NCBI RefSeq assembly: GCF_000374125.1
Contig: NZ_KB893643.1
Coordinates: 1 to 64,000, forward strand
Direction: 5' to 3'
Length of the DNA stretch: 64,000 nt
Source: Niabella aurantiaca DSM 17617
GTDB lineage: Bacteria; Bacteroidota; Bacteroidia; Chitinophagales; Chitinophagaceae
How positions within the stretch are numbered: the stretch's first letter is position 1; each line of letters opens with the position of its first letter. Of this stretch, positions 1 through 64,000 are shown in pieces. The position numbers and the translations under genes were made by a program. Under the pieces are notes generated by a model, which was not told the DNA's origin, did no database searches, and saw only the letters and a list, made by a program, of their open reading frames with translations.

Positions 1-278
1 TATTGGAGCAGGGTATTAAACTGGTTACCAAAATCCGTCGCAATATGAAAAATAAACTATTGACCATCAAAGAAAAGTTTATGTTGAAGCGAAGAGCTTT
101 GATAGAAACAGTGATTGATTTACTAAAGGACTTTCAGGATTTGTGGCACACCCGGCATCGTAGTGTGGACAATGGATTTAATAACATGCTTGCCTGCCTG
201 GCCGCATATAACTTCAGAGATATCAAACCTACCTTCAAAGCGCATAAACGAAACTTTTGGATCGCTATTGCTGCCTAA
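1..278 (+). CDS. IS982-family transposase, C-terminal part (cut by window edge)
   Basis: The reading frame is open to the left edge, so only the last 91 or so residues are visible. The segment RRALIETVIDLLKDF followed by HTRHRSVDNGF and a hydrophobic AYNF stretch is the typical C-terminus of IS982-type DDE transposases, which move their own insertion sequence by cut-and-paste. The start codon and the first catalytic acids lie outside the window, so whether the element is intact cannot be judged. It converges on folC. No terminal inverted repeat could be assigned because the other end is missing. Confidence 0.8.
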   Translation, partial: LEQGIKLVTKIRRNMKNKLLTIKEKFMLKRRALIETVIDLLKDFQDLWHTRHRSVDNGFNNMLACLAAYNFRDIKPTFKAHKRNFWIAIAA

Positions 279-352
279 ATCTTGTCGAACTCACGTTATT
301 TTAATATCTTCCAATCTGCGGGAATATACCGCCGATAAAGCCGCCAGGGTAT

Positions 353-1645
353 CTAATACCTCCTAACCTCCCCCACCAGGAAAATACTTCCGCAAACAAG
401 GATCAGATCCTCTGCATGCGCCTGTTCTTTTGCTGCATCCAGCGCCTCATTTACACCCGGCCAAACAGTACCGTTCAGTCCGAATGCGGCGGCTTTCCCC
501 TTAAGATCCGCTGCGGGCAGGGCTCTCGGAAGCTTTGCGTTCGTAAAATAATAGAGCGCCGTTTCCGGAAGCATGGACAAGACCTTATCCACATCTTTAT
601 CTTTTACCATACCCATTACCAGGTGCAGCTTGCGGTAAGGGGTCAGTTCCAGCTGATCCAACACCTGCCGCATCCCATCCTCGTTATGGGCAACATCCAG
701 CACGATGCGTGGCTGCCGGTGTATGAGCTCCCAGCGGCCATGCAGACCGCTCAGCTTTTTGGCATGTGCAATGCCTTTGGCTACCGACGCTTCGTCTATG
801 GCAATGCCGGCACGGCGCAGCCGCCTGCAGGCCTCCAGCACCGTCAGCAGATTCTTTACCTGGTAAGCTCCTGAAAGGTCCATCTGGTACCGGTAATGGT
901 CGATCGCCGTTTTTTTCGAAACCTCCGCCAGCAGGATTTCCTCCTGGTAATACCAGTTTTCCACATGCCATTCCTGGTCGGCAAAAAAGACCGGTGCATT
1001 CCGCTCTTTTGCTTTATCAAGAAATACCGGCGCCGTTTCAGGATGGGTTTCCCCGATCACTACCGGAACCTGTTCCTTAATGATCCCTGCTTTTTCGGCA
1101 GCAATTTTTGGCAGGGTATCGCCCAGCAGCTGCACATGATCAAACCCAATATTGGTGATTACCGAAAGGACAGGCCGGATGATATTGGTGCTGTCCAGCC
1201 GCCCGCCCAATCCTGTTTCAATCACCGCATAATCCACGGCTTCCCTTACAAAGTGATCGAAGGCCATTGCTACGGTGATCTCAAAAAAACTGGGGTCGAT
1301 CCGCTCAATGACCGGCCGGGTCTTTTCAATAAATGTCACTACGTCCTGTTCCCCGATCATCTTTCCGTTTACTTTTACCCGCTCCCGGAAATCGGTGAGA
1401 TGGGGCGATGTGTACAGGCCCGTCTTATATCCCTGAACCTGCAATGCCGAAGCCAGCATATGACTTACGGACCCCTTGCCGTTGGTGCCGGCTATATGGA
1501 TAAAGGTGGTTTTGGTTTGTGGCTCTCCCAGAAAAGCACAAAGCTCCAGGATGTTCTGGAAACCGGTTTTGATGGCTTTGGCTCCTATCTGGCTGAACAT
1601 GGGGAGCCTTGCATAAATGTAATCCAGCGTTTGCTGATATGTCAT
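353..1645 (-). CDS. folC: Folylpolyglutamate synthase / dihydrofolate synthase
   Basis: 430 residues, the normal length for bacterial FolC of the Mur ligase superfamily. The enzyme adds glutamate to dihydropteroate and to tetrahydrofolates using ATP in the cytoplasm. The P-loop GTNGKGSVSHM lies near residue 53, followed by the TSPHL and ETGLGGRLDSTN motifs of the family; LDVAHNEDG marks the C-terminal ligase domain. Start ATG at 1645. A TATCTTTG hexamer-like -7 box (plus-strand 1658-1665) sits just upstream, implying a very short leader. It stands alone between an IS end and tRNA-Leu, and appears to be an intact housekeeping gene. Confidence 0.95.
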   Translation of the reverse strand: MTYQQTLDYIYARLPMFSQIGAKAIKTGFQNILELCAFLGEPQTKTTFIHIAGTNGKGSVSHMLASALQVQGYKTGLYTSPHLTDFRERVKVNGKMIGEQDVVTFIEKTRPVIERIDPSFFEITVAMAFDHFVREAVDYAVIETGLGGRLDSTNIIRPVLSVITNIGFDHVQLLGDTLPKIAAEKAGIIKEQVPVVIGETHPETAPVFLDKAKERNAPVFFADQEWHVENWYYQEEILLAEVSKKTAIDHYRYQMDLSGAYQVKNLLTVLEACRRLRRAGIAIDEASVAKGIAHAKKLSGLHGRWELIHRQPRIVLDVAHNEDGMRQVLDQLELTPYRKLHLVMGMVKDKDVDKVLSMLPETALYYFTNAKLPRALPAADLKGKAAAFGLNGTVWPGVNEALDAAKEQAHAEDLILVCGSIFLVGEVRRY

Positions 1646-1779
1646 GATTTAAAAATACAAAGATAAGAACCGCACCGGGTAAACTCCCCTCCGGTTATTT
1701 CAAATTCTTTAAAAATAGGCCCCGGTATTTATCAAATAAATGAAGTCTTTTGCCTATTTTCGCAGTCCTCAAACGGGTA

Positions 1780-1865
1780 GCCCGGGTGGCGAAATTGGTA
1801 GACGCACCACCTTGAGGTGGTGGCGCTGTTAACACGGCGTGCTGGTTCGAATCCAGTCTCGGGCA
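1780..1865 (+). tRNA. tRNA-Leu (anticodon GAG)
   Basis: An 86-nt class II tRNA. The acceptor stem GCCCGGG pairs with CTCGGGC (one G-U) with discriminator A at 1865. The D arm contains AATTGGTAGA. The anticodon stem CCACC/GGTGG encloses the loop TTGAGGT, giving anticodon GAG. A long variable arm and the T arm CTGGTTCGAATCCAG follow. CCA is not encoded. The 3' end is followed by a terminator and then by recombinase remnants, so the gene probably served as an integration site. Confidence 0.95.
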
Positions 1866-1870
1866 CAGAA

Positions 1871-1903
1871 AAAAGGTTGTAAGTAATTCACTTACAACCT
1901 TTT
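1871..1903 (+). terminator. Rho-independent terminator after tRNA-Leu
   Basis: A perfect 14-bp inverted repeat, AAAAGGTTGTAAGT against ACTTACAACCTTTT, with a 5-nt loop begins six bases after the tRNA and runs into a T tract (1900-1905). The A tract on the 5' side pairs with the T tract, as in bidirectional terminators. Confidence 0.85.
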
Positions 1904-1913
1904 TTGTTTTTGC

Positions 1914-2104
1914 GTGTGTCAAAAAAGTGTCGCTTTTTTCCGCTTGTTTCCACTATTTACGACACATAAATGACACACGGAATGACACACGAAATTTACT
2001 GGATTCGATCCAGCACACAAGGAGAAAAATACAGCTCCAATCACTACTTTTTTCGGAGATTTTTTGACCGGTTGACACATGGTTTGACACATGAAATGAC
2101 ACAC
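1914..2104. repeat. Cluster of TGACACAY direct repeats (possible recombinase arm sites)
   Basis: TGACACAC or TGACACAT occurs at 1971-1978, 1983-1990, 2073-2080, 2085-2092 and 2097-2104, a related CGACACAT at 1960-1967, and an inverted copy GTGTGTCA at 1914-1921. Within close groups the copies are spaced about 12 nt apart. A palindrome CTGGATTCGATCCAG (1999-2013) resembles the tRNA-Leu T arm CTGGTTCGAATCCAG. The cluster lies between the tRNA and a broken tyrosine recombinase, the place where arm-type sites and the att core of an integrative element are expected. The role is inference; the repeats are directly visible. Confidence 0.6.
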
Positions 2105-2271
2105 GCTCCTGACAAACCGGCAAACTGTTGCACGCAAACAAACGCAGCGCCGAAAATTTTTTTTTTACAGTTCTTTCCACAGTCTTCCCGGGCTGGTAAT
2201 GAAGGCAACACTCCAGGCATTCCGGCATATTCATTGATCATCTTTCTTATCACCTTCTAAATACAGTGAGT

Positions 2272-2543
2272 ATGAATATCGGGAGAAGAAAGAACGCAAA
2301 ACGCGATAAGTATCTTTATTATTATGATTTTGGAGGCAGAGGTAAGGGACAACGTCCTTCTATGGGCTTGTTCATCTACGTAAAGCCTAAAAACGCCGCA
2401 GAGAAGCAACATAATCTTGAAACGAAGGCTATACTGGATATAACGAAAAGCCAGGCAATTTTAGACCACCAGCAGTTGGAACACGGTATATTCCTCAACA
2501 TAAGTTTAAGGCGAATTTTCTGGATCACTATGCAAACTATGTC
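2272..2543 (+). pseudogene. Tyrosine recombinase (integrase), N-terminal fragment
   Basis: The reading frame from ATG 2272 gives RRKNAKRDKYLYYYDF, then MGLFIYVKPKNAAEKQHN, which matches the arm-type DNA-binding N-terminal domain of Bacteroidota tyrosine recombinases (family form: FSLYLDFYP, then LGLYIFDKPKNPIEKQHN). At about 2478 the frame breaks; the similarity continues in another frame as GTRYIPQHKFKANF and LDHYANYV, up to about 2543, where it stops and opposite-strand sequence of a glycosyltransferase begins. The SAM-like and catalytic domains with the R-H-R-Y residues are gone. This is the fossil of an element integrated at tRNA-Leu. Confidence 0.8.
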
Positions 2544-2780
2544 ATACTGTTGACGATCGTTATTAAAATTACCAATGTGCCCTAGATCATTAGGGAAATA
2601 GATATGTTTTACATTATTGACTTTTTTATGTTCAATTTTTTTTACATTAGATCTTGCCCAGATATAGCATATTTTAACGCCGCGGTGTTTTTCTAGCATG
2701 CGTCCGAGCATAGCTACATATGTATTTAGCCCGTTAAGCTTGAAATCGGAATAATAATCGACAATGTACAGGTTTATCAT
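2543..2780 (-). pseudogene. Glycosyltransferase, N-terminal stub
   Basis: Starting at ATG 2780, about 79 residues resemble the N-terminal Rossmann half of a GT4-type glycosyltransferase: a hydrophobic MINLYIVDYYSDF start, NGLNTYVAMLGRMLEK (the usual NG..TYV..L signature), then KICYIW. The recognisable part stops near 2543 exactly where the integrase fragment on the other strand stops, so the nominal 134-codon frame is a chimera that reads through integrase DNA in antisense. The acceptor and donor sites of a full enzyme of about 350-400 residues are missing. AT-rich, like the neighbouring esterase-like gene. Confidence 0.55.
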
Positions 2781-2835
2781 TGTTTCTGATAAGGGTTAGT
2801 GTGCAAGTTGGTAATTCAAAAGTGGTCACTCTCCT

Positions 2836-4134
2836 TTACTTTATAGACGTACTTTTTGTGATGGTATGGAAAATAAACAATACATCAAATAGCGGAGCGT
2901 TTGATTTACCTTCTAATTCAATGGTCGCGTCTTTTCCCCAAGTGCCGGTCGAGATAGTGGGTACTTTGAAATCAGACAACTCAACGCTGTTTTCTGGTAA
3001 ATAATAAATTCCCTTTTTAAGGATTAGTTTTTTTGTAAGCTCGTCACCATCTGCTACTGTCGGTTGATAGGGTTTGCCACCTTTTATGCCAATGACATTT
3101 GCGCTGTCCGAAAAAGTAACAACAGTGTTGACATAACCACGACCAAACGTTTCTCTGTATGCTGCGCCGTTGGTTGGTATCGGCAAGGCTTTTCTGTTTA
3201 CGTCATAGACAAACACTGCCGAATTCGTAAAAGTGGTATTTGGAGCGGAAAAAATGATCTTATTAGATCTATTTTTCATTAATTCATTTATTGAGGATTT
3301 CTCAACATGTGCATATAGCATCAGCATCTGATTATATTTTTGCAATTCATCCAGCTTGCTATTTAAGAGCGACAATGCTAATGTTCTATCAGCGATATCT
3401 GAATTCATTTGTGCAAGCACATCAGTATCGGTAATTAACTTCCGCTTTTCAACCATTTGCTGCCATGTCTTCATATACGCTATAACTACCGAGTCAGAGG
3501 CGACAGTATTACTGTTGCCAGCTTTTTCCCATCGGAAATGCATACTATCGGCAATCGCTTTATTGTAAGGACGAACATACTTTTCAATAAAGTAATTGTT
3601 CATTATTGGAAATTGAGAAACATTCTCAACCAGGAATCCAACTCCCTTTATTCTGACTTTGTTTGTTTTTTGCTTTGCATTGAATTTTTTTAACCAAAGT
3701 GCAAAACTTTTAAAGTCAGTATTAAAATATCGTGAGCCAGCAAATGTTTTGCTGAAAATCGTATCGAATGCTGTTTGAGAAAAAGCTTTATCGTCAGCGA
3801 TGATGTATTCATTAAAATTGCGCACTACCCAATCAGGTTTATCAACTAAATATGTATTAAAACCGTTTTTTTGAATCAAATACGCCGCAATTGCCGCGTT
3901 TAGAAGTATTGGTTCTCTTTGGTCAATTTGTAATTCGCCTAATCCCACCAGGCGCACACTGTCGTTCATCTTTTTTGAAATGTATGGCTCAATTATTTTT
4001 GAGCCGTTATCAATGTCAGATTGCAGCAATTTATTTAACTGGGCATTGGAATTCAAGTTAAGACAAATGCTTGCCAAAATAAAGAAGGCACATCTATGAA
4101 TATATTTAATCGAATTAGAAGCAGGAAGGATCAT
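2836..4134 (-). CDS. Secreted erythromycin-esterase-like protein, catalytic His motif not conserved
   Basis: 432 residues with an N-terminal signal peptide (hydrophobic 12-25, ending near NAQ). The body follows the erythromycin esterase-like fold: VRLVGLGELQIDQREP, AYLIQKNGFNTYLVD, FKSFALWLKKFNAK followed by VRIKGVGF, and ADRTLALSLL. Known Ere enzymes carry GE(A/S)xHG with a catalytic His; here the position reads GELQIDQRE without His, so hydrolysis of macrolides is doubtful. Base composition is clearly more AT-rich than the flanks, and it lies beside an integration scar, suggesting transfer. Family assignment is by motif recognition only. Confidence 0.6.
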   Translation of the reverse strand: MILPASNSIKYIHRCAFFILASICLNLNSNAQLNKLLQSDIDNGSKIIEPYISKKMNDSVRLVGLGELQIDQREPILLNAAIAAYLIQKNGFNTYLVDKPDWVVRNFNEYIIADDKAFSQTAFDTIFSKTFAGSRYFNTDFKSFALWLKKFNAKQKTNKVRIKGVGFLVENVSQFPIMNNYFIEKYVRPYNKAIADSMHFRWEKAGNSNTVASDSVVIAYMKTWQQMVEKRKLITDTDVLAQMNSDIADRTLALSLLNSKLDELQKYNQMLMLYAHVEKSSINELMKNRSNKIIFSAPNTTFTNSAVFVYDVNRKALPIPTNGAAYRETFGRGYVNTVVTFSDSANVIGIKGGKPYQPTVADGDELTKKLILKKGIYYLPENSVELSDFKVPTISTGTWGKDATIELEGKSNAPLFDVLFIFHTITKSTSIK

Positions 4135-4149
4135 TTAGGAAGTTTCGAT

Positions 4150-4296
4150 TTAATGGATGAGGTTAGGGATAAGAAATCCTGATATGAAGGGACGCATGAT
4201 TAAATTGTAAAACCCGGTTAATTTGAGTGGTTTTTCCACCTGGCGCCTGGCAGCGCATTCTTGCAATTTCATTGCAGAAATTTTCAACGTATTCAT
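4150..4296 (-). CDS. Small ORF of unknown function
   Basis: ATG at 4296 to TAA at 4150 gives a 48-residue peptide beginning MNTLKISAMKLQECAARRQ. It lies between a well-formed promoter/operator (4341-4388) and the esterase-like gene, with its stop 16 nt upstream of that gene's start. It could be a leader peptide, a small protein or chance. No family is recognised. Confidence 0.3.
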   Translation of the reverse strand: MNTLKISAMKLQECAARRQVEKPLKLTGFYNLIMRPFISGFLIPNLIH

Positions 4297-4340
4297 TTTG
4301 ATTTTAAGTTTAGATTGACTATTGCCGGTGGTTAGAAATA

Positions 4341-4388
4341 GTCTACTTATTTGGTAGACAAATATACTCCTTTTTTTAACTAAACAAA
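4341..4388 (-). promoter_or_regulatory. Promoter with overlapping palindromic operator
   Basis: Read on the minus strand: TTTG (4388-4385), an 18-nt spacer, then TATATTTG (4366-4359), matching the Bacteroidota TTTG/TANNTTTG promoter. Overlapping and downstream, where transcription would start, is the palindrome GTCTACTTATTTGGTAGAC (4341-4359, arms GTCTAC/GTAGAC), of the kind bound by TetR-type dimers. No TetR gene is visible nearby. It drives the small ORF and the esterase-like gene with a leader of about 200 nt for the latter. Confidence 0.6.
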
Positions 4389-4511
4389 AAAAACTATATA
4401 AAAATTTAAACGTGTGTGGAATTTTTACCGATACCTGTTACCGGGATCCTGCAACTTCATGGAGCGCCATCCATCATAAACAGCCTTTTGATCGGTTCTG
4501 CCTGTTTTTCG

Positions 4512-5219
4512 CTACCGGTAATCTGCGATCTTTATCAGCCGGTTTACATCATGAATAATAATTTTCCGGCCTTTTGTTTCAAGAATGCCTTCCTCTTTAA
4601 ATTCGGTTAATATCCTGATGGCATTTTCGGTAGCAGTACCTACCAGGTTGGCCAGGTCCTCGCGGCTCATATTGATCACTACCGGTATACCCGGCTGAAA
4701 ATTTACTTTATATTTTTCCCTCAATACGATCAGCTGAAGGGCCAGGCGCTCCCGTACCGACTTTTGGGTAAAAAGACTCAGCCCGTTAACCAGCACAGCA
4801 AACTCATGACTCAGTGTCTTTAATAACCGGCCATTCAGATCCGGAGAAGATTGCAGGGCCTTCAAAAAATCTTCTTTGGGTATAAAAGCGATCCTGCTTT
4901 CTTCCAAAGCCGCAGCAGAATCCGGATAACGGTCCTCAGACAGCAAGGCATGATATCCGATGAGCTCTCCTGTATGGGCCACATAGAAGATCTGTTCTTT
5001 ACCTGAATCATTGACCTTGAACTTCTTTACCACTCCGTCTATAATATAAAAGATCCCCTGGGGAAACCCGCCCTCCCTGAAGATAGGGGTCCCTTTTTTA
5101 TATACCTGCTCCAGCCGGTGCGCCATCAAAAGCTCCAGGTCGTCTAGCGATAATCCGGAAAGGATCGAGTGGCTTCTGAAATCCCATTTCTCTATCGGAA
5201 AAATACCATGAATACTCAT
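4512..5219 (-). CDS. Crp/Fnr-family transcriptional regulator
   Basis: About 235 residues: N-terminal cyclic-nucleotide-type beta-roll (roughly 15-135, with GTPIFREG and FYIIDGVVKKF), dimer helix, and a C-terminal winged helix near 165-225 (MSREDLANLVGTATENAIRIL). There are no cysteines, so it is not an Fe-S FNR sensor. The start at 5219 is preferred over 5228 because MSIHGIFPI is the usual N-terminal form and a TAACTTTG -7 box sits at plus-strand 5226-5233. It is divergent from the methyltransferase/SulP genes and may control them; that link is inference. Confidence 0.85.
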   Translation of the reverse strand: MSIHGIFPIEKWDFRSHSILSGLSLDDLELLMAHRLEQVYKKGTPIFREGGFPQGIFYIIDGVVKKFKVNDSGKEQIFYVAHTGELIGYHALLSEDRYPDSAAALEESRIAFIPKEDFLKALQSSPDLNGRLLKTLSHEFAVLVNGLSLFTQKSVRERLALQLIVLREKYKVNFQPGIPVVINMSREDLANLVGTATENAIRILTEFKEEGILETKGRKIIIHDVNRLIKIADYR

Positions 5220-5440
5220 CAGCAACAAAGTTACCCTATTTTAAGACTGATAATTTGCAGTTTTCAGGCTGATATAGTGCACTTATTTCCCCGAACACAA
5301 GCCCGATCTTTGCGGCGTAGTAAATCGACGGTCCATGCTCCTGAAGGCGAAGGCCGGATCCCCGAAAGAATACTCACGAACACAAACGAGGTATGCAGTT
5401 ATTCCCGGGGGCTCAATACAATCAAATACAAGAGAATCAT

Positions 5441-6076
5441 ATGGAGGAAAAAGAGCTGATGCAGAACATTAAGGGGAATACGCTTCCGGGGCGGGACGGC
5501 TCCTATTATTTTGAGTCGGATGAAAACTTCCATGAACTGTACCCGTTACCGGTGGCAACCCTGGCAAGCCGGCATTGGACCCCACTGGCTGTAACGAAGA
5601 AAGCCGCAGCCTTCCTGGCCACACATAAAGGCGCACGTATATTGGATATTGGTTGCGGCGTGGGAAAATTTTGTCTTTCGGCCGCGTATTTTGCACCCTG
5701 TGCAAGGTTTTACGGTGTGGAGCAAAGAAAGCGGTTATTAGCACATGCTCAAAATGCCCGGGCTGCCCTGCGGGCTGAAAATGTATATTTCCTGCACGCC
5801 AATTTTATGCAGCTGGATTTCGGGAGCTATGATCATTTTTACTTCTTTAATTCGTTTTACGAGAACCTGGAGCATGCACATAAGATTGATGACAGCATTG
5901 TTGTTTCTGAGGAGCTGTTCAACCATTATAACCGCATCCTGTTCCGGCAACTGGCACAAAAACCGGGAGGCACCCGGATCGTAACCTATCACAGCATGGA
6001 AAACGAGATCCCCCCGGAATATTACCTGGTGGAAAGTGCCTCCGGTAACCTGCTTAAGTGCTGGATAAAAGCATGA
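5441..6076 (+). CDS. Class I SAM-dependent methyltransferase
   Basis: About 211 residues from ATG 5441 (a further ATG at 5459 follows a GGAGG and is an alternative start). Motif I ILDIGCGVGKFCLS near residue 70 binds S-adenosylmethionine, and FYGVEQRKRLL carries the acidic residue for the ribose. The substrate is unknown; the C-terminal part (FYFFNSFYENLE) shows no recognised recognition domain. The sequence upstream of 5441 is open in frame but lacks a convincing start. Divergent to the Crp-type regulator and followed by a small ORF and a SulP transporter on the same strand. Confidence 0.8.
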   Translation: MEEKELMQNIKGNTLPGRDGSYYFESDENFHELYPLPVATLASRHWTPLAVTKKAAAFLATHKGARILDIGCGVGKFCLSAAYFAPCARFYGVEQRKRLLAHAQNARAALRAENVYFLHANFMQLDFGSYDHFYFFNSFYENLEHAHKIDDSIVVSEELFNHYNRILFRQLAQKPGGTRIVTYHSMENEIPPEYYLVESASGNLLKCWIKA

Positions 6077-6085
6077 GGCTTTATC

Positions 6086-6238
6086 ATGAAGAATAACTAT
6101 AAAAAACAAATGAGCGCTACCATTGATTTTGAAGAGCGGCAATGGAACCTCCGGGTTATGCCCTACAGAAAATACGGCCATTGGCTCAACAAGGATGATG
6201 TTATAGAAATAAAGCAGTCCATTCAAGTTTGTACGTAA
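6086..6238 (+). CDS. Small hypothetical protein (50 aa)
   Basis: ATG 6086 to TAA 6236-6238 encodes 50 residues, beginning MKNNYKKQMSATIDF and containing MPYRKYGHWLNKDD. It lies 9 nt after the methyltransferase stop and 12 nt before the SulP start, so it is probably translated as part of that operon. No domain is recognised; it is soluble, with no signal peptide or membrane segment. Confidence 0.5.
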   Translation: MKNNYKKQMSATIDFEERQWNLRVMPYRKYGHWLNKDDVIEIKQSIQVCT

Positions 6239-6250
6239 ATCCCGACAAGC

Positions 6251-7888
6251 ATGTTTACGCCGAAATTATTGACGACATTAAAGCACTATGACCGCCGGCA
6301 GCTGGGCAAAGATATACTGGCAGGCGTTATTGTGGGCATCGTGGCCCTGCCCCTCGCTATTGCTTTTGCCATTGCTTCGGGGGTCTCCCCGGAAAAGGGC
6401 TTGTACACGGCCGTTGTTGCAGGCTTTATCATTTCTGCCCTCGGGGGCAGCAGGGTGCAGATCGGCGGGCCCACCGGCGCTTTTATCGTGATCGTTTATG
6501 GCATTGTGCAAACCTATGGTGTTAACGGACTGATCATCGCTACTTTTATGGCGGGCATTATGTTGGTGCTGATGGGTTTTGCACGTTTAGGTTCTGTGAT
6601 CAAATTCATCCCCTATCCGTTGATCACTGGTTTTACCAGCGGCATTGCGCTGATCATTTTTGCGTCACAGGTCAGGGATCTTTTGGGTTTGCAGATGGGC
6701 GAAGTGCCGGCAGATTTTATGAACAAATGGATCGCTTATTTCCGGCATATCCATACCATCAATTTTTACGCAATGGCCATTGGCATCATCACAATCCTGC
6801 TTATCTGGCTTTCTCCGAAGTTTATCAGAAGCATTCCCGGGTCTTTGCTGGCCTTGCTGCTTACAACGATCGCCGCTAAGGTATGGCACCTGCCGGTAGA
6901 GACCATCGGCACCCGGTTTGGACATATCTCTTCCTCATTGCCCGCGCCCTCTATTCCTTCTTTGGACTATGCAACTATAAAAAACATGATCCGGCCGGCC
7001 TTTACGATCGCATTACTGGGAGGTATCGAGTCGCTATTGTCGGCAATCGTGGCAGATGGCATGATCGGTGCCCGTCATAAATCCAATATGGAACTGGTAG
7101 CGCAGGGCACGGCCAATATTTTTTCTTCGGTCTTTGGCGGCATTCCCGCTACCGGCGCCATAGCGCGCACTGCTACCAATATAAAAAACGGAGGGCGCAC
7201 ACCCGTAGCCGGTATGGTACATGCGCTTACCCTGCTCATCATCATGCTCTTTGCCGGTAAATGGGCTACGCTCATACCAATGGCTACCTTAGCGGGAATA
7301 CTGGTGGTGGTGGCTTTTAATATGAGCGAACGGGAAAACTTTATTTCAGTGCTCAAAGGCCCTAAAAATGATTGCGCGATCCTGCTGGCAACATTCCTGC
7401 TGACGGTTTTTGTAGATTTAACTGTTGCCATAGAAATAGGGATGATATTGGCGGCGTTCCTTTTTATGCGGCATATGATCCGCAACAGCAAGGTGAGCCG
7501 TGTGCTCACCGAAGATGAAGAAGATGATGAGGAAGAGCGCCCCGGGCTCCCTCCGGGAATCGAGGTCTTTGAGATCTCGGGGCCTTTATTCTTTGGTGCG
7601 GCCTATAAGTTCAGGGACGCCATGACATTTATCGGTCATCCGCCAAAAGTGTTGATCATACGGATGCGGCAGGTGCCCATCATTGATGCAACGGGAATGA
7701 AGACGATCCGCGAAATTCATAAAGACACGGTGCGGCAGGGCACCAAGCTCATACTTTCTGAAATAAGCAATGAACAGGTCATTGAGGATCTGAGAGCCGC
7801 AAGGCTCCTGTTTGCGATCGGGAAGGCCAACGTAACCTCCAGTTTTGAAAAAGCGGTACAGAGAGGACGCGCGTTTTTGGCGGAATAA
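6251..7888 (+). CDS. SulP/SLC26-family anion transporter with STAS domain
   Basis: 545 residues. The N-terminal two thirds are hydrophobic helices with the SulP hallmarks GVIVGIVALPLAIAFAIASG (near 25-45) and GGPTGAF; a cytoplasmic acidic linker EDEEDDEEE precedes a C-terminal STAS domain from about 435 (ATGMKTIREI). SulP carriers move sulfate, bicarbonate or other anions across the inner membrane, often coupled to Na+ or H+. In this neighbourhood sulfate from glycan desulfation is one plausible substrate, bicarbonate another. A paralogue is at 43412-44923. Confidence 0.9.
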   Translation: MFTPKLLTTLKHYDRRQLGKDILAGVIVGIVALPLAIAFAIASGVSPEKGLYTAVVAGFIISALGGSRVQIGGPTGAFIVIVYGIVQTYGVNGLIIATFMAGIMLVLMGFARLGSVIKFIPYPLITGFTSGIALIIFASQVRDLLGLQMGEVPADFMNKWIAYFRHIHTINFYAMAIGIITILLIWLSPKFIRSIPGSLLALLLTTIAAKVWHLPVETIGTRFGHISSSLPAPSIPSLDYATIKNMIRPAFTIALLGGIESLLSAIVADGMIGARHKSNMELVAQGTANIFSSVFGGIPATGAIARTATNIKNGGRTPVAGMVHALTLLIIMLFAGKWATLIPMATLAGILVVVAFNMSERENFISVLKGPKNDCAILLATFLLTVFVDLTVAIEIGMILAAFLFMRHMIRNSKVSRVLTEDEEDDEEERPGLPPGIEVFEISGPLFFGAAYKFRDAMTFIGHPPKVLIIRMRQVPIIDATGMKTIREIHKDTVRQGTKLILSEISNEQVIEDLRAARLLFAIGKANVTSSFEKAVQRGRAFLAE

Positions 7889-7925
7889 AGCAAGGTACGC
7901 TTAGGCCCTGCCATATCCTGCCGCT

Positions 7926-8138
7926 TTATGGGACCAGCGGGAAATACCTAAATGCCTCCGATCTTAGTGCGTAAAGGATGGGGCCGGGTACCGTGCGGAT
8001 CTGTACCTGCTGTTCCTGGTAGCGCACGGTACAGCTGCCACCACTGCGCGACCAGATCCGGGCGGCTGTCAGCCTGCCGTGCTGCCATTGGATGTCTATC
8101 ACAAAGTTTCCACGGGCCACCAGCCCATTTTTTGCCAC
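7926..8138 (-). pseudogene. GH95 fucosidase C-terminal remnant
   Basis: The frame encodes LVARGNFVIDIQWQHGRL followed by AARIWSRSGGSCTVRY, the C-terminal beta-sandwich signature of GH95 alpha-L-fucosidases (compare LRARGGFTVDCKWHNGKV in the intact GH95 gene at 40102-42324). Upstream of about residue 5 similarity ends and the DNA becomes the 3' end of the phosphodiesterase gene, with no catalytic domain. It is therefore the tail of a deleted enzyme rather than a small gene. The assigned start is only the first GTG in frame. Confidence 0.65.
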
Positions 8139-8151
8139 AATGAATGACGCG

Positions 8152-9099
8152 CTACCTGAATATCCCCCGGGGTACCACTCCCGTCCAGGACTCCGGCACC
8201 TGTTTTATTTTAAAGATCCGGGCCAGGACAAGCGCGGTATTCTTATTGCTGTTCAGGAACGGCTTCAGTCCCTGTTTTTTTACAGAAGGACCTGTTATTG
8301 CCCAGGGCACCTGCATCTCCCTCATGGTAGTGCCTCCATGCCCTTTATTGATGCCCCCGTGATCTGTAATGAGTAAAAAATGGGTATCCTTATAAAGATC
8401 GGCATCCTGCAATTTTTTTAAAAAGACCCCGATCGCACTATCGGCAGATTCAATTGCAGCAATATATTGCGGAGACATCCAGCCGTATTGGTGCCCTGCA
8501 TGGTCCGTATGAACACTGTACAGAAATACCAGCTGCGGGTCCTTGCGATTCCTGATGATAAATGCACAGGCTCTGTTGTAATTACTGTCGTACCCGTCAT
8601 TCACCTGGAAGGCCCGTTCATCAATATACTTTTTATTCATGGAGTTGATCAGCTCCGCCCAATTGTAAAAAAAAGCTGTTTTTACTCCACGCACCTGCTC
8701 CTTCAACACTTTAAAAATCGATGGGTAATACCCTTCGGCATCCGCAGCTACCGGACTTAATTCATGTTTCTGCAGCGTCCAGGCGTTGCTGGTGACCCCA
8801 TGCTCTTCGGGTCCCGATCCCGTTAAGTGACTCGTCCAGTTTGGCAGGGTAACAGAAGGCATCACCGGCCTGGTGGTCAGCGAAAACACGCCGCCGGCAA
8901 TCAGTTTATCGATATTGGGATGTTTTGCCTTATTAAAACCTTCCGAACTGAATCCGTCCAAACCGAGGACCACCACTCTTTGTGCCGATCCTGCCAGGGT
9001 CAGTACAGTAAAGAAAAAGGTAAAAATAAAACTGCCGCCTTTAGACCAGCGACGGCTCCTGTTCACCCCGGACAAAAAAAACGCTGCTTTTTTTAGCAT
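8152..9099 (-). CDS. Secreted type I phosphodiesterase / nucleotide pyrophosphatase family protein
   Basis: 315 residues with an N-terminal hydrophobic export signal (about 25-40, ending near GSAQ). The alkaline-phosphatase-superfamily core is clear: VVLGLDGFSS (metal Asp), MPSVTLPNWTSHLTGS (nucleophile Thr), HTDHAGHQYGW and ITDHGGINKGHGG (metal Asp/His). Such enzymes hydrolyse phosphodiesters or related esters in the periplasm. The C-terminus SWTGVVPRGIF looks normal for the family, so the gene appears complete even though a GH95 tail abuts its stop. It is divergent from the SulP gene and could be the end of the sulfatase PUL. Confidence 0.85.
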   Translation of the reverse strand: MLKKAAFFLSGVNRSRRWSKGGSFIFTFFFTVLTLAGSAQRVVVLGLDGFSSEGFNKAKHPNIDKLIAGGVFSLTTRPVMPSVTLPNWTSHLTGSGPEEHGVTSNAWTLQKHELSPVAADAEGYYPSIFKVLKEQVRGVKTAFFYNWAELINSMNKKYIDERAFQVNDGYDSNYNRACAFIIRNRKDPQLVFLYSVHTDHAGHQYGWMSPQYIAAIESADSAIGVFLKKLQDADLYKDTHFLLITDHGGINKGHGGTTMREMQVPWAITGPSVKKQGLKPFLNSNKNTALVLARIFKIKQVPESWTGVVPRGIFR

Positions 9100-9344
9100 A
9101 TGATTATATTCTGATCCTAAAGATAAGCATCCATTATATTTTCGCCAGCAACAATTTCCTTAGATCAGAATAGGTTCAGCTTTACCTGCATCCGCACATG
9201 ATGCACGACGATCCCGCTGAGGGATGATCGCCCTAAGAGTGCCGGTCATTGCCGCATTTGTAAATTGAATACCACGCCGGATAAAAAATGATGCGGATCC
9301 GCTCCGGAAAGGATGATCACATCGCGAACCGGATCCTCGTCCTT

Positions 9345-10871
9345 CTAATGTGCCAAAGCATCCGGCCAGGCAACAGGTTTGCCGCTATCCTTCCAGCGAG
9401 GCATCTGCGCGCCCCGTTGCTTCAGCTCCCGTGTCCACAGCCGGGCCAGTTCTTTTAGCTTTCGTGGATCTGATCCCGAAAGATCATGCTGCTCACCCGG
9501 ATCCTTTTCGATATCGTACAACTCCAGCTTTTGCTGTTTCATTAAATAAACGATTTTCCAGTTACCCAAACGCATGGCGCCCGACCAGGCATAACCTTCA
9601 TCTTCGTTTGCCGTCCACCGGTTTGGATAATGAAACAATAACGGGCGGTCATTCTTTGTCTTTGCCGGATCTTTCAACACCGGTACATAGCTTTTTCCAT
9701 CAACCCGTACAGGAGACCTGATACCTGCAATCTCCAGCACTGTTGGATAAAAGTCCTCGGCGCTCACATAGGTATTTGTTTTGGTGCCCGGCCGGGTAAC
9801 ACCAGGCCATTTTATCATCATCGGGATCCGGATACCACCCTCATAGGGCGAGCCTTTTCCGGCACGCAGTGGCAGGTTCTGCGTATTGCGCGCGCCGCCC
9901 CTGCCCGTATTGGCAAGCCCCCCGTTATCCGACATAAAAATAATGACCGTATTTTTTTCTATCCCTTTCGCTTTTAAGTAGTCCATAATATCTCCGAGGC
10001 TTTTATCCATGCCCTCGATCATCGATGCATAGCCGGCTTCTCTTGCATCAAGACCCGCCGCCAGGTATTTGTCGATGTATCTACGGTCCGCCTGTATCGG
10101 CAAATGCACGGCATAGTGCCCCAGGTACAAAAAGAAGGGGTTTTTATTCCGTATGGGAAAGTCCATTGCCGCCATGGCCTTTTGGGTCAGCGCCTCGGTC
10201 AGAAAGGTGTCCTTCCCATAGTATGCCTGCAGGTCGGGCACGGCATTAAAGGTGGTCTTACCGGGCATATTGCCAAAATTCTGTTCTCCGTAATAACTTT
10301 GCGGATGTCCCAGCGAAGAGCCCGCAATGTTTACAACAAACCCCAGGTTCATGGGATCGCTGCCCCGGGTACCCAGGCTCCCCCAGTGCGCTTTGCCCAC
10401 ATGAATGGTAAAATAACCGGCATCTTTAAGCAGCTGCGGAAGTGGTTTTCCACAGGAATAGGTCTGCGGGTCATTTGTGGTGCTCAGCCCGCTCACGTTC
10501 CACCTGGGCGCTTCCAGCACATCATCTTTAAAATCGGTGGGCTGGCCGGGAGTAACGGAGGTCCAGTTGGTAATATGGGTCCTTGCCGCGCTCATACCAC
10601 TGATCAATGTGGTACGTGTAGGTGTGCAAACAGGGTTCGCATATGCCTGGTGAAACAACAGGCCTTCCCGGGCCATACGCTCCATGTTGGGTGTATGGAA
10701 TTTCCGGTTCAATGCCATTACAGAATCGCCAAAGGGCTGGGAAGTATCCATCCAGCCCATATCGTCTACCAGGAACAAAATGATATTGGGCTGCTGCGGC
10801 TTTTCAGGTTGGCCGCTAAGCGCTAAACTGTTCAAAAGGATCAATGCAAAACCAAAAATGAGTCGTATCAT
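9345..10871 (-). CDS. Secreted sulfatase (S1 family), site CTPTR
   Basis: 508 residues with a signal peptide (about 1-20). PNIILFLVDDMGW supplies the metal-binding Asp pair; VCTPTRTTLISG contains Cys82 in the C-x-P-x-R motif that a maturation enzyme turns into formylglycine. MSDNGG near residue 315 is the second metal site, and the C-terminal subdomain is complete. The enzyme removes sulfate esters from glycans outside the cytoplasm. Subfamily and sulfate position cannot be fixed by eye. It is the last sulfatase of the minus-strand PUL, 54 nt after the GH29 gene. Confidence 0.93.
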   Translation of the reverse strand: MIRLIFGFALILLNSLALSGQPEKPQQPNIILFLVDDMGWMDTSQPFGDSVMALNRKFHTPNMERMAREGLLFHQAYANPVCTPTRTTLISGMSAARTHITNWTSVTPGQPTDFKDDVLEAPRWNVSGLSTTNDPQTYSCGKPLPQLLKDAGYFTIHVGKAHWGSLGTRGSDPMNLGFVVNIAGSSLGHPQSYYGEQNFGNMPGKTTFNAVPDLQAYYGKDTFLTEALTQKAMAAMDFPIRNKNPFFLYLGHYAVHLPIQADRRYIDKYLAAGLDAREAGYASMIEGMDKSLGDIMDYLKAKGIEKNTVIIFMSDNGGLANTGRGGARNTQNLPLRAGKGSPYEGGIRIPMMIKWPGVTRPGTKTNTYVSAEDFYPTVLEIAGIRSPVRVDGKSYVPVLKDPAKTKNDRPLLFHYPNRWTANEDEGYAWSGAMRLGNWKIVYLMKQQKLELYDIEKDPGEQHDLSGSDPRKLKELARLWTRELKQRGAQMPRWKDSGKPVAWPDALAH

Positions 10872-10925
10872 AGAAGCTGTATTTATTATAAAGATATTTC
10901 ATTCGCCTGGTTGAATTCATTTCTG

Positions 10926-12320
10926 CTATTTTGCCTGGTAAGCTGCAAATGTCCTGATCACCGGGCCGGCTGCAGACGCTTTCACAAAGAGCCTTAACTT
11001 TTGTGCCGTTAAGGCTTCCGGAAAAACAGCAATCATTTTATGCCCGACGGAGGTTCCTGAAAAGACCGTCCGCCATTGGCCTTTTTGATAGGCCTGTATC
11101 TCAAACGCCCGGATACGTTGTCCTTTGGTAATGTCTTCCTGAACGACAAGCTGCCCTACCTGTTTACCATCCGGTATCCTTAGCTGAAACATTTTACCGG
11201 TGCCGCCGGCAGCCGCCAAAGGCCGGTCAAACAGGGTCCGGATCTCCCTGCCCAGCGCCGCCAGGGTATCCACGTCCTGCGGGTCCAGTAAGCCATCCGG
11301 GTTAGGCGTAAGCCCCAGCACCAGCGTTGCATTATGGCCTACAGAATTGAGATATATGCGCACCAGGTCCTTTACCGGGTAAATATGCGCCACATCGCCA
11401 GGTTCCCAAAACCACTCGTGGCGGCCATGGTAGCCCCGTATCGGCGCATCGGCCATTGCGGGCATATAATACCGGCCGTTCTTATCGCCTTCCTTTAATA
11501 ATTGAAAATTATTTTTAAAGATCTCCTCTGTATTTTCTGCATGTGAAAAAGGAAAGGGATAGGTAGCCCAGCAGGGGTATGGCACAGTGCCTGTTTCCGA
11601 GCCGCCCCATCTGAAATCGGCCCGCTGGGCATTATGATAAAACAGGCAGTTGGGCTGGTTCCGTTCTACAATGGGCAATATGTCGGCCCCGTAGGTTTTG
11701 GGGTCGGAGGCACCTCCATCAAACCATATCATAAAAAGATCCTCATAGCGTGTGGTTACTTCTTCTACCATACCCTCGCACATTTTCTTGTACGCCTGTT
11801 GCCGGTTCTTTGCAAACGGATCGCTGCCCTGCATTTTAAAATCATGGATCCCCAGGAAAGAGTTCCAGCGGATTCCCAGGTATACGCCCGGCTTCAGGCC
11901 ATATTTCCGGCAGGAATTCACAAAATCGCGCAGCAGGTCCCCCTTGCCGTTTTTCCATTTAAGCGCCTTCATGCAGTAGGGATTAACATCGCTCTGATAC
12001 AGCGCAAAACCGGTTTCGTGCGTAACGGTAAGGATCGCAAAACGGGCGCCGGCATCTTTTGCCGCTTTGATCCACTGGTCTGTGTCGAGCGTATCCGGTG
12101 CAAAGATGTTGTAGTCCGGAACCGGGCTGATCCGGTTCTGCGACTGGTTATATTTTTTTCCATCGAACACATGCAGGTCATAATGAAAAACAACCCCTAA
12201 CTCGGCTTCCTGCCAGGCTGCCTGGGCGGCGGTGGGCACCGGGATCTGGCCATACACACCAAATGTGAGAAGCAATAAACCTGCTGTTTGCAGTAACCGG
12301 ATCATACGTTTTGTAATCAT
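10926..12320 (-). CDS. GH29 alpha-L-fucosidase, divergent active site
   Basis: 464 residues with a signal peptide (1-25). A TIM barrel with the GH29 nucleophile region DLFMIWFDGG, Asp201. Positions that read HHDGF in the two other GH29 enzymes of this window are HETGF here (101-105), and the N-terminal VVFHYDLHVFDG differs from the usual MFIHFG. The C-terminal 100 residues form a beta-rich domain resembling a discoidin-like fold. It should release alpha-L-fucosyl residues in the periplasm or at the surface, possibly with a different linkage preference. Located between two sulfatase genes. Confidence 0.85.
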   Translation of the reverse strand: MITKRMIRLLQTAGLLLLTFGVYGQIPVPTAAQAAWQEAELGVVFHYDLHVFDGKKYNQSQNRISPVPDYNIFAPDTLDTDQWIKAAKDAGARFAILTVTHETGFALYQSDVNPYCMKALKWKNGKGDLLRDFVNSCRKYGLKPGVYLGIRWNSFLGIHDFKMQGSDPFAKNRQQAYKKMCEGMVEEVTTRYEDLFMIWFDGGASDPKTYGADILPIVERNQPNCLFYHNAQRADFRWGGSETGTVPYPCWATYPFPFSHAENTEEIFKNNFQLLKEGDKNGRYYMPAMADAPIRGYHGRHEWFWEPGDVAHIYPVKDLVRIYLNSVGHNATLVLGLTPNPDGLLDPQDVDTLAALGREIRTLFDRPLAAAGGTGKMFQLRIPDGKQVGQLVVQEDITKGQRIRAFEIQAYQKGQWRTVFSGTSVGHKMIAVFPEALTAQKLRLFVKASAAGPVIRTFAAYQAK

Positions 12321-12380
12321 TAAATAAAAATTTCTATCCCTTATGATGCACCCCCAATCAGGAGCTCCTGCCAGTATTTG

Positions 12381-12414
12381 AAAACAGAAAGGGACCCTGC
12401 TCCTTTCCTGTTTT
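12381..12414 (-). terminator. Hairpin after sulfatase gene, possible terminator
   Basis: AAAACAGAAAGGGA (12381-12394) and TCCTTTCCTGTTTT (12401-12414) pair with two imperfect positions around a 6-nt loop, immediately downstream of the stop of the 12413 sulfatase; on the minus strand the stem ends in TTTT. It may reduce transcription between this gene and the downstream GH29 gene. Confidence 0.4.
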
Positions 12415-13879
12415 ATTGATTTCCCTTTATTGCATCAAGCGCCCCGCGAAGCGCAGCTGCTTTCTCCGGGTATTCTTTGGAAAGCTCCCGGGCTTCCGAA
12501 ATATCCCGGGTCAAATAGAACAGTTGCTCCGCTTTATTTTTAGATGCGGGAATGTATTTCCACCCTCTTTTCAGGATCGCCAGGTTATGATAGCCTTCTT
12601 CTACCAGCTGCTCCCGTCCCTTCGGATCTTTTCCCGTTAAGGCAAGGATATGATCCTCTGCATCGGAGGCAGCCCCTTTGGGAATGCGTACTTTAAGATA
12701 TGCCGCAAACGAAGGCAGCAGGTCCATCTGGCTGATCAGCGCATCCGACACGCCGGCTTTTACTTTTCCCGGCCAGTAAACGATAAACGGTACCCGTGTA
12801 CCCCCTTCATAAATGCTGGTCTTCCATCCCCGCAAAGGGCCTGCCGGGCGATGCGTCCCAACCTTTTCCACGGCTTCATCGGCATAGCCGTCATCCAGGA
12901 CCGGGCCGTTATCACTGCTGAAAATAATGATGGTATTCTTTGCGATCCCTGATTGTTCCAATTGTTTCCGGATCGCCCCTACAATCCAATCCATTTCCAG
13001 GATCGCATCACCGCGATAGCCCATGGTGCTTTTTCCCTTAAACATGGTGGCCGGCATCCGGGGAACATGAATATTGTTCAGCGCGAAATAGAGGAAAAAT
13101 GGCCGATGTTTATTTTTGTCGATGAACTGCTGCGCCTTGGCAAGAAAAGTCGGCCCCACTTCTTCATCTGTCCAGCGTGCTTTTTTACCCCCTGTCATAA
13201 ACCCGATCCTCCCGATGCCGTTTATGATCGTATTGTTGTGGCCGTGGGAAGCCCGAAGCTTTAAAAGCTCCGGATTTTCTTTCCCGGTTGGTTCGTCGCC
13301 GATCTTTCTTTTGTAATTCACCGTTATGGTATCCTTCTTCGAAAGACCGGTAACTTTGCCATTTTCCATAAATACCGTAGGAACACGGTCAGCCGTAGCC
13401 GGAAAAATGAACGAGTAATCAAAGCCGGTTTCATTGGGTCCAGGCGTTATGCGGCCATTCCAGTTCTTTTCGACCTGATCACCTAAACCCAAATGCCATT
13501 TACCTACGATACCTGTTTGATACCCAGCCTGTTTGAATACTTTTGGTAATGTGATCCTGTTTACCGGAACGATCAAAGCAGCATCACCTGGCAGTATATT
13601 ATGCCCCTTTTCACGCCACGGATAAACCCCGGTCATTAAAGCATAGCGCGAAGGGGTGCAGGTAGCCGAGGTACTGTGGGCATTGGTAAACCTGATCCCC
13701 TGCTCTGCCAGGGCATCGGTATTGGGCGTTTGGATATGCGTTGCGCCATAACAGCCCAGATCTCCAAAACCGAGATCATCGGCATAAATAAGGATCACAT
13801 TCGGCCGCTGCTGGGCTGAAACATACCACAGGTTAAGACAGATCATTAACCCGGTAAGAAAACATCGTTGAACGATCAT
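12413..13879 (-). CDS. Secreted sulfatase (S1 family), site CTPSR
   Basis: 488 residues with a signal peptide (about 1-22). PNVILIYADDLGFGDLGCYG holds the N-terminal metal ligands, Cys74 in ATCTPSRYALMTG is the formylglycine site, KWHLG and SSDNGP are the usual downstream ligands. It removes sulfate from a glycan in the periplasm. The sequence resembles the arylsulfatase A-like branch more than the other two sulfatases here, so the three enzymes probably act on different sulfate positions. Stop-to-start distance to the upstream sulfatase gene is about 23 nt, consistent with co-transcription. Confidence 0.93.
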   Translation of the reverse strand: MIVQRCFLTGLMICLNLWYVSAQQRPNVILIYADDLGFGDLGCYGATHIQTPNTDALAEQGIRFTNAHSTSATCTPSRYALMTGVYPWREKGHNILPGDAALIVPVNRITLPKVFKQAGYQTGIVGKWHLGLGDQVEKNWNGRITPGPNETGFDYSFIFPATADRVPTVFMENGKVTGLSKKDTITVNYKRKIGDEPTGKENPELLKLRASHGHNNTIINGIGRIGFMTGGKKARWTDEEVGPTFLAKAQQFIDKNKHRPFFLYFALNNIHVPRMPATMFKGKSTMGYRGDAILEMDWIVGAIRKQLEQSGIAKNTIIIFSSDNGPVLDDGYADEAVEKVGTHRPAGPLRGWKTSIYEGGTRVPFIVYWPGKVKAGVSDALISQMDLLPSFAAYLKVRIPKGAASDAEDHILALTGKDPKGREQLVEEGYHNLAILKRGWKYIPASKNKAEQLFYLTRDISEARELSKEYPEKAAALRGALDAIKGNQ

Positions 13880-13902
13880 GGGAATGCTTTTTTGTTGGCT
13901 GA

Positions 13903-15519
13903 CTATTTGTTTTTTCCCGGTACTCCGGAAGGCAAAGATCGCAGAACCGGATTTAAAAATCTCGAGCCCGATAACAGGCCGTTTGCAAGATCACCGTCGC
14001 ATTTTTCAATGAGCAGCTTTTTCAGCCCGGCCACTTTTTCCGGATGCTGCGCGGAAAGGTCGTATTGCTCCCGGTAATCTTTTGGAAGATAATAGAGCTG
14101 GAATATTTTTTTGGGCGCAAAATACCGAAGTTTCCAGCCGTCGGAAGTAACAAGGGCGGGACCCATAAAGGATGCAAAAGCAATGGAGCGCGGCTGCCCG
14201 GCCCCTGGCGGCCTTCCTTTTTTCAATGCTGCCAGATAAGATATACCATCCTTCTGGTCTTTAAGAGGAACGTTTAAGAGCTCGGCCATCGTAGCTATAA
14301 AATCATAGTTCGTCACCAGCTTTTTAGAAATAGCGCCGGCTTTAAACTTTTGAGGCCAGTACACAAACAGCGGCACTTTTACGCCACCGTTCCAGTTGCT
14401 GGTTTTCAAACCGGCCATACCATGGTTCCCGTCAAAAATATCACCGCCGGTTTTGCTGTAAAACTTATCCGTAACATTATCGAACCGCCGGCCGGTTTGC
14501 ATATTCTTTATGGGTTTCTCTACCCTGCCTTTATATGCCGTATAGAGCTCATGCCCGTTATCAGAAGAAAAAATAATGATCGTATTGTCCGCAATGCCCA
14601 GGCGTACCAGCTCCTGCCGGATCACTCCCAGATCATCATCCAAACGCTTCACCATCGATCCATAGGCTTTTTCAATAAAAGTCAGCTCCTTTCGAAAGGC
14701 CAGCTCAGGATGAATCGCGGGGATCGCAACCGGTCCGTGTGGCAGTTGCGTGGGATGGTATAAAAAGAAAGGCCGGTCTTTATTCTTCCGTATAAACTCC
14801 AGCATTTTTTGCAGAAAAAGGTCCTGCGAATAGACCAGCTTCCCGTTCATATTCCATCTTGCTTTTACATCTGCGCTATCAGAGCCCCATTCGCCCGATT
14901 TGCCGGCATCCGGATGGGTGTTACCGGGAATTGCTATACGGTTACCATTTTCATGCAGGAACATCGGGTAAAACCCGTGGCACTGCACGTGATCATAGTA
15001 TCCGTAATGGTAATCCCAACCGTGATGGTTGAGCTGCTTTTCAGTTGTGGCAAAGCCATAATCCAGCTTCCCCACTTCCCCGGTTATATAACCTGCCCGT
15101 TTAAATATTTGCGGCAGGTAGTCCAGGTCCGGTTCCACCCCGATCGCTGCATTTACCGCAGACTGGGCCTGTCCGTCGGTCAGCTTGCCGGTCGCCGTTT
15201 GCGTATAGATTCCCGCCTGGGTCAATACAAATTTTCCTTTTCTGCAGTCGCTATACCCGGTCAGGAAGGTAGCCCTGGAGGGGGCACAGTAAGCGCTGGA
15301 ATAGGAGTTTTCAAAAACCACACCGTTGCGTGCCAGCCGGTCGATATGTGGTGTGGTAAAAAACTTCTGACCATAATACGATAACATTCCCGCCCCCATA
15401 TCGTCGGCCAGGATATAGATCACATTGGGTGGTTTTTCCGGAACACTTTTCTTTTTCCGGGCGTTCAATGTGATCATCGCAAATACAGCTATCGTTAAAA
15501 GAAGGATCTTTTGTTTCAT
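13903..15519 (-). CDS. Secreted sulfatase (S1 family), site CAPSR
   Basis: About 538 residues from ATG 15519 (15531 is also possible); MKQKILLLTIAVFAMITLNA is a plain signal peptide, which supports the internal start. PPNVIYILADDMGAGMLSYY has the metal Asp pair, AYCAPSRATFLTG the formylglycine Cys (residue 82 of the longer form), FSSDNGHE the C-terminal ligand region. Acts on sulfated glycan outside the cytoplasm. First enzyme gene after susD in the PUL, about 40 nt from it. Confidence 0.93.
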   Translation of the reverse strand: MKQKILLLTIAVFAMITLNARKKKSVPEKPPNVIYILADDMGAGMLSYYGQKFFTTPHIDRLARNGVVFENSYSSAYCAPSRATFLTGYSDCRKGKFVLTQAGIYTQTATGKLTDGQAQSAVNAAIGVEPDLDYLPQIFKRAGYITGEVGKLDYGFATTEKQLNHHGWDYHYGYYDHVQCHGFYPMFLHENGNRIAIPGNTHPDAGKSGEWGSDSADVKARWNMNGKLVYSQDLFLQKMLEFIRKNKDRPFFLYHPTQLPHGPVAIPAIHPELAFRKELTFIEKAYGSMVKRLDDDLGVIRQELVRLGIADNTIIIFSSDNGHELYTAYKGRVEKPIKNMQTGRRFDNVTDKFYSKTGGDIFDGNHGMAGLKTSNWNGGVKVPLFVYWPQKFKAGAISKKLVTNYDFIATMAELLNVPLKDQKDGISYLAALKKGRPPGAGQPRSIAFASFMGPALVTSDGWKLRYFAPKKIFQLYYLPKDYREQYDLSAQHPEKVAGLKKLLIEKCDGDLANGLLSGSRFLNPVLRSLPSGVPGKNK

Positions 15520-15557
15520 CTGTACTATCATTTATTTTTTACAAATATCCGTTTATG

Positions 15558-17369
15558 CTACCACCCCGTGTTCTGTTTGAGCTTGTCATTCAAAACGGTT
15601 TCGGTCAGGGGAATGGGATATAGATAATAATAATCTTTCCATCCTTTTGCCTGGGCCAGGGGATCATCGATGCGGTAGCATCTTCCTGCATCGGCACCGG
15701 TTGTTACCCATTTCAAAGCGGCAGGCGTACCTGCCTTTGGCATACGCACACCCAGTGGTTGGGCATTTATAAAGTATCCGGCGCGTTTCCATCTTCTTAT
15801 ATCATCAAATCCGAAACCTTCGCCCATCAGCTCTGCCATGCGCTCTCTTCTTATTTCCCAAAGCACCGGGGGCACTTCCGGATCCCGGTTGGGATCGAAG
15901 TCGTCACCAATAGCGGCAACGATCATATTGGCCACATGTGCCCTTGGGCGCAGTTTGTTGATGGTCTGATCTGCTATGGGCTGGCTGAACTTTCCCAATT
16001 CGTATATGGCCTCTGCATAGTTCAGTAATACTTCTTCAATATGAAAGATCGGGATATCGGTTGTGGCAAAGCTTCCTCCGCTCAGTACATCGGTGCCGGT
16101 ATTGTAACACATATAAAAATAATACCCGCAATTATTGGACATAGGCGCTAGCGATCCGGTCGCACCGGTAATATGCGGGATCCGGTCGATCGTAAACGGC
16201 TGCCAGGTCAAAACCGGAAAAGGGCGAAGACCGGTGGGGTCCAGGCTGTTCATCAGATCGATATACTCACGGTCGGCCGGATTGTTCGTATAGGTCCATA
16301 GTACATTGCCACCGGGCACCCGATTTACCTTATACGGAGGAATGATGCGGTATAGCAGGCGGTAGTCCCGGTTCCGGAACTCATCATTCATTGTGGCAGC
16401 CCCCTCGTACCGTATGCTGGTACCGATGGGTTTTCCGTCTGAACAGAGATATCGTTCAATGGTTCGGGCATGCATCTCAATCTTGTTGCTTCCGCCCCGT
16501 TCACTTCTGCTGAACGGCTGCATGATCACATTGGAAGCATATTCCTTAAAAAGGATCATTCCCGGATAGGTACGGAGATCCTCTGTTGACCAGCGATGCT
16601 GAAAATCAGCAGCCACTGTAGGAAAGGCGGTCATCAGGAGCGCCGAGGCCCTTTCGCATTCTTTCAGGTACCGTTCGCTGTCCGGCAGACCGTGGTATTT
16701 CCGCCAGGTCCCTTCCCGCAGGCCAAAACGGGAAATAAGGGCCAGTACACAGTTCTTGTTGATAGTATTGTCACCATCCCCGCCGGGCTTGATCTTGTTT
16801 TCGGCAAACTGCAGATCCCTTAAAATATTTGCCGCAACTTCATCCCTGGGCGTCCGCGGCCCGTAGATAACGTCCGTCTGATCTTCTTCCACCACATCTT
16901 CCAGCCAGGGTACATCGCCGTATTTCGATAACAGCTCCATATAATGAAACGACCTGAAGAACAGGCCAACGGCACGCCAGTGCTCCTTTTCCGGTTCGGT
17001 CATAGCAGACCGGTCTATGTTCCGGAGCATGATGTTCACCTTTCTTATATAGGCAAAGTTCCATCCCGCGGGAGGTGTTTCTGCTGTAACCGTTTGCCAG
17101 GCCCAGCGGTTCCTTCCGTTGGAGTTGTACAAATAGTTTGCTTCCACATCCCCTTCCGGCAGGGCGGTGATATCCCCGGCTATCCGCTGCAGGTGCGAAG
17201 GGTCCGAGAAGATTTCGTATAATGACCAGGAATAGGTTTTGAAGTTATCGTAGGAAATAAAGGCGGTTCCTTCTGTAAATGCATCCGCCGGCAGCTCGTC
17301 CAGGAATTTGTCGCTGCAGGACGCGCCCAATAATAAAAATGACAGGATATATAATTTAAACTTTTTCAT
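15558..17369 (-). CDS. SusD/RagB-family surface glycan-binding lipoprotein
   Basis: About 603 residues. The start at 17369 gives MKKFKLYILSFLLLGASC, a type II signal with lipidated Cys; ATG 17378 is nine bases further upstream. TPR-like helices (for example EKEHWRAVGLFFRSFHYMELLSKYGDVPW in two overlapping parts) and the C-terminal IRRERMAELMGEGFGFDDIRRW are SusD hallmarks. It caps the SusC porin at the outer membrane and binds glycan. 27 nt downstream of the susC stop, so co-transcribed with it. Confidence 0.93.
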   Translation of the reverse strand: MKKFKLYILSFLLLGASCSDKFLDELPADAFTEGTAFISYDNFKTYSWSLYEIFSDPSHLQRIAGDITALPEGDVEANYLYNSNGRNRWAWQTVTAETPPAGWNFAYIRKVNIMLRNIDRSAMTEPEKEHWRAVGLFFRSFHYMELLSKYGDVPWLEDVVEEDQTDVIYGPRTPRDEVAANILRDLQFAENKIKPGGDGDNTINKNCVLALISRFGLREGTWRKYHGLPDSERYLKECERASALLMTAFPTVAADFQHRWSTEDLRTYPGMILFKEYASNVIMQPFSRSERGGSNKIEMHARTIERYLCSDGKPIGTSIRYEGAATMNDEFRNRDYRLLYRIIPPYKVNRVPGGNVLWTYTNNPADREYIDLMNSLDPTGLRPFPVLTWQPFTIDRIPHITGATGSLAPMSNNCGYYFYMCYNTGTDVLSGGSFATTDIPIFHIEEVLLNYAEAIYELGKFSQPIADQTINKLRPRAHVANMIVAAIGDDFDPNRDPEVPPVLWEIRRERMAELMGEGFGFDDIRRWKRAGYFINAQPLGVRMPKAGTPAALKWVTTGADAGRCYRIDDPLAQAKGWKDYYYLYPIPLTETVLNDKLKQNTGW

Positions 17370-17396
17370 TGTGAACAATTTTAACTGGGGTAAATA

Positions 17397-20300
17397 CTAC
17401 AAGCCGATATTGATACCGAATGAGTTGGTGACCGCGTGCGGATATTCCCAGCCCAGCGATTCCGGATCAATCCCCCGGATCAGCTTAGAGAAGGTAAACA
17501 GATTCTCCCCGCTGTAAAAGACCTTTACATTCTTCAGATTCAGTTTTGAGATCGGGTGCGCGGGTATGGAATAAGAAAGTGTAATATTTTTTACACGCAG
17601 GTAGGCAGCATTCTGTAAAAATCTTGTTTGGATGCGTTGATTGGCTCCGTGCGACTCCTGGGCATTCTGATAGATCCGGCCGTAATAAGCATCCGTGTTG
17701 GCGGGTGTCCAGTAATCGAGCTGATGTGCATAGAACGTAGAAAACTGGCCGGCATGTGGGAACATGATATCGCCTCCGATCCAGGCATCACGTTTGGCCA
17801 CGCCCTGTAAAATAAACGACAAGCCGATCCCTTTCCAGGCTATAAAGCCGTTGATCCCGTAGTTATAACGGGCGGTAGCGTTTCCAATGATCTTTTGGTC
17901 GCCGGGATCGGTAAACGTATTCTGTCCATTGTCGATCCGGTTCACGGAATTTGTCCCGTCACGGAGGTTTTTGTATTTGATATCCCCTTCGTGCGAAATG
18001 ACACCATTGATGGAAACCACGCCTTCTTTCAGGGTTCCGTCCTCATTAAAATCGCCGGCAGTATAAAAGCCATCGGTCACATATCCCCATATTTCCCCGA
18101 TCTGCATTCCTTCATAAAAAGAACGCTTTGCCGGGGTGCCTAACTCTTTAACATCGTTCCGGTATTTGGTGATAACGGTTTTAGCGTCGTAGAGATTCAA
18201 TCCAAGACCGTAGGTGAATTCGCCCGCCTTATCGGTCCAGTTCATGGTCAGCTCCCAGCCGTTGGTTTTCAGGTCCGCTGCATTCTGGTACGGGGCATCT
18301 GTTCCTGCCACGGCAGGAAAATCCATGCCCGGCGCCAGCATGCCCAGTGTGAGCCGCTTGTAGATATCAAACGAAGCTGTCAGCCGGTTTTGCAATATCC
18401 CGATGTCTACGCCACCATTCAATGTGCGGACTTTTTCCCAGGTATAGTTAGCGCGTACCATGCCGGGCGTGCGCAAGGTTTTTGGGGTAACGCCTGTATA
18501 GATCCACAAGGCATCATAGGGGGCCATGGTTGGTAAAAAACCGTAGTTGGTTACCGTCTGGTTACCCAGCTCGCCTAATGCCCCCGTAACTTAAGTGTTT
18601 GAACAGAGGCGGAAAGGCCTTTGGCAAAGTTTTCCCGCGCAATGTTCCAGCCTGCCGAAACAGAAGGGAAAAAGCCACCGCGATAGTCCGTAGGAAATTT
18701 TGAGCTGAGGTCATACCGGCTGTTTATTTCCAGGAAGTATTTCTGGAGGTAATTATATGTAATTCTTCCAAAAGCGCCGCGAAGCTTAAACCGGTCAAAA
18801 TCATCCCCGGTTTCGGGCGGGGTAGATCCGGATGCACCTCCCAGAAAAGGCAGTTCATTGCTGATCATATTATATGCCCTTGACCATTGCAGCTCCAAAT
18901 TGCTTTCTTCCTGGTTGAAACCGGCTACCGCTGCAATGTTATGCCCCGTTCCTATTGTAACCGAATAGTTAGCATAGGCGTTGACCGATGTATAGTCACT
19001 CAGCGTCTTTTGCACATAATACTGGGTATTGGGATCCGATATATTTAAGGCATCTTGGAGCCCCTGGTGCAATACAAAATAGTTATTATACCGTTTATTA
19101 TTTGCATCGCTGTGCTGATAGGTATATTCGAAGGTTAGTTTCAGAGCTTTCACCGGGGATAGTACCGTCCGCGACAGCAACCGCGCATCATTGGTCTTCC
19201 AGCTCTGTTTGCTTGCCTGTTCAATTAAATGTTTCGGTGTGTTGACCGCATAGTTCACCCCATTGAACGGCAGGGAGTCGTTGGGATGATAGGATGGAAG
19301 ATTCGTCTTCCACAAGCTGCTGTTCTGGCCGGTCGCATTCGGGTAGGTTCTGAAGCCCGTAGAATATTTGACATCCAGGGAAGTGGATAACCATTTATTG
19401 ATCTTCCCGTCAATAAAAGACGCCACATTCGTTCTTTTGAACAGGTCCTTATCGGTTATCAGAACGCCGTCATCCTTAGACCGGCCCAATGACAGACGGT
19501 AGCTTATATGCTGGCTGCCGCCCTGCACCGAAAGATTGTGTATTTGCCTGGATCCCGGCTCGATGATCTCACCGATAAGGTCCGTTTGTTTTAAGAAATA
19601 TTTGGTACCGTTCACATCGGTCCATCCCAGCGGATATTTAGACGGATTCGTTTTATACTCGTTCAGCAGGATCTCCCAGGTATCAATGTTCTGGCCAGAC
19701 CAATAAGCGGCGTAGCCCATATCCTTCAATCCCCGGACGATCTGTTCGGGCGTTGCCATTTCGGGGCGGTTGTTCACTTTTGAAAAGGCAAAGCTGCCGG
19801 AGTAATCAATGCGGAGGGCTTCATTTTTCTTTCCCTTTTTTGTGGTGATGAGTACCACACCAAAGGAGGCTCTTGCCCCGTAAATGGCTGCAGATGCGGC
19901 GTCTTTCAACACCGTTACTGTTTCAATATCGTTAGGGTTCAATAAGTTCAGGTTGTTCTGTATCACACCGTCCACCAATACCAGCGGCGCACCGCCATTG
20001 ATCGATTCGTATCCGCGAATATTAAAACTGTTGCCCTCCCCCGGTACCACGGAGGAAGAAGTCGTAAAGCCGGCCATTGCACCTTGCAGCGCTGCGCCCA
20101 GGCTGGTAATGGGTCGGTCGCCCAATACCCGGTCCATTTGCACCTGCGAGACGGCGCCGGTCACGTTCTCTCTTTTTTGAGTGCCGTATCCCACCACTAC
20201 AATTTCGTCCATGCGGCCTTCCAGTGCTGTTAATATGATTTCGACCGAAGATTGATCGCTGATCGTTATTTCCTTTGACTCATACCCTACCCTCGAGAAT

Positions 20301-20875
20301 ACCAGCACATCTCCACGTTTCACATTCAATGTGAAAAGACCACCGGCAGTTGTTGTGGTGCCGGTCCTGGTATCTTTAATGGTAATGGAAACCCCTTCGA
20401 GCGGCTCGCCGCTGGCGTTTTTGACGACACCGCTTACAGGGCCCCATACAAGCGCTTCCATCCGGAGTTTGTTGGGATCTTCAAGTACAATGATCGTATT
20501 GCCTCTTATGCTGAAGTTCAGCCTTGTATCGGAAAGGGCATCTTTCAAAACCCCGGCAACCGCCTTCCGGCCGGCCGTCACCCGCACATCTTTATACGCG
20601 TTTACCTGCGACTCAAGATAAGCAAACCGGAAAGGTGTTTGCTGTTCGATCCGGATGAACAGTTGCTTCAGAGACAGCTCCTGCCCCGTCAAAGTGACGG
20701 AGGTTTTATGGATATTCTGTCCTGAAGAATTCCTTGCCAAAAGAACATTTAATGTAAGAAGCAGGAAGGAGAGTGTAATAAAGCTAAGCCTCATCAAATA
20801 GACAATTTTTCTTTTACCGCTATGGCCGGGGATCACCCCTGGCAAAAAAAGATCCCGAAAGGCACTTTTTTTCAT
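17397..20875 (-). pseudogene. SusC/RagA TonB-dependent transporter, interrupted by one frameshift
   Basis: From ATG 20875 the frame encodes a signal segment (about 30-46), an STN domain (SLKQLFIRIEQQTPFRFAYL), a carboxypeptidase-regulatory-like domain (GVVKNASGEPLEGVSITIKD), the plug (VVVGYGTQKRENVTGAVSQV) and much of the barrel, ending at a stop at 18575 after LKLRGH. The barrel resumes in another frame as GALGELGNQTVTNYGF, running to 17397. One missing base in a run of five C (plus strand 18581-18585) explains the break: total length is 3479 nt, one short of 1160 codons. The STN domain fits signalling through the adjacent FecR and sigma factor. It could be a real mutation, a slippage switch or a read error. 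Confidence 0.85.
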
Positions 20876-20919
20876 ACCTTTAAACTGATTTAAATGTGAA
20901 TAAAAGGATTTTAAATCGT

Positions 20920-20948
20920 GGCTGTATTAATTCGCAGTTAATACGGCC
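20920..20948 (-). terminator. Hairpin between fecR-like and susC genes
   Basis: GGCTGTATTAA (20920-20930) pairs with TTAATACGGCC (20938-20948) with one G-U and a 7-nt loop. The T run follows it on the plus strand, while on the minus strand, the direction of the genes, the stem lacks a T run, so here it may act as a partial attenuator, an RNA processing site or the end of plus-strand antisense transcription rather than a strong stop. Confidence 0.4.
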
Positions 20949-20972
20949 TTTTTATTGCTGTTTTTAATTTAC

Positions 20973-22007
20973 TCATTTACAACCACCCCCTTCAATATCA
21001 ATGGTGCTGATCCCACTCTTATGCCACCGGGCATTGGTGAGGGTACACAGTATCTCAAGACAATCGTTCAACGACTTATCTGTAAAGTCTGCCGTAAAAC
21101 GGCAATGCCCGAGAGCAGGGTTCTCTATCCGGATATCCACCCCGTATTTACGGTGCATCAGTTGCGCAGCCGTGGCCCAGTTGTCATTTTTAAAAACCAG
21201 ATCCTGTTTTGTCCAGTTGCCGACCGCTGCAGCATCTACATTTGTTTTAACGGAAGCCGCTGTTTCAATTTCCGGGAGGTTGTCCATTACCAATTGATTG
21301 CCTGGTGTCAGTTCAGCCAGGGGTTTTTCCGTAGCTGTTTCCTCTACCTTGACCCTGCCCCTGGCTACCGTTACCGCCAGCTTCCCTGCGGTTGTTTTTA
21401 CATTGAATGCCGTACCTAGTACTTTGATGCTGTACTTACCGGAGTGCACTATAAAAGGCCGTCCCGCATCGTGGGCCACATCAAAAAAAGCCTCACCCGT
21501 AATATGGACCGATCTTGTCTTTCCCGTTATAAAAGACGGATCATAATGCAACCGGCTGTTTTTGCGTAAGGTTACTTCGGTTCCGTCTGGCAAGGCAACT
21601 ACTTTGATATCCGTTTCTACCGGTGTGATCGTTTCCTCTACCGCCAAACCCTGCTTATCCTGTTCCGGCTTTATAGCAGACGGATATAAAAAATAACCCC
21701 ATACAAGAAAAGCCACGATGGCCGCCGCAGCCCAATATGGCAAATAGCGTAATGGCCTCGGGGTGGGAATTTTATCCTGTTGCTGAATTTTATCGTGAAG
21801 TTTGCTGTAGATCCTGTTCCACTGTTCTTCATCAACCATAGCTTCAGGCTGTTTCCGACGCCAGGCATCGGCTATCCCGATAGACAACCGTTCCTCATCC
21901 GTGAGCTCGCTCATCAGCGACCAGAACTCATCCAGCTCCTGCGGCGTGCAGCTACCGGCTATGTATTTTTGAAAAAGCAGGTCGAGCCTGTAAGGGTTGG
22001 ACGACAT
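20973..22007 (-). CDS. FecR-family anti-sigma factor / regulator
   Basis: About 344 residues from ATG 22007 (MSSNPYRLDLLFQKYIAG); the frame is open to 22052 but this start matches family form. N-terminal cytoplasmic sigma-binding helices, a membrane helix near 95-115 (LPYWAAAAIVAFLVWGYFLY), a periplasmic FecR domain (PDGTEVTLRKNSRLHYDP, TGEAFFDVAHD) and a C-terminal domain that contacts the STN of the transporter. It passes the ligand signal from SusC to the ECF sigma factor encoded upstream. Ends in GGGCK. Confidence 0.93.
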   Translation of the reverse strand: MSSNPYRLDLLFQKYIAGSCTPQELDEFWSLMSELTDEERLSIGIADAWRRKQPEAMVDEEQWNRIYSKLHDKIQQQDKIPTPRPLRYLPYWAAAAIVAFLVWGYFLYPSAIKPEQDKQGLAVEETITPVETDIKVVALPDGTEVTLRKNSRLHYDPSFITGKTRSVHITGEAFFDVAHDAGRPFIVHSGKYSIKVLGTAFNVKTTAGKLAVTVARGRVKVEETATEKPLAELTPGNQLVMDNLPEIETAASVKTNVDAAAVGNWTKQDLVFKNDNWATAAQLMHRKYGVDIRIENPALGHCRFTADFTDKSLNDCLEILCTLTNARWHKSGISTIDIEGGGCK

Positions 22008-22116
22008 ATACGATGATGGATTTGTATGTATAAAGACGCCCCATAGTATCAAACAGGACTATCCGCACACAATTTTTTTAAAAATAAATGGAAATAGGCC
22101 GCAGCGACCCGGTCCG

Positions 22117-22710
22117 TTACAATTTCTGAAACAGCAAGAGGAAGACCAGCCAGCAACTTTCGATCCGGAGTTTGTCTTTAAGCGGTTCCAGCGCCTTCAT
22201 GGCTTGTACGATCGTGTTCTTGACAGTACTTTGTGATATATTGAGCCGCTGCGAGATCTCTTTATGCGATAGCCCTTCGATCCTACTCAGTATCAATATG
22301 TTCTTTCTTTGCGGTGATAGCGAGCGGAACAGCATTTCCGCCAGTTCCCTGGATTCAAGCACCGCGTGCGCGTCCGAAGCAGCCGCGGTATTTTTCTGAT
22401 GCCGTTCAAAGCTTTCATGGATCTGCTGTTGTACTTTTTTCTCCCGTGAAGTTTTTCTCAAAAAGTCCAGCGCCTTTCTTTTACAAATCGTAAACAGAAA
22501 GGCATCCATATCGATCACTTCGGGCAAGCTGGCTCTTTTCTGCCAGATCCTCAGGAACACATCGATGGTGATCTCTTCTGCCGTTTCCGGTACTTTAACA
22601 AAGAGCAGCAGAAAGCCATAAACCTTTTCTTTATATTTTGAGAAGAACCGGCTAAAAGACGTCTCGTCGCCCTTCGACAAAAGTTTGTATAAGTTACCGT
22701 TATTTTCCAT
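22117..22710 (-). CDS. ECF RNA polymerase sigma factor (FecI-like)
   Basis: 197 residues from ATG 22710 (MENNGNLYKLLSKGDE); the 60 codons upstream in frame do not resemble the family. Region 2: FSRFFSKYKEKVYGFLLLFV and ETAEEITIDVFLRIWQKR; region 4: LSPQRKNILILSRIEGLSHKE with the helix-turn-helix SQRLNISQSTVKNTI. It should direct polymerase to the susC promoter when released by the FecR-like protein. First gene of the minus-strand PUL; 109 nt separates its stop from the fecR start. Confidence 0.93.
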   Translation of the reverse strand: MENNGNLYKLLSKGDETSFSRFFSKYKEKVYGFLLLFVKVPETAEEITIDVFLRIWQKRASLPEVIDMDAFLFTICKRKALDFLRKTSREKKVQQQIHESFERHQKNTAAASDAHAVLESRELAEMLFRSLSPQRKNILILSRIEGLSHKEISQRLNISQSTVKNTIVQAMKALEPLKDKLRIESCWLVFLLLFQKL

Positions 22711-22933
22711 TTGACAAAACCAATCTGTAAGCTGTCCGCTTATTTTGGATGCTAAAAGTAAATAAAAAAATAAAGCTGCAACATGCAATCGATTGCGCCG
22801 CAGGTTCCTGCAGCGCCGGTCAACCGCAACATTTTCAATTACATTCCCCGCAGCAACTGCACATGCATCGGTGGGATACCGGATTTGCACTGATCCCTTT
22901 CCTTCGAATATGCTTGCGGTTAAAAAAAATTAC

Positions 22934-22975
22934 GCAATTAAATAATTGCATTTATATTTGCAATCATTTAATTGC
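22934..22975 (+). promoter_or_regulatory. arsR promoter with two 16-bp operators
   Basis: Operator 1 GCAATTAAATAATTGC (22934-22949) is a perfect palindrome; operator 2 GCAATCATTTAATTGC (22960-22975) has one mismatch. Their centres are 26 bp apart. The -7 element TATATTTG lies between them at 22953-22960, and TTAC occupies the -33 position 19 nt upstream. Binding would cover the spacer and the start site, which suits autorepression by the ArsR-type protein encoded from 22981. Confidence 0.75.
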
Positions 22976-22980
22976 ATATT

Positions 22981-23337
22981 ATGATCATCAGACGAGACGT
23001 TTTCCAGGCCATTGCCGACCCCACCCGGCGGCAGATCATTGATCTTGTTGCAACCCGGCCGCTGCACCTGAATGCCATTGCAGAACAGTTTGATGTAAGC
23101 AGGCAGGCGGTATCCGTCCACGTGCGGATCCTTACCGAATGCGGCCTTCTGGTGATCACCCAAAAAGGGAGAGAGCGGTATTGTACGGCGCGTCTTGAAA
23201 AACTGCACGAAGTAGCTTCCTGGGTCACACAATACAAAGCTTTATGGGAAGGCAGGTTTGCGGCACTGGACAACTATTTACAAAATGAAAAATCAAAAAG
23301 AACAAGCCATGATAGCAAAAGAACCAAAAGAAAATAG
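22981..23337 (+). CDS. ArsR-family transcriptional regulator
   Basis: About 118 residues from ATG 22981. Winged helix: DVFQAIADPTRRQIIDLVA, then LNAIAEQFDVSRQAVSVHVRIL as recognition helix and GRERYC in the wing. No Cys pair typical of metal sensors is present, so it belongs to the group that accompanies AHSA1-type proteins rather than metal-response members. Its last 50 nt overlap the next gene. Probable autoregulation through the double operator upstream. Confidence 0.92.
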   Translation: MIIRRDVFQAIADPTRRQIIDLVATRPLHLNAIAEQFDVSRQAVSVHVRILTECGLLVITQKGRERYCTARLEKLHEVASWVTQYKALWEGRFAALDNYLQNEKSKRTSHDSKRTKRK

Positions 23338-23800
23338 TTCAGAAATGGTAGCGCTCACGCATGTATTCGATGCCGGATGGGAACGGGTCTTCAGTGCCTG
23401 GACGGATCCGGAGCAACTGGTACGATGGTATGCACCCGATGGCTGCTCCATCCGGTTTAAAAGCATCGATGTCCGGGAAGGAGGCTCCTTCCATTCCTGC
23501 GTTCAGGATCCTGTACACGGCGATTGCTGGTGCAAAGGCACCTACCTCGAGCTGAAAGCCCCGGAACGGCTGGTGTTTACCATGGTCGTCACCAATGAGC
23601 AGGGGGATGATCTGTCGCCGGAAGAAGCCGGCATGCCTGCCGACTGGCCGGTGCTTACAAAAGTGACCGTAACCTTTACCAGCCTGGGCAATAAGACAGA
23701 GATCCTTCTTCAGCAAACCGTTCCGGCCGCGCTTGCCCGGCAGACCGGTGCACTCCCCAGCTGGATCCGCATGTTCAACCGGCTCAATCAATTGTTATGA
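23285..23800 (+). CDS. SRPBCC / AHSA1-domain protein
   Basis: About 171 residues from ATG 23285 (ATG 23309 is an alternative). The START-like fold is recognised by LTHVFDAGWERVFSAWTDPE, LVRWYAPDG and REGGSFHSCVQDP. Such proteins bind small hydrophobic ligands, and genes of this kind are regularly paired with an ArsR-type repressor. The true ligand is unknown. It overlaps arsR upstream and its last four bases overlap the alpha/beta hydrolase start, so the three genes form one translationally coupled operon. Confidence 0.88.
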   Translation: MKNQKEQAMIAKEPKENSSEMVALTHVFDAGWERVFSAWTDPEQLVRWYAPDGCSIRFKSIDVREGGSFHSCVQDPVHGDCWCKGTYLELKAPERLVFTMVVTNEQGDDLSPEEAGMPADWPVLTKVTVTFTSLGNKTEILLQQTVPAALARQTGALPSWIRMFNRLNQLL

Positions 23801-24672
23801 AAAAGGTACGCCTCCTGATCCTTCCGCTGATAGCCTGGTTTTTGCAAAACAACACTCTTTCCGCGGCTTCATTCCCCGATACAACCATATGCAACATGAA
23901 AATCAAAAACGGCTATGTAGACGTGAACGGCATAAAAATGTATTACGAGATCTATGGGCAGGGCGTGCCGCTGGTATTGATACATGGCGGCGGTTCTACT
24001 ATCCAGACCAGCTTCGGACGCATCATTCCGCTACTGGCGCAGCACCGGCAGCTGATCTGTGTTGAGCTACAGGCCCACGGAAGAACAAGCGATCGGAACG
24101 CGCCGCTGTCTTTTGAACAGGATGCGGATGATGTGGCTGCATTGTTAACGATCCTGCGGGTGCCGCAGGCAGATCTCTTTGGCTTCAGCAACGGCGGAAA
24201 TACCGCATTGCAGATAGCCATCCGGCATCCCAGGCTTTGCCGCAGGATCATTGCCGGCTCCGTACTGCTCAAACGCAACGGAGCCCCACCGCAGTTCTGG
24301 GAGTTTATGAAGAAGGGAACATTTGAGCAGATGCCCCTGCAATATAAAGAGGCATTTCTCCGCGTTACGCCGGATAGCGCTAAACTGCACAACCTGTTCC
24401 GGAAATGCAAGGACCGGGTGCTCCGGCTCACCGACTTCAGCGACGAGGCCATCCGGTCCATCCGGGCGCCGGTATTGCTGATCAATGGTAATGCCGATGT
24501 GGCCACGCCGGAGCATGTGGTTGCCCTGTCGAAACTGATCCCCCGGTGCAGCCTGGCGATCCTTCCCGGCGGGCACGGGGCCTATATCGGAGAGATCACA
24601 ACCCTCCCGGCAGAACAGGCTTCCTATGCATCAACGGTGCTGCTTATGGAACAGTTCCTCGATAAAGAATAG
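23797..24672 (+). CDS. Secreted alpha/beta hydrolase
   Basis: 291 residues with a signal peptide (about 1-24). LVLIHGGGSTIQ forms the oxyanion loop, GFSNGGNTALQ the nucleophile elbow (Ser), INGNADVATPEH brings the acid and LPGGHGAYIG the catalytic His. The substrate is not predictable; the fold covers esterases and related hydrolases. Start ATG 23797 overlaps the preceding stop (ATGA). Converges on the araC-type gene with a short 58-nt gap. Confidence 0.88.
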   Translation: MKKVRLLILPLIAWFLQNNTLSAASFPDTTICNMKIKNGYVDVNGIKMYYEIYGQGVPLVLIHGGGSTIQTSFGRIIPLLAQHRQLICVELQAHGRTSDRNAPLSFEQDADDVAALLTILRVPQADLFGFSNGGNTALQIAIRHPRLCRRIIAGSVLLKRNGAPPQFWEFMKKGTFEQMPLQYKEAFLRVTPDSAKLHNLFRKCKDRVLRLTDFSDEAIRSIRAPVLLINGNADVATPEHVVALSKLIPRCSLAILPGGHGAYIGEITTLPAEQASYASTVLLMEQFLDKE

Positions 24673-24730
24673 CATCGCAATGAAAAACGGAACCAGGCAT
24701 GAAGCTGCCGCGCCCTGGATAACCGGTTCT

Positions 24731-25606
24731 TTATTCGAGGACCTTTTTCCGGTATTCCCTGGGCGTCATTCTTTTCAGGGTCTTAAAAAAACGGTTAAAG
24801 TTAGAGATGCTGTTAAAACCGCATTCATAGGCCAGCGCTCCAATGGTATGATCGCCGGAGGTCATCATCCTGCAGGCATGACTGATGCGCACATCATTGA
24901 CAAATTCCACAAAGGTCTTCTGGGTGCGGCTTTTAAAGAACCGGCAAAAAGCCTGCTTATTCATATGCACCAGGGCCGCGGCATCCTCTAACCGGATATC
25001 ATCCCCAAAATGATCAAAAATATACCGGAAAACCTTATCTACCCGCTGGCTATCTTTTGCCTGATAGGTATTGGTATAGCCGTCTCCGGCCAGCAGCTCA
25101 TATTCTTTTGAAGCAACCAGCTGTTCAATGATCCGCAGCAATGATACAAAACGGTTCAGCTCATCCTGCGTTGCCATGCCCAGCAGCAGTTGCCGGATCC
25201 GTTCTTTTTCGGAACCCGTAAACTTCATGCCCTGCTGCGACCTGTTCAGAACCCCTTCGAGTTTTACAGTACTCATGAACCTGGACAGCAATGCGATCAG
25301 CCTGTCCGGGTGAAAGAACAATGCCACCGACCGGGCATTGATCTTCCGGGCAGCCTCCCCGCTGAAATAACGGTTGTCGTTATGCCATACATGGGGAATG
25401 TCTGAACCCAGCAGGATCAGCTCATCGCCGGAAAAGTCCTCCACGCTGTCGCCCACAATGCGCTTGCCCTCGCTTTGCATCACATAAACCAGCTGGCATT
25501 CCCTGTGAAAATGAAACTCCGTGGAAAAAAAGGGCAGATCGAAGGACCGGAACGCATAGACCTCTCCCTTCAGATCTTCCATCACTTTTGCAAAAACAGG
25601 CTTCAT
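24731..25606 (-). CDS. AraC-family transcriptional regulator
   Basis: About 291 residues from ATG 25606 (MKPVFAKVMEDLKGEV); the frame extends to 25693 but that part is not family-like. An N-terminal cupin (FFSTEFHFHRECQLVYVMQS) senses ligand; the C-terminal double helix-turn-helix includes LEDAAALVHMNKQAFCRFFK and IGALAYECGFNSISNFNRFF. It is divergent from the fucose operon starting at 25894, and so is the likely regulator of it, perhaps responding to a fucose metabolite. The 287-nt intergenic stretch shows no clear TANNTTTG promoter. Confidence 0.9.
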   Translation of the reverse strand: MKPVFAKVMEDLKGEVYAFRSFDLPFFSTEFHFHRECQLVYVMQSEGKRIVGDSVEDFSGDELILLGSDIPHVWHNDNRYFSGEAARKINARSVALFFHPDRLIALLSRFMSTVKLEGVLNRSQQGMKFTGSEKERIRQLLLGMATQDELNRFVSLLRIIEQLVASKEYELLAGDGYTNTYQAKDSQRVDKVFRYIFDHFGDDIRLEDAAALVHMNKQAFCRFFKSRTQKTFVEFVNDVRISHACRMMTSGDHTIGALAYECGFNSISNFNRFFKTLKRMTPREYRKKVLE

Positions 25607-25893
25607 ATTAACCGCTTTTTGTTTCAATCGATCACTTTTTGCTAAAATAGTATAAAATCTGATCATTCTACCTTTAGGAAACCCGTTGCTCAAAAACTAA
25701 TTTGCAATTGCATTTCTATCAGAAAAAAAATAGCATCATGATCAGGCTTGTCATAAAGTGCCCGTCCGGTAGCGGAGGTGCAGGGCATATAAAAACGTAC
25801 AGCAACCACCGGCATTCAACCGGGCCCGCGGGCCGCTTCATGCAAAAATCCCTCCGCATTATTATTTCTTAACCCTGTCTGGCAAAATAAAAA

Positions 25894-26667
25894 ATGTACC
25901 CGCTTCAAAATAAAATCATCTTTTTAACAGGCGCAGCAGATGGCATCGGCTGGGAATGCGCAAAAGCTTATGCCGGCGCAGGCGCCTCCGTATGTATTGC
26001 AGATGTGAACCCGGAGGGTGCTGACAAGCTGCAAGAGCTGAAGACCGGCGATCACCTCTTTATTACCTGCGACCTGACCCGGGAGCAGGAGGTGCAGCAG
26101 GCTATGGAAGCCGTGATCCAAAAATACGGCGCGCTGAACGCCCTGCACAATAATGCCGGAACAGCGCATCCCTCAAAACCCCTGCATACCACTACCGGTG
26201 CCGAATGGGAGCTTCTTATGAATGTGAACCTGCGCAGTATCTTTTATACCACCAGGTACGGCATCGGGCACCTGAAAGCCTCCAAAGGCTGTGTGCTCCA
26301 CACAAGCTCTCTTGTGGGCAGTATCGGCCAGGAAAACCATGCGGCTTACACGGCAACCAAGGGTGCTATCAATGCGCTGACGAAATCAATGGCCCTGGAT
26401 TATGCGCCCTGGGGTGTGCGGGTAAATGCCGTCGCTCCTGCCGCCATCAAAACGCCGATGCTGGAAGCCTGGAGCCGGGAGCAGCCCTATGCTGACCGGG
26501 TGCAGGAATACCTCGACCGTTTGCAGCCACTGGGCAAAATGCCCGGGGCCGATGTGATCGCCGACGCCTGCATCTTTTTAATGAGCGATGCCGCGCGTTT
26601 TATAACCGGTTGCATCCTGCCCGTTACCGGCGGGGCCGAATTGGGCTACCGGATATTACTTTCATGA
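25894..26667 (+). CDS. SDR-family dehydrogenase of fucose oxidation
   Basis: 257 residues of the short-chain dehydrogenase fold: NAD(P) motif TGAADGIGWECA (residues 12-23), NNAG, and YTATKGA with catalytic Tyr and Lys; Ser lies in HTSSLVGS. IADVNPE with an Asp after beta-2 suggests NAD. Next to fuconate dehydratase and mutarotase genes it may oxidise L-fucose to the lactone, or act on 2-keto-3-deoxy-L-fuconate later in the route; the sequence alone does not decide. First gene of the operon, 16 nt before the next. Confidence 0.85.
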   Translation: MYPLQNKIIFLTGAADGIGWECAKAYAGAGASVCIADVNPEGADKLQELKTGDHLFITCDLTREQEVQQAMEAVIQKYGALNALHNNAGTAHPSKPLHTTTGAEWELLMNVNLRSIFYTTRYGIGHLKASKGCVLHTSSLVGSIGQENHAAYTATKGAINALTKSMALDYAPWGVRVNAVAPAAIKTPMLEAWSREQPYADRVQEYLDRLQPLGKMPGADVIADACIFLMSDAARFITGCILPVTGGAELGYRILLS

Positions 26668-26683
26668 ACCACGCAACAAAATA

Positions 26684-27913
26684 ATGATTCGAAAAATAAA
26701 CATCCGGGATGCCCGGTATCAGCTGGAAAACGGGGCGGGCAGTGATGCCGTACACAAAGATCCGCAATACGCTTACGCCGTAACGGACCTGGAGGACGAT
26801 GCAGGAAACCGGGGAACGGGCCTTGCCTTTACATTGGGGACAGGAAATGACCTGGTATGCGCGGCGGCGCGCTTCTATGCCGAAAAATTGACCGGCAGGG
26901 ATATTGAGGAGCTGATGCCGGATTTTGGCAGCATGTTCCGCTTACTTTCCAACGAACAGCAATTCCGGTGGTTGGGGCCGCATAAAGGAGTCGTGCACCT
27001 GGGGCTGTGCTCGGTCACCAATGCCTGCTTCGATCTTTGGGCCAAAAAAAGACAGGTTCCTTTGTGGAAGCTGCTCATTGACCTGACACCAGAGCAGGTG
27101 GTGCAAACGCTGGACCTCTCCTACCTGGAAGATGTATTGACAAAGGAGGAAGCCATTGCCCTGCTCCGGGAGCAGGCGCTTACCAGGGATGCACGCATGC
27201 AGGTGCTGCAGAACGGATACCCGGGTTATGACACTTCGGTGGGCTGGTTCAATTACGACGACGAACAGGTGCGGACCAATTGCCGGAGGGCCATCGGCAA
27301 CGGCTTCCGCGCGCTGAAGCTGAAAGTAGGCGCCGCAGATCCCGGCCGCGATATCCGGAGGGCCCATATTGTAAGACAGGAGGCCGGCGATACCGTAAAA
27401 GTGATGCTGGATGCAAATCAGCAGTGGACTCTGCCACAGGCTATTTCTGTTTGCCGGGAGCTGAAACAGATCGACCCCTACTGGATCGAAGAGCCTACCC
27501 ATCCGGACGATATCATGGCGCATCAGGTACTGGCAAAAGAGATCGCCCCCGTAAAGCTTGCGCTGGGCGAGCATGTGGCCAACCGGATCGCATTTAAGAA
27601 CTACCTGCAGGCGGGCTGCGCAGGATTCATCCAGGTGGATGCCGTGCGTGTGGGTGGGGTGAGCGAATTCATCACCGTGAGCCTGCTGGCGCGGAAATTT
27701 GGCGTACCGGTGGTGCCGCACGTAGGCGATATGGGGCAGCTGCACCAGCACCTGGTCCTGTTCAACCATATTGCCCTGGGACATGAAGCTTTGTTCCTGG
27801 AGCATATCCCGCACCTGAAACAGCATTTTGTGCATCCCGTAAAAATTGAAACCGGTGTGTATATCACCCCGCAGGAGCCGGGCAGCAGCTGCGATCTAAA
27901 ACCTTTGCAATGA
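26684..27913 (+). CDS. L-fuconate dehydratase (enolase superfamily)
   Basis: 409 residues in the mandelate racemase/enolase fold. FRALKLKVGA supplies the base Lys, MLDANQQW, WIEEPTHPDD and LALGEHVAN carry the metal-binding acids, and VPVVPHVGDMGQ the His-Asp dyad region. The length and these motifs match L-fuconate dehydratases, which convert L-fuconate into 2-keto-3-deoxy-L-fuconate in the cytoplasm. The stop overlaps the symporter start (ATGA). A lactonase and the terminal steps of the route are not in the window. Confidence 0.87.
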   Translation: MIRKINIRDARYQLENGAGSDAVHKDPQYAYAVTDLEDDAGNRGTGLAFTLGTGNDLVCAAARFYAEKLTGRDIEELMPDFGSMFRLLSNEQQFRWLGPHKGVVHLGLCSVTNACFDLWAKKRQVPLWKLLIDLTPEQVVQTLDLSYLEDVLTKEEAIALLREQALTRDARMQVLQNGYPGYDTSVGWFNYDDEQVRTNCRRAIGNGFRALKLKVGAADPGRDIRRAHIVRQEAGDTVKVMLDANQQWTLPQAISVCRELKQIDPYWIEEPTHPDDIMAHQVLAKEIAPVKLALGEHVANRIAFKNYLQAGCAGFIQVDAVRVGGVSEFITVSLLARKFGVPVVPHVGDMGQLHQHLVLFNHIALGHEALFLEHIPHLKQHFVHPVKIETGVYITPQEPGSSCDLKPLQ

Positions 27914-29559
27914 TCGGAACATTCGATACCGTCCTTACTGCCGGCTACATCCTGCTGATCGTAACCATCGGGCTCTGGACCGGTACCCGGAACAGAAAAA
28001 CCGGGTCCGGCACCTCACGCGATTATTTCCTGGCGGGTAAAACCCTGCGCTGGCCCATGATCGGCCTGGCTATCTTTGCCACGAATATCTCCTGCCTGCA
28101 CCTGGTAAGCCTGGCGCAAAGCGGTTTCGACAGCGGTCTGCTTAACGGGAATTTCGAATGGATGGCAGCGTTTACGCTGATCCTGCTGGCGCTGTTCTTC
28201 ATTCCTTTTTATATCCGCTCCGGCGTTACCACACTGCCGGACTTCCTTGAAAAAAGGTACAACCGGGCCTGCCGCAACTGGTTAGCGCTCATCTCCATCG
28301 TGTCTGCCGTCATCATTCACATTGCTTTTTCCTTCCTGGCCGGCGGCATCGTCCTCGAAACGCTCTTTGGCATCAATATGTATGTCAGCATCATCGTAAT
28401 AGCGCTGCTTACCGGACTTTATACCATTGTTGGCGGGTTAAAGGCGGTGGTGGTCACCGAAACCATTCAAAGCGTCGTGCTCATTACCGGCGCACTGATC
28501 ATCACTTTTTTTGCCTGGAACAAAATGGGCGGGTGGAACCAGATGGTTGCCGTCCTGGAGCAAACAGGAACATCTGACAAACTGAGCATGATACGACCGG
28601 CGGGCGATGCCAGCGGTATGAGCTGGATCGCTGTGTTTCTCGGATACCCGGTGCTGGGGATCTGGTACTGGTGTGCCGATCAAACCATTGTACAACGGGC
28701 CCTGGGCGCCCGGGATGAAAACCATGCCCGCGCAGGCGCCCTGTTCTGCGGGTTCATTAAAATACTGCCGGTATTCATCTTTGTGCTGCCCGGATTGTTT
28801 GCCTACACCCTGTACCACTCCGGGGCGCTGGACCTGAGCAGCCTCCTGCAACATGATGAAAAAGGCGGCCAGTTGCTCAATACCAAAGGCATTTACACTG
28901 TCATGATCACCAGCCTGGTTCCAACGGGGCTCATCGGCATACTGGTAGCGGCACTGCTGTCGGGTCTGATGAGTCAGATAGCCGGCGCCTTAAATTCGAT
29001 CGCCACGCTGGCCAGTTTTGATCTTTACAAAAGGGTCCGGCCGGAGGCGGGCGATAAAACACTGGTGGCTGTAGGCCGGTGGACGGCCGGTGCCGCCCTG
29101 CTTGTATCCATTGCGCTGCTGCCGCTGCTCAATCAGTACCAGAGCTTATTTGAAGGCATCAACGATGTGATCGCGCATATCGCCCCACCCATCACGTGCG
29201 TATTCCTGCTGGGCATTTTTTGGGGAAAAGCTTCAGCCAAAGCCGCGCAATATACCCTGTGGACCGGCTCTTTACTGGGAGGAGCCGTTTTTATGGTCAA
29301 TAAGCTCCTTCCGCAAAACCCCATCGGAAAGATCCCGTTTATGATGATGGCTTTCTATTTGTTTTGTACCTGCGTGCTCCTCCAGGTCATTCTTTCTTAC
29401 GTGTACCCGGTACAGCATACTGAAGAAAGCCGCGCGCTTTACTGGAAATCATTCAAGGAGCCCCTGCAAAGCAAGGGCTGGCCGGGATTGGGTAATTACA
29501 AAGTACTTACACTATTATTGCTGTTCGTTATGACGGTCGTTTACTGGATCTTCCGGTAA
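27910..29559 (+). CDS. Sodium:solute symporter (SSS family), probable sugar carrier
   Basis: 549 residues with about 14 transmembrane helices. Family motifs: RDYFLAGKTLRWPMIGLAIF, FATNISCLHL, LKAVVVTETIQSVVLITGAL and GLMSQIAGALNSIATL. Members cotransport sugars or other solutes with Na+ over the inner membrane. Co-location with fuconate dehydratase and a mutarotase makes L-fucose the likeliest substrate, as inference. ATG overlaps the preceding stop by four bases. Confidence 0.9.
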   Translation: MIGTFDTVLTAGYILLIVTIGLWTGTRNRKTGSGTSRDYFLAGKTLRWPMIGLAIFATNISCLHLVSLAQSGFDSGLLNGNFEWMAAFTLILLALFFIPFYIRSGVTTLPDFLEKRYNRACRNWLALISIVSAVIIHIAFSFLAGGIVLETLFGINMYVSIIVIALLTGLYTIVGGLKAVVVTETIQSVVLITGALIITFFAWNKMGGWNQMVAVLEQTGTSDKLSMIRPAGDASGMSWIAVFLGYPVLGIWYWCADQTIVQRALGARDENHARAGALFCGFIKILPVFIFVLPGLFAYTLYHSGALDLSSLLQHDEKGGQLLNTKGIYTVMITSLVPTGLIGILVAALLSGLMSQIAGALNSIATLASFDLYKRVRPEAGDKTLVAVGRWTAGAALLVSIALLPLLNQYQSLFEGINDVIAHIAPPITCVFLLGIFWGKASAKAAQYTLWTGSLLGGAVFMVNKLLPQNPIGKIPFMMMAFYLFCTCVLLQVILSYVYPVQHTEESRALYWKSFKEPLQSKGWPGLGNYKVLTLLLLFVMTVVYWIFR

Positions 29560-29592
29560 CCATAAAGGCCGGACGATCAAAAAAATCAAATC

Positions 29593-30030
29593 ATGAAGCA
29601 AGGTCTATTTTTGTATTTTTCTGCCATGGTATTTTTCCTTTTCTTTTCCTGCAGCCAAAAACAGCCGCCTGCTAAGACCACTCCCCCAAAAGTACAGCGC
29701 TTTGGCATGGTAACAGGAATAAAGCCGGAAAAAATACCGTATTACAAACAATTACATGCTGCCGTATGGCCCGCAGTACGGAACAAGATAAAAGAATGCC
29801 ATATTCAGCATTATTCGATCTATCTCAAGGAAGTGGATGGAAAGCCTTACCTGTTCAGCTATTTTGAATACACCGGTGATGATTTTGATGCGGATATGCA
29901 AAAGATGGCTGCTGACAGTGCTACCCGGCGCTGGTGGCGTGAAACGGACCCTGCACAGCGCCCGTTGCCGGATGCCGCCGCAAAAAAACAGATCTGGAGC
30001 CCGATGGAGGAAGTCTTTCACCTGCAATGA
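29593..30030 (+). CDS. L-rhamnose/L-fucose mutarotase-like lipoprotein
   Basis: 145 residues. An N-terminal lipoprotein signal (FFLFFSCSQK, Cys near 21) is followed by the RhaM-type fold: RFGMVTGIKPEKIPYYKQLH, VWPAVRNKIKECHIQHYSIY and PMEEVFHLQ. Mutarotases interconvert sugar anomers, here probably fucose released outside the cytoplasm, since the protein should be anchored in a periplasm-facing membrane; cytoplasmic forms are more usual. The stop overlaps the GH29 start by four bases. Confidence 0.85.
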   Translation: MKQGLFLYFSAMVFFLFFSCSQKQPPAKTTPPKVQRFGMVTGIKPEKIPYYKQLHAAVWPAVRNKIKECHIQHYSIYLKEVDGKPYLFSYFEYTGDDFDADMQKMAADSATRRWWRETDPAQRPLPDAAAKKQIWSPMEEVFHLQ

Positions 30031-31544
30031 AATATAAGATGAAACACAAAACAATAAGCCTGCTGATACCGGTGCTGTTCGTTCTTTATACGGCATCCTT
30101 TGCCCAAACCCTGCTGCCATCTGCCAGACCCAATGCTGCACAGCAGGCGCTGATAAAAAGAGGCTACGGGATGTTCATCCATTTTGGCATCAATACCTTT
30201 GCCGACGTGGAGTGGTCTGACGGCACCCTGCCGGTTGAAAAATACCATCCCACCCAGCTCGATCCGGATCAATGGGTGCGGGTGGCCAAAGAGGCCGGCT
30301 TCCGGTATGTGCTGCTGATCACCAAACACCATGATGGTTTTTGTCTTTGGAACAGCAGGTACACGACCTATGATGTAGCCGCGTCTCCCGTTAAGACGGA
30401 TATTGTAAAAGCGGTCTCAGATGCCTGCAAAAAATACGGGATACAGTTTGCCATCTACTATTCGCTCTGGGACCGGCATGCGCCTTCCTACAGGGAAAAA
30501 GATCCGCAGCGGTATATCAACTATATGCTGCATCAGCTGACGGAGCTGTTTACAGGCTATGGCCCCATCAGTGAGCTTTGGCTGGATGGCGGATGGGATC
30601 GCCGGCCGGAGCAATGGGGCATCGACCAGATCTATAAACTGGTAAAAAAATACAACCCCGCCTGTGCGGTAAGCGTTAACCATACGATCGTAAACGAAGA
30701 AGGAAAGAGAACCTTTACCCGTCCGTCCGACATGACGCAGGACAACCGTTATTATTTTCAATACTTTCCATCTGACTTCCGTCTTTGGGATCCGCAGCTT
30801 ATAACGAAATTCGACAAAAAGCAATACCTCCACGAGGGCCGGTCCTATTACCTCCCTTTTGAACATACCCTCTGCATCAGCAAACGCTGGAACTGGTTCC
30901 AGAAATCGGAGCAACTGCCCGTGCGGGACCTCGATGAACTGGAAGAGCTGTTTTACTGGTGTACCGACAATGACAATGCACTGGTGGTGAACGTGCCCCC
31001 GGACAATACCGGCCGCATACGGGAGTACGAAGCCAATGCAGCGATAGCGCTGGGAAAGCGTTTGGGCTTATCGCCCCATAAACCGCTGCCCCGGAACGGC
31101 CGGTTCATTTCCTTTAACAGGCCGGCCAGCGCTACCAGTGCCTGGCCTGCAGAAAAGGACCGCTATGATGCATCCCATATCAACGATGGCAAGCTGGATG
31201 CGCGTTGGGCGTCGAAAGATACGCTGGCCAGCGTGGAGCTGGCGCTCGATCCCGCGGAGGCCTTTAATAAAATAACCATTTTTGAATACCAGGATGTAAA
31301 AGGGCTGTCTGATGGCTTTTCGCAGATACGCATTCCCCGCATCCGGAAATACAGCGTAGATCTGCTGCCGCCTTCCGGTGAATGGCAAACGGTGTACCTT
31401 AGCGACGAGCCGATGGGCGATTGCAAAGTGATCCGGTTTCCCAAAAACTACAGGGCCCGTAAGCTGCGTTTAAAGATCCTGGACGCTTCGGCACCTCCTT
31501 CCATCAACGAGATCTGCGTGATCCGGATGCCGGAAGGCCGGTAA
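30027..31544 (+). CDS. GH29 alpha-L-fucosidase with C-terminal beta domain
   Basis: 505 residues with a signal peptide (about 1-27; ATG 30039 is an alternative start). The GH29 barrel shows YGMFIHFGINTF, ITKHHDGFCLWNS and the nucleophile in ISELWLDGGW, Asp187. Residues from about 385 form a beta-rich domain (SHINDGKLDARWASKD) like an F5/8-type binding module. It hydrolyses terminal alpha-L-fucosides by retention. A shorter paralogue lies at 33895; the two flank the GH95-like gene. Confidence 0.93.
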   Translation: MKYKMKHKTISLLIPVLFVLYTASFAQTLLPSARPNAAQQALIKRGYGMFIHFGINTFADVEWSDGTLPVEKYHPTQLDPDQWVRVAKEAGFRYVLLITKHHDGFCLWNSRYTTYDVAASPVKTDIVKAVSDACKKYGIQFAIYYSLWDRHAPSYREKDPQRYINYMLHQLTELFTGYGPISELWLDGGWDRRPEQWGIDQIYKLVKKYNPACAVSVNHTIVNEEGKRTFTRPSDMTQDNRYYFQYFPSDFRLWDPQLITKFDKKQYLHEGRSYYLPFEHTLCISKRWNWFQKSEQLPVRDLDELEELFYWCTDNDNALVVNVPPDNTGRIREYEANAAIALGKRLGLSPHKPLPRNGRFISFNRPASATSAWPAEKDRYDASHINDGKLDARWASKDTLASVELALDPAEAFNKITIFEYQDVKGLSDGFSQIRIPRIRKYSVDLLPPSGEWQTVYLSDEPMGDCKVIRFPKNYRARKLRLKILDASAPPSINEICVIRMPEGR

Positions 31545-31602
31545 TGATGGAGGATCAGCCGTATGTTTTCAACAACAGGTCGCATCTTTTATTTTGTTTG
31601 TT

Positions 31603-33876
31603 ATGATAAAAAAAATACTTTTTCTGCTGTTATTGCCTGCGGCCGTTGCAACGGCGCAGCCCAAACCGGAGCATGATCTCCGGTTCAACCACCTGGCCAC
31701 GCGATGGGATGAAGCCATGCCCCTCGGCAATGGCATGCTCGGTGCCCTGGTATGGGAAAAGCAGGAGCGGTTGCGGCTTTCGCTGGACCGTGCCGATCTC
31801 TGGGACGAGCGGAAAGCGCTGGACCTTTCTTCACTCAATTTTAAATGGGTGGAAGAACAGGTGCTGAAAAAGGATTATGCACCCGTACAAAAACGGGGCG
31901 ATCAGCCTTACGACCGGGTCCCCTATCCCACCAAGCTGCCGGCGGCTGCGATGGAATTTGATGTCCGCAGCCTGGGCAGGGTGGTTTCCAATACGCTGGA
32001 TATCCGAACCGCATTGAATACCGTACAGTTTGAGAGCGGTGCCCGGTTCCGGTGCTATATACACGCTTCAAAAAACATCGGCTATTTCTCTTTTGAAGAT
32101 CTTCCGGCAGCCCTGGGGCAACAGATCGGGGCGCTGGCACCCCGACTGATCGTTCACCGGTACAACAGTGGAAAAGGCCTGGTGAAAAATGATAACAGTC
32201 ATGCGGGAGAAGGACTGGAAAAGCTGGGCTATGCAAAAGGGACCGTTCACCAAACTGCCACCACCATCCGGTACCGGCAGCCCACTTACGATGGACATTA
32301 CTACGAAGTATGCATCCAATGGGAACAATTACCGGGCAATAAGCTGACCGGCAGCTGGGCAATCGAAAAAGACCGGCCTGCATCGCTTCCTGCGCTGAGC
32401 GCCACGGCAAAGGAGCCTGCCGGCTGGGCGAAGCACGTTGCCTGGTGGAAAAATTTCTGGAGCCAGTCTTCCGTTACGCTGCCCGATCCGCTCATCGAAA
32501 AACAATATTATCTGGAGCTGTACAAACTGGGAAGCGTTGCCCGGAAAGGAGCACCCGCCATCACCCTGCAAGCCGTATGGACGGCCGATAATGGCAGCCT
32601 GCCCCCCTGGAAAGGCGATTTCCACAACGACCTCAATACACAATTGAGTTACTGGCCGGCTTATACCGGTAACCACCTGGCCGAGGGCGCCACTTTTACC
32701 GACTGGCTTTGGAAGATCCGCCCGAAGAACCTGCAATACACCAAACAATATTTCCAGGTAGCCGGCCTTAATGTGCCCGGAGTGGTCACACTGAACGGAG
32801 ACCCGATGGGCGGATGGATCCAGTACTCCCTTTCTCCAACCGTAGTGGCCTGGTGCGCCCAGCACTTTTACTGGCAGTGGAAATACTCGATGGATGCGCA
32901 CTTCTTAAGATCGCAGGCATACACCTATATACACGAAGGCGCTACCTACCTGGAAAATATTACCCGGTTAGAGAACGGCATCCGGAAGCTGCCCCTGAGC
33001 TCCAGCCCCGAATACAATAATAACGACATCAGCGCCTGGTTCCTGGATTGGAGCAATTTCGACCTTTCACTTGCCCGGTTCTTGTTTGGCGCTGCAGGCG
33101 AAGTAGCGGAAGCCATGGGTAAGAAAGACGAAGCCCGGCACTGGTCGGCGATCTTAAAGCAATTACCGGATTACGAGGTCAATGAAACCGGCCTGACCGT
33201 TGCACCGGGAGAGAACCTGGATGAATCGCACCGGCATATGTCGCCCTACATGGCCATTTACCCGCTGGCCCTTCTGGATTATAACAAACCGCATGACCGC
33301 TCCATTATCGAACATTCTTTAAGCCGCATTGCAGCAAAAGGCACCCGTGCCTGGTGCGGCTATTCGTTCAGCTGGATGGCTTCGTTGTATGCCCGGGCTT
33401 ACAAGGCCGACAGCGCGGTGAAACAATTGCAGATCTTTGCATCTAATTTTTGCTCACCCAACAGCTTTCACCTTAATGGCGATCAGAAAGGCGGTCAGTA
33501 CTCGGGCTTCACCTACCGCCCGTTTACCCTTGAAGGTAATTTTGCTTTTGCACAGGGCGTGCATGAATTGCTGCTGCAAAGCCGCAACGGCTATATCCAG
33601 GTGTTTCCTGCTGTTCCGGAAAGCTGGCAGCAATGTTCCTTCCGGTCTTTACGAAGCGAGGGGGCCTTCCTTGTTTCTGCAGAAAAGAAAGACGGAGCAA
33701 CCTATACCGTGGAAGTGCTTGCTGAAAAAGGCGGGCTGCTAAATATAAAATTGCCTGTCGGGAAGATGAAGGCAAGGGGTCCTCTTGCCACAACCGTTAA
33801 AACCGGGAAAGACGGGATCACCACCGTGCTGCTGAAAAAAGGACAAAAAATCAGGTTTACCACTAACCCCGCTTAA
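31603..33876 (+). CDS. GH95-like glycoside hydrolase with altered catalytic positions
   Basis: About 757 residues from ATG 31603 (MIKKILFLLLLPAAVATA, signal peptide). An N-terminal beta-sandwich (WDEAMPLGNGMLGALVW), an (alpha/alpha)6 barrel and a C-terminal beta domain match GH95. In the intact GH95 at 40102 the active site reads HNNINIQMNYW, SPEHGP and FQLDGNFG; here the matching segments are HNDLNTQLSYW, SPEYNN and FTLEGNFA. The acid Glu is kept, while one base-side Asn is Asp and the Asp is Glu. Activity or sugar specificity may differ from inverting alpha-L-fucosidase. 58 nt after GH29, 18 nt before the next GH29. Confidence 0.8.
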   Translation: MIKKILFLLLLPAAVATAQPKPEHDLRFNHLATRWDEAMPLGNGMLGALVWEKQERLRLSLDRADLWDERKALDLSSLNFKWVEEQVLKKDYAPVQKRGDQPYDRVPYPTKLPAAAMEFDVRSLGRVVSNTLDIRTALNTVQFESGARFRCYIHASKNIGYFSFEDLPAALGQQIGALAPRLIVHRYNSGKGLVKNDNSHAGEGLEKLGYAKGTVHQTATTIRYRQPTYDGHYYEVCIQWEQLPGNKLTGSWAIEKDRPASLPALSATAKEPAGWAKHVAWWKNFWSQSSVTLPDPLIEKQYYLELYKLGSVARKGAPAITLQAVWTADNGSLPPWKGDFHNDLNTQLSYWPAYTGNHLAEGATFTDWLWKIRPKNLQYTKQYFQVAGLNVPGVVTLNGDPMGGWIQYSLSPTVVAWCAQHFYWQWKYSMDAHFLRSQAYTYIHEGATYLENITRLENGIRKLPLSSSPEYNNNDISAWFLDWSNFDLSLARFLFGAAGEVAEAMGKKDEARHWSAILKQLPDYEVNETGLTVAPGENLDESHRHMSPYMAIYPLALLDYNKPHDRSIIEHSLSRIAAKGTRAWCGYSFSWMASLYARAYKADSAVKQLQIFASNFCSPNSFHLNGDQKGGQYSGFTYRPFTLEGNFAFAQGVHELLLQSRNGYIQVFPAVPESWQQCSFRSLRSEGAFLVSAEKKDGATYTVEVLAEKGGLLNIKLPVGKMKARGPLATTVKTGKDGITTVLLKKGQKIRFTTNPA

Positions 33877-33894
33877 AAACAAACTTTATCCGCA

Positions 33895-34932
33895 ATGAAA
33901 AAAACGATCCTTTTTTTGGCAATATTCCTGGCCGCGGCTGCCTCGGCGCAAAAAGCACTCCTTCCAGTACCTGCCACGAAGCCCAATCGCTACCAGCAAC
34001 AGCAGATCGAACGCCGGTATGGCATGTTCCTGCATTTTGGGATCAACACCTTCCATGACGAGGAATGGACAGATGGCTCCAAGCCGGCCGTTTCCTATGC
34101 CCCCACAGCCATCGACGCGGAACAATGGATAAGGACCGCCCGGGATGCGGGCATGAAATACGTGATCCTGATCACCAAACACCACGATGGCTTCTGTCTT
34201 TGGGACAGCAAAGCAACCACCTATGACGTGGCCAGTTCCTCCAACCGTACCAATGTCGTTGCAGCGGTGGCGAAAGCCTGCAAAAAATACAATATCGGCC
34301 TGGGATTGTATTATTCCCTCTGGGACCGCAAACAAAACCCGGATACAAAAGATGCGTCGCTCGATGCAGCGTACAATGCCTATATGCTCCGGCAGCTCAA
34401 TGAGCTGATGGACATTACCCGGCCATATACCCGCATTGTGGAGTTCTGGTTTGATGGCGGCTGGATGAAGGCCAATAACCGCTGGCCCATCGCGCAGCTT
34501 TACCAGGTCATCAAGCAACGCGAACCGCAATGCCAGGTGGGCATCAACTGGAGCATTGGAGCTCCGGGCGACCCCGATAAGCATGCGGTGCTGCCGGAGG
34601 ATCAGAAGACCGGATACCCTATCCGCTATTTTCCCGGCGACTTCCGGCTCGGCGACCCCCACCTGCCCGCGGCAAACGATCCCAAACTTTTCGCACACAA
34701 TGGTCAGCTGTATTATATGCCCTGGGAGTCTACGGTATGCATCAGTAAACGCTGGTTCTACAACACAAAAGACACCAGCTTCAAACCGGTTGATGAGCTG
34801 GAAAAGCTTTACCACACCGCCACGCGCAACAGCAATATCCTTATCCTTAACTGCCCGCCCAACAGGAAAGGCAAAATACGGCAGCGTGATATCGACATCC
34901 TGACGGAGCTGAGAAAAAGGCTAAAGATCTGA
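33895..34932 (+). CDS. GH29 alpha-L-fucosidase, catalytic domain only
   Basis: 345 residues with a signal peptide (about 1-19, AAAASAQK). Motifs YGMFLHFGINTF, ITKHHDGFCLWDS and VEFWFDGGW with nucleophile Asp187 match the 30027 enzyme closely, but the gene ends after the barrel (ILTELRKRLKI) and lacks the C-terminal beta domain. Looks like a duplicated paralogue, possibly for smaller substrates. Last gene of the fucose operon. Confidence 0.92.
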   Translation: MKKTILFLAIFLAAAASAQKALLPVPATKPNRYQQQQIERRYGMFLHFGINTFHDEEWTDGSKPAVSYAPTAIDAEQWIRTARDAGMKYVILITKHHDGFCLWDSKATTYDVASSSNRTNVVAAVAKACKKYNIGLGLYYSLWDRKQNPDTKDASLDAAYNAYMLRQLNELMDITRPYTRIVEFWFDGGWMKANNRWPIAQLYQVIKQREPQCQVGINWSIGAPGDPDKHAVLPEDQKTGYPIRYFPGDFRLGDPHLPAANDPKLFAHNGQLYYMPWESTVCISKRWFYNTKDTSFKPVDELEKLYHTATRNSNILILNCPPNRKGKIRQRDIDILTELRKRLKI

Positions 34933-35074
34933 TCACCCGGAGCTGTCCGGACGACAAACGAAGGCACTATTTCGCGCAGCGAAAAGGAGCGGCAGTCGTT
35001 ATTTCTCGCGAAGCCGCCAATACACCCGTCAGGCGCTGTTCTTCTGCACGCGTCATCCCCGGGACGCTTCTTTT

Positions 35075-35105
35075 TTTGACCCGCCCAAAAACAAGTGTAT
35101 ATTTG
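35075..35105 (+). promoter_or_regulatory. Promoter of the MocR-type gene
   Basis: TTTG at 35075-35078, exactly 19 nt spacer, TATATTTG at 35098-35105: a full match to the Bacteroidota promoter consensus. Transcription would begin near 35112, about 37 nt before the ATG at 35149. Confidence 0.75.
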
Positions 35106-35148
35106 GACCATCTATTGCATACATTTTTCACGAACCCTGATAGTCCAG

Positions 35149-36567
35149 ATGTTACGACCATGGAATATAGAGCTTCACCTGGATGAGCGATCCGGTAAAG
35201 CGATCTACCTGCAAATTGCCGACGCCATTATAAAAGACATTCATTGGGGCCGGCTGAAAGGCGGCGAAGCCCTGCCCGGAAGCCGCCAGCTGGCGCAACT
35301 TCTACAGGTAAACCGTAACACCGTGGTGGAAGCGCTGCATGTATTGCTCATCGAAGGCTGGCTGGTATCAAAAGAGCGTAAGGGTACATTTGTTGCCGAT
35401 CAGCTGCCCCGTTTTAAAAAGATCAAATCCCCCGGGCGCGTACGCGCCACGCAGGAAAGACGCGTAACAGGGTATTCCATTTATTTTGATGACGGTCACC
35501 CGAACGGTAAGATAGCGCCCATTGCGGAACTGGCGCGCTCGTACCGCCAGGTCTTTCACCAAAAGGCAAAATGGCAAATGATGTCTTACGGGAATGTGTA
35601 TGGAGATCCTGCGTTCCGGGCGGAGATCGCCCAGATGCTGAATCACCAGCGGCGCATGCAGGTTGCCGAAGATCATATATGTGTGACCAGGGGCAGTCAG
35701 ATGGCCATGTACCTGATTGCGCAATGCCTCCTGTCCGCGGGCGACCATGTGATGATCGAAAACCCGGGATATAAACCCGCCTGGCAGGCATGGGAACATG
35801 CCGGTGCCACCTTACTGCCGGTTCGGGTAGATGAGGAGGGCCTGTTGATCGAAGACGTGCTTGCGCACCTCCGTTCACATAAGAAGGTAAAAGCCATTTA
35901 TACTACGCCCCATCGCCAGTACCCGACAACGGTAACGCTTAGTCTTCAGCGAAGGCTGGAGTTGATCCGGCTTTCCAATGAATACGGTTTTGTGATCATA
36001 GAAGATGACTATGACAATGAATTCCATTTTGGTTACCGTCCCGTTCATCCCTTGTCTGCCTTCCCCGAACTGAAGCACTTCATTTACGTCGGTACCTTGA
36101 GCAAGGTGGTGGCGCCCGCCCTGCGGATCGGCTACCTTGCTACTAAGGACGCGGCCCTTATTGAAAAGATCGGCACGCTCCGGAAGATCATCGACGTTCA
36201 GGGAGATACCATTATGGAACAGGCGGTGTTGCAGCTGATCCGGGACGGCACCATTAAACGGCATATACGCAAGGCCTTTCAGTATTACAGGTCAAAACGG
36301 GATTTTACGGCTTCGCTCCTTTCGGAATATTTAAAGAATAAAGCCCGCTACCCGGTACCCGAGGGCGGGCTGGCCTTCTGGATCCTGCCCCATAAAAAAA
36401 TAAACTGGATGCAGGTTTCCAAACAACTGCGATCAAAAGGGATCGGGATCACCACACCGGATAGCTTCAGTTACGACGAGCCGGTGAATGGAATACGGCT
36501 GGGTTACGGGGCGCTTTCCGAAGAGCAGCTGAAAGACGGTATAAAGGCCCTGGCAGCCTTTCTCTGA
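35149..36567 (+). CDS. MocR-type (GntR/aminotransferase) transcriptional regulator
   Basis: About 472 residues from ATG 35149 (MLRPWNIELHLDERSGKAIY). N-terminal GntR winged helix to about residue 70 (LPGSRQLAQLLQVNRNTVVE), then a class I aminotransferase-like domain that binds pyridoxal phosphate: IIEDDYDNEFHF has the cofactor Asp and YVGTLSKVVAPALRIGY the Lys. Regulators of this type often sense PLP. The pyridoxal kinase and YggS genes lie just beyond on the opposite strand, so PLP homeostasis is a reasonable hypothesis. The start at 35095 upstream is rejected since it overlaps the promoter. Confidence 0.9.
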   Translation: MLRPWNIELHLDERSGKAIYLQIADAIIKDIHWGRLKGGEALPGSRQLAQLLQVNRNTVVEALHVLLIEGWLVSKERKGTFVADQLPRFKKIKSPGRVRATQERRVTGYSIYFDDGHPNGKIAPIAELARSYRQVFHQKAKWQMMSYGNVYGDPAFRAEIAQMLNHQRRMQVAEDHICVTRGSQMAMYLIAQCLLSAGDHVMIENPGYKPAWQAWEHAGATLLPVRVDEEGLLIEDVLAHLRSHKKVKAIYTTPHRQYPTTVTLSLQRRLELIRLSNEYGFVIIEDDYDNEFHFGYRPVHPLSAFPELKHFIYVGTLSKVVAPALRIGYLATKDAALIEKIGTLRKIIDVQGDTIMEQAVLQLIRDGTIKRHIRKAFQYYRSKRDFTASLLSEYLKNKARYPVPEGGLAFWILPHKKINWMQVSKQLRSKGIGITTPDSFSYDEPVNGIRLGYGALSEEQLKDGIKALAAFL

Positions 36568-36600
36568 ATGACCGGTTCCGGCTTTCACTTCTTTTCCAGG

Positions 36601-37305
36601 TCATTCCCCGGAATAAAGCCAGTGTGTTAAAACAGCGGCCATTTTTTCATTACAGTCCGCGATCAGGTCCTTCCCGGCTTCTATTTCCGCTGCGGATTGT
36701 ACTGCTGCTGCCGTTTCAAGGTCAGCAGCAGCCTCCCGCAATAATGCATCCACTGATGAAGCGGTAACCTCCAAATGAAATTGCAGGCCGATCACATCCC
36801 GGTTATAGTAAAAGGCCTGGTTGCCGTTCGCCTCCGAGTGCAACAGGTCCATGGCACCTTCCGGAATCGTAAACCGGTCGGCATGCCAATGAAATACTAC
36901 CGGACCGGTCCTGAACAGTTCATAAAACCAGGGCACCGCCCTGCAGTCACCGGCAGGGTACACCGGAAACCAGCCGATCTCTTTATGGGGCGCCGCCTGT
37001 ACGCGGGCACCCAGGCAAACCGCTATGAGCTGCGCACCCAAACAAATGCCCAGTACTTTTTTGCCGGCACCAATACAGGTTTTTATAAATGTCTTTTCAT
37101 CCGCCAGCCAATCATAAAGCGACTCATCATACACGCCCATCGGCCCTCCCATAATGATCAACGCATCCAGCTCGTCCATAGCCGGCAACCGGTGCCCCGG
37201 GTCGTAAAAACGGGTGGCGGAAACGTTGTGTCCCTCCTCCTGCATCCAGGTTTCTACATACGCCGGAGCTTCAAAAGGAACGTGTTGTAAATAGTGTACG
37301 CGCAT
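36601..37305 (-). CDS. Class I glutamine amidotransferase-like protein
   Basis: About 234 residues from ATG 37305. GICLGAQLIAVCLGA contains the nucleophile Cys, and GLQFHLEVT the His-Glu of the GATase1 triad. Similar stand-alone proteins resemble the glutaminase half of GMP synthase, but no synthetase partner is present and the ammonia acceptor is unknown. It is not PdxT-like in size or motif, in spite of the vitamin B6 genes upstream. Converges on the MocR gene with 33 nt between stops. Confidence 0.88.
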   Translation of the reverse strand: MRVHYLQHVPFEAPAYVETWMQEEGHNVSATRFYDPGHRLPAMDELDALIIMGGPMGVYDESLYDWLADEKTFIKTCIGAGKKVLGICLGAQLIAVCLGARVQAAPHKEIGWFPVYPAGDCRAVPWFYELFRTGPVVFHWHADRFTIPEGAMDLLHSEANGNQAFYYNRDVIGLQFHLEVTASSVDALLREAAADLETAAAVQSAAEIEAGKDLIADCNEKMAAVLTHWLYSGE

Positions 37306-37308
37306 CAT

Positions 37309-37658
37309 ATTTGCTTCCTGATCTTTAAAATCCGGACCGATCTGCGCCGGAAAGATAATACATCCTGTTTATTTTTCAGGTCCACAGTGAAAGGGGCCAT
37401 GGCATGGCGCGTGATTTCACACACTGCCAGATGGGAACAAAATATAAGACGTCTGAAAGACCCTGGAACAGTGAGTTCAGGCACACAGGAGCCGCAGATG
37501 CACAGATCTTAAATCCAATAAAAATACCGCGGCCGTTTGGATCATGAGCCGGCGGCCATCCCCACACGCCGCCTGAGGGATCGAGATATTATGCTCCCAA
37601 AAAAACCTGGCGGCCTCTGTCCCTACACCTTGTACTTTTATAGTAGCGGTTGCGCTTG
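37309..37658. other. Intergenic stretch, no gene recognised
   Basis: About 350 nt between the amidotransferase start and the yggS stop. Short overlapping frames occur on both strands but show no family resemblance. No clear promoter, repeat or hairpin with a T run was found. Confidence 0.5.
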
Positions 37659-38396
37659 CTATGCATCCGGGGTCTGCTCATTCCAGTAGTAGCTGTCCGG
37701 GTAACGCCGCTTCCCGAATATGGCCGTTCCTACCCGCACGATGGTCGCACCTTCCTCAATGGCCGTTTCCAGGTCGCCGCTCATCCCCATAGAAAGCGCT
37801 TTCATTTCCACGCCGGGAATGGCTGCGGCAGCGATCTGATCACGGATCTCTTTTAATAACCGGAAACAGCCGCGCACTTTCCCGGTATCAGCGCTGAAAA
37901 GCCCGATGGTCATAAGCCCCTTTATTTTTATGGATCCCAGACCAGCCACTGCCTTTACCAGTTCAAGCGCTGCATCCGGCCCGATCCCGAATTTGCTGTC
38001 TTCATTGGAGGTATTTACCTGTATGAGCACTTCCATTGTTCTCTGCTCCAATAACAGGCGCTGATGCAGCTTTTCCGCTAACTCCAAACGATCGACCGAC
38101 TGGATACAGGAAATATCGTATTTCAGCAGTTCTTTGATCTTATTGGATTGCAGGTGCCCGATGAAATGGCTTTCATGTGGAACTGCCTTCAACGCTGCAT
38201 GTTTTTCGCGGATCTCCTGCACCCTGTTCTCGGCGATCAGGCGTTGCCCTTCCTGCAACGCGATCTTTATGCGTGCCGGCGGCACCGTTTTCGTGGCTAA
38301 AAGCAGGCGTACTTCCTCCGGCGCCCTCCCGCTTGCGCTGCAGGCACGCTCTATACGTTTCCGGATCTCCTGTAAGTGTTCTAAAATATCGGCCAT
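37659..38396 (-). CDS. YggS-family pyridoxal phosphate homeostasis protein
   Basis: About 245 residues from ATG 38396 (MADILEHLQEIRKRIERACS); the upstream frame to 38495 overlaps the kinase and is not family-like. The PLP-binding Lys lies in VRLLLATKTVPP; HFIGHLQSNKIKELL, IQVNTSNEDSKFGI, GLMTIG and LSMGMSGDLETAIEEGAT are standard. The protein holds PLP and balances B6 vitamers in the cytoplasm; it has no known turnover. 85 nt downstream of the kinase. Confidence 0.93.
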   Translation of the reverse strand: MADILEHLQEIRKRIERACSASGRAPEEVRLLLATKTVPPARIKIALQEGQRLIAENRVQEIREKHAALKAVPHESHFIGHLQSNKIKELLKYDISCIQSVDRLELAEKLHQRLLLEQRTMEVLIQVNTSNEDSKFGIGPDAALELVKAVAGLGSIKIKGLMTIGLFSADTGKVRGCFRLLKEIRDQIAAAAIPGVEMKALSMGMSGDLETAIEEGATIVRVGTAIFGKRRYPDSYYWNEQTPDA

Positions 38397-38481
38397 ACGC
38401 TTTTGTTTAGAATGCCCGCGACATGTTCTTTTCAAAAGATCAGCGACCGGGCACGGTCCCATTCGCCTTTGACGGCTGCGG

Positions 38482-39312
38482 CTACTGCAAAACATCCAGG
38501 CATTTTATCAGCGCAGCCGCGGTGAGATCGGTTTCGCCCAGCCCGAAACTGTACCGGAGCACCGCATGCAGATAGCGCACCGCCTTATCAACGGCCTGCC
38601 CGATATCCCTGCCAAGATTCAGCTGGGCTGCAACAATGGCCGCAAACAGATCCCCGGTGCCGATCACTTCAACAGGAACCCGGTCTGTTTCAAAACGCGC
38701 TATCTGCCCCTCTGTAAAAAGCATTACTGCTATCCGGTCTTCCGGCAGGTTCACAAATCCGGCACTGGTAACAATAACAGTTCTGGAACGCAACAACGGA
38801 TGCCCTGTTACCGCGTTATAAAATTCCTCCTCCGAGTTTATTTTTCTCCCCAGGATATATTCCAGTTCAAAATGATTGGGGGTGATCAGATCGCTCAGGG
38901 GCAGCAATGTTGCTATTGAATGATCTGCTACCGCCTTCGGAATGTAGAGGCCGCCGGCCCGGAAATCGCCACAGACCGGATCGTAGAGATAGCGATAACC
39001 GGCGTGGGGGCGGGTTTTCCGGATAAAATCTGCCAGCAACGAAAGAATGACTTTATCATTGCAAAAGCCGCTGATCAGAAAAGAACAGTCATCAACGATC
39101 CCGTTTGCCGCCACCCCCTTCAGCAGCGCTGAAAACAAAGCCGGCTCTACAGGTCGTCCATACACTTCAGGATACTCGATATGATTCGAAAGCATCACCG
39201 TGGGCACCTGCACCGGATCCGATCCGCAAAGCTGGAGGGCGATGGCTGCAATATTGTTACCCACATATCCGATGGCCACCTGGCTCTGTATCGTGAGCAC
39301 CCGCTTCTTCAT
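38482..39312 (-). CDS. Pyridoxal kinase (PdxK/PdxY type)
   Basis: About 276 residues from ATG 39312 (MKKRVLTIQSQVAIGYVGNN). The ribokinase-like fold with YLYDPVCGDF, ITPNHFELEYILG and VIGTGDLFAAIVAAQL, the last holding the anion hole and catalytic Asp, marks a pyridoxal kinase that phosphorylates pyridoxal, pyridoxine or pyridoxamine with ATP. Whether it is PdxK or PdxY cannot be fixed here. The upstream 344 nt is non-coding and carries the hairpin at 39538-39623. Confidence 0.88.
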   Translation of the reverse strand: MKKRVLTIQSQVAIGYVGNNIAAIALQLCGSDPVQVPTVMLSNHIEYPEVYGRPVEPALFSALLKGVAANGIVDDCSFLISGFCNDKVILSLLADFIRKTRPHAGYRYLYDPVCGDFRAGGLYIPKAVADHSIATLLPLSDLITPNHFELEYILGRKINSEEEFYNAVTGHPLLRSRTVIVTSAGFVNLPEDRIAVMLFTEGQIARFETDRVPVEVIGTGDLFAAIVAAQLNLGRDIGQAVDKAVRYLHAVLRYSFGLGETDLTAAALIKCLDVLQ

Positions 39313-39537
39313 TGCACGCATGTTTCTGGCTTTGTGCCGGTTTAAAAATGATGGCAACGGAACGCGTTCCAGCACCTTTCCCTGCATCCCGGCTGATTGT
39401 TGAACAAAGCTATCCAGAAACAGGACTGCCTGTCTCATACAGTTTTTGAAAAAACAGATGGTCCAGCAACCGGTTTTCTCTACCTCCTCATACGATCGCC
39501 GCCGGCAAACGGTGTGGATTTTCCGTTACAATCAAAA

Positions 39538-39623
39538 GGGTTGTATCAGAACGGATGTTCCTGTAACCGCATGATCCCCGGGCTCTTTACGGTGCCTGCG
39601 GCAAGGAGCTTCTGATACAACCC
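39538..39623 (-). other. Large hairpin upstream of pyridoxal kinase (candidate structured RNA)
   Basis: GGGTTGTATCAGAA (39538-39551) and TTCTGATACAACCC (39610-39623) are perfect 14-bp inverted repeats enclosing 58 nt. Inside, CCGCA and TGCGG can form a second helix. It lies 226 nt or more upstream of the kinase ATG, on the transcribed strand, and just after the redox protein stop at 39657. It could be a cis-acting 5' leader, a terminator without T run, an antisense RNA or a small mobile repeat. No known riboswitch class was recognised. Also in this gap nothing else was seen. Confidence 0.5.
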
Positions 39624-39656
39624 GTTCACCTTTCAACTACACGTAAGGCAGAGTGG

Positions 39657-39890
39657 CTACCCTTTTACATCAGCAAGCGATGCGCCAAAGTTGATGTGCA
39701 AGACATTGCCGTTTGGCGTTACCAGCGCGGGTACGGATTTCACCCCCGCTTTTTCTGCTTCAGCAATGCGGCCCTGGTCTTCACCAAGATGCACTACTTC
39801 CACATTGGGTTCTCCAACTAAATGAATGATGTCGTGTTCGGCACTAACGCAAACCGGACAGCCTGCGTGGTAAAAAATTGATTTTTCCAT
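39657..39890 (-). CDS. Small thioredoxin/glutaredoxin-like protein with CPVC motif
   Basis: 77 residues from ATG 39890 (MEKSIFYHAGCPVC). The redox motif CPVC is at about residues 11-14, VPALVT gives the cis-Pro of the thioredoxin fold, and the protein has no signal peptide, so it acts in the cytoplasm as a thiol-disulfide enzyme. It has its own promoter and palindromic operator immediately upstream. Confidence 0.88.
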   Translation of the reverse strand: MEKSIFYHAGCPVCVSAEHDIIHLVGEPNVEVVHLGEDQGRIAEAEKAGVKSVPALVTPNGNVLHINFGASLADVKG

Positions 39891-39925
39891 TTTTTGTCTT
39901 TTGGTTTTAAAAAATGTTGACATTG

Positions 39926-39948
39926 CAAATTTAGTTAGGATTCCTAAC
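39926..39948 (-). promoter_or_regulatory. Promoter and palindromic operator of the CPVC gene
   Basis: On the minus strand the -7 element TAAATTTG occupies 39933-39926. Directly upstream, in the space before it, is the palindrome GTTAGGATTCCTAAC (39934-39948; 7-bp arms, one central base), of the type bound by MarR- or ArsR-like dimers. A bound protein would block the promoter. No candidate regulator gene is adjacent, and the -33 element is not evident. Confidence 0.6.
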
Positions 39949-39959
39949 ATTTAACTCCT

Positions 39960-39988
39960 CCAGTTTTTAGCATCTTCCTAAAAACTGG
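39960..39988. other. Short perfect hairpin
   Basis: CCAGTTTTTAG (39960-39970) and CTAAAAACTGG (39978-39988) form an 11-bp stem with a 7-nt loop, 113 nt beyond the GH95 stop. Neither strand has a T run after the stem. It may be an RNA-stabilising stem or a DNA site. Confidence 0.3.
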
Positions 39989-40101
39989 CGCAGGTCCGCA
40001 GGAGGGGCAACTCCCCCGTGCATATGGGGAAGCTTCTTCGCAGCGCAACAGCGCCCGGGAGCATGCGATACCGGCAGTTCTTATAAAAAAAGGAACCGGT
40101 T

Positions 40102-42324
40102 TTAACGACCGCTTTTTGCAGACATCACTTCTTTGAGCCTGCCGTTTATCCGCAGCTTTATTTTTTGAGGACGGGAAGAACGGATCTGGTAGCTGATCAC
40201 TTTGCCATTGTGCCATTTACAATCTACGGTAAATCCTCCGCGGGCCCTGAGCCCGGTAAAGGATCCGGAAGCCTTCCATGCGGCGGGTATTGCCGGCAGC
40301 AGGCTGATCTCGCCAGCGTGGCTTTGCAGCAGCATTTCGGCCATGGCGCCACTGATACCAAAATTACCATCCAGCTGAAAGGGCGGATGATTGGCAAAAA
40401 GATTGGGCAGGATATTATAGGTCAGCAGTCCGCGGATCATTATCCCTGCTTTTTCACCCTCACCCAGGCGGGCCCACAATGCGCAACGCCAGGGCCAGGT
40501 CCAGGAGCGACGGCTGTCGCCTACCGTGGAGGCTGCAGTAAACGGTTTATCCGCATTTTTACCATAGTTCCCGCTGCGGCTGCGCAATGAAATAATGGCT
40601 GCCCGGGCCAGCTCCGGAGTCCGGGTAAGGCTGATCTGCCGTCCCGGGTAAACGGCAAACAGGTGCGAGGTGTGCCGGTGCTGATCATCGGGATCGTCCC
40701 GGTCTTCCTGCCACTCCTGCAGCTGACCCCATTTACCGATCTTATTCGGCGCCAGCCGGTGTTGCAGGGATGCTACTTTTGCCTGGTAATCCCTGTCGAT
40801 ATCCAATGCCTTTGCCGCGTCCCGGTAATTCTGAAACAGATCCCATACCAGCTGCTGGTCGTGCATGACCCCATCTTCCCGCGGGCCATGCTCCGGCGAC
40901 CATCCATTGGGTGCTACCAGGCTTCCGTCCGGCAATGGCTTCAGCCGGTCTTCCCAGTATTGGCAGATCTCTTTCAGCACGGGATAAGCCGTGCTCTTCA
41001 AAAAAGCACGGTCCATGGTAAACGCCCAGTGCTCATATACATGCTGGGCATACCAGGCACTGGCCGGTATGTTCCATTCCCAGCCGTTCCCTCCAAAAAT
41101 ATTCTGACTGGTACGGGCCGTCCAGCCACGGGTATGAGCGCCGAAGGCTTTGCGGGTAGCAATACGGCAGGGCTCTGCCTGGGCTACTATATAATCCATC
41201 AGGGGCTGATGGCAGGCGGAAAGATTGGTTGTTTCGGCGAGCCAGTAATTCATCTGGATATTGATATTGTTGTGGTAATCGCTGGCCCAGGGGGGATTAT
41301 TGCTGTGGTTCCAAAGCCCCTGCAGGTTGGCAGGCAAACCACCCGGGCGTGAGCTGCTGATCAGCAGGTAGCGGCCATACCGGAACAGGAGCTCTTCCAG
41401 GTCCGGATCCGCGCTGCCCTCTGCGTATTGATCCCGGCGCATATCGGTGGGCAGGGCACGCAATGCCGCAGGGGTAGCCCCGATGTCGATCCGGGCGGCG
41501 CCCGTCAGCGCCGTAACGTCTTTGATATGGTCAGTCCGCAATTGCGCATAGGTTTTGGCCCATGCAGCCGCCAGTTCTCTTTCAATCACCGGCAGGGGAT
41601 CGGCACCCCGCCAGCCGGCATTATAATCCGGTTTGTAATTGGTGCGGGCATTGAGATACAAGGTAAGTGATGTACAATTGGTAAATACCAGCTGGCTGTC
41701 GGTTACCGCTATGCTCCCCCCTTCATGCCGGATCATTACCCGGGCAGCGTACCGGAGCTGGTTGGGCATTATTCCTGCAAATTGTAATGTATTTCCGGTA
41801 ACCTGCGTTGCCGCCCCCTGGGCCGACCATAAGCCGATACGCCCGGACAGTTTTCCTTCCTTTCCTGCCACATACCGGAATACCATTACCTGGTCCGGAT
41901 GACTGGCGAAGGCCTCACGCCGGTAGTGGCCGCCTGCACCGGAAAAAGAGACCTGGTAAAGACCGGTAGCTACATTCAGGCTCCTGCGATAATCATGAAC
42001 CGATAATTTCCGGTCAAACAGCAAGCGCAGCTCTCCAAAATTCCGGTAAGCGCCAAAACCGTGGTCGCCGGTTTCATAAGCTCCATCCCAGTTGTTATCG
42101 CCACTCCAAAGACTCTGTTCATTAAACTGGATCACATCTTTTTCAACACCACCCAGCATCATGGCCCCCATACGTCCGTTGCCGATCGGAAGCCCCCCGG
42201 TTTCCCATTTTGCAGCCGGCTTTTCATACCATAAGGCAACATCGCCTTCATTGCCTGCTTTGGCAAAAAGACATGCAAAAAAAACCGGCAGGACCAATGC
42301 AGTGATTCTCTTCATATTCTTCAT
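40102..42324 (-). CDS. GH95 alpha-L-fucosidase
   Basis: About 740 residues from ATG 42324 (ATG 42315 also possible), with a signal peptide ending near AKAG. WYEKPAAKWETGGLPIGNGR starts the N-terminal beta domain; the (alpha/alpha)6 catalytic domain carries NINIQMNYW (two base-side Asn), SPEHGP (acid Glu) and FQLDGNFG (Asp), matching characterised inverting 1,2-alpha-L-fucosidases. The C-terminal domain is complete (LRARGGFTVDCKW). Stands alone, apart from the other fucosidases, with its own putative promoter. Confidence 0.92.
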   Translation of the reverse strand: MKNMKRITALVLPVFFACLFAKAGNEGDVALWYEKPAAKWETGGLPIGNGRMGAMMLGGVEKDVIQFNEQSLWSGDNNWDGAYETGDHGFGAYRNFGELRLLFDRKLSVHDYRRSLNVATGLYQVSFSGAGGHYRREAFASHPDQVMVFRYVAGKEGKLSGRIGLWSAQGAATQVTGNTLQFAGIMPNQLRYAARVMIRHEGGSIAVTDSQLVFTNCTSLTLYLNARTNYKPDYNAGWRGADPLPVIERELAAAWAKTYAQLRTDHIKDVTALTGAARIDIGATPAALRALPTDMRRDQYAEGSADPDLEELLFRYGRYLLISSSRPGGLPANLQGLWNHSNNPPWASDYHNNINIQMNYWLAETTNLSACHQPLMDYIVAQAEPCRIATRKAFGAHTRGWTARTSQNIFGGNGWEWNIPASAWYAQHVYEHWAFTMDRAFLKSTAYPVLKEICQYWEDRLKPLPDGSLVAPNGWSPEHGPREDGVMHDQQLVWDLFQNYRDAAKALDIDRDYQAKVASLQHRLAPNKIGKWGQLQEWQEDRDDPDDQHRHTSHLFAVYPGRQISLTRTPELARAAIISLRSRSGNYGKNADKPFTAASTVGDSRRSWTWPWRCALWARLGEGEKAGIMIRGLLTYNILPNLFANHPPFQLDGNFGISGAMAEMLLQSHAGEISLLPAIPAAWKASGSFTGLRARGGFTVDCKWHNGKVISYQIRSSRPQKIKLRINGRLKEVMSAKSGR

Positions 42325-42366
42325 CGTTTTTAACACCCCCGCTTTCTGAAGCATAGAAACCGGCAG

Positions 42367-42397
42367 GACAATTGTATTTTTATTGTCGGCAAAGATA
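42367..42397 (-). promoter_or_regulatory. Putative GH95 promoter region with inverted repeat
   Basis: Minus-strand TATCTTTG (42397-42390) fits the -7 consensus; no -33 match is apparent. An inverted repeat GACAAT/ATTGTC (42367-42372 and 42382-42387) lies where the start of transcription would be, a possible repressor site. The leader would be about 55-60 nt. Confidence 0.4.
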
Positions 42398-42580
42398 TTG
42401 GTTCACCTGCTGCTTTCGTTAAATGCACGGCCTGCGCTAAATTAAAAACCAAAGATTTCCACCTTTTGTCCCCAGGATATCGGGCTACCCGCGCATCCGG
42501 ATTTTTATGCAGGATATTTTGATAATTTTATACGGTGTTCAGCACCTTACTGGCGTTGTGCACGACTAAATCAGTTAGAT

Positions 42581-42772
42581 ATGAACATTGCTGTTTTATT
42601 TCCTGAATTTGAATATGGCCATACGCAGTTGAACAAATTTGTTGAAGCTGCGGGCTTTTTTACCATCATGCTCAAATCGGGAGAGATCATTCACTTTTCG
42701 CCGGAACACCCGGACGAATTCCGGGAATGGCTGCAGATACACAAAGTCTCGGATATCAATACCGCTAACTAA
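42581..42772 (+). CDS. Small hypothetical protein (63 aa)
   Basis: MNIAVLFPEFEYGHTQLNKF begins a compact 63-residue protein continuing with FFTIMLKSGEIIHFSPEHPDEF. Even composition and well-ordered alternating strands and helices suggest a real soluble protein rather than a chance frame. There is no recognised domain. It is divergent from the GH95 gene and lies convergent to the Dabb-like gene. Confidence 0.6.
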   Translation: MNIAVLFPEFEYGHTQLNKFVEAAGFFTIMLKSGEIIHFSPEHPDEFREWLQIHKVSDINTAN

Positions 42773-42850
42773 GCTCTGGCGACCGGATCCGGGTTGCAGA
42801 TATAAACCGGTGCACCCGCCGCAGGACTACCGGCAATACTAAAAAAGGGG

Positions 42851-43273
42851 TCAGGGAAGATCCACTACCATATCATACACAACTACCCGTTCCCACAGGT
42901 GACTGTATTTTTCAACAAAAGCTTTGTGCACCGGGTGCTCCTGGTATGCATCCTGATCGCGGGTGCTGTCAAAATACATCAATTCCGAAACCTGGAAGCT
43001 GTTGTCAACTACATCGCGTTTCAGCGTGGAAGCCGGCGTGCCAATCAGCAGCTGCCGCACCTGCGGGATGGCTTTCAGGGTCTTCAGACCGACGATCAGG
43101 GATCTTTTACCTGCTTCGGATGCAGGCTCCTTCAGCCAAAAGAAAACATGATGAATGACCGGCTGTTTGGGAGGCGGCGTTCTATGCCCCATGGTTACGG
43201 GTGCGGTAGCCAGCACGGCCGTATTCTTTATAAATTTTCTGCGGGTATTTGCACTATCTTTTTTGTTTTGCAT
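42851..43273 (-). CDS. Dabb (stress-responsive A/B barrel) domain protein, exported
   Basis: 140 residues from ATG 43273. An N-terminal twin-arginine-like signal, [18 protein letters not shown], suggests Tat export. The rest is a ferredoxin-like Dabb domain: [40 protein letters not shown] and [11 protein letters not shown]. Such domains usually dimerise; the ligand or reaction is unknown. Separated from the SulP gene upstream by 138 nt. Confidence 0.85.
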
Positions 43274-43411
43274 ATGATCTTTTTGAGCACTTCGTGTTTT
43301 TTCAAAGATAAGAAAAAGGGCCAACAGCCTTCTTCTCTTCCGGGTCTTCCGAAAGGGACCGGAAGAATTTTCATCTGCAGCGTCCTCTTCGAGCGGTACT
43401 GCGGGAAAGCA

Positions 43412-44923
43412 TTACCGGTCCTGCATTACGTTATAGGTCGGGTCTTCCATTACATTTACATCAATGGTCTCTCCGGCATTTTTCAGCAACCGTTTACAAT
43501 CCGGGCTCAAATGCCGCAGGTGGATTTTCTTATCCTGCCGGGCATAGCGCTCGGTGATCTTATTCAGGGCATCGATTGCCGACATATCCACCACCCTGCT
43601 CTCCCGGAAGTCGATCACCACTTCATCCGGATCATTCTTTACGTCAAACTTTTCCATAAACGCAGTGGTAGACGCAAAAAAAAGCGGGCCATAAATTTCG
43701 TAATATTTTATCCCGTTGCTGTCGGTATGCTTGCGTGCACGGATGCGTTTGGCATTATCCCAGGCAAAGGCCAGGGCCGAGATGACCACCCCGATCAGCA
43801 CCGCCAGCGCCAGGTTGTGCAATACCACGGTGATCAGTGCCACCAAGATGCCAACGATGATATCTGTTTTGGGGAATTTGGTGATGATCCGCAAGCTTAC
43901 CCATTGAAATGTACCGATGGCTACCATCATCATCACTCCAACGAGGGCGGCCATCGGGATCTGCTCAATAAAGGGCGCTCCTACCAGGATCACCGCCAGG
44001 ATGGTAACAGCCCCGATAAAGGCAGACAGCTTTGTACGGGCACCGGCATTCAGGTTCACCAATGTTTGCGCCACCATGGCACAACCTCCCATGCCGGCAA
44101 AGAAGCCATTTACCATATTGGCGGTGCCCTGTGCCATCGCTTCCCTGTTTGAAGCTCCTTTGGTATGGGTGATCTCATCTACCATATTCAGGGTAAGCAA
44201 CGATTCGATCAGCCCCACACCTGCCATGATCAGTGCATAGGGAAATATGATCTGCAACGTTTCCAGTGTAACCGGCACTGCCGGCAGGTGAAAGGACGGC
44301 AGGGAACCGCTGACGGAAGCAATGTCCATTACCTTCCGGGTATCCATGCCTGAGAAGAAAACGATAGCAAAAACGGCCAATATGGCTACCAGGGATGCCG
44401 GAACCGCCTTGGTGATCTTTGGAAACCCAATAACGATCAGCACCGTCAAAAGGGTCAGTCCGGCCATCGTATACAGCGCTGTTCCTGTCAGCCAGCCGGC
44501 CGGTGTTTTAAACTGTGCAACCTGTGCCATAAAAATGATAACCGCCAGTCCATTCAAAAATCCGTACATAACCGGCTGTGGGATCAGGCGGACGAACTTG
44601 CCCAGCTTAAAAAAGCCAACCAGTAGCTGAAGCAACCCAGCCAGGATCACGGTGGCAAAAAGATATTCTACTCCATGACCGGCTGCAAGTGCAATGAGCA
44701 CGACCACCGTGGCACCAGCCCCGCCGGAAACCATACCCGGCCGGCCCCCTAAAACAGAAGTCACCAACCCCATAAGAAATGCCGCATACAACCCCGTCAG
44801 CGGTGACAAACCTGCCAGGATGGCAAAGGATAAGGATTCGGGGATCATGGTCATGGCCACGGTGAGGCCTGCAAGGATCTCTGCTTTATAATCTGTATTA
44901 CGGTTCAGTCCGAGTAACTGCAT
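43412..44923 (-). CDS. SulP-family anion transporter with STAS domain
   Basis: 503 residues. EILAGLTVAMTMIPESLSFAILAGLSP is the first SulP motif (split here over residues about 14-40), GGRPGMVSGGAGATVVV follows, and a C-terminal STAS segment from about 410 (VIDFRESRVVDMSAIDALNK) is clear. Imports sulfate, bicarbonate or similar anions. It is shorter than, and only distantly similar to, the SulP protein at 6251, and lacks the acidic linker. Stands alone between the Dabb gene and the jet operon. Confidence 0.9.
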   Translation of the reverse strand: MQLLGLNRNTDYKAEILAGLTVAMTMIPESLSFAILAGLSPLTGLYAAFLMGLVTSVLGGRPGMVSGGAGATVVVLIALAAGHGVEYLFATVILAGLLQLLVGFFKLGKFVRLIPQPVMYGFLNGLAVIIFMAQVAQFKTPAGWLTGTALYTMAGLTLLTVLIVIGFPKITKAVPASLVAILAVFAIVFFSGMDTRKVMDIASVSGSLPSFHLPAVPVTLETLQIIFPYALIMAGVGLIESLLTLNMVDEITHTKGASNREAMAQGTANMVNGFFAGMGGCAMVAQTLVNLNAGARTKLSAFIGAVTILAVILVGAPFIEQIPMAALVGVMMMVAIGTFQWVSLRIITKFPKTDIIVGILVALITVVLHNLALAVLIGVVISALAFAWDNAKRIRARKHTDSNGIKYYEIYGPLFFASTTAFMEKFDVKNDPDEVVIDFRESRVVDMSAIDALNKITERYARQDKKIHLRHLSPDCKRLLKNAGETIDVNVMEDPTYNVMQDR

Positions 44924-45108
44924 CTGCTATTTAATGAATCGGTTAAAAAATATACCTGCATTTTCTCCTGCAAAGGGCAGCGCCCCCTCCGGGAGATGCA
45001 GCGCGAAGGAGAACCATCCAGCTGTAAGCTTTCCGCTCCCGGCAGGTCACCATGCATCAAACCGGATCCAGCGTGAAATCCTGAACCTTAAACCTGGAAC
45101 ATCCATGA

Positions 45109-48100
45109 TCAGGAGGCTTTCTTCATCTGTTTCTGCAGCTCTTTAATGGTCATATTGTACATGATGCTATGCCTGTTGTTGACGCGCTGTGCCAGGTGTA
45201 CATGCGCGATGTAATCCTGAACGATCTGTATCTTATCACTGGGCGTTACAACCAGCAATTGCAGATGCAGCTGTTTGCACAGTTCCATCAGGTAGGTTGC
45301 CTTGTCTTCATCCTGGTTGCTGAAGCTTTCATCCACGGCAATAAAACGCAGGCTGCGACTGTTCTTTCCCTCACGGGTGATGCCAAACTGGTAAGCGATG
45401 GCGCTGCACAGGATCGTATAGGTCAGCTGGGCCTTCTCCCCGCCGGACAACTGGCCCATCTGGCGATAGGTCTTTTTCAGCTCTCCGGTATTGCGGAATT
45501 TTTCATCTGCCCAGAACTCAAACCAGTTCCGCACATCCATCACCCGCGTACGGTAGGTTTCGCTTTCATCGAGGCTGTCGATCAGCGGTTGTACTTTCTG
45601 GCGGAAATGCAGTGCCTTGTCCTCAAAGCTGCTCTGCTGCCAGTTGGCCGCCTGAGGCAAGGCCTCCAGCAGGGCATTGCGGAAGGCATTTACCGTGGCA
45701 TCCTGTACCCGGCGCTTGCCCAGCTGGATGTAGGTATCCGGGAGCTTGTTAAAGTTAATTCCTCCCAGCGACTGGTTCAGCTTGCTCACACTGTTATTGA
45801 TCTCCCGCTCCCATTTTTCCATTTCCTCATTCAACCCGCCGATCTTATAGGTAATGGTATCGTTGACAAAATTCTCAAAGTCCTTCCGGTATTTCGGCAG
45901 GTTCTCACTCACCAGTTTATCCAGCCACTCTTTAAACTCTTCCGCATGCTCCGCCTCTTCCGGCAGGAACTGCACATCACTATACCAGTCCGGGAAACGT
46001 TGCAATAAAGCCGGAGACGGATTCTTGATCTGGCTGATGCCCCGGTTCAGCTGCGTTTCTTCCTTATGCAGCAGCCGCTGCATTTCCTGCGTTTCGTTCT
46101 CCAGCTGTGTTTTAAACTGCGCATATAGTGTTTCAATATTCTCCAATGTTACAGTTGCCAGCAACGCCGCATGCTGTTGCTGAAACAGCAGCAGCTCTTC
46201 CTTATCCGTTTCGGTAATATGCTGCAACAGTAATTGCAGTTGCTCCCGTTGCTGCTCCATCGTCCGGATCCCGTTTTGCAGGGTGGTTTTCGCCTGCGCG
46301 GCCTGCTCCCAACTCTTTTCTGCCTCCTGGCGCTGCCGGATCGTTGCTTCCAGCTGTGCGGTCAGTTCCTGTAACTGGTTGTTGCTTTTGCTCAATGCCG
46401 TGATCTGCTCTCCGGTTTTATGAATGTTCCGCTGTATGCCCGCTACGTCCAGCAATGCAAAGCCACCATGTTCCTGCAGCCGGTTCAGCGCATAGAATTG
46501 TTTTTGCAGCCGGGCAGCCCGGTTGCGGCAACGCTCTATGATCTCGGCGGCATTCGCCAGCTCATCTGCCAGCTTATTCCGCTGACTGATGAGCGCCTCT
46601 TTCTTATTTTCATTGTTCCAACCCATTACATAACGCCCGGCATCATTGCTGCCCGGCCGGTCATCCTTCTCATGCCGGTCGCGGTTCTTGATCAGCCCGT
46701 TCAGCGTAATAGCCTTATCATAGCGCTCCATCGGCTTCTCCTCTTCCAGGCAGGTATAGGAAAACTGCTGCACCACCTGCTGTTGTACCCAACCGGAAAG
46801 CGGATGTTCCGGATGAAAATCCAGCTTATAAAAAACGGTATCGTCCTCTGCCAGGGTATGAAAGGTATCCAGTACCCGGTAATAGACCAGCCGGGTGCCG
46901 GTATTGGTCTGATTGAGGTAGCGGGTCACTTTTTTATAGTACTGATCGGGCACCAGCAGGCGGAGCGAAAAGCCATACAATAATTTTTCAATGGCCGGCT
47001 GCCAGCGCTGTTCTTCCGGCTTTACCTGCATCAGTTCGCCGGCGAAGGGCAGTTCCGATGTATCCAGTTTTAATGCCGCGCACAATTGCCGGCGTACCTG
47101 TACCAGGTGGGCAGGGATATTGCTTTTGTTGTGCAGCAGGATATTCAGTTCTTCTTCCAGGCTGCTCTTTGCCTCCCCGGCCCTTTTATGGAGGTTCCTG
47201 GCATCAAAATCATCTGCCTCGTTCTGCCGGTTCTCTTTTTCGAGCCGCCGGGCAAACTGGCCGGCTTCCTTCTGCACGCGTTTATAACTTTCTTCATCGG
47301 AAGCGCTTTTATCTTCCAGGTGTAATGCGGCACACCACTCTGTAAATAATGTGAGGTCGCTTTCGGCTTCTGCTCTTTTGGCCTGCAATGCCTGCAGCTC
47401 CTGCTCCAGCTGCTTCAGCCGCTGCCCGGCCTGATTCTGGTCGATCTGGTTCCGGGTAACGCGTTCTTCTTCATGCAGGGCATCAATACCCGCTTTTGCT
47501 ATTGCGGTTTTCTCTTCCAGCTCTTTTACACCCATGCCGGCTTCTTCCAGTGCCTGTTGTAATAACCGGTCCTGGGTATAGCCCTTCCATGCAGCAGCAG
47601 TATGCAGGGCCTTTTGGGCGTTCTGCTGCCGGGTCTGCAGATTTTTGAACCCGGTATAATGTTCCTGTACAGGTTGCAGCAGGCGGATCTGCTCTTCCGC
47701 CTTTTCAATATTCCGCTGGGCATCCAGCAGCGTGGCCAGGTGCTTTTTTAGTTCCTGGAACAGGGATTCCATATCGCGCGGCTCCAGCATATGCGTGCGG
47801 ATAAAATCATCCAGGTTGCCCAATACTTTAATGCCTACGGTCTGATTAAAAAGGGTCAGCGCCTGGATGCTCTGCATCCCCAGCACATCCACCAGCCGGT
47901 GGGCATATTTGCTCGCGGCATCAAACCATTCTACCTGCTTGCGGCTCCCTTTATTGTATTGCTGATCCAGCCGGCGTTTCCAGGCATTGCCGAGGTCGAA
48001 GGGCTTAAAATCTTCCTCAATATGCAGACTTTTATGGGCAATACCAAACATCCGTTTCATATCCCCGTTGTTGAAATACCGCACCTGGAACAGGGTCACT

Positions 48101-48492
48101 TCCTGCATGGCTTCATTGGTAAAATTAGCCAGCAGGATGCTGTAGGCTTCTTCGCGGTTCTCCCGCAGGTACAAGGCTTTGGTAACGCCGTTCTCATTGT
48201 TGATGGTGCCATAGCCCCCCAGTACATAAGTTTCTTCGGTACGGTCGCCTTTCTTTTCGCTGCCGCTGCTCTGGTTATAGAACCGGTATTTTTTTTCGGG
48301 AACGATGAGCGTTAGCAGGGCGTCCACAAACGTGGTTTTCCCGCTGCCGTTTGATCCTGTAAGCAGGCTGGTTTCCCCACCGGGAATGATGGTATGGATC
48401 TGTTCGTCGAAAGTTCCCCAGTTAAAGACTTCCATGTATTGTAACCGGAAGCCGCTTTTTTCATTATCCGTGCTGAATACGCTTAGCTGCAT
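45109..48492 (-). CDS. jetC: JetC/MksB-like SMC ATPase
   Basis: 1127 residues. Walker A SLLTGSNGSGKTTFVDALL lies near 40-60; long coiled coils fill about 270-450 and 650-930; LSGGEKAQLTYTIL is the ABC signature and FIAVDESFSNQDED the Walker B with D-loop near 1045-1060. This is the SMC subunit of a Wadjet/MksBEF condensin that traps or extrudes DNA and in Wadjet excludes plasmids. It overlaps jetB by 29 nt. The 185 nt after its stop hold no jetD gene. Confidence 0.9.
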   Translation of the reverse strand: MQLSVFSTDNEKSGFRLQYMEVFNWGTFDEQIHTIIPGGETSLLTGSNGSGKTTFVDALLTLIVPEKKYRFYNQSSGSEKKGDRTEETYVLGGYGTINNENGVTKALYLRENREEAYSILLANFTNEAMQEVTLFQVRYFNNGDMKRMFGIAHKSLHIEEDFKPFDLGNAWKRRLDQQYNKGSRKQVEWFDAASKYAHRLVDVLGMQSIQALTLFNQTVGIKVLGNLDDFIRTHMLEPRDMESLFQELKKHLATLLDAQRNIEKAEEQIRLLQPVQEHYTGFKNLQTRQQNAQKALHTAAAWKGYTQDRLLQQALEEAGMGVKELEEKTAIAKAGIDALHEEERVTRNQIDQNQAGQRLKQLEQELQALQAKRAEAESDLTLFTEWCAALHLEDKSASDEESYKRVQKEAGQFARRLEKENRQNEADDFDARNLHKRAGEAKSSLEEELNILLHNKSNIPAHLVQVRRQLCAALKLDTSELPFAGELMQVKPEEQRWQPAIEKLLYGFSLRLLVPDQYYKKVTRYLNQTNTGTRLVYYRVLDTFHTLAEDDTVFYKLDFHPEHPLSGWVQQQVVQQFSYTCLEEEKPMERYDKAITLNGLIKNRDRHEKDDRPGSNDAGRYVMGWNNENKKEALISQRNKLADELANAAEIIERCRNRAARLQKQFYALNRLQEHGGFALLDVAGIQRNIHKTGEQITALSKSNNQLQELTAQLEATIRQRQEAEKSWEQAAQAKTTLQNGIRTMEQQREQLQLLLQHITETDKEELLLFQQQHAALLATVTLENIETLYAQFKTQLENETQEMQRLLHKEETQLNRGISQIKNPSPALLQRFPDWYSDVQFLPEEAEHAEEFKEWLDKLVSENLPKYRKDFENFVNDTITYKIGGLNEEMEKWEREINNSVSKLNQSLGGINFNKLPDTYIQLGKRRVQDATVNAFRNALLEALPQAANWQQSSFEDKALHFRQKVQPLIDSLDESETYRTRVMDVRNWFEFWADEKFRNTGELKKTYRQMGQLSGGEKAQLTYTILCSAIAYQFGITREGKNSRSLRFIAVDESFSNQDEDKATYLMELCKQLHLQLLVVTPSDKIQIVQDYIAHVHLAQRVNNRHSIMYNMTIKELQKQMKKAS

Positions 48493-49054
48493 GTGCTGTC
48501 AATTGCTGTTTAAAATCTTCTAATACCTCGCTGTCTACCCGGGCTTTGATGAGCTTTTTGATCCGGAATTTTTGTTCATCCGGCACTTCGTGTACACCCG
48601 ACCGTTCCAGGAATCCATTTTCCACGGCGCGTTCGATGAGCCGGTCGATGTCCTTCAGCATCTTTACCCGGCTGGCATTTTCTTTAAAAAATAACTCGGC
48701 ATACTCCTTGATCTCCCTTCTTTTTTTGATCAGCTCCCGCTGGGTAGCCTCGCCCACTTCAAATTCAGCCATCATATCGCGCAGTAACACCAGCATCACA
48801 CTTTCGTCGTAGGCCAGGGCCCGGCGCTGTACCCAGCTTACACTGGTGGCGTCCTCTTCCGATACCGCGTGTTTTATGTACGCGTAGCCATCCTGCTCAT
48901 CCAGTACCAGGGTCAGTCCTACACCCTGTAAAAAAACGATAAGCTCGGTCTTGTACTGGAGCAGCTTTTCCCAAACGTTTTTGTCCAGGTATTCTACCGG
49001 GCCTTTGAGCAGCTTGATGAACACAGGCGTAAATGAATGTATTTTTTCGGCCAT
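48464..49054 (-). CDS. jetB: JetB/MksE-like protein (DUF4194)
   Basis: 196 residues from ATG 49054 (MAEKIHSFTPVFIKLLKGPV), preferred over the upstream frame to 49099, which overlaps jetA. DUF4194 form: tandem winged-helix-like segments with YIKHAVSEEDATSVSWVQRR and ELIKKRREIKEYAELFFKEN. It is the KITE-type subunit bridging kleisin and SMC arms. The order jetA, jetB, jetC is the standard one for the plasmid-defence system. Confidence 0.88.
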   Translation of the reverse strand: MAEKIHSFTPVFIKLLKGPVEYLDKNVWEKLLQYKTELIVFLQGVGLTLVLDEQDGYAYIKHAVSEEDATSVSWVQRRALAYDESVMLVLLRDMMAEFEVGEATQRELIKKRREIKEYAELFFKENASRVKMLKDIDRLIERAVENGFLERSGVHEVPDEQKFRIKKLIKARVDSEVLEDFKQQLTAHAAKRIQHG

Positions 49055-49064
49055 GGATCTCTTT

Positions 49065-50537
49065 CTATTTACTAAATAACAAATACGGCACTTCCACAAA
49101 TTTATCGGCGCTGCTGTTCAACGGGATCAGCTCTACCGCGCTACCCACTATCTGCACCCTTTTTGATCTTTCTTTTAAAAAACCGTAGTAGCTGATCACC
49201 TCGGCCAGGCCATGTTCCAGCTTTGCAGCTTCTATGACCTCTTTTAGGGTGGCGGTTTGTTTGTGTTCCAGCACCTGCTCTACCTTTTGCCAGAGCCGCT
49301 TTTTGTCTATAAAGCTGGTGTTCAGCAACCGGTTGAACCGGTCCACATCGGCGATCTTTTCCACGGCCGGCATGGGCTGTTTTAATGCGCCTGCCGTTTT
49401 TTTTGCCTCCAGCGTCAGCCCCCGGTCCATAACGATCTTAATATCGGCAGCCTCTTCCAGTAACAATCCAGCTTCAACAGGATGCTCTTCCTCCATGAGA
49501 TCGAATACCAGCTCCTTGATGCCGCTGATCTGCTGGCGCAGCCGCCGGTGGCGCGCGATCTCCTTTTCGGTGATGATGCGGCTGAGCTTCTCCGCCATTT
49601 TATCGTTGGCATCGTAGACCGCACGCCCCTGCTCCAGCAGAAATGATTTGATATTTTGCAGGAAATCCGTGTCGGCTTCCAGCTGGCGGTCTTCCAGCAG
49701 GAGCAGCAGCTGTTCGGTAAGCTGCCGCCATTCTTCCTGTCCGCTGCGGGAGATGAGGAAATCCCAGAAGGCATAAAAACTCTTGCCCTGGTTGCTGCTG
49801 CGCAACGCATCGTACGATTCAAAAGCAAAACCCACAATGGCACCTTTGTTCTGTTCTGCACGGGTATGCTGCTCCACGATGCTGCGATGGATCTGTTTGA
49901 AATTGTCTTCAACCTCGCGAAAATCGCCGATCAGCTCATAACAAAGACGGATGAACAGATCGAGCCGCTCCTGTACCTGGGCATTGTTATACCGCTGCGG
50001 CGCCACACCCAGCTCCAGTGCTTTTATTTCTTTATCGATTTCCGCCTTCCGGTCTTTGAGGATCTGCAGCTTGCGTTCCCGGTCATCCTCGGTATTCTCT
50101 ACCATATCGCGCAGGGAAGAGAACAGCATTTTGAACCGGCTTTCGGTTCCCACGTGATGCTGTCCCTTCTGCAGATGCTGCATCCATTGAAAAACTTTTT
50201 CGGTATAAGCGCTCAGCTGGTAATTGGTATTGCCTTCGGTGTCGGGAAAATCCTGCAGGATCCGTTTCTGTACCCAGCTCAGCAGGTACTTCCGGCTGCG
50301 GCTCTCTTCATCCTCTCCAAAATCGATCCGTGCTTCCTCCCAGTCTTCCATACCATCTGCATGCGCGCCGAGCGTCTCTGCCAGCAATGGCACAAGCTGG
50401 TCCTCCCGGATCACCATCCGGCGGTTCTCTTTAAAAACAGTATATAAAAACGGTAATACCCAGCCTGCATTCCGCAACCGCAACATTTGCAGCGCTGGTG
50501 ATGAACTGATTAAAAATGCAATTTGCTCGCTTGTCAT
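49065..50537 (-). CDS. jetA: JetA/MksF-like kleisin (DUF3375)
   Basis: 490 residues: the N-terminal winged-helix region begins MTSEQIAFLISSSPALQML, with RKYLLSWVQKRILQDFPDTE near 95-115, central helical segments ERKLQILKDRKAEIDKEIKA near 165-185, and a C-terminal winged-helix segment at 410-490 near YGFLKERSKRVQIVGS. DUF3375 proteins are the kleisin JetA of type I Wadjet. First gene of the operon; the upstream 276 nt are AT-rich with a palindrome AGTTTATGTAAACT (50718-50731). Confidence 0.88.
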   Translation of the reverse strand: MTSEQIAFLISSSPALQMLRLRNAGWVLPFLYTVFKENRRMVIREDQLVPLLAETLGAHADGMEDWEEARIDFGEDEESRSRKYLLSWVQKRILQDFPDTEGNTNYQLSAYTEKVFQWMQHLQKGQHHVGTESRFKMLFSSLRDMVENTEDDRERKLQILKDRKAEIDKEIKALELGVAPQRYNNAQVQERLDLFIRLCYELIGDFREVEDNFKQIHRSIVEQHTRAEQNKGAIVGFAFESYDALRSSNQGKSFYAFWDFLISRSGQEEWRQLTEQLLLLLEDRQLEADTDFLQNIKSFLLEQGRAVYDANDKMAEKLSRIITEKEIARHRRLRQQISGIKELVFDLMEEEHPVEAGLLLEEAADIKIVMDRGLTLEAKKTAGALKQPMPAVEKIADVDRFNRLLNTSFIDKKRLWQKVEQVLEHKQTATLKEVIEAAKLEHGLAEVISYYGFLKERSKRVQIVGSAVELIPLNSSADKFVEVPYLLFSK

Positions 50538-50813
50538 GCCTCTACAAAACCATCTCTTTTACAATAGGAAGCCTGCAAAATAAGATAATCTGGTGAGATT
50601 AATGGCACAACATTTTTTAAACGGCGGGCATTCCCGACAACCAATGCCAAAACCCATCGGTTGACCAGGAGGACAGGCGATAGGCCTTTGAAGAGCCGGG
50701 CAAGCAGCAATATATTAAGTTTATGTAAACTACTATATCTAATTAAAAATTATAAATTTATACCACTTTATATAAAATAGCATTAAACTAAACAATGCTC
50801 TTTTCAGCGCTGC

Positions 50814-52073
50814 CTATCTGGTTTGCCTGTTATGTGCATTGCGAACGGATCTGCCTGTATCCGGGTGTTTTTTGCGGTAGATAGAGGAGTCTCTGCCCGT
50901 GGCCTGCAGTTCCCTCTTCAAAACAGCCTGCACCACTCCCGGCCGGGTATCCTTTATTTGCCGGCCGTTCAAAAAAACAGCCGGAGTTCCTTCAATACCA
51001 AGGGTCGTACCCTGGCGGATACCAGCCTGAACAACAGACGCTGCAACCGGGCCATTCCGGAATGAATCAAAGGCCGGCAGTTGCAGGCTGCATTGTTTTG
51101 CCACCATGATAAGATCTTTTTTCCCTGCATCTTTAAACAGTTCGTGGTGAAATTCCATAAATTTCCCCTGCTGAGCGGCTGCCAGGGAGGCCTTTGCCGC
51201 CTCGCAGGCACCGGCATGCAGGTCTTTCTTAATAGAATGATTGCAGTCTGTGCTGAGCGGAAACGGTTTAAATACGATCAAACATTCTCCTCCGAATTTC
51301 TTCAGAATACTGTCTGTTTCCGCCGAAAACATCCGGCAGGCGGGGCAATAAAAATCTGTAAAGATCACCAGCTTCATAGCTCCGGACGGATTTCCGGCGG
51401 TTGCATCTTCTTTGCTGACAGGGATCTGCCGCACCGGCTGGAGGTCATAATCCGCAACTATTTTTTTGATATCGATCCTTTGCCGGGCAGCCGTGGAAAG
51501 CGCCAATGCTTTTAAACCAAAGAAGCCCGATGTCATAAAAAAGCCAGCGACCAGGAAACCAAACGCTTTCCAGAGCCCTGAAGCAGCAGCAGGTTGCACT
51601 TGCACGGCCGGTGCCCGAAAGCTGCTTAAAAATGACCGGAATCCATAGCTGTTTATTTTCATCAGCAGGAAAAACAAGAGGAAATTGATCCCATGAATCA
51701 TCGTGCAAAACGGGCAAAACAGCGCAGGTTGCAAAAGCATTAATCCGATAAAGTAGCCCCCTGCCATGACGCTGCAAAAGCTGAACAGGAAAATGAAAAA
51801 GCGGCTTCCCTGCAAAAAGGCGTTTCCAAAAAGCCGGGGAATCAGGAAAAACAAGCCAAGGGAAACATAATACAGTATTCCCCAGCCCCCCAGGGGCAGC
51901 CCCAGCAATTCGGCATAGAAGCCGGAAAGCGCCCCATTACAGCTATTGCCGAAAACAGCCAAACAAACATCCGGTCCTCCGGTTTCCAAATGTTTAAAAA
52001 ACAAATAAAAAGAAAGGGTCATCGCCCATACCATCAAAAAGACTACGATCCCTCTGGTTACAACGGTTTTCAT
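50814..52073 (-). CDS. VKOR-thioredoxin fusion membrane protein
   Basis: 419 residues. N-terminal helices hold a vitamin K epoxide reductase-type domain (PDVCLAVFGNSCNGALSG with the loop Cys pair, ALFCPFCTMIHGIN with the redox CXXC), a further membrane segment near 185-205, then a periplasmic DsbA/thioredoxin-like domain with FTDFYCPACRMF and GIEGTPAVFLNG. It should use quinone to reoxidise the thioredoxin domain and so form disulfides in exported proteins. Upstream of it is a small Cys-containing secreted protein that might be a client. Confidence 0.88.
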   Translation of the reverse strand: MKTVVTRGIVVFLMVWAMTLSFYLFFKHLETGGPDVCLAVFGNSCNGALSGFYAELLGLPLGGWGILYYVSLGLFFLIPRLFGNAFLQGSRFFIFLFSFCSVMAGGYFIGLMLLQPALFCPFCTMIHGINFLLFFLLMKINSYGFRSFLSSFRAPAVQVQPAAASGLWKAFGFLVAGFFMTSGFFGLKALALSTAARQRIDIKKIVADYDLQPVRQIPVSKEDATAGNPSGAMKLVIFTDFYCPACRMFSAETDSILKKFGGECLIVFKPFPLSTDCNHSIKKDLHAGACEAAKASLAAAQQGKFMEFHHELFKDAGKKDLIMVAKQCSLQLPAFDSFRNGPVAASVVQAGIRQGTTLGIEGTPAVFLNGRQIKDTRPGVVQAVLKRELQATGRDSSIYRKKHPDTGRSVRNAHNRQTR

Positions 52074-52096
52074 ATCTATACAGATTACACCTATCT

Positions 52097-52131
52097 AAAA
52101 AGCGCCACAGCATAAGGGCGTGGCGCTTTTT
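52097..52131 (-). terminator. Rho-independent terminator between two minus-strand genes
   Basis: AAAAAGCGCCAC (52097-52108) pairs with GTGGCGCTTTTT (52120-52131) around 11 nt; on the minus strand the stem ends in a T run. It ends transcription of the small secreted protein gene at 52156 before the VKOR gene. Confidence 0.85.
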
Positions 52132-52155
52132 AAATTTTTATTATACGTGCTTTTC

Positions 52156-52509
52156 CTATTCAGCTTGGAAATGACAGGTAAGTGTTGCCTGACCGGAGGC
52201 GCTTACCACAAAAGTGTAGTCGGCCCATTGTCCGGGAAATGAATAAGACCAGCAACCAGCTTCCCCTTTTTGAACATATGCTTTTCCGCTGGGATTGGAA
52301 AAGTCATCGAACTTACAAGACATCAGACCCGATGATTTTTTTGTGATCACTGCTTTTGCGGTAGTTATCTCATGAAAATTCCCATCAAGATCATACATAC
52401 CACACCATTCATCATTGATAACGGCTGCGCCGTTGTTCATTGCTTTCCAGCTGATTGATAATACAGCCACAGCAATTACTGCAGCAAAAAGAATGCTTAA
52501 TTTTTTCAT
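52156..52509 (-). CDS. Small secreted protein of unknown function
   Basis: 117 residues from ATG 52509 (MKKLSILFAAVIAVAVLSIS, signal peptide). The mature part contains INDEWCGMYDLDG, SGLMSCKFDDFSNPSGKAYV, GCWSYSFPGQ and ATLTCHFQAE: four Cys, so two disulfides are likely. No family is recognised. Its own terminator follows. The frame before 52509 has no similarity to exported proteins. Confidence 0.65.
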   Translation of the reverse strand: MKKLSILFAAVIAVAVLSISWKAMNNGAAVINDEWCGMYDLDGNFHEITTAKAVITKKSSGLMSCKFDDFSNPSGKAYVQKGEAGCWSYSFPGQWADYTFVVSASGQATLTCHFQAE

Positions 52510-52806
52510 TTTAAATTTTTTTATGTGTGAAAAATGGTACGGGAGCAGACGTATACGTTTTGGTAAACACAACAGTTTGTTTGCGCCGGCAGCTATTTGC
52601 CTGCGTTTTGGGTTTGGATTAATTAAATTGGAGGATATCCCGTAACGAAGGTAATCTCCCGGATACCCGGTTTCCAAATTTTGAGGATCGCTAATTTAAG
52701 CGAGCATGAAAAAAAATACGCATATATCCCTTCCTGTTGCGGGAAAGGTCATCAATAATCATAGCGCTTGCGCCCAGGTCATAAAGCGCCCCGCCGTCCG
52801 ATGGTG

Positions 52807-53463
52807 TTACTTTTCGAGGCTAACCGTCGTAAACTCCCGGGTCACCTCCTCTCCCGATTTGCTTTTGATGTCTTCCATTTGGGTTGCTGTATCCGCAATA
52901 CAAAAGGGGGTCTTTTTAAGTAGTTCCGTTATCCCTTCATTGTCATAGAGGGTAAATCCGTATTGTGTAAAAGACAGCTTTTGCATAAAACTTTGCTGTG
53001 CAAAGGTGATGTTCAATTTTCCTCCTGGTTTCAATACGCGGTATAATTCTGAAAGCAGCCGCTCCGGTTCTTTCCAGAAGTAAATGGTGTTCACCGTGAA
53101 GATCCGGTTAATATAATGATCAGCAAACGGCACGTGCACCCCATCATACAGCTGAAAAAGGGCCTGCTTCCTTTCTACAAAAGCCTGGTTCATTTTCCCG
53201 GCTTCCCGGCTCATTGTTTTAGATATCTCCAGCCCGTAATAGGTCAGGTCTGCTTTTTGCCGCAGCAGATATGGAAGGTGTTTCCCGTTCCCATGCCCGA
53301 GTTCCAGGATATGATCATGATCGGCGATGTCAAGCCGGTCGATGGCATGCCTGGTCATCCCGATATTACTTTCATGCATCATATCGGCCACTTCTATTCC
53401 CATTGCACCGTCGGGCTGCCGCAACTGAGCGGCCAGTTCTTTTAACCGGTCGTTATCATTCAT
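52807..53463 (-). CDS. Class I SAM-dependent methyltransferase
   Basis: 218 residues. DHILELGHGNGKHLPYLL is the SAM-binding motif I and YYGLEISKTM motif II; VNTIYFWKEPERLLSELYRVLKPGGKL (in parts) is the Methyltransf_11 acceptor edge. The substrate is unknown; no membrane or signal segment. Not similar in sequence to the one at 5441. The gap before it (52510-52806) holds no gene. Confidence 0.88.
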   Translation of the reverse strand: MNDNDRLKELAAQLRQPDGAMGIEVADMMHESNIGMTRHAIDRLDIADHDHILELGHGNGKHLPYLLRQKADLTYYGLEISKTMSREAGKMNQAFVERKQALFQLYDGVHVPFADHYINRIFTVNTIYFWKEPERLLSELYRVLKPGGKLNITFAQQSFMQKLSFTQYGFTLYDNEGITELLKKTPFCIADTATQMEDIKSKSGEEVTREFTTVSLEK

Positions 53464-53501
53464 ATGTTTTTTTTACAGTGTAACATTGTCTCTTTTCCGG
53501 T

Positions 53502-53805
53502 TCAGACCCAAGGCAGCGAAAAATAAAAAATAGCCCCCATTCCGGCCGCGCCTTCGGCCCATACCCTTCCTTTATACCGGGCGATGATCCGTTCTACCAG
53601 CGAAAGCCTGATACCGTTGCCCTCGCCCTTTTACAAAATAAATAATATCCTGCGTTGTTTCCTTGCAGCCCACATGAATCACCGTTTCTTCTTTTTTGTG
53701 GCTGTATTTTACTGCGTTCCCGGCAGGTTGATCCATACCTGCAAGCGACAATGCCCGCACCACATGCACAAGCTTTTGCGATCGTTTATCAGGTGTTGCT
53801 CCCAT
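53502..53805 (-). pseudogene. Histidine kinase ATPase-domain fossil
   Basis: Pieces in different frames match the HATPase domain of phytochrome-like or other hybrid kinases: RALSLA then LQVWINLPG (frame 2), NAVKYSHKKEETVIHVGC and DIIYFVK (frame 1), then [20 protein letters not shown] and [19 protein letters not shown] (another frame) ending at TGA 53504. The part between the Asp-Gly box and GNGI is deleted. At least three frame changes and no N-terminal sensor or His box remain. Residual fossil, not expressed as protein. Confidence 0.65.
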
Positions 53806-53922
53806 AATGAGCGGATTGGTATATAGAAAGTGAATTTACAAACGAATATAGAGAAAGCTGTTACAATAAAACAGAGCTCCGTACCTTTGGCGGCATCAAC
53901 CACTTTTAAAAATAGCAAATAT

Positions 53923-54861
53923 ATGCTTGCAGCAAATGAACAGACCGGTCGGCATTCACGCCGGGATTTTTTGAAGAAAGGCGGCCTTGCCTCCCTGGGA
54001 TTGTTAACCGTTCCTTCTCTTTTTGGACCGGAGGATCTGTTCAAAGGGCCTGGCTCCAGGATTTCCGGTGTACAGATAGGTGTCATCACTTACTCATACC
54101 GGAGCATGCCCGGCAGCCTCCAGGAGATATTGCAATACACGGTAAACAGCGGCATCAGTGCCGTGGAGCTCATGGGCGATGCGGTGGAGCAATATGCCGG
54201 ATGTCCTTCGGATAAAGCACAAATAGCCGATTGGCGGGCCACGGTTCCGATGGACAAATTCAAAATGGTGAAAAAAATGTTCAACAAGGCCGGTGTAAAA
54301 ATTTACGCTTATAAACCCAATGCATTAGGTGCCCGCAATACCGATGCTGAAATCGAATACGCCATGCGGGCGGCAAAAGCCCTGGGCGCTTCGGCGGTTA
54401 CCGTTGAGCTGCCCAAAGATCCTGCGCAAACAGAGCGGCTGGGCAAGCTGGGCGCCAAACACAAGGTCTATATCGGCTATCACGCGCATACACAGGCAAC
54501 CGATACATTGTGGGACCAGGCTTTAGAGCAATCTCCCTATAATTCAATGAACCTGGACTGTGGTCATTATATCGCGGCACCGGGGCATACAGCCCAATCA
54601 TTGCTGGCGCTGATCCGGAAGCGGCATAACCGGATCACCTCCATGCACCTTAAAGATCGCCAAACCGCAGCCAACGGCGGGGCCAACCTGCCCTGGGGCC
54701 AGGGCGATACACCTATTAAAGAGATCCTCTCCCTGCTCCGGGATAATAAGTATAAAATACCGGTTACAATTGAGCTGGAATATAAGATCACTGAAGGATC
54801 CGATGCCGTACAGGAAGTTAAAAAATGCCTGGACTATGCCCGGAAAGCGCTCGGGGCTTAG
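53923..54861 (+). CDS. Xylose-isomerase-like TIM-barrel sugar isomerase/epimerase, exported
   Basis: About 312 residues from ATG 53923. A Tat-type signal SRRDFLKKGGLASLGLL (residues 13-29) suggests export; the GTG start at 53830 is unlikely. The barrel shows ISGVQIGVITYSYRSMPG, ISAVELMG and NSMNLDCGHYI and TSMHLKDRQT, with metal-binding Glu/His typical of the AP-endonuclease-type family. The sugar is unknown. A -7 TACCTTTG lies at 53882-53889. Confidence 0.85.
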   Translation: MLAANEQTGRHSRRDFLKKGGLASLGLLTVPSLFGPEDLFKGPGSRISGVQIGVITYSYRSMPGSLQEILQYTVNSGISAVELMGDAVEQYAGCPSDKAQIADWRATVPMDKFKMVKKMFNKAGVKIYAYKPNALGARNTDAEIEYAMRAAKALGASAVTVELPKDPAQTERLGKLGAKHKVYIGYHAHTQATDTLWDQALEQSPYNSMNLDCGHYIAAPGHTAQSLLALIRKRHNRITSMHLKDRQTAANGGANLPWGQGDTPIKEILSLLRDNKYKIPVTIELEYKITEGSDAVQEVKKCLDYARKALGA

Positions 54862-54991
54862 TCTTTTTGTTTCAGGTTTGACGTTTAAAGCTTGAGGTCA
54901 GATCCGTCTAACGTCCGACTACCGCCGAAAGCGAACAGCTGATGACCTGGGGTGCATTGGGTGTTTGAGGTTCACGGCCTGACGTTAAAGC

Positions 54992-55020
54992 ACCGCGGGT
55001 TCGAATCCCGCCCTCACCGC
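54992..55020 (+). other. tRNA 3'-end fragment (T arm and acceptor strand)
   Basis: GCGGGTTCGAATCCCGC (54995-55011) is a perfect T arm, followed by CCTCACC and G, the 3' acceptor strand of a tRNA such as tRNA-Ser; no matching 5' half is found upstream. Probably left by an integration event (att site) or a partial duplication. It is not a functional tRNA. Confidence 0.6.
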
Positions 55021-55077
55021 AAAAGAAGTTCAGAGTTCATGGTTCGATACCTGATCTGTTTTATGCCCGATGATCTC

Positions 55078-55112
55078 ATTCTCACATTTCCACATTTCCA
55101 AATTCTCAAATT
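55078..55112. repeat. Degenerate CACATTTCC / AAATTCTC repeat
   Basis: Imperfect units ATTCTCACATTTCCAC, ATTTCCAAATTCTCAAATTA follow each other between the tRNA fragment and the DUF2264 stop. Such low-complexity intergenic repeats occur in Bacteroidota genomes. Function unknown. Confidence 0.4.
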
Positions 55113-55119
55113 AACATAC

Positions 55120-56403
55120 TCAATAATCCACTTTATAATCCTTCTTCACCGGCTGTCCGCTCCAGGCTTTTTTGCTGGTCCAGTCTGCCGGAGGATCCGT
55201 CCAGAATTTATTATCGGCGGGTAACCCCAGGGGCAAAAAGCCCAGCGTGGCCATGTACAGGCTTCCGGTAGAGGTATAAACATCTGCCATCATGGGTTGG
55301 TGCCCGTTAAAGCCCAGCACCAGCCAGCCATTGGCGTCAAAGTTCTGGTTCCCTTCAAACATATTGGAAAACACTTTTGTCAGTGCACAACGTACCTGTG
55401 CCGGCCGGATATGTTCCGGCAGCTTTTCCATCAGTGCCACCTGAGCCAGTGCCTGAAATGCAGCCGTGCGGTAGGTTACCGAGCGTCCGAAAGCGGGATA
55501 AGTGCCATCCGGTGCAATGATGCGCTCCAGGAATTCTGCATGACGCACCATCCGGCGCAACGCCGTTTCATAATCTTCCGCACGCACATGTACTTTTCCC
55601 GGTCGCTTTTCCAGCAGGGTTTTGATCAGATCCGTGAGCATGGGATGAATGACATAAGAGTTGTAATAATCCATACTGAACAGGTCGCCATCCTTGTACC
55701 AGCTGTCGCCGGTGTACCAGTCCTTCATTTTGTTCAATGCATAATCAATCCGGACCGGGTCATAATCTTCCCCGATGTATCGCAGAAAGCCTTCGGTAAG
55801 CGCTGCGAACACCAGCCAGTTATTGTAGGCCCCGCTGCGGTTGCGCAGGGATTTGAATGCATCGATGTACCGCCGTTTTGTAAGGGTATCCAGCGGCTCC
55901 CACAGGGCCTTGGGCGCTCTCAGGAACGCGTGCGACAAATAAGCCGCATCTACAATGGGCTGGCTCTGCTTTTTAAAATTCAGGCAATCGGGGTTCTCCG
56001 GGTCCACCGCATTTCTGAGCCCCTGCAACATTTCTTTACGCATTTTGGCACGCAACGTCCCTTCCTCTGTTGCGTCGTCCGGTAAGGCCAGCCAGGGCGC
56101 GATCCCGGCAGCGGTCCGGCCCACAGCCTCCAGGTAGGTCACATCTTTTACCACCAGGTTGTAATCCGGTCCCTGCTCCAGCGGCAGGTTCTTTTTTAAG
56201 GTGCCCTCCGCCAGGTTGTGCACCACCGGATAGGCGATCTTATAAAGGTCCTTTACCCAACGGGCACGATCCTGTGCGCCTGTGGCAATGCCGGGGTTTG
56301 CCGGCTTTATTTTGGGATTGCGTCCCGGCTGACCGCTGCCTGCCAGGGATACCAGTAGCGCAATGACCATGAACGCCCCGGTTTTCTTTTGTATATATTT
56401 CAT
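55120..56403 (-). CDS. DUF2264-family secreted protein
   Basis: About 427 residues from ATG 56403 (MKYIQKKTGAFMVIALLVSL, signal peptide); the upstream frame to 56577 overlaps GH88. Family motifs: RARWVKDLYKIAYPVVHNLAEG, RSGAYNNWLVFAALTEGFLR, YDPVRIDYALNKMKDWYTGD and NANGW-like NFDANGWLVLGF. DUF2264 proteins have an alpha-helical toroid form and often occur with GH88/GH105 enzymes. The activity is unproven. In the second PUL, last gene. Confidence 0.88.
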   Translation of the reverse strand: MKYIQKKTGAFMVIALLVSLAGSGQPGRNPKIKPANPGIATGAQDRARWVKDLYKIAYPVVHNLAEGTLKKNLPLEQGPDYNLVVKDVTYLEAVGRTAAGIAPWLALPDDATEEGTLRAKMRKEMLQGLRNAVDPENPDCLNFKKQSQPIVDAAYLSHAFLRAPKALWEPLDTLTKRRYIDAFKSLRNRSGAYNNWLVFAALTEGFLRYIGEDYDPVRIDYALNKMKDWYTGDSWYKDGDLFSMDYYNSYVIHPMLTDLIKTLLEKRPGKVHVRAEDYETALRRMVRHAEFLERIIAPDGTYPAFGRSVTYRTAAFQALAQVALMEKLPEHIRPAQVRCALTKVFSNMFEGNQNFDANGWLVLGFNGHQPMMADVYTSTGSLYMATLGFLPLGLPADNKFWTDPPADWTSKKAWSGQPVKKDYKVDY

Positions 56404-56455
56404 CTCTCTATCTTTTAATATGGCAATGATGCTGTCTTTATAACACCGTCTTTTG

Positions 56456-57748
56456 TTATTCTTCAAACAATTTTTCATTATGGGCAATTTTACGATACCG
56501 AAGCAATCCTTCCAGGAAGTAATAATCGGCATATACCAGCGGCACATCGATCTCGTTATTGTGCGGAATGCTGCCAACGCTGTGCATCAAAATAAAATTT
56601 CCGTTCGTATGCTCCTTTGCACGGTATGCAGGGCTTGCCAGCGTATGCAGGGTAGCAACGGCAAACCGCCGGTACCCCGTGGCCTCTTTACCGGATACAT
56701 AGCCGCTCAGCTCCAGCAGGGCCGATGCCGTGATCGCCGCCGCAGAAGCATCCCGATACGGGATCTTTACGCGCAGCGCGTTGGAATTTACACCCGGCGT
56801 ATAGCCCGGCTGCCCGATGTTAAAATCCCAGTATGGAATTTTATCAGCAGGCAGATTCTTATGATTCATATAATAGCCGGCCAGCCCTTTTGCAGTTGCC
56901 AGGAACCGCGGGTCTTTTGTAAATCGGTAAGCCATGGTAAACCCGTAAATGGCCCAGGCCTGCCCCCTTGCCCAGGTAGAGTTATCGGCATAACCCTGCG
57001 CGGTCTCCCTGCCCACCACGTTGGACGAAGCGGTATCATAACACACCACATGATAGGTGCTGAAATCCGGCCTCACCTGGTTTTTCATCGCGTTCAGGGC
57101 ATGGGTTACGGCAACGTGCCGGTATGTGGTGTCCCCGGAAACTGCTGATGCAAAGAACAGCAATTCAAGGTTCATCAGGTTGTCTACGATAACCGGGTAA
57201 TGATAGGTCTTGTTCCCATGCCAGGAAACAAAACGGTTCCAGGATTTGATGCTGCCAACCCGGGGATCAAACCGGGTGCACAAAGAACGCGCTGCCTGTA
57301 CCAGGATGTCTTTATAAGCCGCATTGTGCGTGAGCCGGTACGCATTGCCATAGCTGCAATACATCATAAACCCCAGGTCGTGATGCTGGGTAAAGTTTTT
57401 GAGCGGCTCCAGCTTTTCGGTCCAGCGGAGCGCTTCTTTTTTCAGCGCCTCATTCCTTGAGTATTCATATGCATACCAAAGGCTGCCGGGGAAGAACCCC
57501 GGTGTCCAGTCGTACATCGACGTGGTGGTCATCTGCCCTTTTTTGTTGATGGTACGGGGATAGGCGCCTTTGGGAGCGGCAAATTTCTGATCAGCGTCTG
57601 CAAGCTGCAACTGCAGCATCTTTTCGCTGTGGAAAAAATTCTCTTCAACAAAACGGTCGGCGGCCGGTTTTTTATTTTCCTTTGATGTTACACAGGAAGC
57701 CAGCAACGCCATAAATAATGGTACCGTAAAAATGTTTTTTCTGAGCAT
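56456..57748 (-). CDS. GH88 unsaturated glucuronyl hydrolase, lipoprotein
   Basis: About 430 residues from ATG 57748. A lipoprotein signal LFMALLASC (Cys near 19) leads to an (alpha/alpha)6 barrel: YDWTPGFFPGSLWYAYEYS, VIVDNLMNLELLFFAS (catalytic Asp), AQGYADNSTWARGQAWAIYG. It removes 4,5-unsaturated uronate from lyase products by hydration. It implies a polysaccharide lyase acting upstream, possibly the beta-helix protein next to it. 34 nt from that gene. Confidence 0.92.
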   Translation of the reverse strand: MLRKNIFTVPLFMALLASCVTSKENKKPAADRFVEENFFHSEKMLQLQLADADQKFAAPKGAYPRTINKKGQMTTTSMYDWTPGFFPGSLWYAYEYSRNEALKKEALRWTEKLEPLKNFTQHHDLGFMMYCSYGNAYRLTHNAAYKDILVQAARSLCTRFDPRVGSIKSWNRFVSWHGNKTYHYPVIVDNLMNLELLFFASAVSGDTTYRHVAVTHALNAMKNQVRPDFSTYHVVCYDTASSNVVGRETAQGYADNSTWARGQAWAIYGFTMAYRFTKDPRFLATAKGLAGYYMNHKNLPADKIPYWDFNIGQPGYTPGVNSNALRVKIPYRDASAAAITASALLELSGYVSGKEATGYRRFAVATLHTLASPAYRAKEHTNGNFILMHSVGSIPHNNEIDVPLVYADYYFLEGLLRYRKIAHNEKLFEE

Positions 57749-57782
57749 TTTCAAATATAAAATTAAAGTTATTTACAAGCAG

Positions 57783-59381
57783 TCACCGTTGGTCCGGAGT
57801 TTTCTTTAAAGAGCTGCCGGCTCCGGATACAATCACATACTGAAAAGCTCCTACGTCCGGGTTCCCGGCTGGAAGGCCATTTCCTGAGAAGTCCACTCCC
57901 CCATTATTCTTGATGAACATACCCGCGTTCCGACAGGAAGAGCTGGGAAGTATCCCGAATCCCTTCGCCTTTTCAAAACCAGCGCCAGGTGCAGGATCGA
58001 CAAATAAAGGATCTTCGTAAAAATTATCGCTTCGCACAGCCTTGCCCCACTCGAGCGCGGCGAAAGTAGCTTGAGGATAAAAACAATTGTTATGGAATCG
58101 GGCTCTTGTATCCGGAATCTTATCGGCCAGCATGGCAATCGTAGACTCCGTGTAAAATATATTATTGGAGAAGATAGCACCAGATCCCTCCCAAAACATT
58201 TTGTCTACCGGGTTTCTAATAACAAACACATTGTTATACACGAAGCGATCTTTATTTGGGCTATTCTGGACAAGGAAGAGCTTTTTTGCACCTGTTTTAC
58301 CAACATCATTTACACTTACATTATACCTCACGGTGATATTATTGGCCCGGGACATAAACAGGAAAAAGCCGCCATTGTTATCGTGTGAATAATTGTACTC
58401 AAAAACATCGCCATCGGTAGCAGAAGGCTCATCCCAGCCATCAGCGTCAAAGGCCATACCATCATTAGGGCCGCCGCCTTTCATTCCATATACCTCGTTG
58501 TGCGCAACTACCGTATTAACACTGGCCACCGTCCAGATACCGGCAAAGTTAATATCATTGGTCATACAGGCATTATAGACCGTATTATTAGTGACCCTGC
58601 TGCCACCACTTACCTGTGCCATAACAATGCCATCGCCGTAGATATTTTCAATAAGGTTATTGTCGAATACGATATTTTTTGACCGGTTCGCCATATCTGA
58701 AAAACCCGTTGTACGTAGCCCCTCTACAGAACAATCAGCAATATGGCAGTTTTGGATCCATACGTCGCTCAATTTACCATTGACAATGATGCCTCCAGTT
58801 CCTTTTACATAATTGGGCTGTTTTGCCGTGGCTGCATTTACATCATGTATATAACAATTCTTAATACGGATGTTGGTACAAAAGGGGCCTGACCGGCTCC
58901 CGCCGTTTACCCGGACCCCAGTGGCGGCGTAGCTCATACCGTCCGGAACCTTATTGGTTATTTCCAGGTTGTTCACCTCCCAGTAGGATACTCCGTTTAA
59001 AAGTAGTGTGCTGGATCCGTTTGTTTTACCTCCGCCATGAATCACCGGTCTTTTGTCTCCGCCATATTTATCAATAGTAATGAATGCGCCGGTTTTTCCG
59101 GAACCTTTCGGTTGCAGGGTTTCATTCCATATGCCCCCGCTCTTTAACAGAATCCGGTCACCCGGCAAAAATGTTACGGAATTTACTTTGGACAGCGTTT
59201 TCCATGCCGTGGTAGCGCTCGCGCCGGTATTGGCATCATCTCCATTGGGGTCTACATAATATACCGTGGGGTGCACCCTAAGAAGGCCCGATCCGGGCAG
59301 TTGTCCGGCCGTTTCTCTTGACTTCTTACAGGCCCAAAAGCAAGTGAAAAAAAATAAGAACAGTAACAGGGTCTTTTTCAT
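57783..59381 (-). CDS. Right-handed parallel beta-helix lipoprotein (lyase-like)
   Basis: About 532 residues from ATG 59381. MKKTLLLFLFFFTCFWAC gives a lipoprotein signal (Cys near 18). PTVYYVDPNGDDANTGASAT begins a parallel beta-helix with repeated NN/I patterns: WEVNNLEITNK, NIVFDNNLIENIYGDG, RVTNNTVYNACM, TVVAHNEVYGM. The fold is used by polysaccharide lyases of several families and by some glycosidases; catalytic residues cannot be assigned. In this PUL it is the best candidate for the uronate lyase that feeds GH88. Confidence 0.85.
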   Translation of the reverse strand: MKKTLLLFLFFFTCFWACKKSRETAGQLPGSGLLRVHPTVYYVDPNGDDANTGASATTAWKTLSKVNSVTFLPGDRILLKSGGIWNETLQPKGSGKTGAFITIDKYGGDKRPVIHGGGKTNGSSTLLLNGVSYWEVNNLEITNKVPDGMSYAATGVRVNGGSRSGPFCTNIRIKNCYIHDVNAATAKQPNYVKGTGGIIVNGKLSDVWIQNCHIADCSVEGLRTTGFSDMANRSKNIVFDNNLIENIYGDGIVMAQVSGGSRVTNNTVYNACMTNDINFAGIWTVASVNTVVAHNEVYGMKGGGPNDGMAFDADGWDEPSATDGDVFEYNYSHDNNGGFFLFMSRANNITVRYNVSVNDVGKTGAKKLFLVQNSPNKDRFVYNNVFVIRNPVDKMFWEGSGAIFSNNIFYTESTIAMLADKIPDTRARFHNNCFYPQATFAALEWGKAVRSDNFYEDPLFVDPAPGAGFEKAKGFGILPSSSCRNAGMFIKNNGGVDFSGNGLPAGNPDVGAFQYVIVSGAGSSLKKTPDQR

Positions 59382-59809
59382 GTGTGTACTTTTAATTTTA
59401 TTTCTTGACACAGGCCGTATGTCTAACCTGTAGGCCGCCGGATCCAACGGCACGGTGGATCTTTTGCCTGCTTGGGCCGGAAGAGAGAAGCCTGAAGCAT
59501 TTTATCAGTCTCCATACCTTCGCGCGCTTCCCCCTGGCTCCATTATTGGTTATAATACGTAATTTTCGTTCCGCATAATTACCCTCGATCAAAAAATGGT
59601 AAAGAGATTGGTACTCAAACCCCACATACATAATATTGTTATTAAGCTTTTGAAGTATTGCTTCGACATCATTTGAATTGACTTCATCGATACATCTTTA
59701 CGGGTATGTTCAGGGAGCAACTTGCAGAATGACCATACAATCGGCAATTGCAGCTCGTTAAAATTTCCGGGAACAGTCTGAACCATTCCCGGAAAATACT
59801 AAAAAGGAC
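59382..59809. other. Intergenic stretch in the second PUL
   Basis: 428 nt between the susD stop and the beta-helix gene. Two minus-strand frames (59398-59631 and 59589-59786) overlap in different phases and look unlike known proteins; FNELQLPIVWSFCKLLPEHT is unmatched. Nothing convincing; it may be a decayed gene or a leader. Confidence 0.4.
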
Positions 59810-61702
59810 CTAATATATCCAGCCCGGTGTAGGTTTCAGGTTCTTATTGAGTTCTATTTCAGCTTTGGGAACCGGCCATGTGTACCAATAATCACCAATC
59901 CATTCATAAGTGGTACCGCCTGTACTTTCTGTGCCCCCCCAGGCGTGTTGAGCCACTTTCTCGCTGAATTTTGTTTCTTTAAGAGTTTTCCAACGCATTT
60001 CATCAAAGAAGTTCACCCCTTCCCCAATCAATTCGCGGCGACGCTCATCACGCACATAATTGCGCGCGGTTGTTTTATCGGAAAAAGAGGAAGCCATTGT
60101 TGGCATGCTTACGCGATCCCTTACCTGCTTTACCTTGGCCATAGCACCACTGAGATCATCCATCTCTACCAGGGCTTCCGCCCACATCAATAGCACATCG
60201 GCGTAACGAATGATGGGCTCATCTACAGGGTTTTGTTCACGGCGGGCATAATCCAGACCTTCACCTACAAATTTCCGGTGAATGTACTTGAATTCAGCCT
60301 GTGCATTACAGGTTCCCGAAGTGTAATACGTAGCTGGCAGACCTTTGTTTAAATTTGGCTCCGCCCCGGACTGATCAAAGTAATATTTTCCGGTTACCGG
60401 GAACCTGTAGGTGTACATACCTTCTGCCGTTTTTGGATTATTTACTCCTTTAAAGTCGGAGTAGGGCGTTACGACGTTGTATGCCAATCGAGGATCCCGG
60501 TTTTGATACGCTGCTTTCAAGCGGGCTTCATTTCCTTCCGGCAGGTACAAAGCTTTGGCGGCCGGATTCAATTTATTTAATTCGCTGTTGATAATAGTAG
60601 TGATCGTGGAATGTACTTCCAAACCATTGACCTTTTGATCGCGGATAAAGAAGGCCTTTCTGTTGGCAGTGCCCAATGCGCTGATGGCATTCCATTCGGG
60701 GAAAAAGTCTAACCAATTGAAAGATTTTACCGTATTGGCATCTATTTTTTCTTCATACAGATTCACCAATGCAGGCGTCACCTGCAAATCAGTCCAGCAG
60801 CCGGCGGCATCTTTTGCTCCCTGCTGATATGCAGCACAAAATTTTTGCAGTGCGGTGCCATAACCGGTAGGATCCTCAATATATTGAACGCTCATGATCA
60901 TTTCCTGACAACGCTCCTGGCCTACCTTAAACAATTGCTTGTAGTCCGGATAGAGGCTATAGCCCATCTCTCCCACTTTTGCAAAGTCGGCCGCGGCAAG
61001 ATCATATTTTTTTGAAAGCAGGTAGGCCCTTCCTCTCAATGCATAGGCAGTGCCCTTGCTGGCACGTCCTTCACCGCCGATCTGATTATCGGGCAAAGAA
61101 GATTCATTGATCGCATCCGTAAGATCCTGGATGATCAACGCCCAAACATCTGCCTCCGGGCTCTGGCCCCGGTTGCCTTCCGAAGGGTCAATCGGTTCGG
61201 TGTAAATAGGCACACCCAGTCCTTCCCTTCCATACAATTCATTCAGGCGCATATAGAAAAATGCACGCAGTACTTTGCATTCGGCCACCAGGCGATTTTT
61301 CTTTTCCGCATTCATTGGAGCTTCGGGAATATGGGCAATGGCATCATTTGCCCGATGAATGCCGTCATAACACCATTTCCAATGGTGAGAAAAATATGCG
61401 GAACTGGGTTTTACCGCCGAGGAAAACAAATTATCCAGGTTATACTCTCCCTGGCCCGTCATTCCAAATGCTTCATACCCGTAATATCCGATGTTCGTGG
61501 CGGTGCCGATCAGACCGTTGCTCCGTACGGGCCGCTGCAACGAATAATAAACCCCGATCACACCCTGATCCACCAGGCTTTCCGTTGTCCACATTGTGGA
61601 AGAAGATATCTTATCATTTGGAGCCGTTTCCAATAACCTTTTACATGCCGGCAAACTGCCCAACATGCAAATCATTGCTAACGTATATATATATATTTTC
61701 AT
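59810..61702 (-). CDS. SusD/RagB-family surface glycan-binding lipoprotein
   Basis: 630 residues. Lipoprotein signal MICMLGSLPACKRLL (Cys near 20). SusD features: TESLVDQGVIGVYYSLQRP, LVAECKVLRAFFYMRLNELYG, and C-terminal YVRDERRRELIGEGVNFFDE plus RWKTLKETKF. Partner of the SusC encoded 22 nt upstream; binds glycan at the outer membrane. Not closely similar to the SusD at 15558, so the two PULs have separate targets. Confidence 0.93.
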   Translation of the reverse strand: MKIYIYTLAMICMLGSLPACKRLLETAPNDKISSSTMWTTESLVDQGVIGVYYSLQRPVRSNGLIGTATNIGYYGYEAFGMTGQGEYNLDNLFSSAVKPSSAYFSHHWKWCYDGIHRANDAIAHIPEAPMNAEKKNRLVAECKVLRAFFYMRLNELYGREGLGVPIYTEPIDPSEGNRGQSPEADVWALIIQDLTDAINESSLPDNQIGGEGRASKGTAYALRGRAYLLSKKYDLAAADFAKVGEMGYSLYPDYKQLFKVGQERCQEMIMSVQYIEDPTGYGTALQKFCAAYQQGAKDAAGCWTDLQVTPALVNLYEEKIDANTVKSFNWLDFFPEWNAISALGTANRKAFFIRDQKVNGLEVHSTITTIINSELNKLNPAAKALYLPEGNEARLKAAYQNRDPRLAYNVVTPYSDFKGVNNPKTAEGMYTYRFPVTGKYYFDQSGAEPNLNKGLPATYYTSGTCNAQAEFKYIHRKFVGEGLDYARREQNPVDEPIIRYADVLLMWAEALVEMDDLSGAMAKVKQVRDRVSMPTMASSFSDKTTARNYVRDERRRELIGEGVNFFDEMRWKTLKETKFSEKVAQHAWGGTESTGGTTYEWIGDYWYTWPVPKAEIELNKNLKPTPGWIY

Positions 61703-61723
61703 CTGCTTATTTGTTTAGATTGA

Positions 61724-64000
61724 TTAAAAAGTAAGAGATAGTCCGGCAGAGAATAATCTTGCGATAGGATAAACGATCAAAGAGCTTCCCAATTCCGGGT
61801 CTACACCTTCGAAATCTTTATTCTTAAATGTCAGCAGGTTCTCTCCTGATGCAAATACGCGAAGGTCACTTATTCTTGCCCCGTTCAGCCATTTACTTGG
61901 CAATGTGTAACCAATCTGCAATGATTTCAGCTTCAGATAAGAAGTATTATACAGGTAAAATGTATTTGAAGTCATGATGGAACTCGCAGACAATAAGCGC
62001 GGGTATTTGCCATTTATATTGGCGTTGGGATCGGTTGCCGGATCGTAGTTATCATAATCGGTATTTGCTTTAACGGCATCATAAAAATAATATTTGCTCC
62101 ATGCATCTGCTGGCACCTGGTCACCGGTATTTGCTAAGATCGAACCATTCGCCCCACGGTCGTTGATGTAATGATAAGAACCCAGACGTCCGGCCCAAAG
62201 CATATTCAGATCAAGGCCTTTCCATGCGGCCGTCAGATTCAAACCAAAAATCCATTTGGGAACGGAGGATTTGCCGGTAAACTCCCGGTCGTCGTCGTTC
62301 CCATATTTTCCGTCACCATTCACATCAGCCATAAGTTTCTGCCCGTACCATATATTAGCAGCTCCGGAACCCACGGTATTGTTATTGAAAGAATAACCTG
62401 CGGCGATCATGGATTTTACCCATTCCAGGTCGGCCTTGGTGCGGATCATCCCATCTTTGGGTCCGCCATTCGGGTTTACCGTTCCGTCTGCATTTGTGTA
62501 CATACCGTTTCCGGCATAAGGTCTGCGCAGAAACCATTCGTCGATCATATGCCCTTCTACACGACGGGTATCGCCCCCGGTAGAAACATCGGCGAGGTTG
62601 GTATAGCGCCAGGTAGGATTGCCCCAGGTATCAAGTGTGGACGCATCTTGCTGGTATGCTAATGAGCCCTTAAATTTGGTGACTTTATTGTCGTTGTAAC
62701 TGACATTCGCATTGACCCCGTACTTGAATTCACCTACCCGGTCATGCCATCCCAGGGTAAGCTCTATCCCTTTATTGCCCAGGGAGGCGGTGTTGGACAT
62801 CGGCGCGCCGATATTACCCATGGTGAGGTAAATAATAGCAGGAGTAAGAATATCCGATGTATGACGATAGTAAAGATCTAACTCTGTACTCAGACGATGT
62901 TGCAAAAACCGGGCTTCCAGACCTAAGTTATAAGTAGTTAATTTTTCCCAGGATAACGCCAGGTTTTGAATGGTTTGCTGGATCACCCCATTGGCCACCT
63001 GTTCATTGAATACACTATTGACTTTTTGATATAAGGTCTGCCAATCGTAATTACCACTCACTGTGTTTCCTACTGTACCATAAGAAGCTCTCAGTTTTAA
63101 ATAGTTGATGGTATTAGAGACAAAGAACGGCTCATTGCTGACAACCCATCCGGCAGAAAACGAGGGAAACAGGCCGCTGCGATGGCCCGGGGCAAATTTG
63201 GATGAAGCATCGGAACGGAGATTGGCTTCAAACAGGTACTTACTGTCATATGCGTAGTTCAGGCGTCCAAAATAAGATAACATGGCATACTCCTCTTTTG
63301 CAGATCCACCAATAGACTCCATAACAGCGCCGGAAGTAATATCCGTAATACTCCAGTCCAGTAATCCTTTCTTCGTTGCGCTAAAGCCGCTATTCTCTGC
63401 ACGATACTGTTCATAGCCCAATAATCCTCCGATATCATGCTTGCCGAAACTGCGGTTATAACGCAGCAAAAGATCCGCTGTATAGCTGGTAGAATTATAG
63501 GAATACCGGTAGGTGGTTGCCTGGTCCAGATTGCCGATCCCTTCTTTGGGCGTATCAAAACTTTCGCGGAAGCTATACCGGGGGAGGTCCTGGGAATAGT
63601 GCTCATCTCCCCGTGTATATTCACTGTAATTAAACCTGGCCTCGGCAACAAGGCCTTTGTAAAGTTCAGCATTGGCATACCAGGAAGTGTTAATGCGTGT
63701 ATAGTTATTCATTCCCCCGTTTGAGGCTACCTGCTGAAGGATATTATCTTTTTGCGTAGTGTTAGGATCTTCACTGGCACCATATTTACCCTGGTAAATA
63801 GGTGTCATTCCCGGAAAGGCCTGGAGAAGATAGGTCATGGAGGTGCTACCCGGTTCCTTAAACTCTTTAGTAGCATATGTTTGAGTTCCAAAATTGATGA
63901 GATCAGCAATTTTCGTCTCCAGGTTTACACGCACATTGTAACGCTGCATACCCGTGTTTTTTAATGTACCGGGATTATTCTGATATCCCAGTGACATCAG
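61724..64000 (-). CDS. SusC/RagA TonB-dependent transporter, 5' end outside window
   Basis: The last 757 or so residues, open to the right edge. YNVRVNLETKIADLINFGTQ is plug-to-barrel, LSYFGRLNYAYDSKYLFEAN and RSGLFPSFSAGWVVSNEPFF are the standard SusC barrel segments, and the C-terminus FASGENLLTFKNKDFEGVDP followed by LFSAGLSLTF closes the barrel. Moves oligosaccharide over the outer membrane with TonB energy. The N-terminal domains lie outside, so presence of an STN domain is not known. Confidence 0.93.
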   Translation of the reverse strand: MMSLGYQNNPGTLKNTGMQRYNVRVNLETKIADLINFGTQTYATKEFKEPGSTSMTYLLQAFPGMTPIYQGKYGASEDPNTTQKDNILQQVASNGGMNNYTRINTSWYANAELYKGLVAEARFNYSEYTRGDEHYSQDLPRYSFRESFDTPKEGIGNLDQATTYRYSYNSTSYTADLLLRYNRSFGKHDIGGLLGYEQYRAENSGFSATKKGLLDWSITDITSGAVMESIGGSAKEEYAMLSYFGRLNYAYDSKYLFEANLRSDASSKFAPGHRSGLFPSFSAGWVVSNEPFFVSNTINYLKLRASYGTVGNTVSGNYDWQTLYQKVNSVFNEQVANGVIQQTIQNLALSWEKLTTYNLGLEARFLQHRLSTELDLYYRHTSDILTPAIIYLTMGNIGAPMSNTASLGNKGIELTLGWHDRVGEFKYGVNANVSYNDNKVTKFKGSLAYQQDASTLDTWGNPTWRYTNLADVSTGGDTRRVEGHMIDEWFLRRPYAGNGMYTNADGTVNPNGGPKDGMIRTKADLEWVKSMIAAGYSFNNNTVGSGAANIWYGQKLMADVNGDGKYGNDDDREFTGKSSVPKWIFGLNLTAAWKGLDLNMLWAGRLGSYHYINDRGANGSILANTGDQVPADAWSKYYFYDAVKANTDYDNYDPATDPNANINGKYPRLLSASSIMTSNTFYLYNTSYLKLKSLQIGYTLPSKWLNGARISDLRVFASGENLLTFKNKDFEGVDPELGSSLIVYPIARLFSAGLSLTF

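Follow-up and report, generated by a model that had tools for sequence, protein, structure and literature searches.

The window analysed here, a 64,000 nucleotide stretch of Niabella aurantiaca DSM 17617, contains at positions 45109-50537 (minus strand) intact jetA, jetB and jetC genes in that order, forming a Wadjet type I-like SMC operon. Our preferred reading, to which we give a probability of about 0.5, is that its jetD has been deleted and that JetABC is kept as a nuclease-free, probably loop-extruding SMC complex that would organise DNA in the manner of MksBEF. The repeated loss of jetD among relatives in which jetABC is intact and under selection suggests that the complex has a job for which no cutting is needed.

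The jetABC operon

Ten nucleotides lie between jetA and jetB, and the end of jetB overlaps the start of jetC by 29 nt. The features of the region are as follows.

49065-50537, minus strand: jetA, kleisin subunit (DUF3375), 490 aa, complete; Pfam PF11855 (DUF3375) 286.8 bits, PADLOC JetA1 (PDLC00444) over residues 1-490, 624 bits
48464-49054, minus strand: jetB, KITE subunit (DUF4194/MksE-like), 196 aa, complete; Pfam DUF4194 116.7 bits, MksE 38.8 bits, PADLOC JetB1 (PDLC00487) 158 bits
45109-48492, minus strand: jetC, SMC-type ATPase, 1127 aa, complete; PADLOC JetC1 (PDLC00512) over residues 3-1125, 1093 bits, Pfam AAA_29 and SbcC Walker B
48334-48357, minus strand: JetC Walker A, GSNGSGKT (motif reading)
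45433-45450, minus strand: JetC ABC signature, LSGGEK (motif reading)
45325-45345, minus strand: JetC Walker B, FIAVDES (motif reading)
44924-45108, no strand assigned: the place of jetD in relatives, 185 nt after jetC, without a JetD remnant
50575-50591, minus strand: conserved promoter-like block AGATTATCTTATTTTGC, 17 nt, 37 nt before the jetA start

The PADLOC JetA1, JetB1 and JetC1 models all give near-full-length matches and, together with the Pfam assignments and the motif readings, bear out the first-pass annotation, which had described three intact genes in the usual order with clear ATPase motifs. We place the jetB start at the ATG at 49054, the mechanical ORF starting at 49099. The nearest solved relatives of JetA and JetC are Wadjet proteins (JetA 8dk1, E 5.9e-9; JetC 8dk2, E 2.9e-52, and 8as8, E 1.3e-50), and JetB matches solved JetB weakly (E 0.14). 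By JetA, the nearest named relatives are Niabella species. The gene beyond the 185 nt that follow jetC is, judged by eye, presumably a SulP-like permease, and inspection of repeats and tRNAs around the operon yielded nothing useful.

The AGATTATCTTATTTTGC block upstream of jetA is identical in five aligned jetD-less Niabella loci, and its TATTTTGC core is common to all 11 aligned loci, with or without jetD. We take this core to resemble the Bacteroidetes -7 element; the strict TANNTTTG pattern occurs in 0/11 of these loci.

Absence of JetD from the genome

The genome (5.93 Mb in 25 contigs, completeness 100, contamination 0.26) contains no match to either JetD Pfam domain, PF09983 or PF11795. 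A search of it with the JetD of a congener (G119) gave a best E of 0.48, tblastn of the available JetDs over the window gave nothing better than E = 0.15, and a JetD profile run over the 3 kb after jetC found no remnant there. The same PF09983 search finds JetD in four of the 17 genomes of the genus, and thus can see JetD at such distances. These Pfam, tblastn and profile searches agree with the earlier description of jetABC as lacking an adjacent nuclease or remnant. As for the accompanying suggestion of a nuclease encoded elsewhere, searches of this sensitivity exclude a JetD homologue in the genome and leave room for an unrelated nuclease.

The operon has the jetA (DUF3375)-jetB (DUF4194)-jetC (SMC ATPase) order of Wadjet type I and lacks JetD (DUF3322 plus the JetD_C Toprim nuclease), so we class it as a Wadjet-derived JetABC and not as a complete Wadjet system; the PADLOC call for Wadjet type I is described as requiring all four genes (PMC9252829). 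Judged from its gene content, cutting of plasmids by the known Wadjet route is not expected.

Distribution of JetC and JetD in relatives

In a survey of the family, JetC was matched in 33 of 147 genomes and JetD in 20. Of the JetC copies, 21 share 53% or more identity with that of the window. In six of these, JetD lies directly after jetC or within about 1.5 kb of it; three are in genomes with JetD elsewhere (G119, G036 and G023, the last with its JetD unplaced on another contig), and 12 are in genomes without JetD. By comparison, 12 of the 15 more distant copies (39% identity or less) have JetD directly after them, the other three being in G039 (a genome without JetD), in G128 (with JetC at a contig end) and one of the copies in G023. 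This difference (Fisher p 0.006, among related genomes that are not independent) indicates that the jetD-less state is concentrated in the window's own JetC clade. Within the genus, JetC is present in 14 of 17 genomes, in 12 of them as the window's type; JetD is beside jetC in one of these 12 (G155), about 75 kb away in another (G119), and lacking in the other ten. The patchiness of JetC in both family and genus shows its role to be dispensable, which weighs against the preferred reading.

Across the phylum, 59 of 395 genomes passed the DUF3375 cut-off and 13 of these gave no JetD match. Of the 13, 11 are from a single family other than the window's (f18, with assemblies of 50 to 520 contigs), and the remaining two, G000 (N. 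aurantiaca) and G029, are from the window's own. JetD lies within the fetched DNA at 15 of 63 loci found through JetA. A genome-wide PF09983 search for the other 48, in which both controls were found, gave no JetD for 40 and JetD elsewhere for eight, beside another JetC in six and unclear in two (L151 and L154, at contig ends); some of the loci come from metagenome bins and completeness is not given for the 48, so that absence here is the weaker evidence. One locus (L074) is labelled Beijerinckiaceae and may be mis-binned. Carriage of the clade by plasmids or phages was considered and rejected, JetC being matched in 17 of 72,556 plasmid and one of 50,697 phage records, all at less than 60% identity.

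Loss of jetD

One locus within the genus was found in three states, with jetD intact (G155), reduced to a two-ended remnant (G158, locus L038) and gone (G152). In all three genomes jetABC and a 308-aa gene are at the same place between the same flanking genes, which we take by eye to be rpoB and rplL. The alignment shows the remnant to consist of the first four jetD codons, a deletion, and approximately the last 31 codons; this end is 80.6% identical (tblastn E 4e-10) and matches the JetD profile at E 6.6e-8. At a Pinibacter-type locus without jetD (L072), both flanks align with those of L073. The first-pass proposal that the operon could be an undescribed variant is to be amended in view of relatives that show ordinary loss of jetD at one locus. 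Close relatives carrying jetD at this spot, named beforehand as pointing to simple loss, do exist; they speak for simple loss as the origin of the operon and do not refute the proposed function.

The search for remnants took in 48 rows of the tree that have no local jetD, of which 39 lack JetD and nine have it elsewhere (one outgroup row included), a set that differs from the 48 loci searched genome-wide. L038 is the one clear case; the match in L058 (E 0.83) was not counted, and a codon-shuffled control gave no matches. The search covered less than 3 kb after jetC in four of the 48 rows, and under 0.8 kb in two.

A JetC tree with 67 rows requires no fewer than 13 switches between presence and absence of jetD, ten of which are imposed by starred branches; with the outgroup removed the minimum is 11. 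Uniting all jetD-bearers in one clade is rejected (p-AU 1.5e-49). This is a quick-method tree with long branches (L086, L071, L080 and others), on which the counts cannot separate gain from loss. Rows with JetC under 1000 aa (L037, L059, L079, L092 and L093) were left out. JetD and JetC identities are correlated, with r = 0.87 in 20 rows including the outgroup, 0.91 in the 17 ingroup rows and 0.79 in 12 rows once near-copies were thinned, values as high being reached in 0/2000 permutations each time. This fits an old association with repeated loss. The nearest JetD relative and the nearest JetC relative are the same row in only eight of the 17 ingroup rows, and thus some exchange of JetD is likely and part of the changes on the tree may be gains. 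We infer that the ancestor of the window operon carried jetD directly after jetC, and that here, as is seen in relatives, it was deleted, an event that would have recurred within the Chitinophagaceae.

Retention of jetABC without jetD

Median dN/dS values for JetA/JetB/JetC are 0.030/0.053/0.033 in 15 jetD-less Chitinophaga, 0.035/0.048/0.043 in eight jetD-less Niastella/Longitalea and 0.027/0.025/0.039 in five jetD-less Niabella, a range (0.025-0.053) that resembles jetD-bearing pairs. Pairs whose dS was below 0.1, above 2 or impossible to compute were set aside, leaving 38/52/40 of 105, 28/23/20 of 28 and 10/10/10 of 10 pairs respectively. jetABC is under purifying selection in these jetD-less clades. 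JetD evolves faster, with dN/dS of about 0.11-0.14 in the L034-L036 group against JetABC medians of about 0.04, and is best read as a labile effector. All three genes are full length at 47 of the 52 loci without local jetD, and under a stricter Walker B test the JetC Walker A, signature and Walker B motifs are in place in 47/47 full-length loci; the one row flagged for Walker A (L053, GANASGKT) bears jetD.

Sites invariant in jetD-bearing rows are not changed more often in jetD-less ones (JetA less, p 0.03; JetB p 0.47; JetC p 0.35), and thus there is no sign of a shift towards a new function. Nor was a conservation shift found at possible JetD-contact sites. An N-terminal IFDR motif of JetB is reported to contact JetD (PMC10586767). 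It is not usable here, since a weak alignment with solved JetB puts the start of the window JetB some 40 residues further in; the JetB N-terminal segments that were compared look similar with and without jetD.

Gene families were compared at 63 loci and in the window, over as much as 8 kb upstream of jetA and some 4 kb downstream of jetC. Only local synteny was seen across this set, and the idea of a gene taking the place of jetD was rejected. Besides JetA, JetB and JetC, no family within the fetched DNA is common to more than three of 17 jetD-less groups, and four small families are common to two or three. Genes near jetC in Chitinophaga loci, which by eye are presumably glycosyltransferase-like and cupin-like, belong to this local context. 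With no widely common neighbour, the loci offer no new partner pointing to a chromosomal role.

Function of JetABC without JetD

By its homology to the Wadjet motors JetABC should be a loop extruder, dimeric JetABC having been described as extruding plasmid DNA before JetD is activated (PMC12647877). We envisage an ATP-driven, probably loop-extruding SMC complex that would no longer cut DNA and that most likely has a part in organising DNA, namely the chromosome and perhaps also large replicons, alongside the housekeeping Smc-ScpAB, in the way of the Pseudomonas MksBEF. A search covering ScpA alone found it in the N. aurantiaca genome, so JetABC is unlikely to be the only condensin present. 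The first-pass suggestion of an MksBEF-like action is plausible and agrees with jetABC having long been kept under purifying selection where JetD is lacking; no experiments on a Wadjet-clade JetABC acting on a chromosome were found in the literature searched. Such MksBEF-like organisation of DNA is, on these comparisons, the most likely use, with non-cutting restraint of plasmids as its main rival.

In that rival, which we consider unlikely, JetABC would extrude a small circular DNA completely and hold it compacted, leading to poor expression, replication or inheritance. Residues that never vary among jetD-bearing operons are preserved just as well where jetD is missing, which is what an unaltered sensing mechanism would look like, and compaction of circular DNA without cutting has been proposed for Smc5/6 on viral episomes (PMC10586767). 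Against this, deletion of mksG alone in Corynebacterium glutamicum is reported to raise the copy number of pBHK18 like deletion of mksB or mksF (PMC10123090), and thus the nuclease-free complex did not suffice there.

It is distinctly unlikely that the partner of JetABC is an effector from another part of the genome, be it an unrelated nuclease or something else, or a JetD encoded at a distant locus. Such an arrangement is suggested by G119, where an intact JetD of 393 aa is encoded amid unrelated genes some 75 kb away from jetABC and JetC has only one match, and by the separability of JetD, which is 72% identical between Pinibacter L073 and L077 (dS 3.7, saturated), where JetC is 96% identical (dS 0.69). 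This far greater divergence suggests that JetD has been exchanged in these Pinibacter. On the other side, 40 of the 48 genomes searched have no PF09983 match, six of the other eight have JetD beside a second JetC, and the jetD-less groups have no common neighbour in place of jetD.

JetD exchange in Pinibacter, the scatter of jetD presence over the JetC tree, conserved sites that are not relaxed, and nearest JetD and JetC relatives that differ in 9/17 rows would also accord with frequent regain of jetD through recombination as the reason for keeping jetABC, jetD-less operons then being temporary. We regard this as quite improbable, since whole clades are without a JetD of this operon and their jetABC genes are well diverged under constraint (15 Chitinophaga and five Niabella with no JetD in the genome, and eight Niastella/Longitalea, two of which have JetD beside another JetC).

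That the operon is a dead remnant with its decay still to come, as the reality of jetD loss and the five of 52 loci without three full-length genes (L037, L059, L079, L092 and L093) might suggest, is highly improbable and already close to refuted by the low dN/dS in jetD-less clades, two of the five (L059 and L079) being cut by contig ends and the breaks in two genus genomes with jetC in several frames (L037 and L092; completeness 72 and 83) perhaps being read errors.

Implications and comparison with known systems

Returning to deletion of jetD with JetABC kept as a DNA-organising complex, we tentatively propose, at somewhat less than even odds, that deletion of jetD, with no other change to JetABC, has time and again converted a plasmid-cutting Wadjet of the Chitinophagaceae into an SMC complex without a nuclease. 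One machine would then have two uses, defence on the one hand and DNA organisation (or restraint of plasmids without cutting) on the other, with one detachable gene making the difference. If this is correct, the replicated losses form a natural experiment on the origin of MksBEF-type condensins from defence systems, in which the nuclease-loss step seems to have occurred about ten times in one family, with states before, during and after it at one locus. These states, together with the strong selection on the remaining complex, put the question of what JetABC does in the absence of JetD within direct experimental reach in culturable soil bacteria. Annotation of jetABC as plasmid defence is unsafe unless jetD is checked. 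In the open-access papers searched, a set that leaves most subscription papers outside, there was no report of repeated jetD loss in Bacteroidota, and the sole match to 'loss of JetD' was PMC10586767.

The closest known system is Wadjet type I (JetABCD; also MksBEFG and EptABCD), which the window operon resembles in JetA, JetB and JetC homology, gene order and ATPase motifs, and among whose jetD-bearing operons in the same family it is nested; it differs in that Wadjet has the JetD nuclease and none was found in the N. aurantiaca genome. As a MukBEF-type kleisin-KITE-SMC complex without a nuclease, the operon conforms to the description of MksBEF, and JetB passes the MksE cut-off of 27 bits, its DUF4194 score being the higher. 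The MksBEF of Pseudomonas aeruginosa is likewise a three-gene MukBEF-like complex without MksG/JetD in a cell that also has ScpA, whereas in the window's family the loss occurred independently, more than once and within a single Wadjet clade, as judged with JetC placed among the JetCs of that family. With MukBEF itself the complex shares kleisin, KITE and SMC subunits, but its JetC, at 1127 aa, matches the MukB N-terminal domain only weakly (16.1 bits, cut-off 23). Smc5/6, another KITE-bearing SMC complex, which possibly holds circular DNA in check and leaves it uncut (PMC10586767), offers a mechanistic analogy only, being eukaryotic and having other subunits, and we claim no membership of it for the window complex. 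A 2023 review puts forward a descent of MksBEF and MukBEF from Wadjet-like defence complexes, through loss of the nuclease in the case of MksBEF (PMC10586767).

Apparent exchange of jetD and its separation from jetC

Judging from sequence divergence, JetD seems to have been exchanged between two close Pinibacter relatives, loci L073 and L077, whose JetC proteins share 96% identity whereas their JetD proteins share only 72%, with dS far higher for JetD than for JetC. The jetD gene of L077 is intact, and the operon there also carries additional ORFs:

L077, 9509-11099, minus strand: two ORFs between jetA and jetB.

At four further loci (L034, L035, L036 and L089) jetC and jetD are separated by one or two additional genes, which include a RibD/DHFR-like reductase (named by eye). 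JetD also occurs apart from JetC in G119, a genome of the same genus as the window, where it lies approximately 75 kb from the single JetC match of that genome:

L141, 8168-9346: intact JetD, solitary among unrelated genes.

Variation in jetC and jetA

The Walker A motif of JetC at L053, where jetD is present, reads GANASGKT, one glycine fewer than the usual motif. At L037, L092 and L093 jetC is split over several frames, as is jetA at the latter two; since two genomes of the genus with the same pattern are both of low completeness, these breaks are possibly read errors.

Genomic setting of jetABC

Upstream of jetA the window encodes a protein whose family (C38) is also represented upstream of jetA at L031 and L032:

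Window, 50814-52073, minus strand: 419-aa protein resembling a VKOR-DsbA fusion (named by eye).

In three congeneric genomes (G155, G152 and G158; loci L142, L143 and L038) jetABC and a 308-aa gene are flanked by rpoB-like and rplL-like genes, neighbours not seen at any compared locus of other genomes. With these gene names assigned by eye, this site reads as lying within the rplKAJL-rpoBC cluster, which is usually tight.
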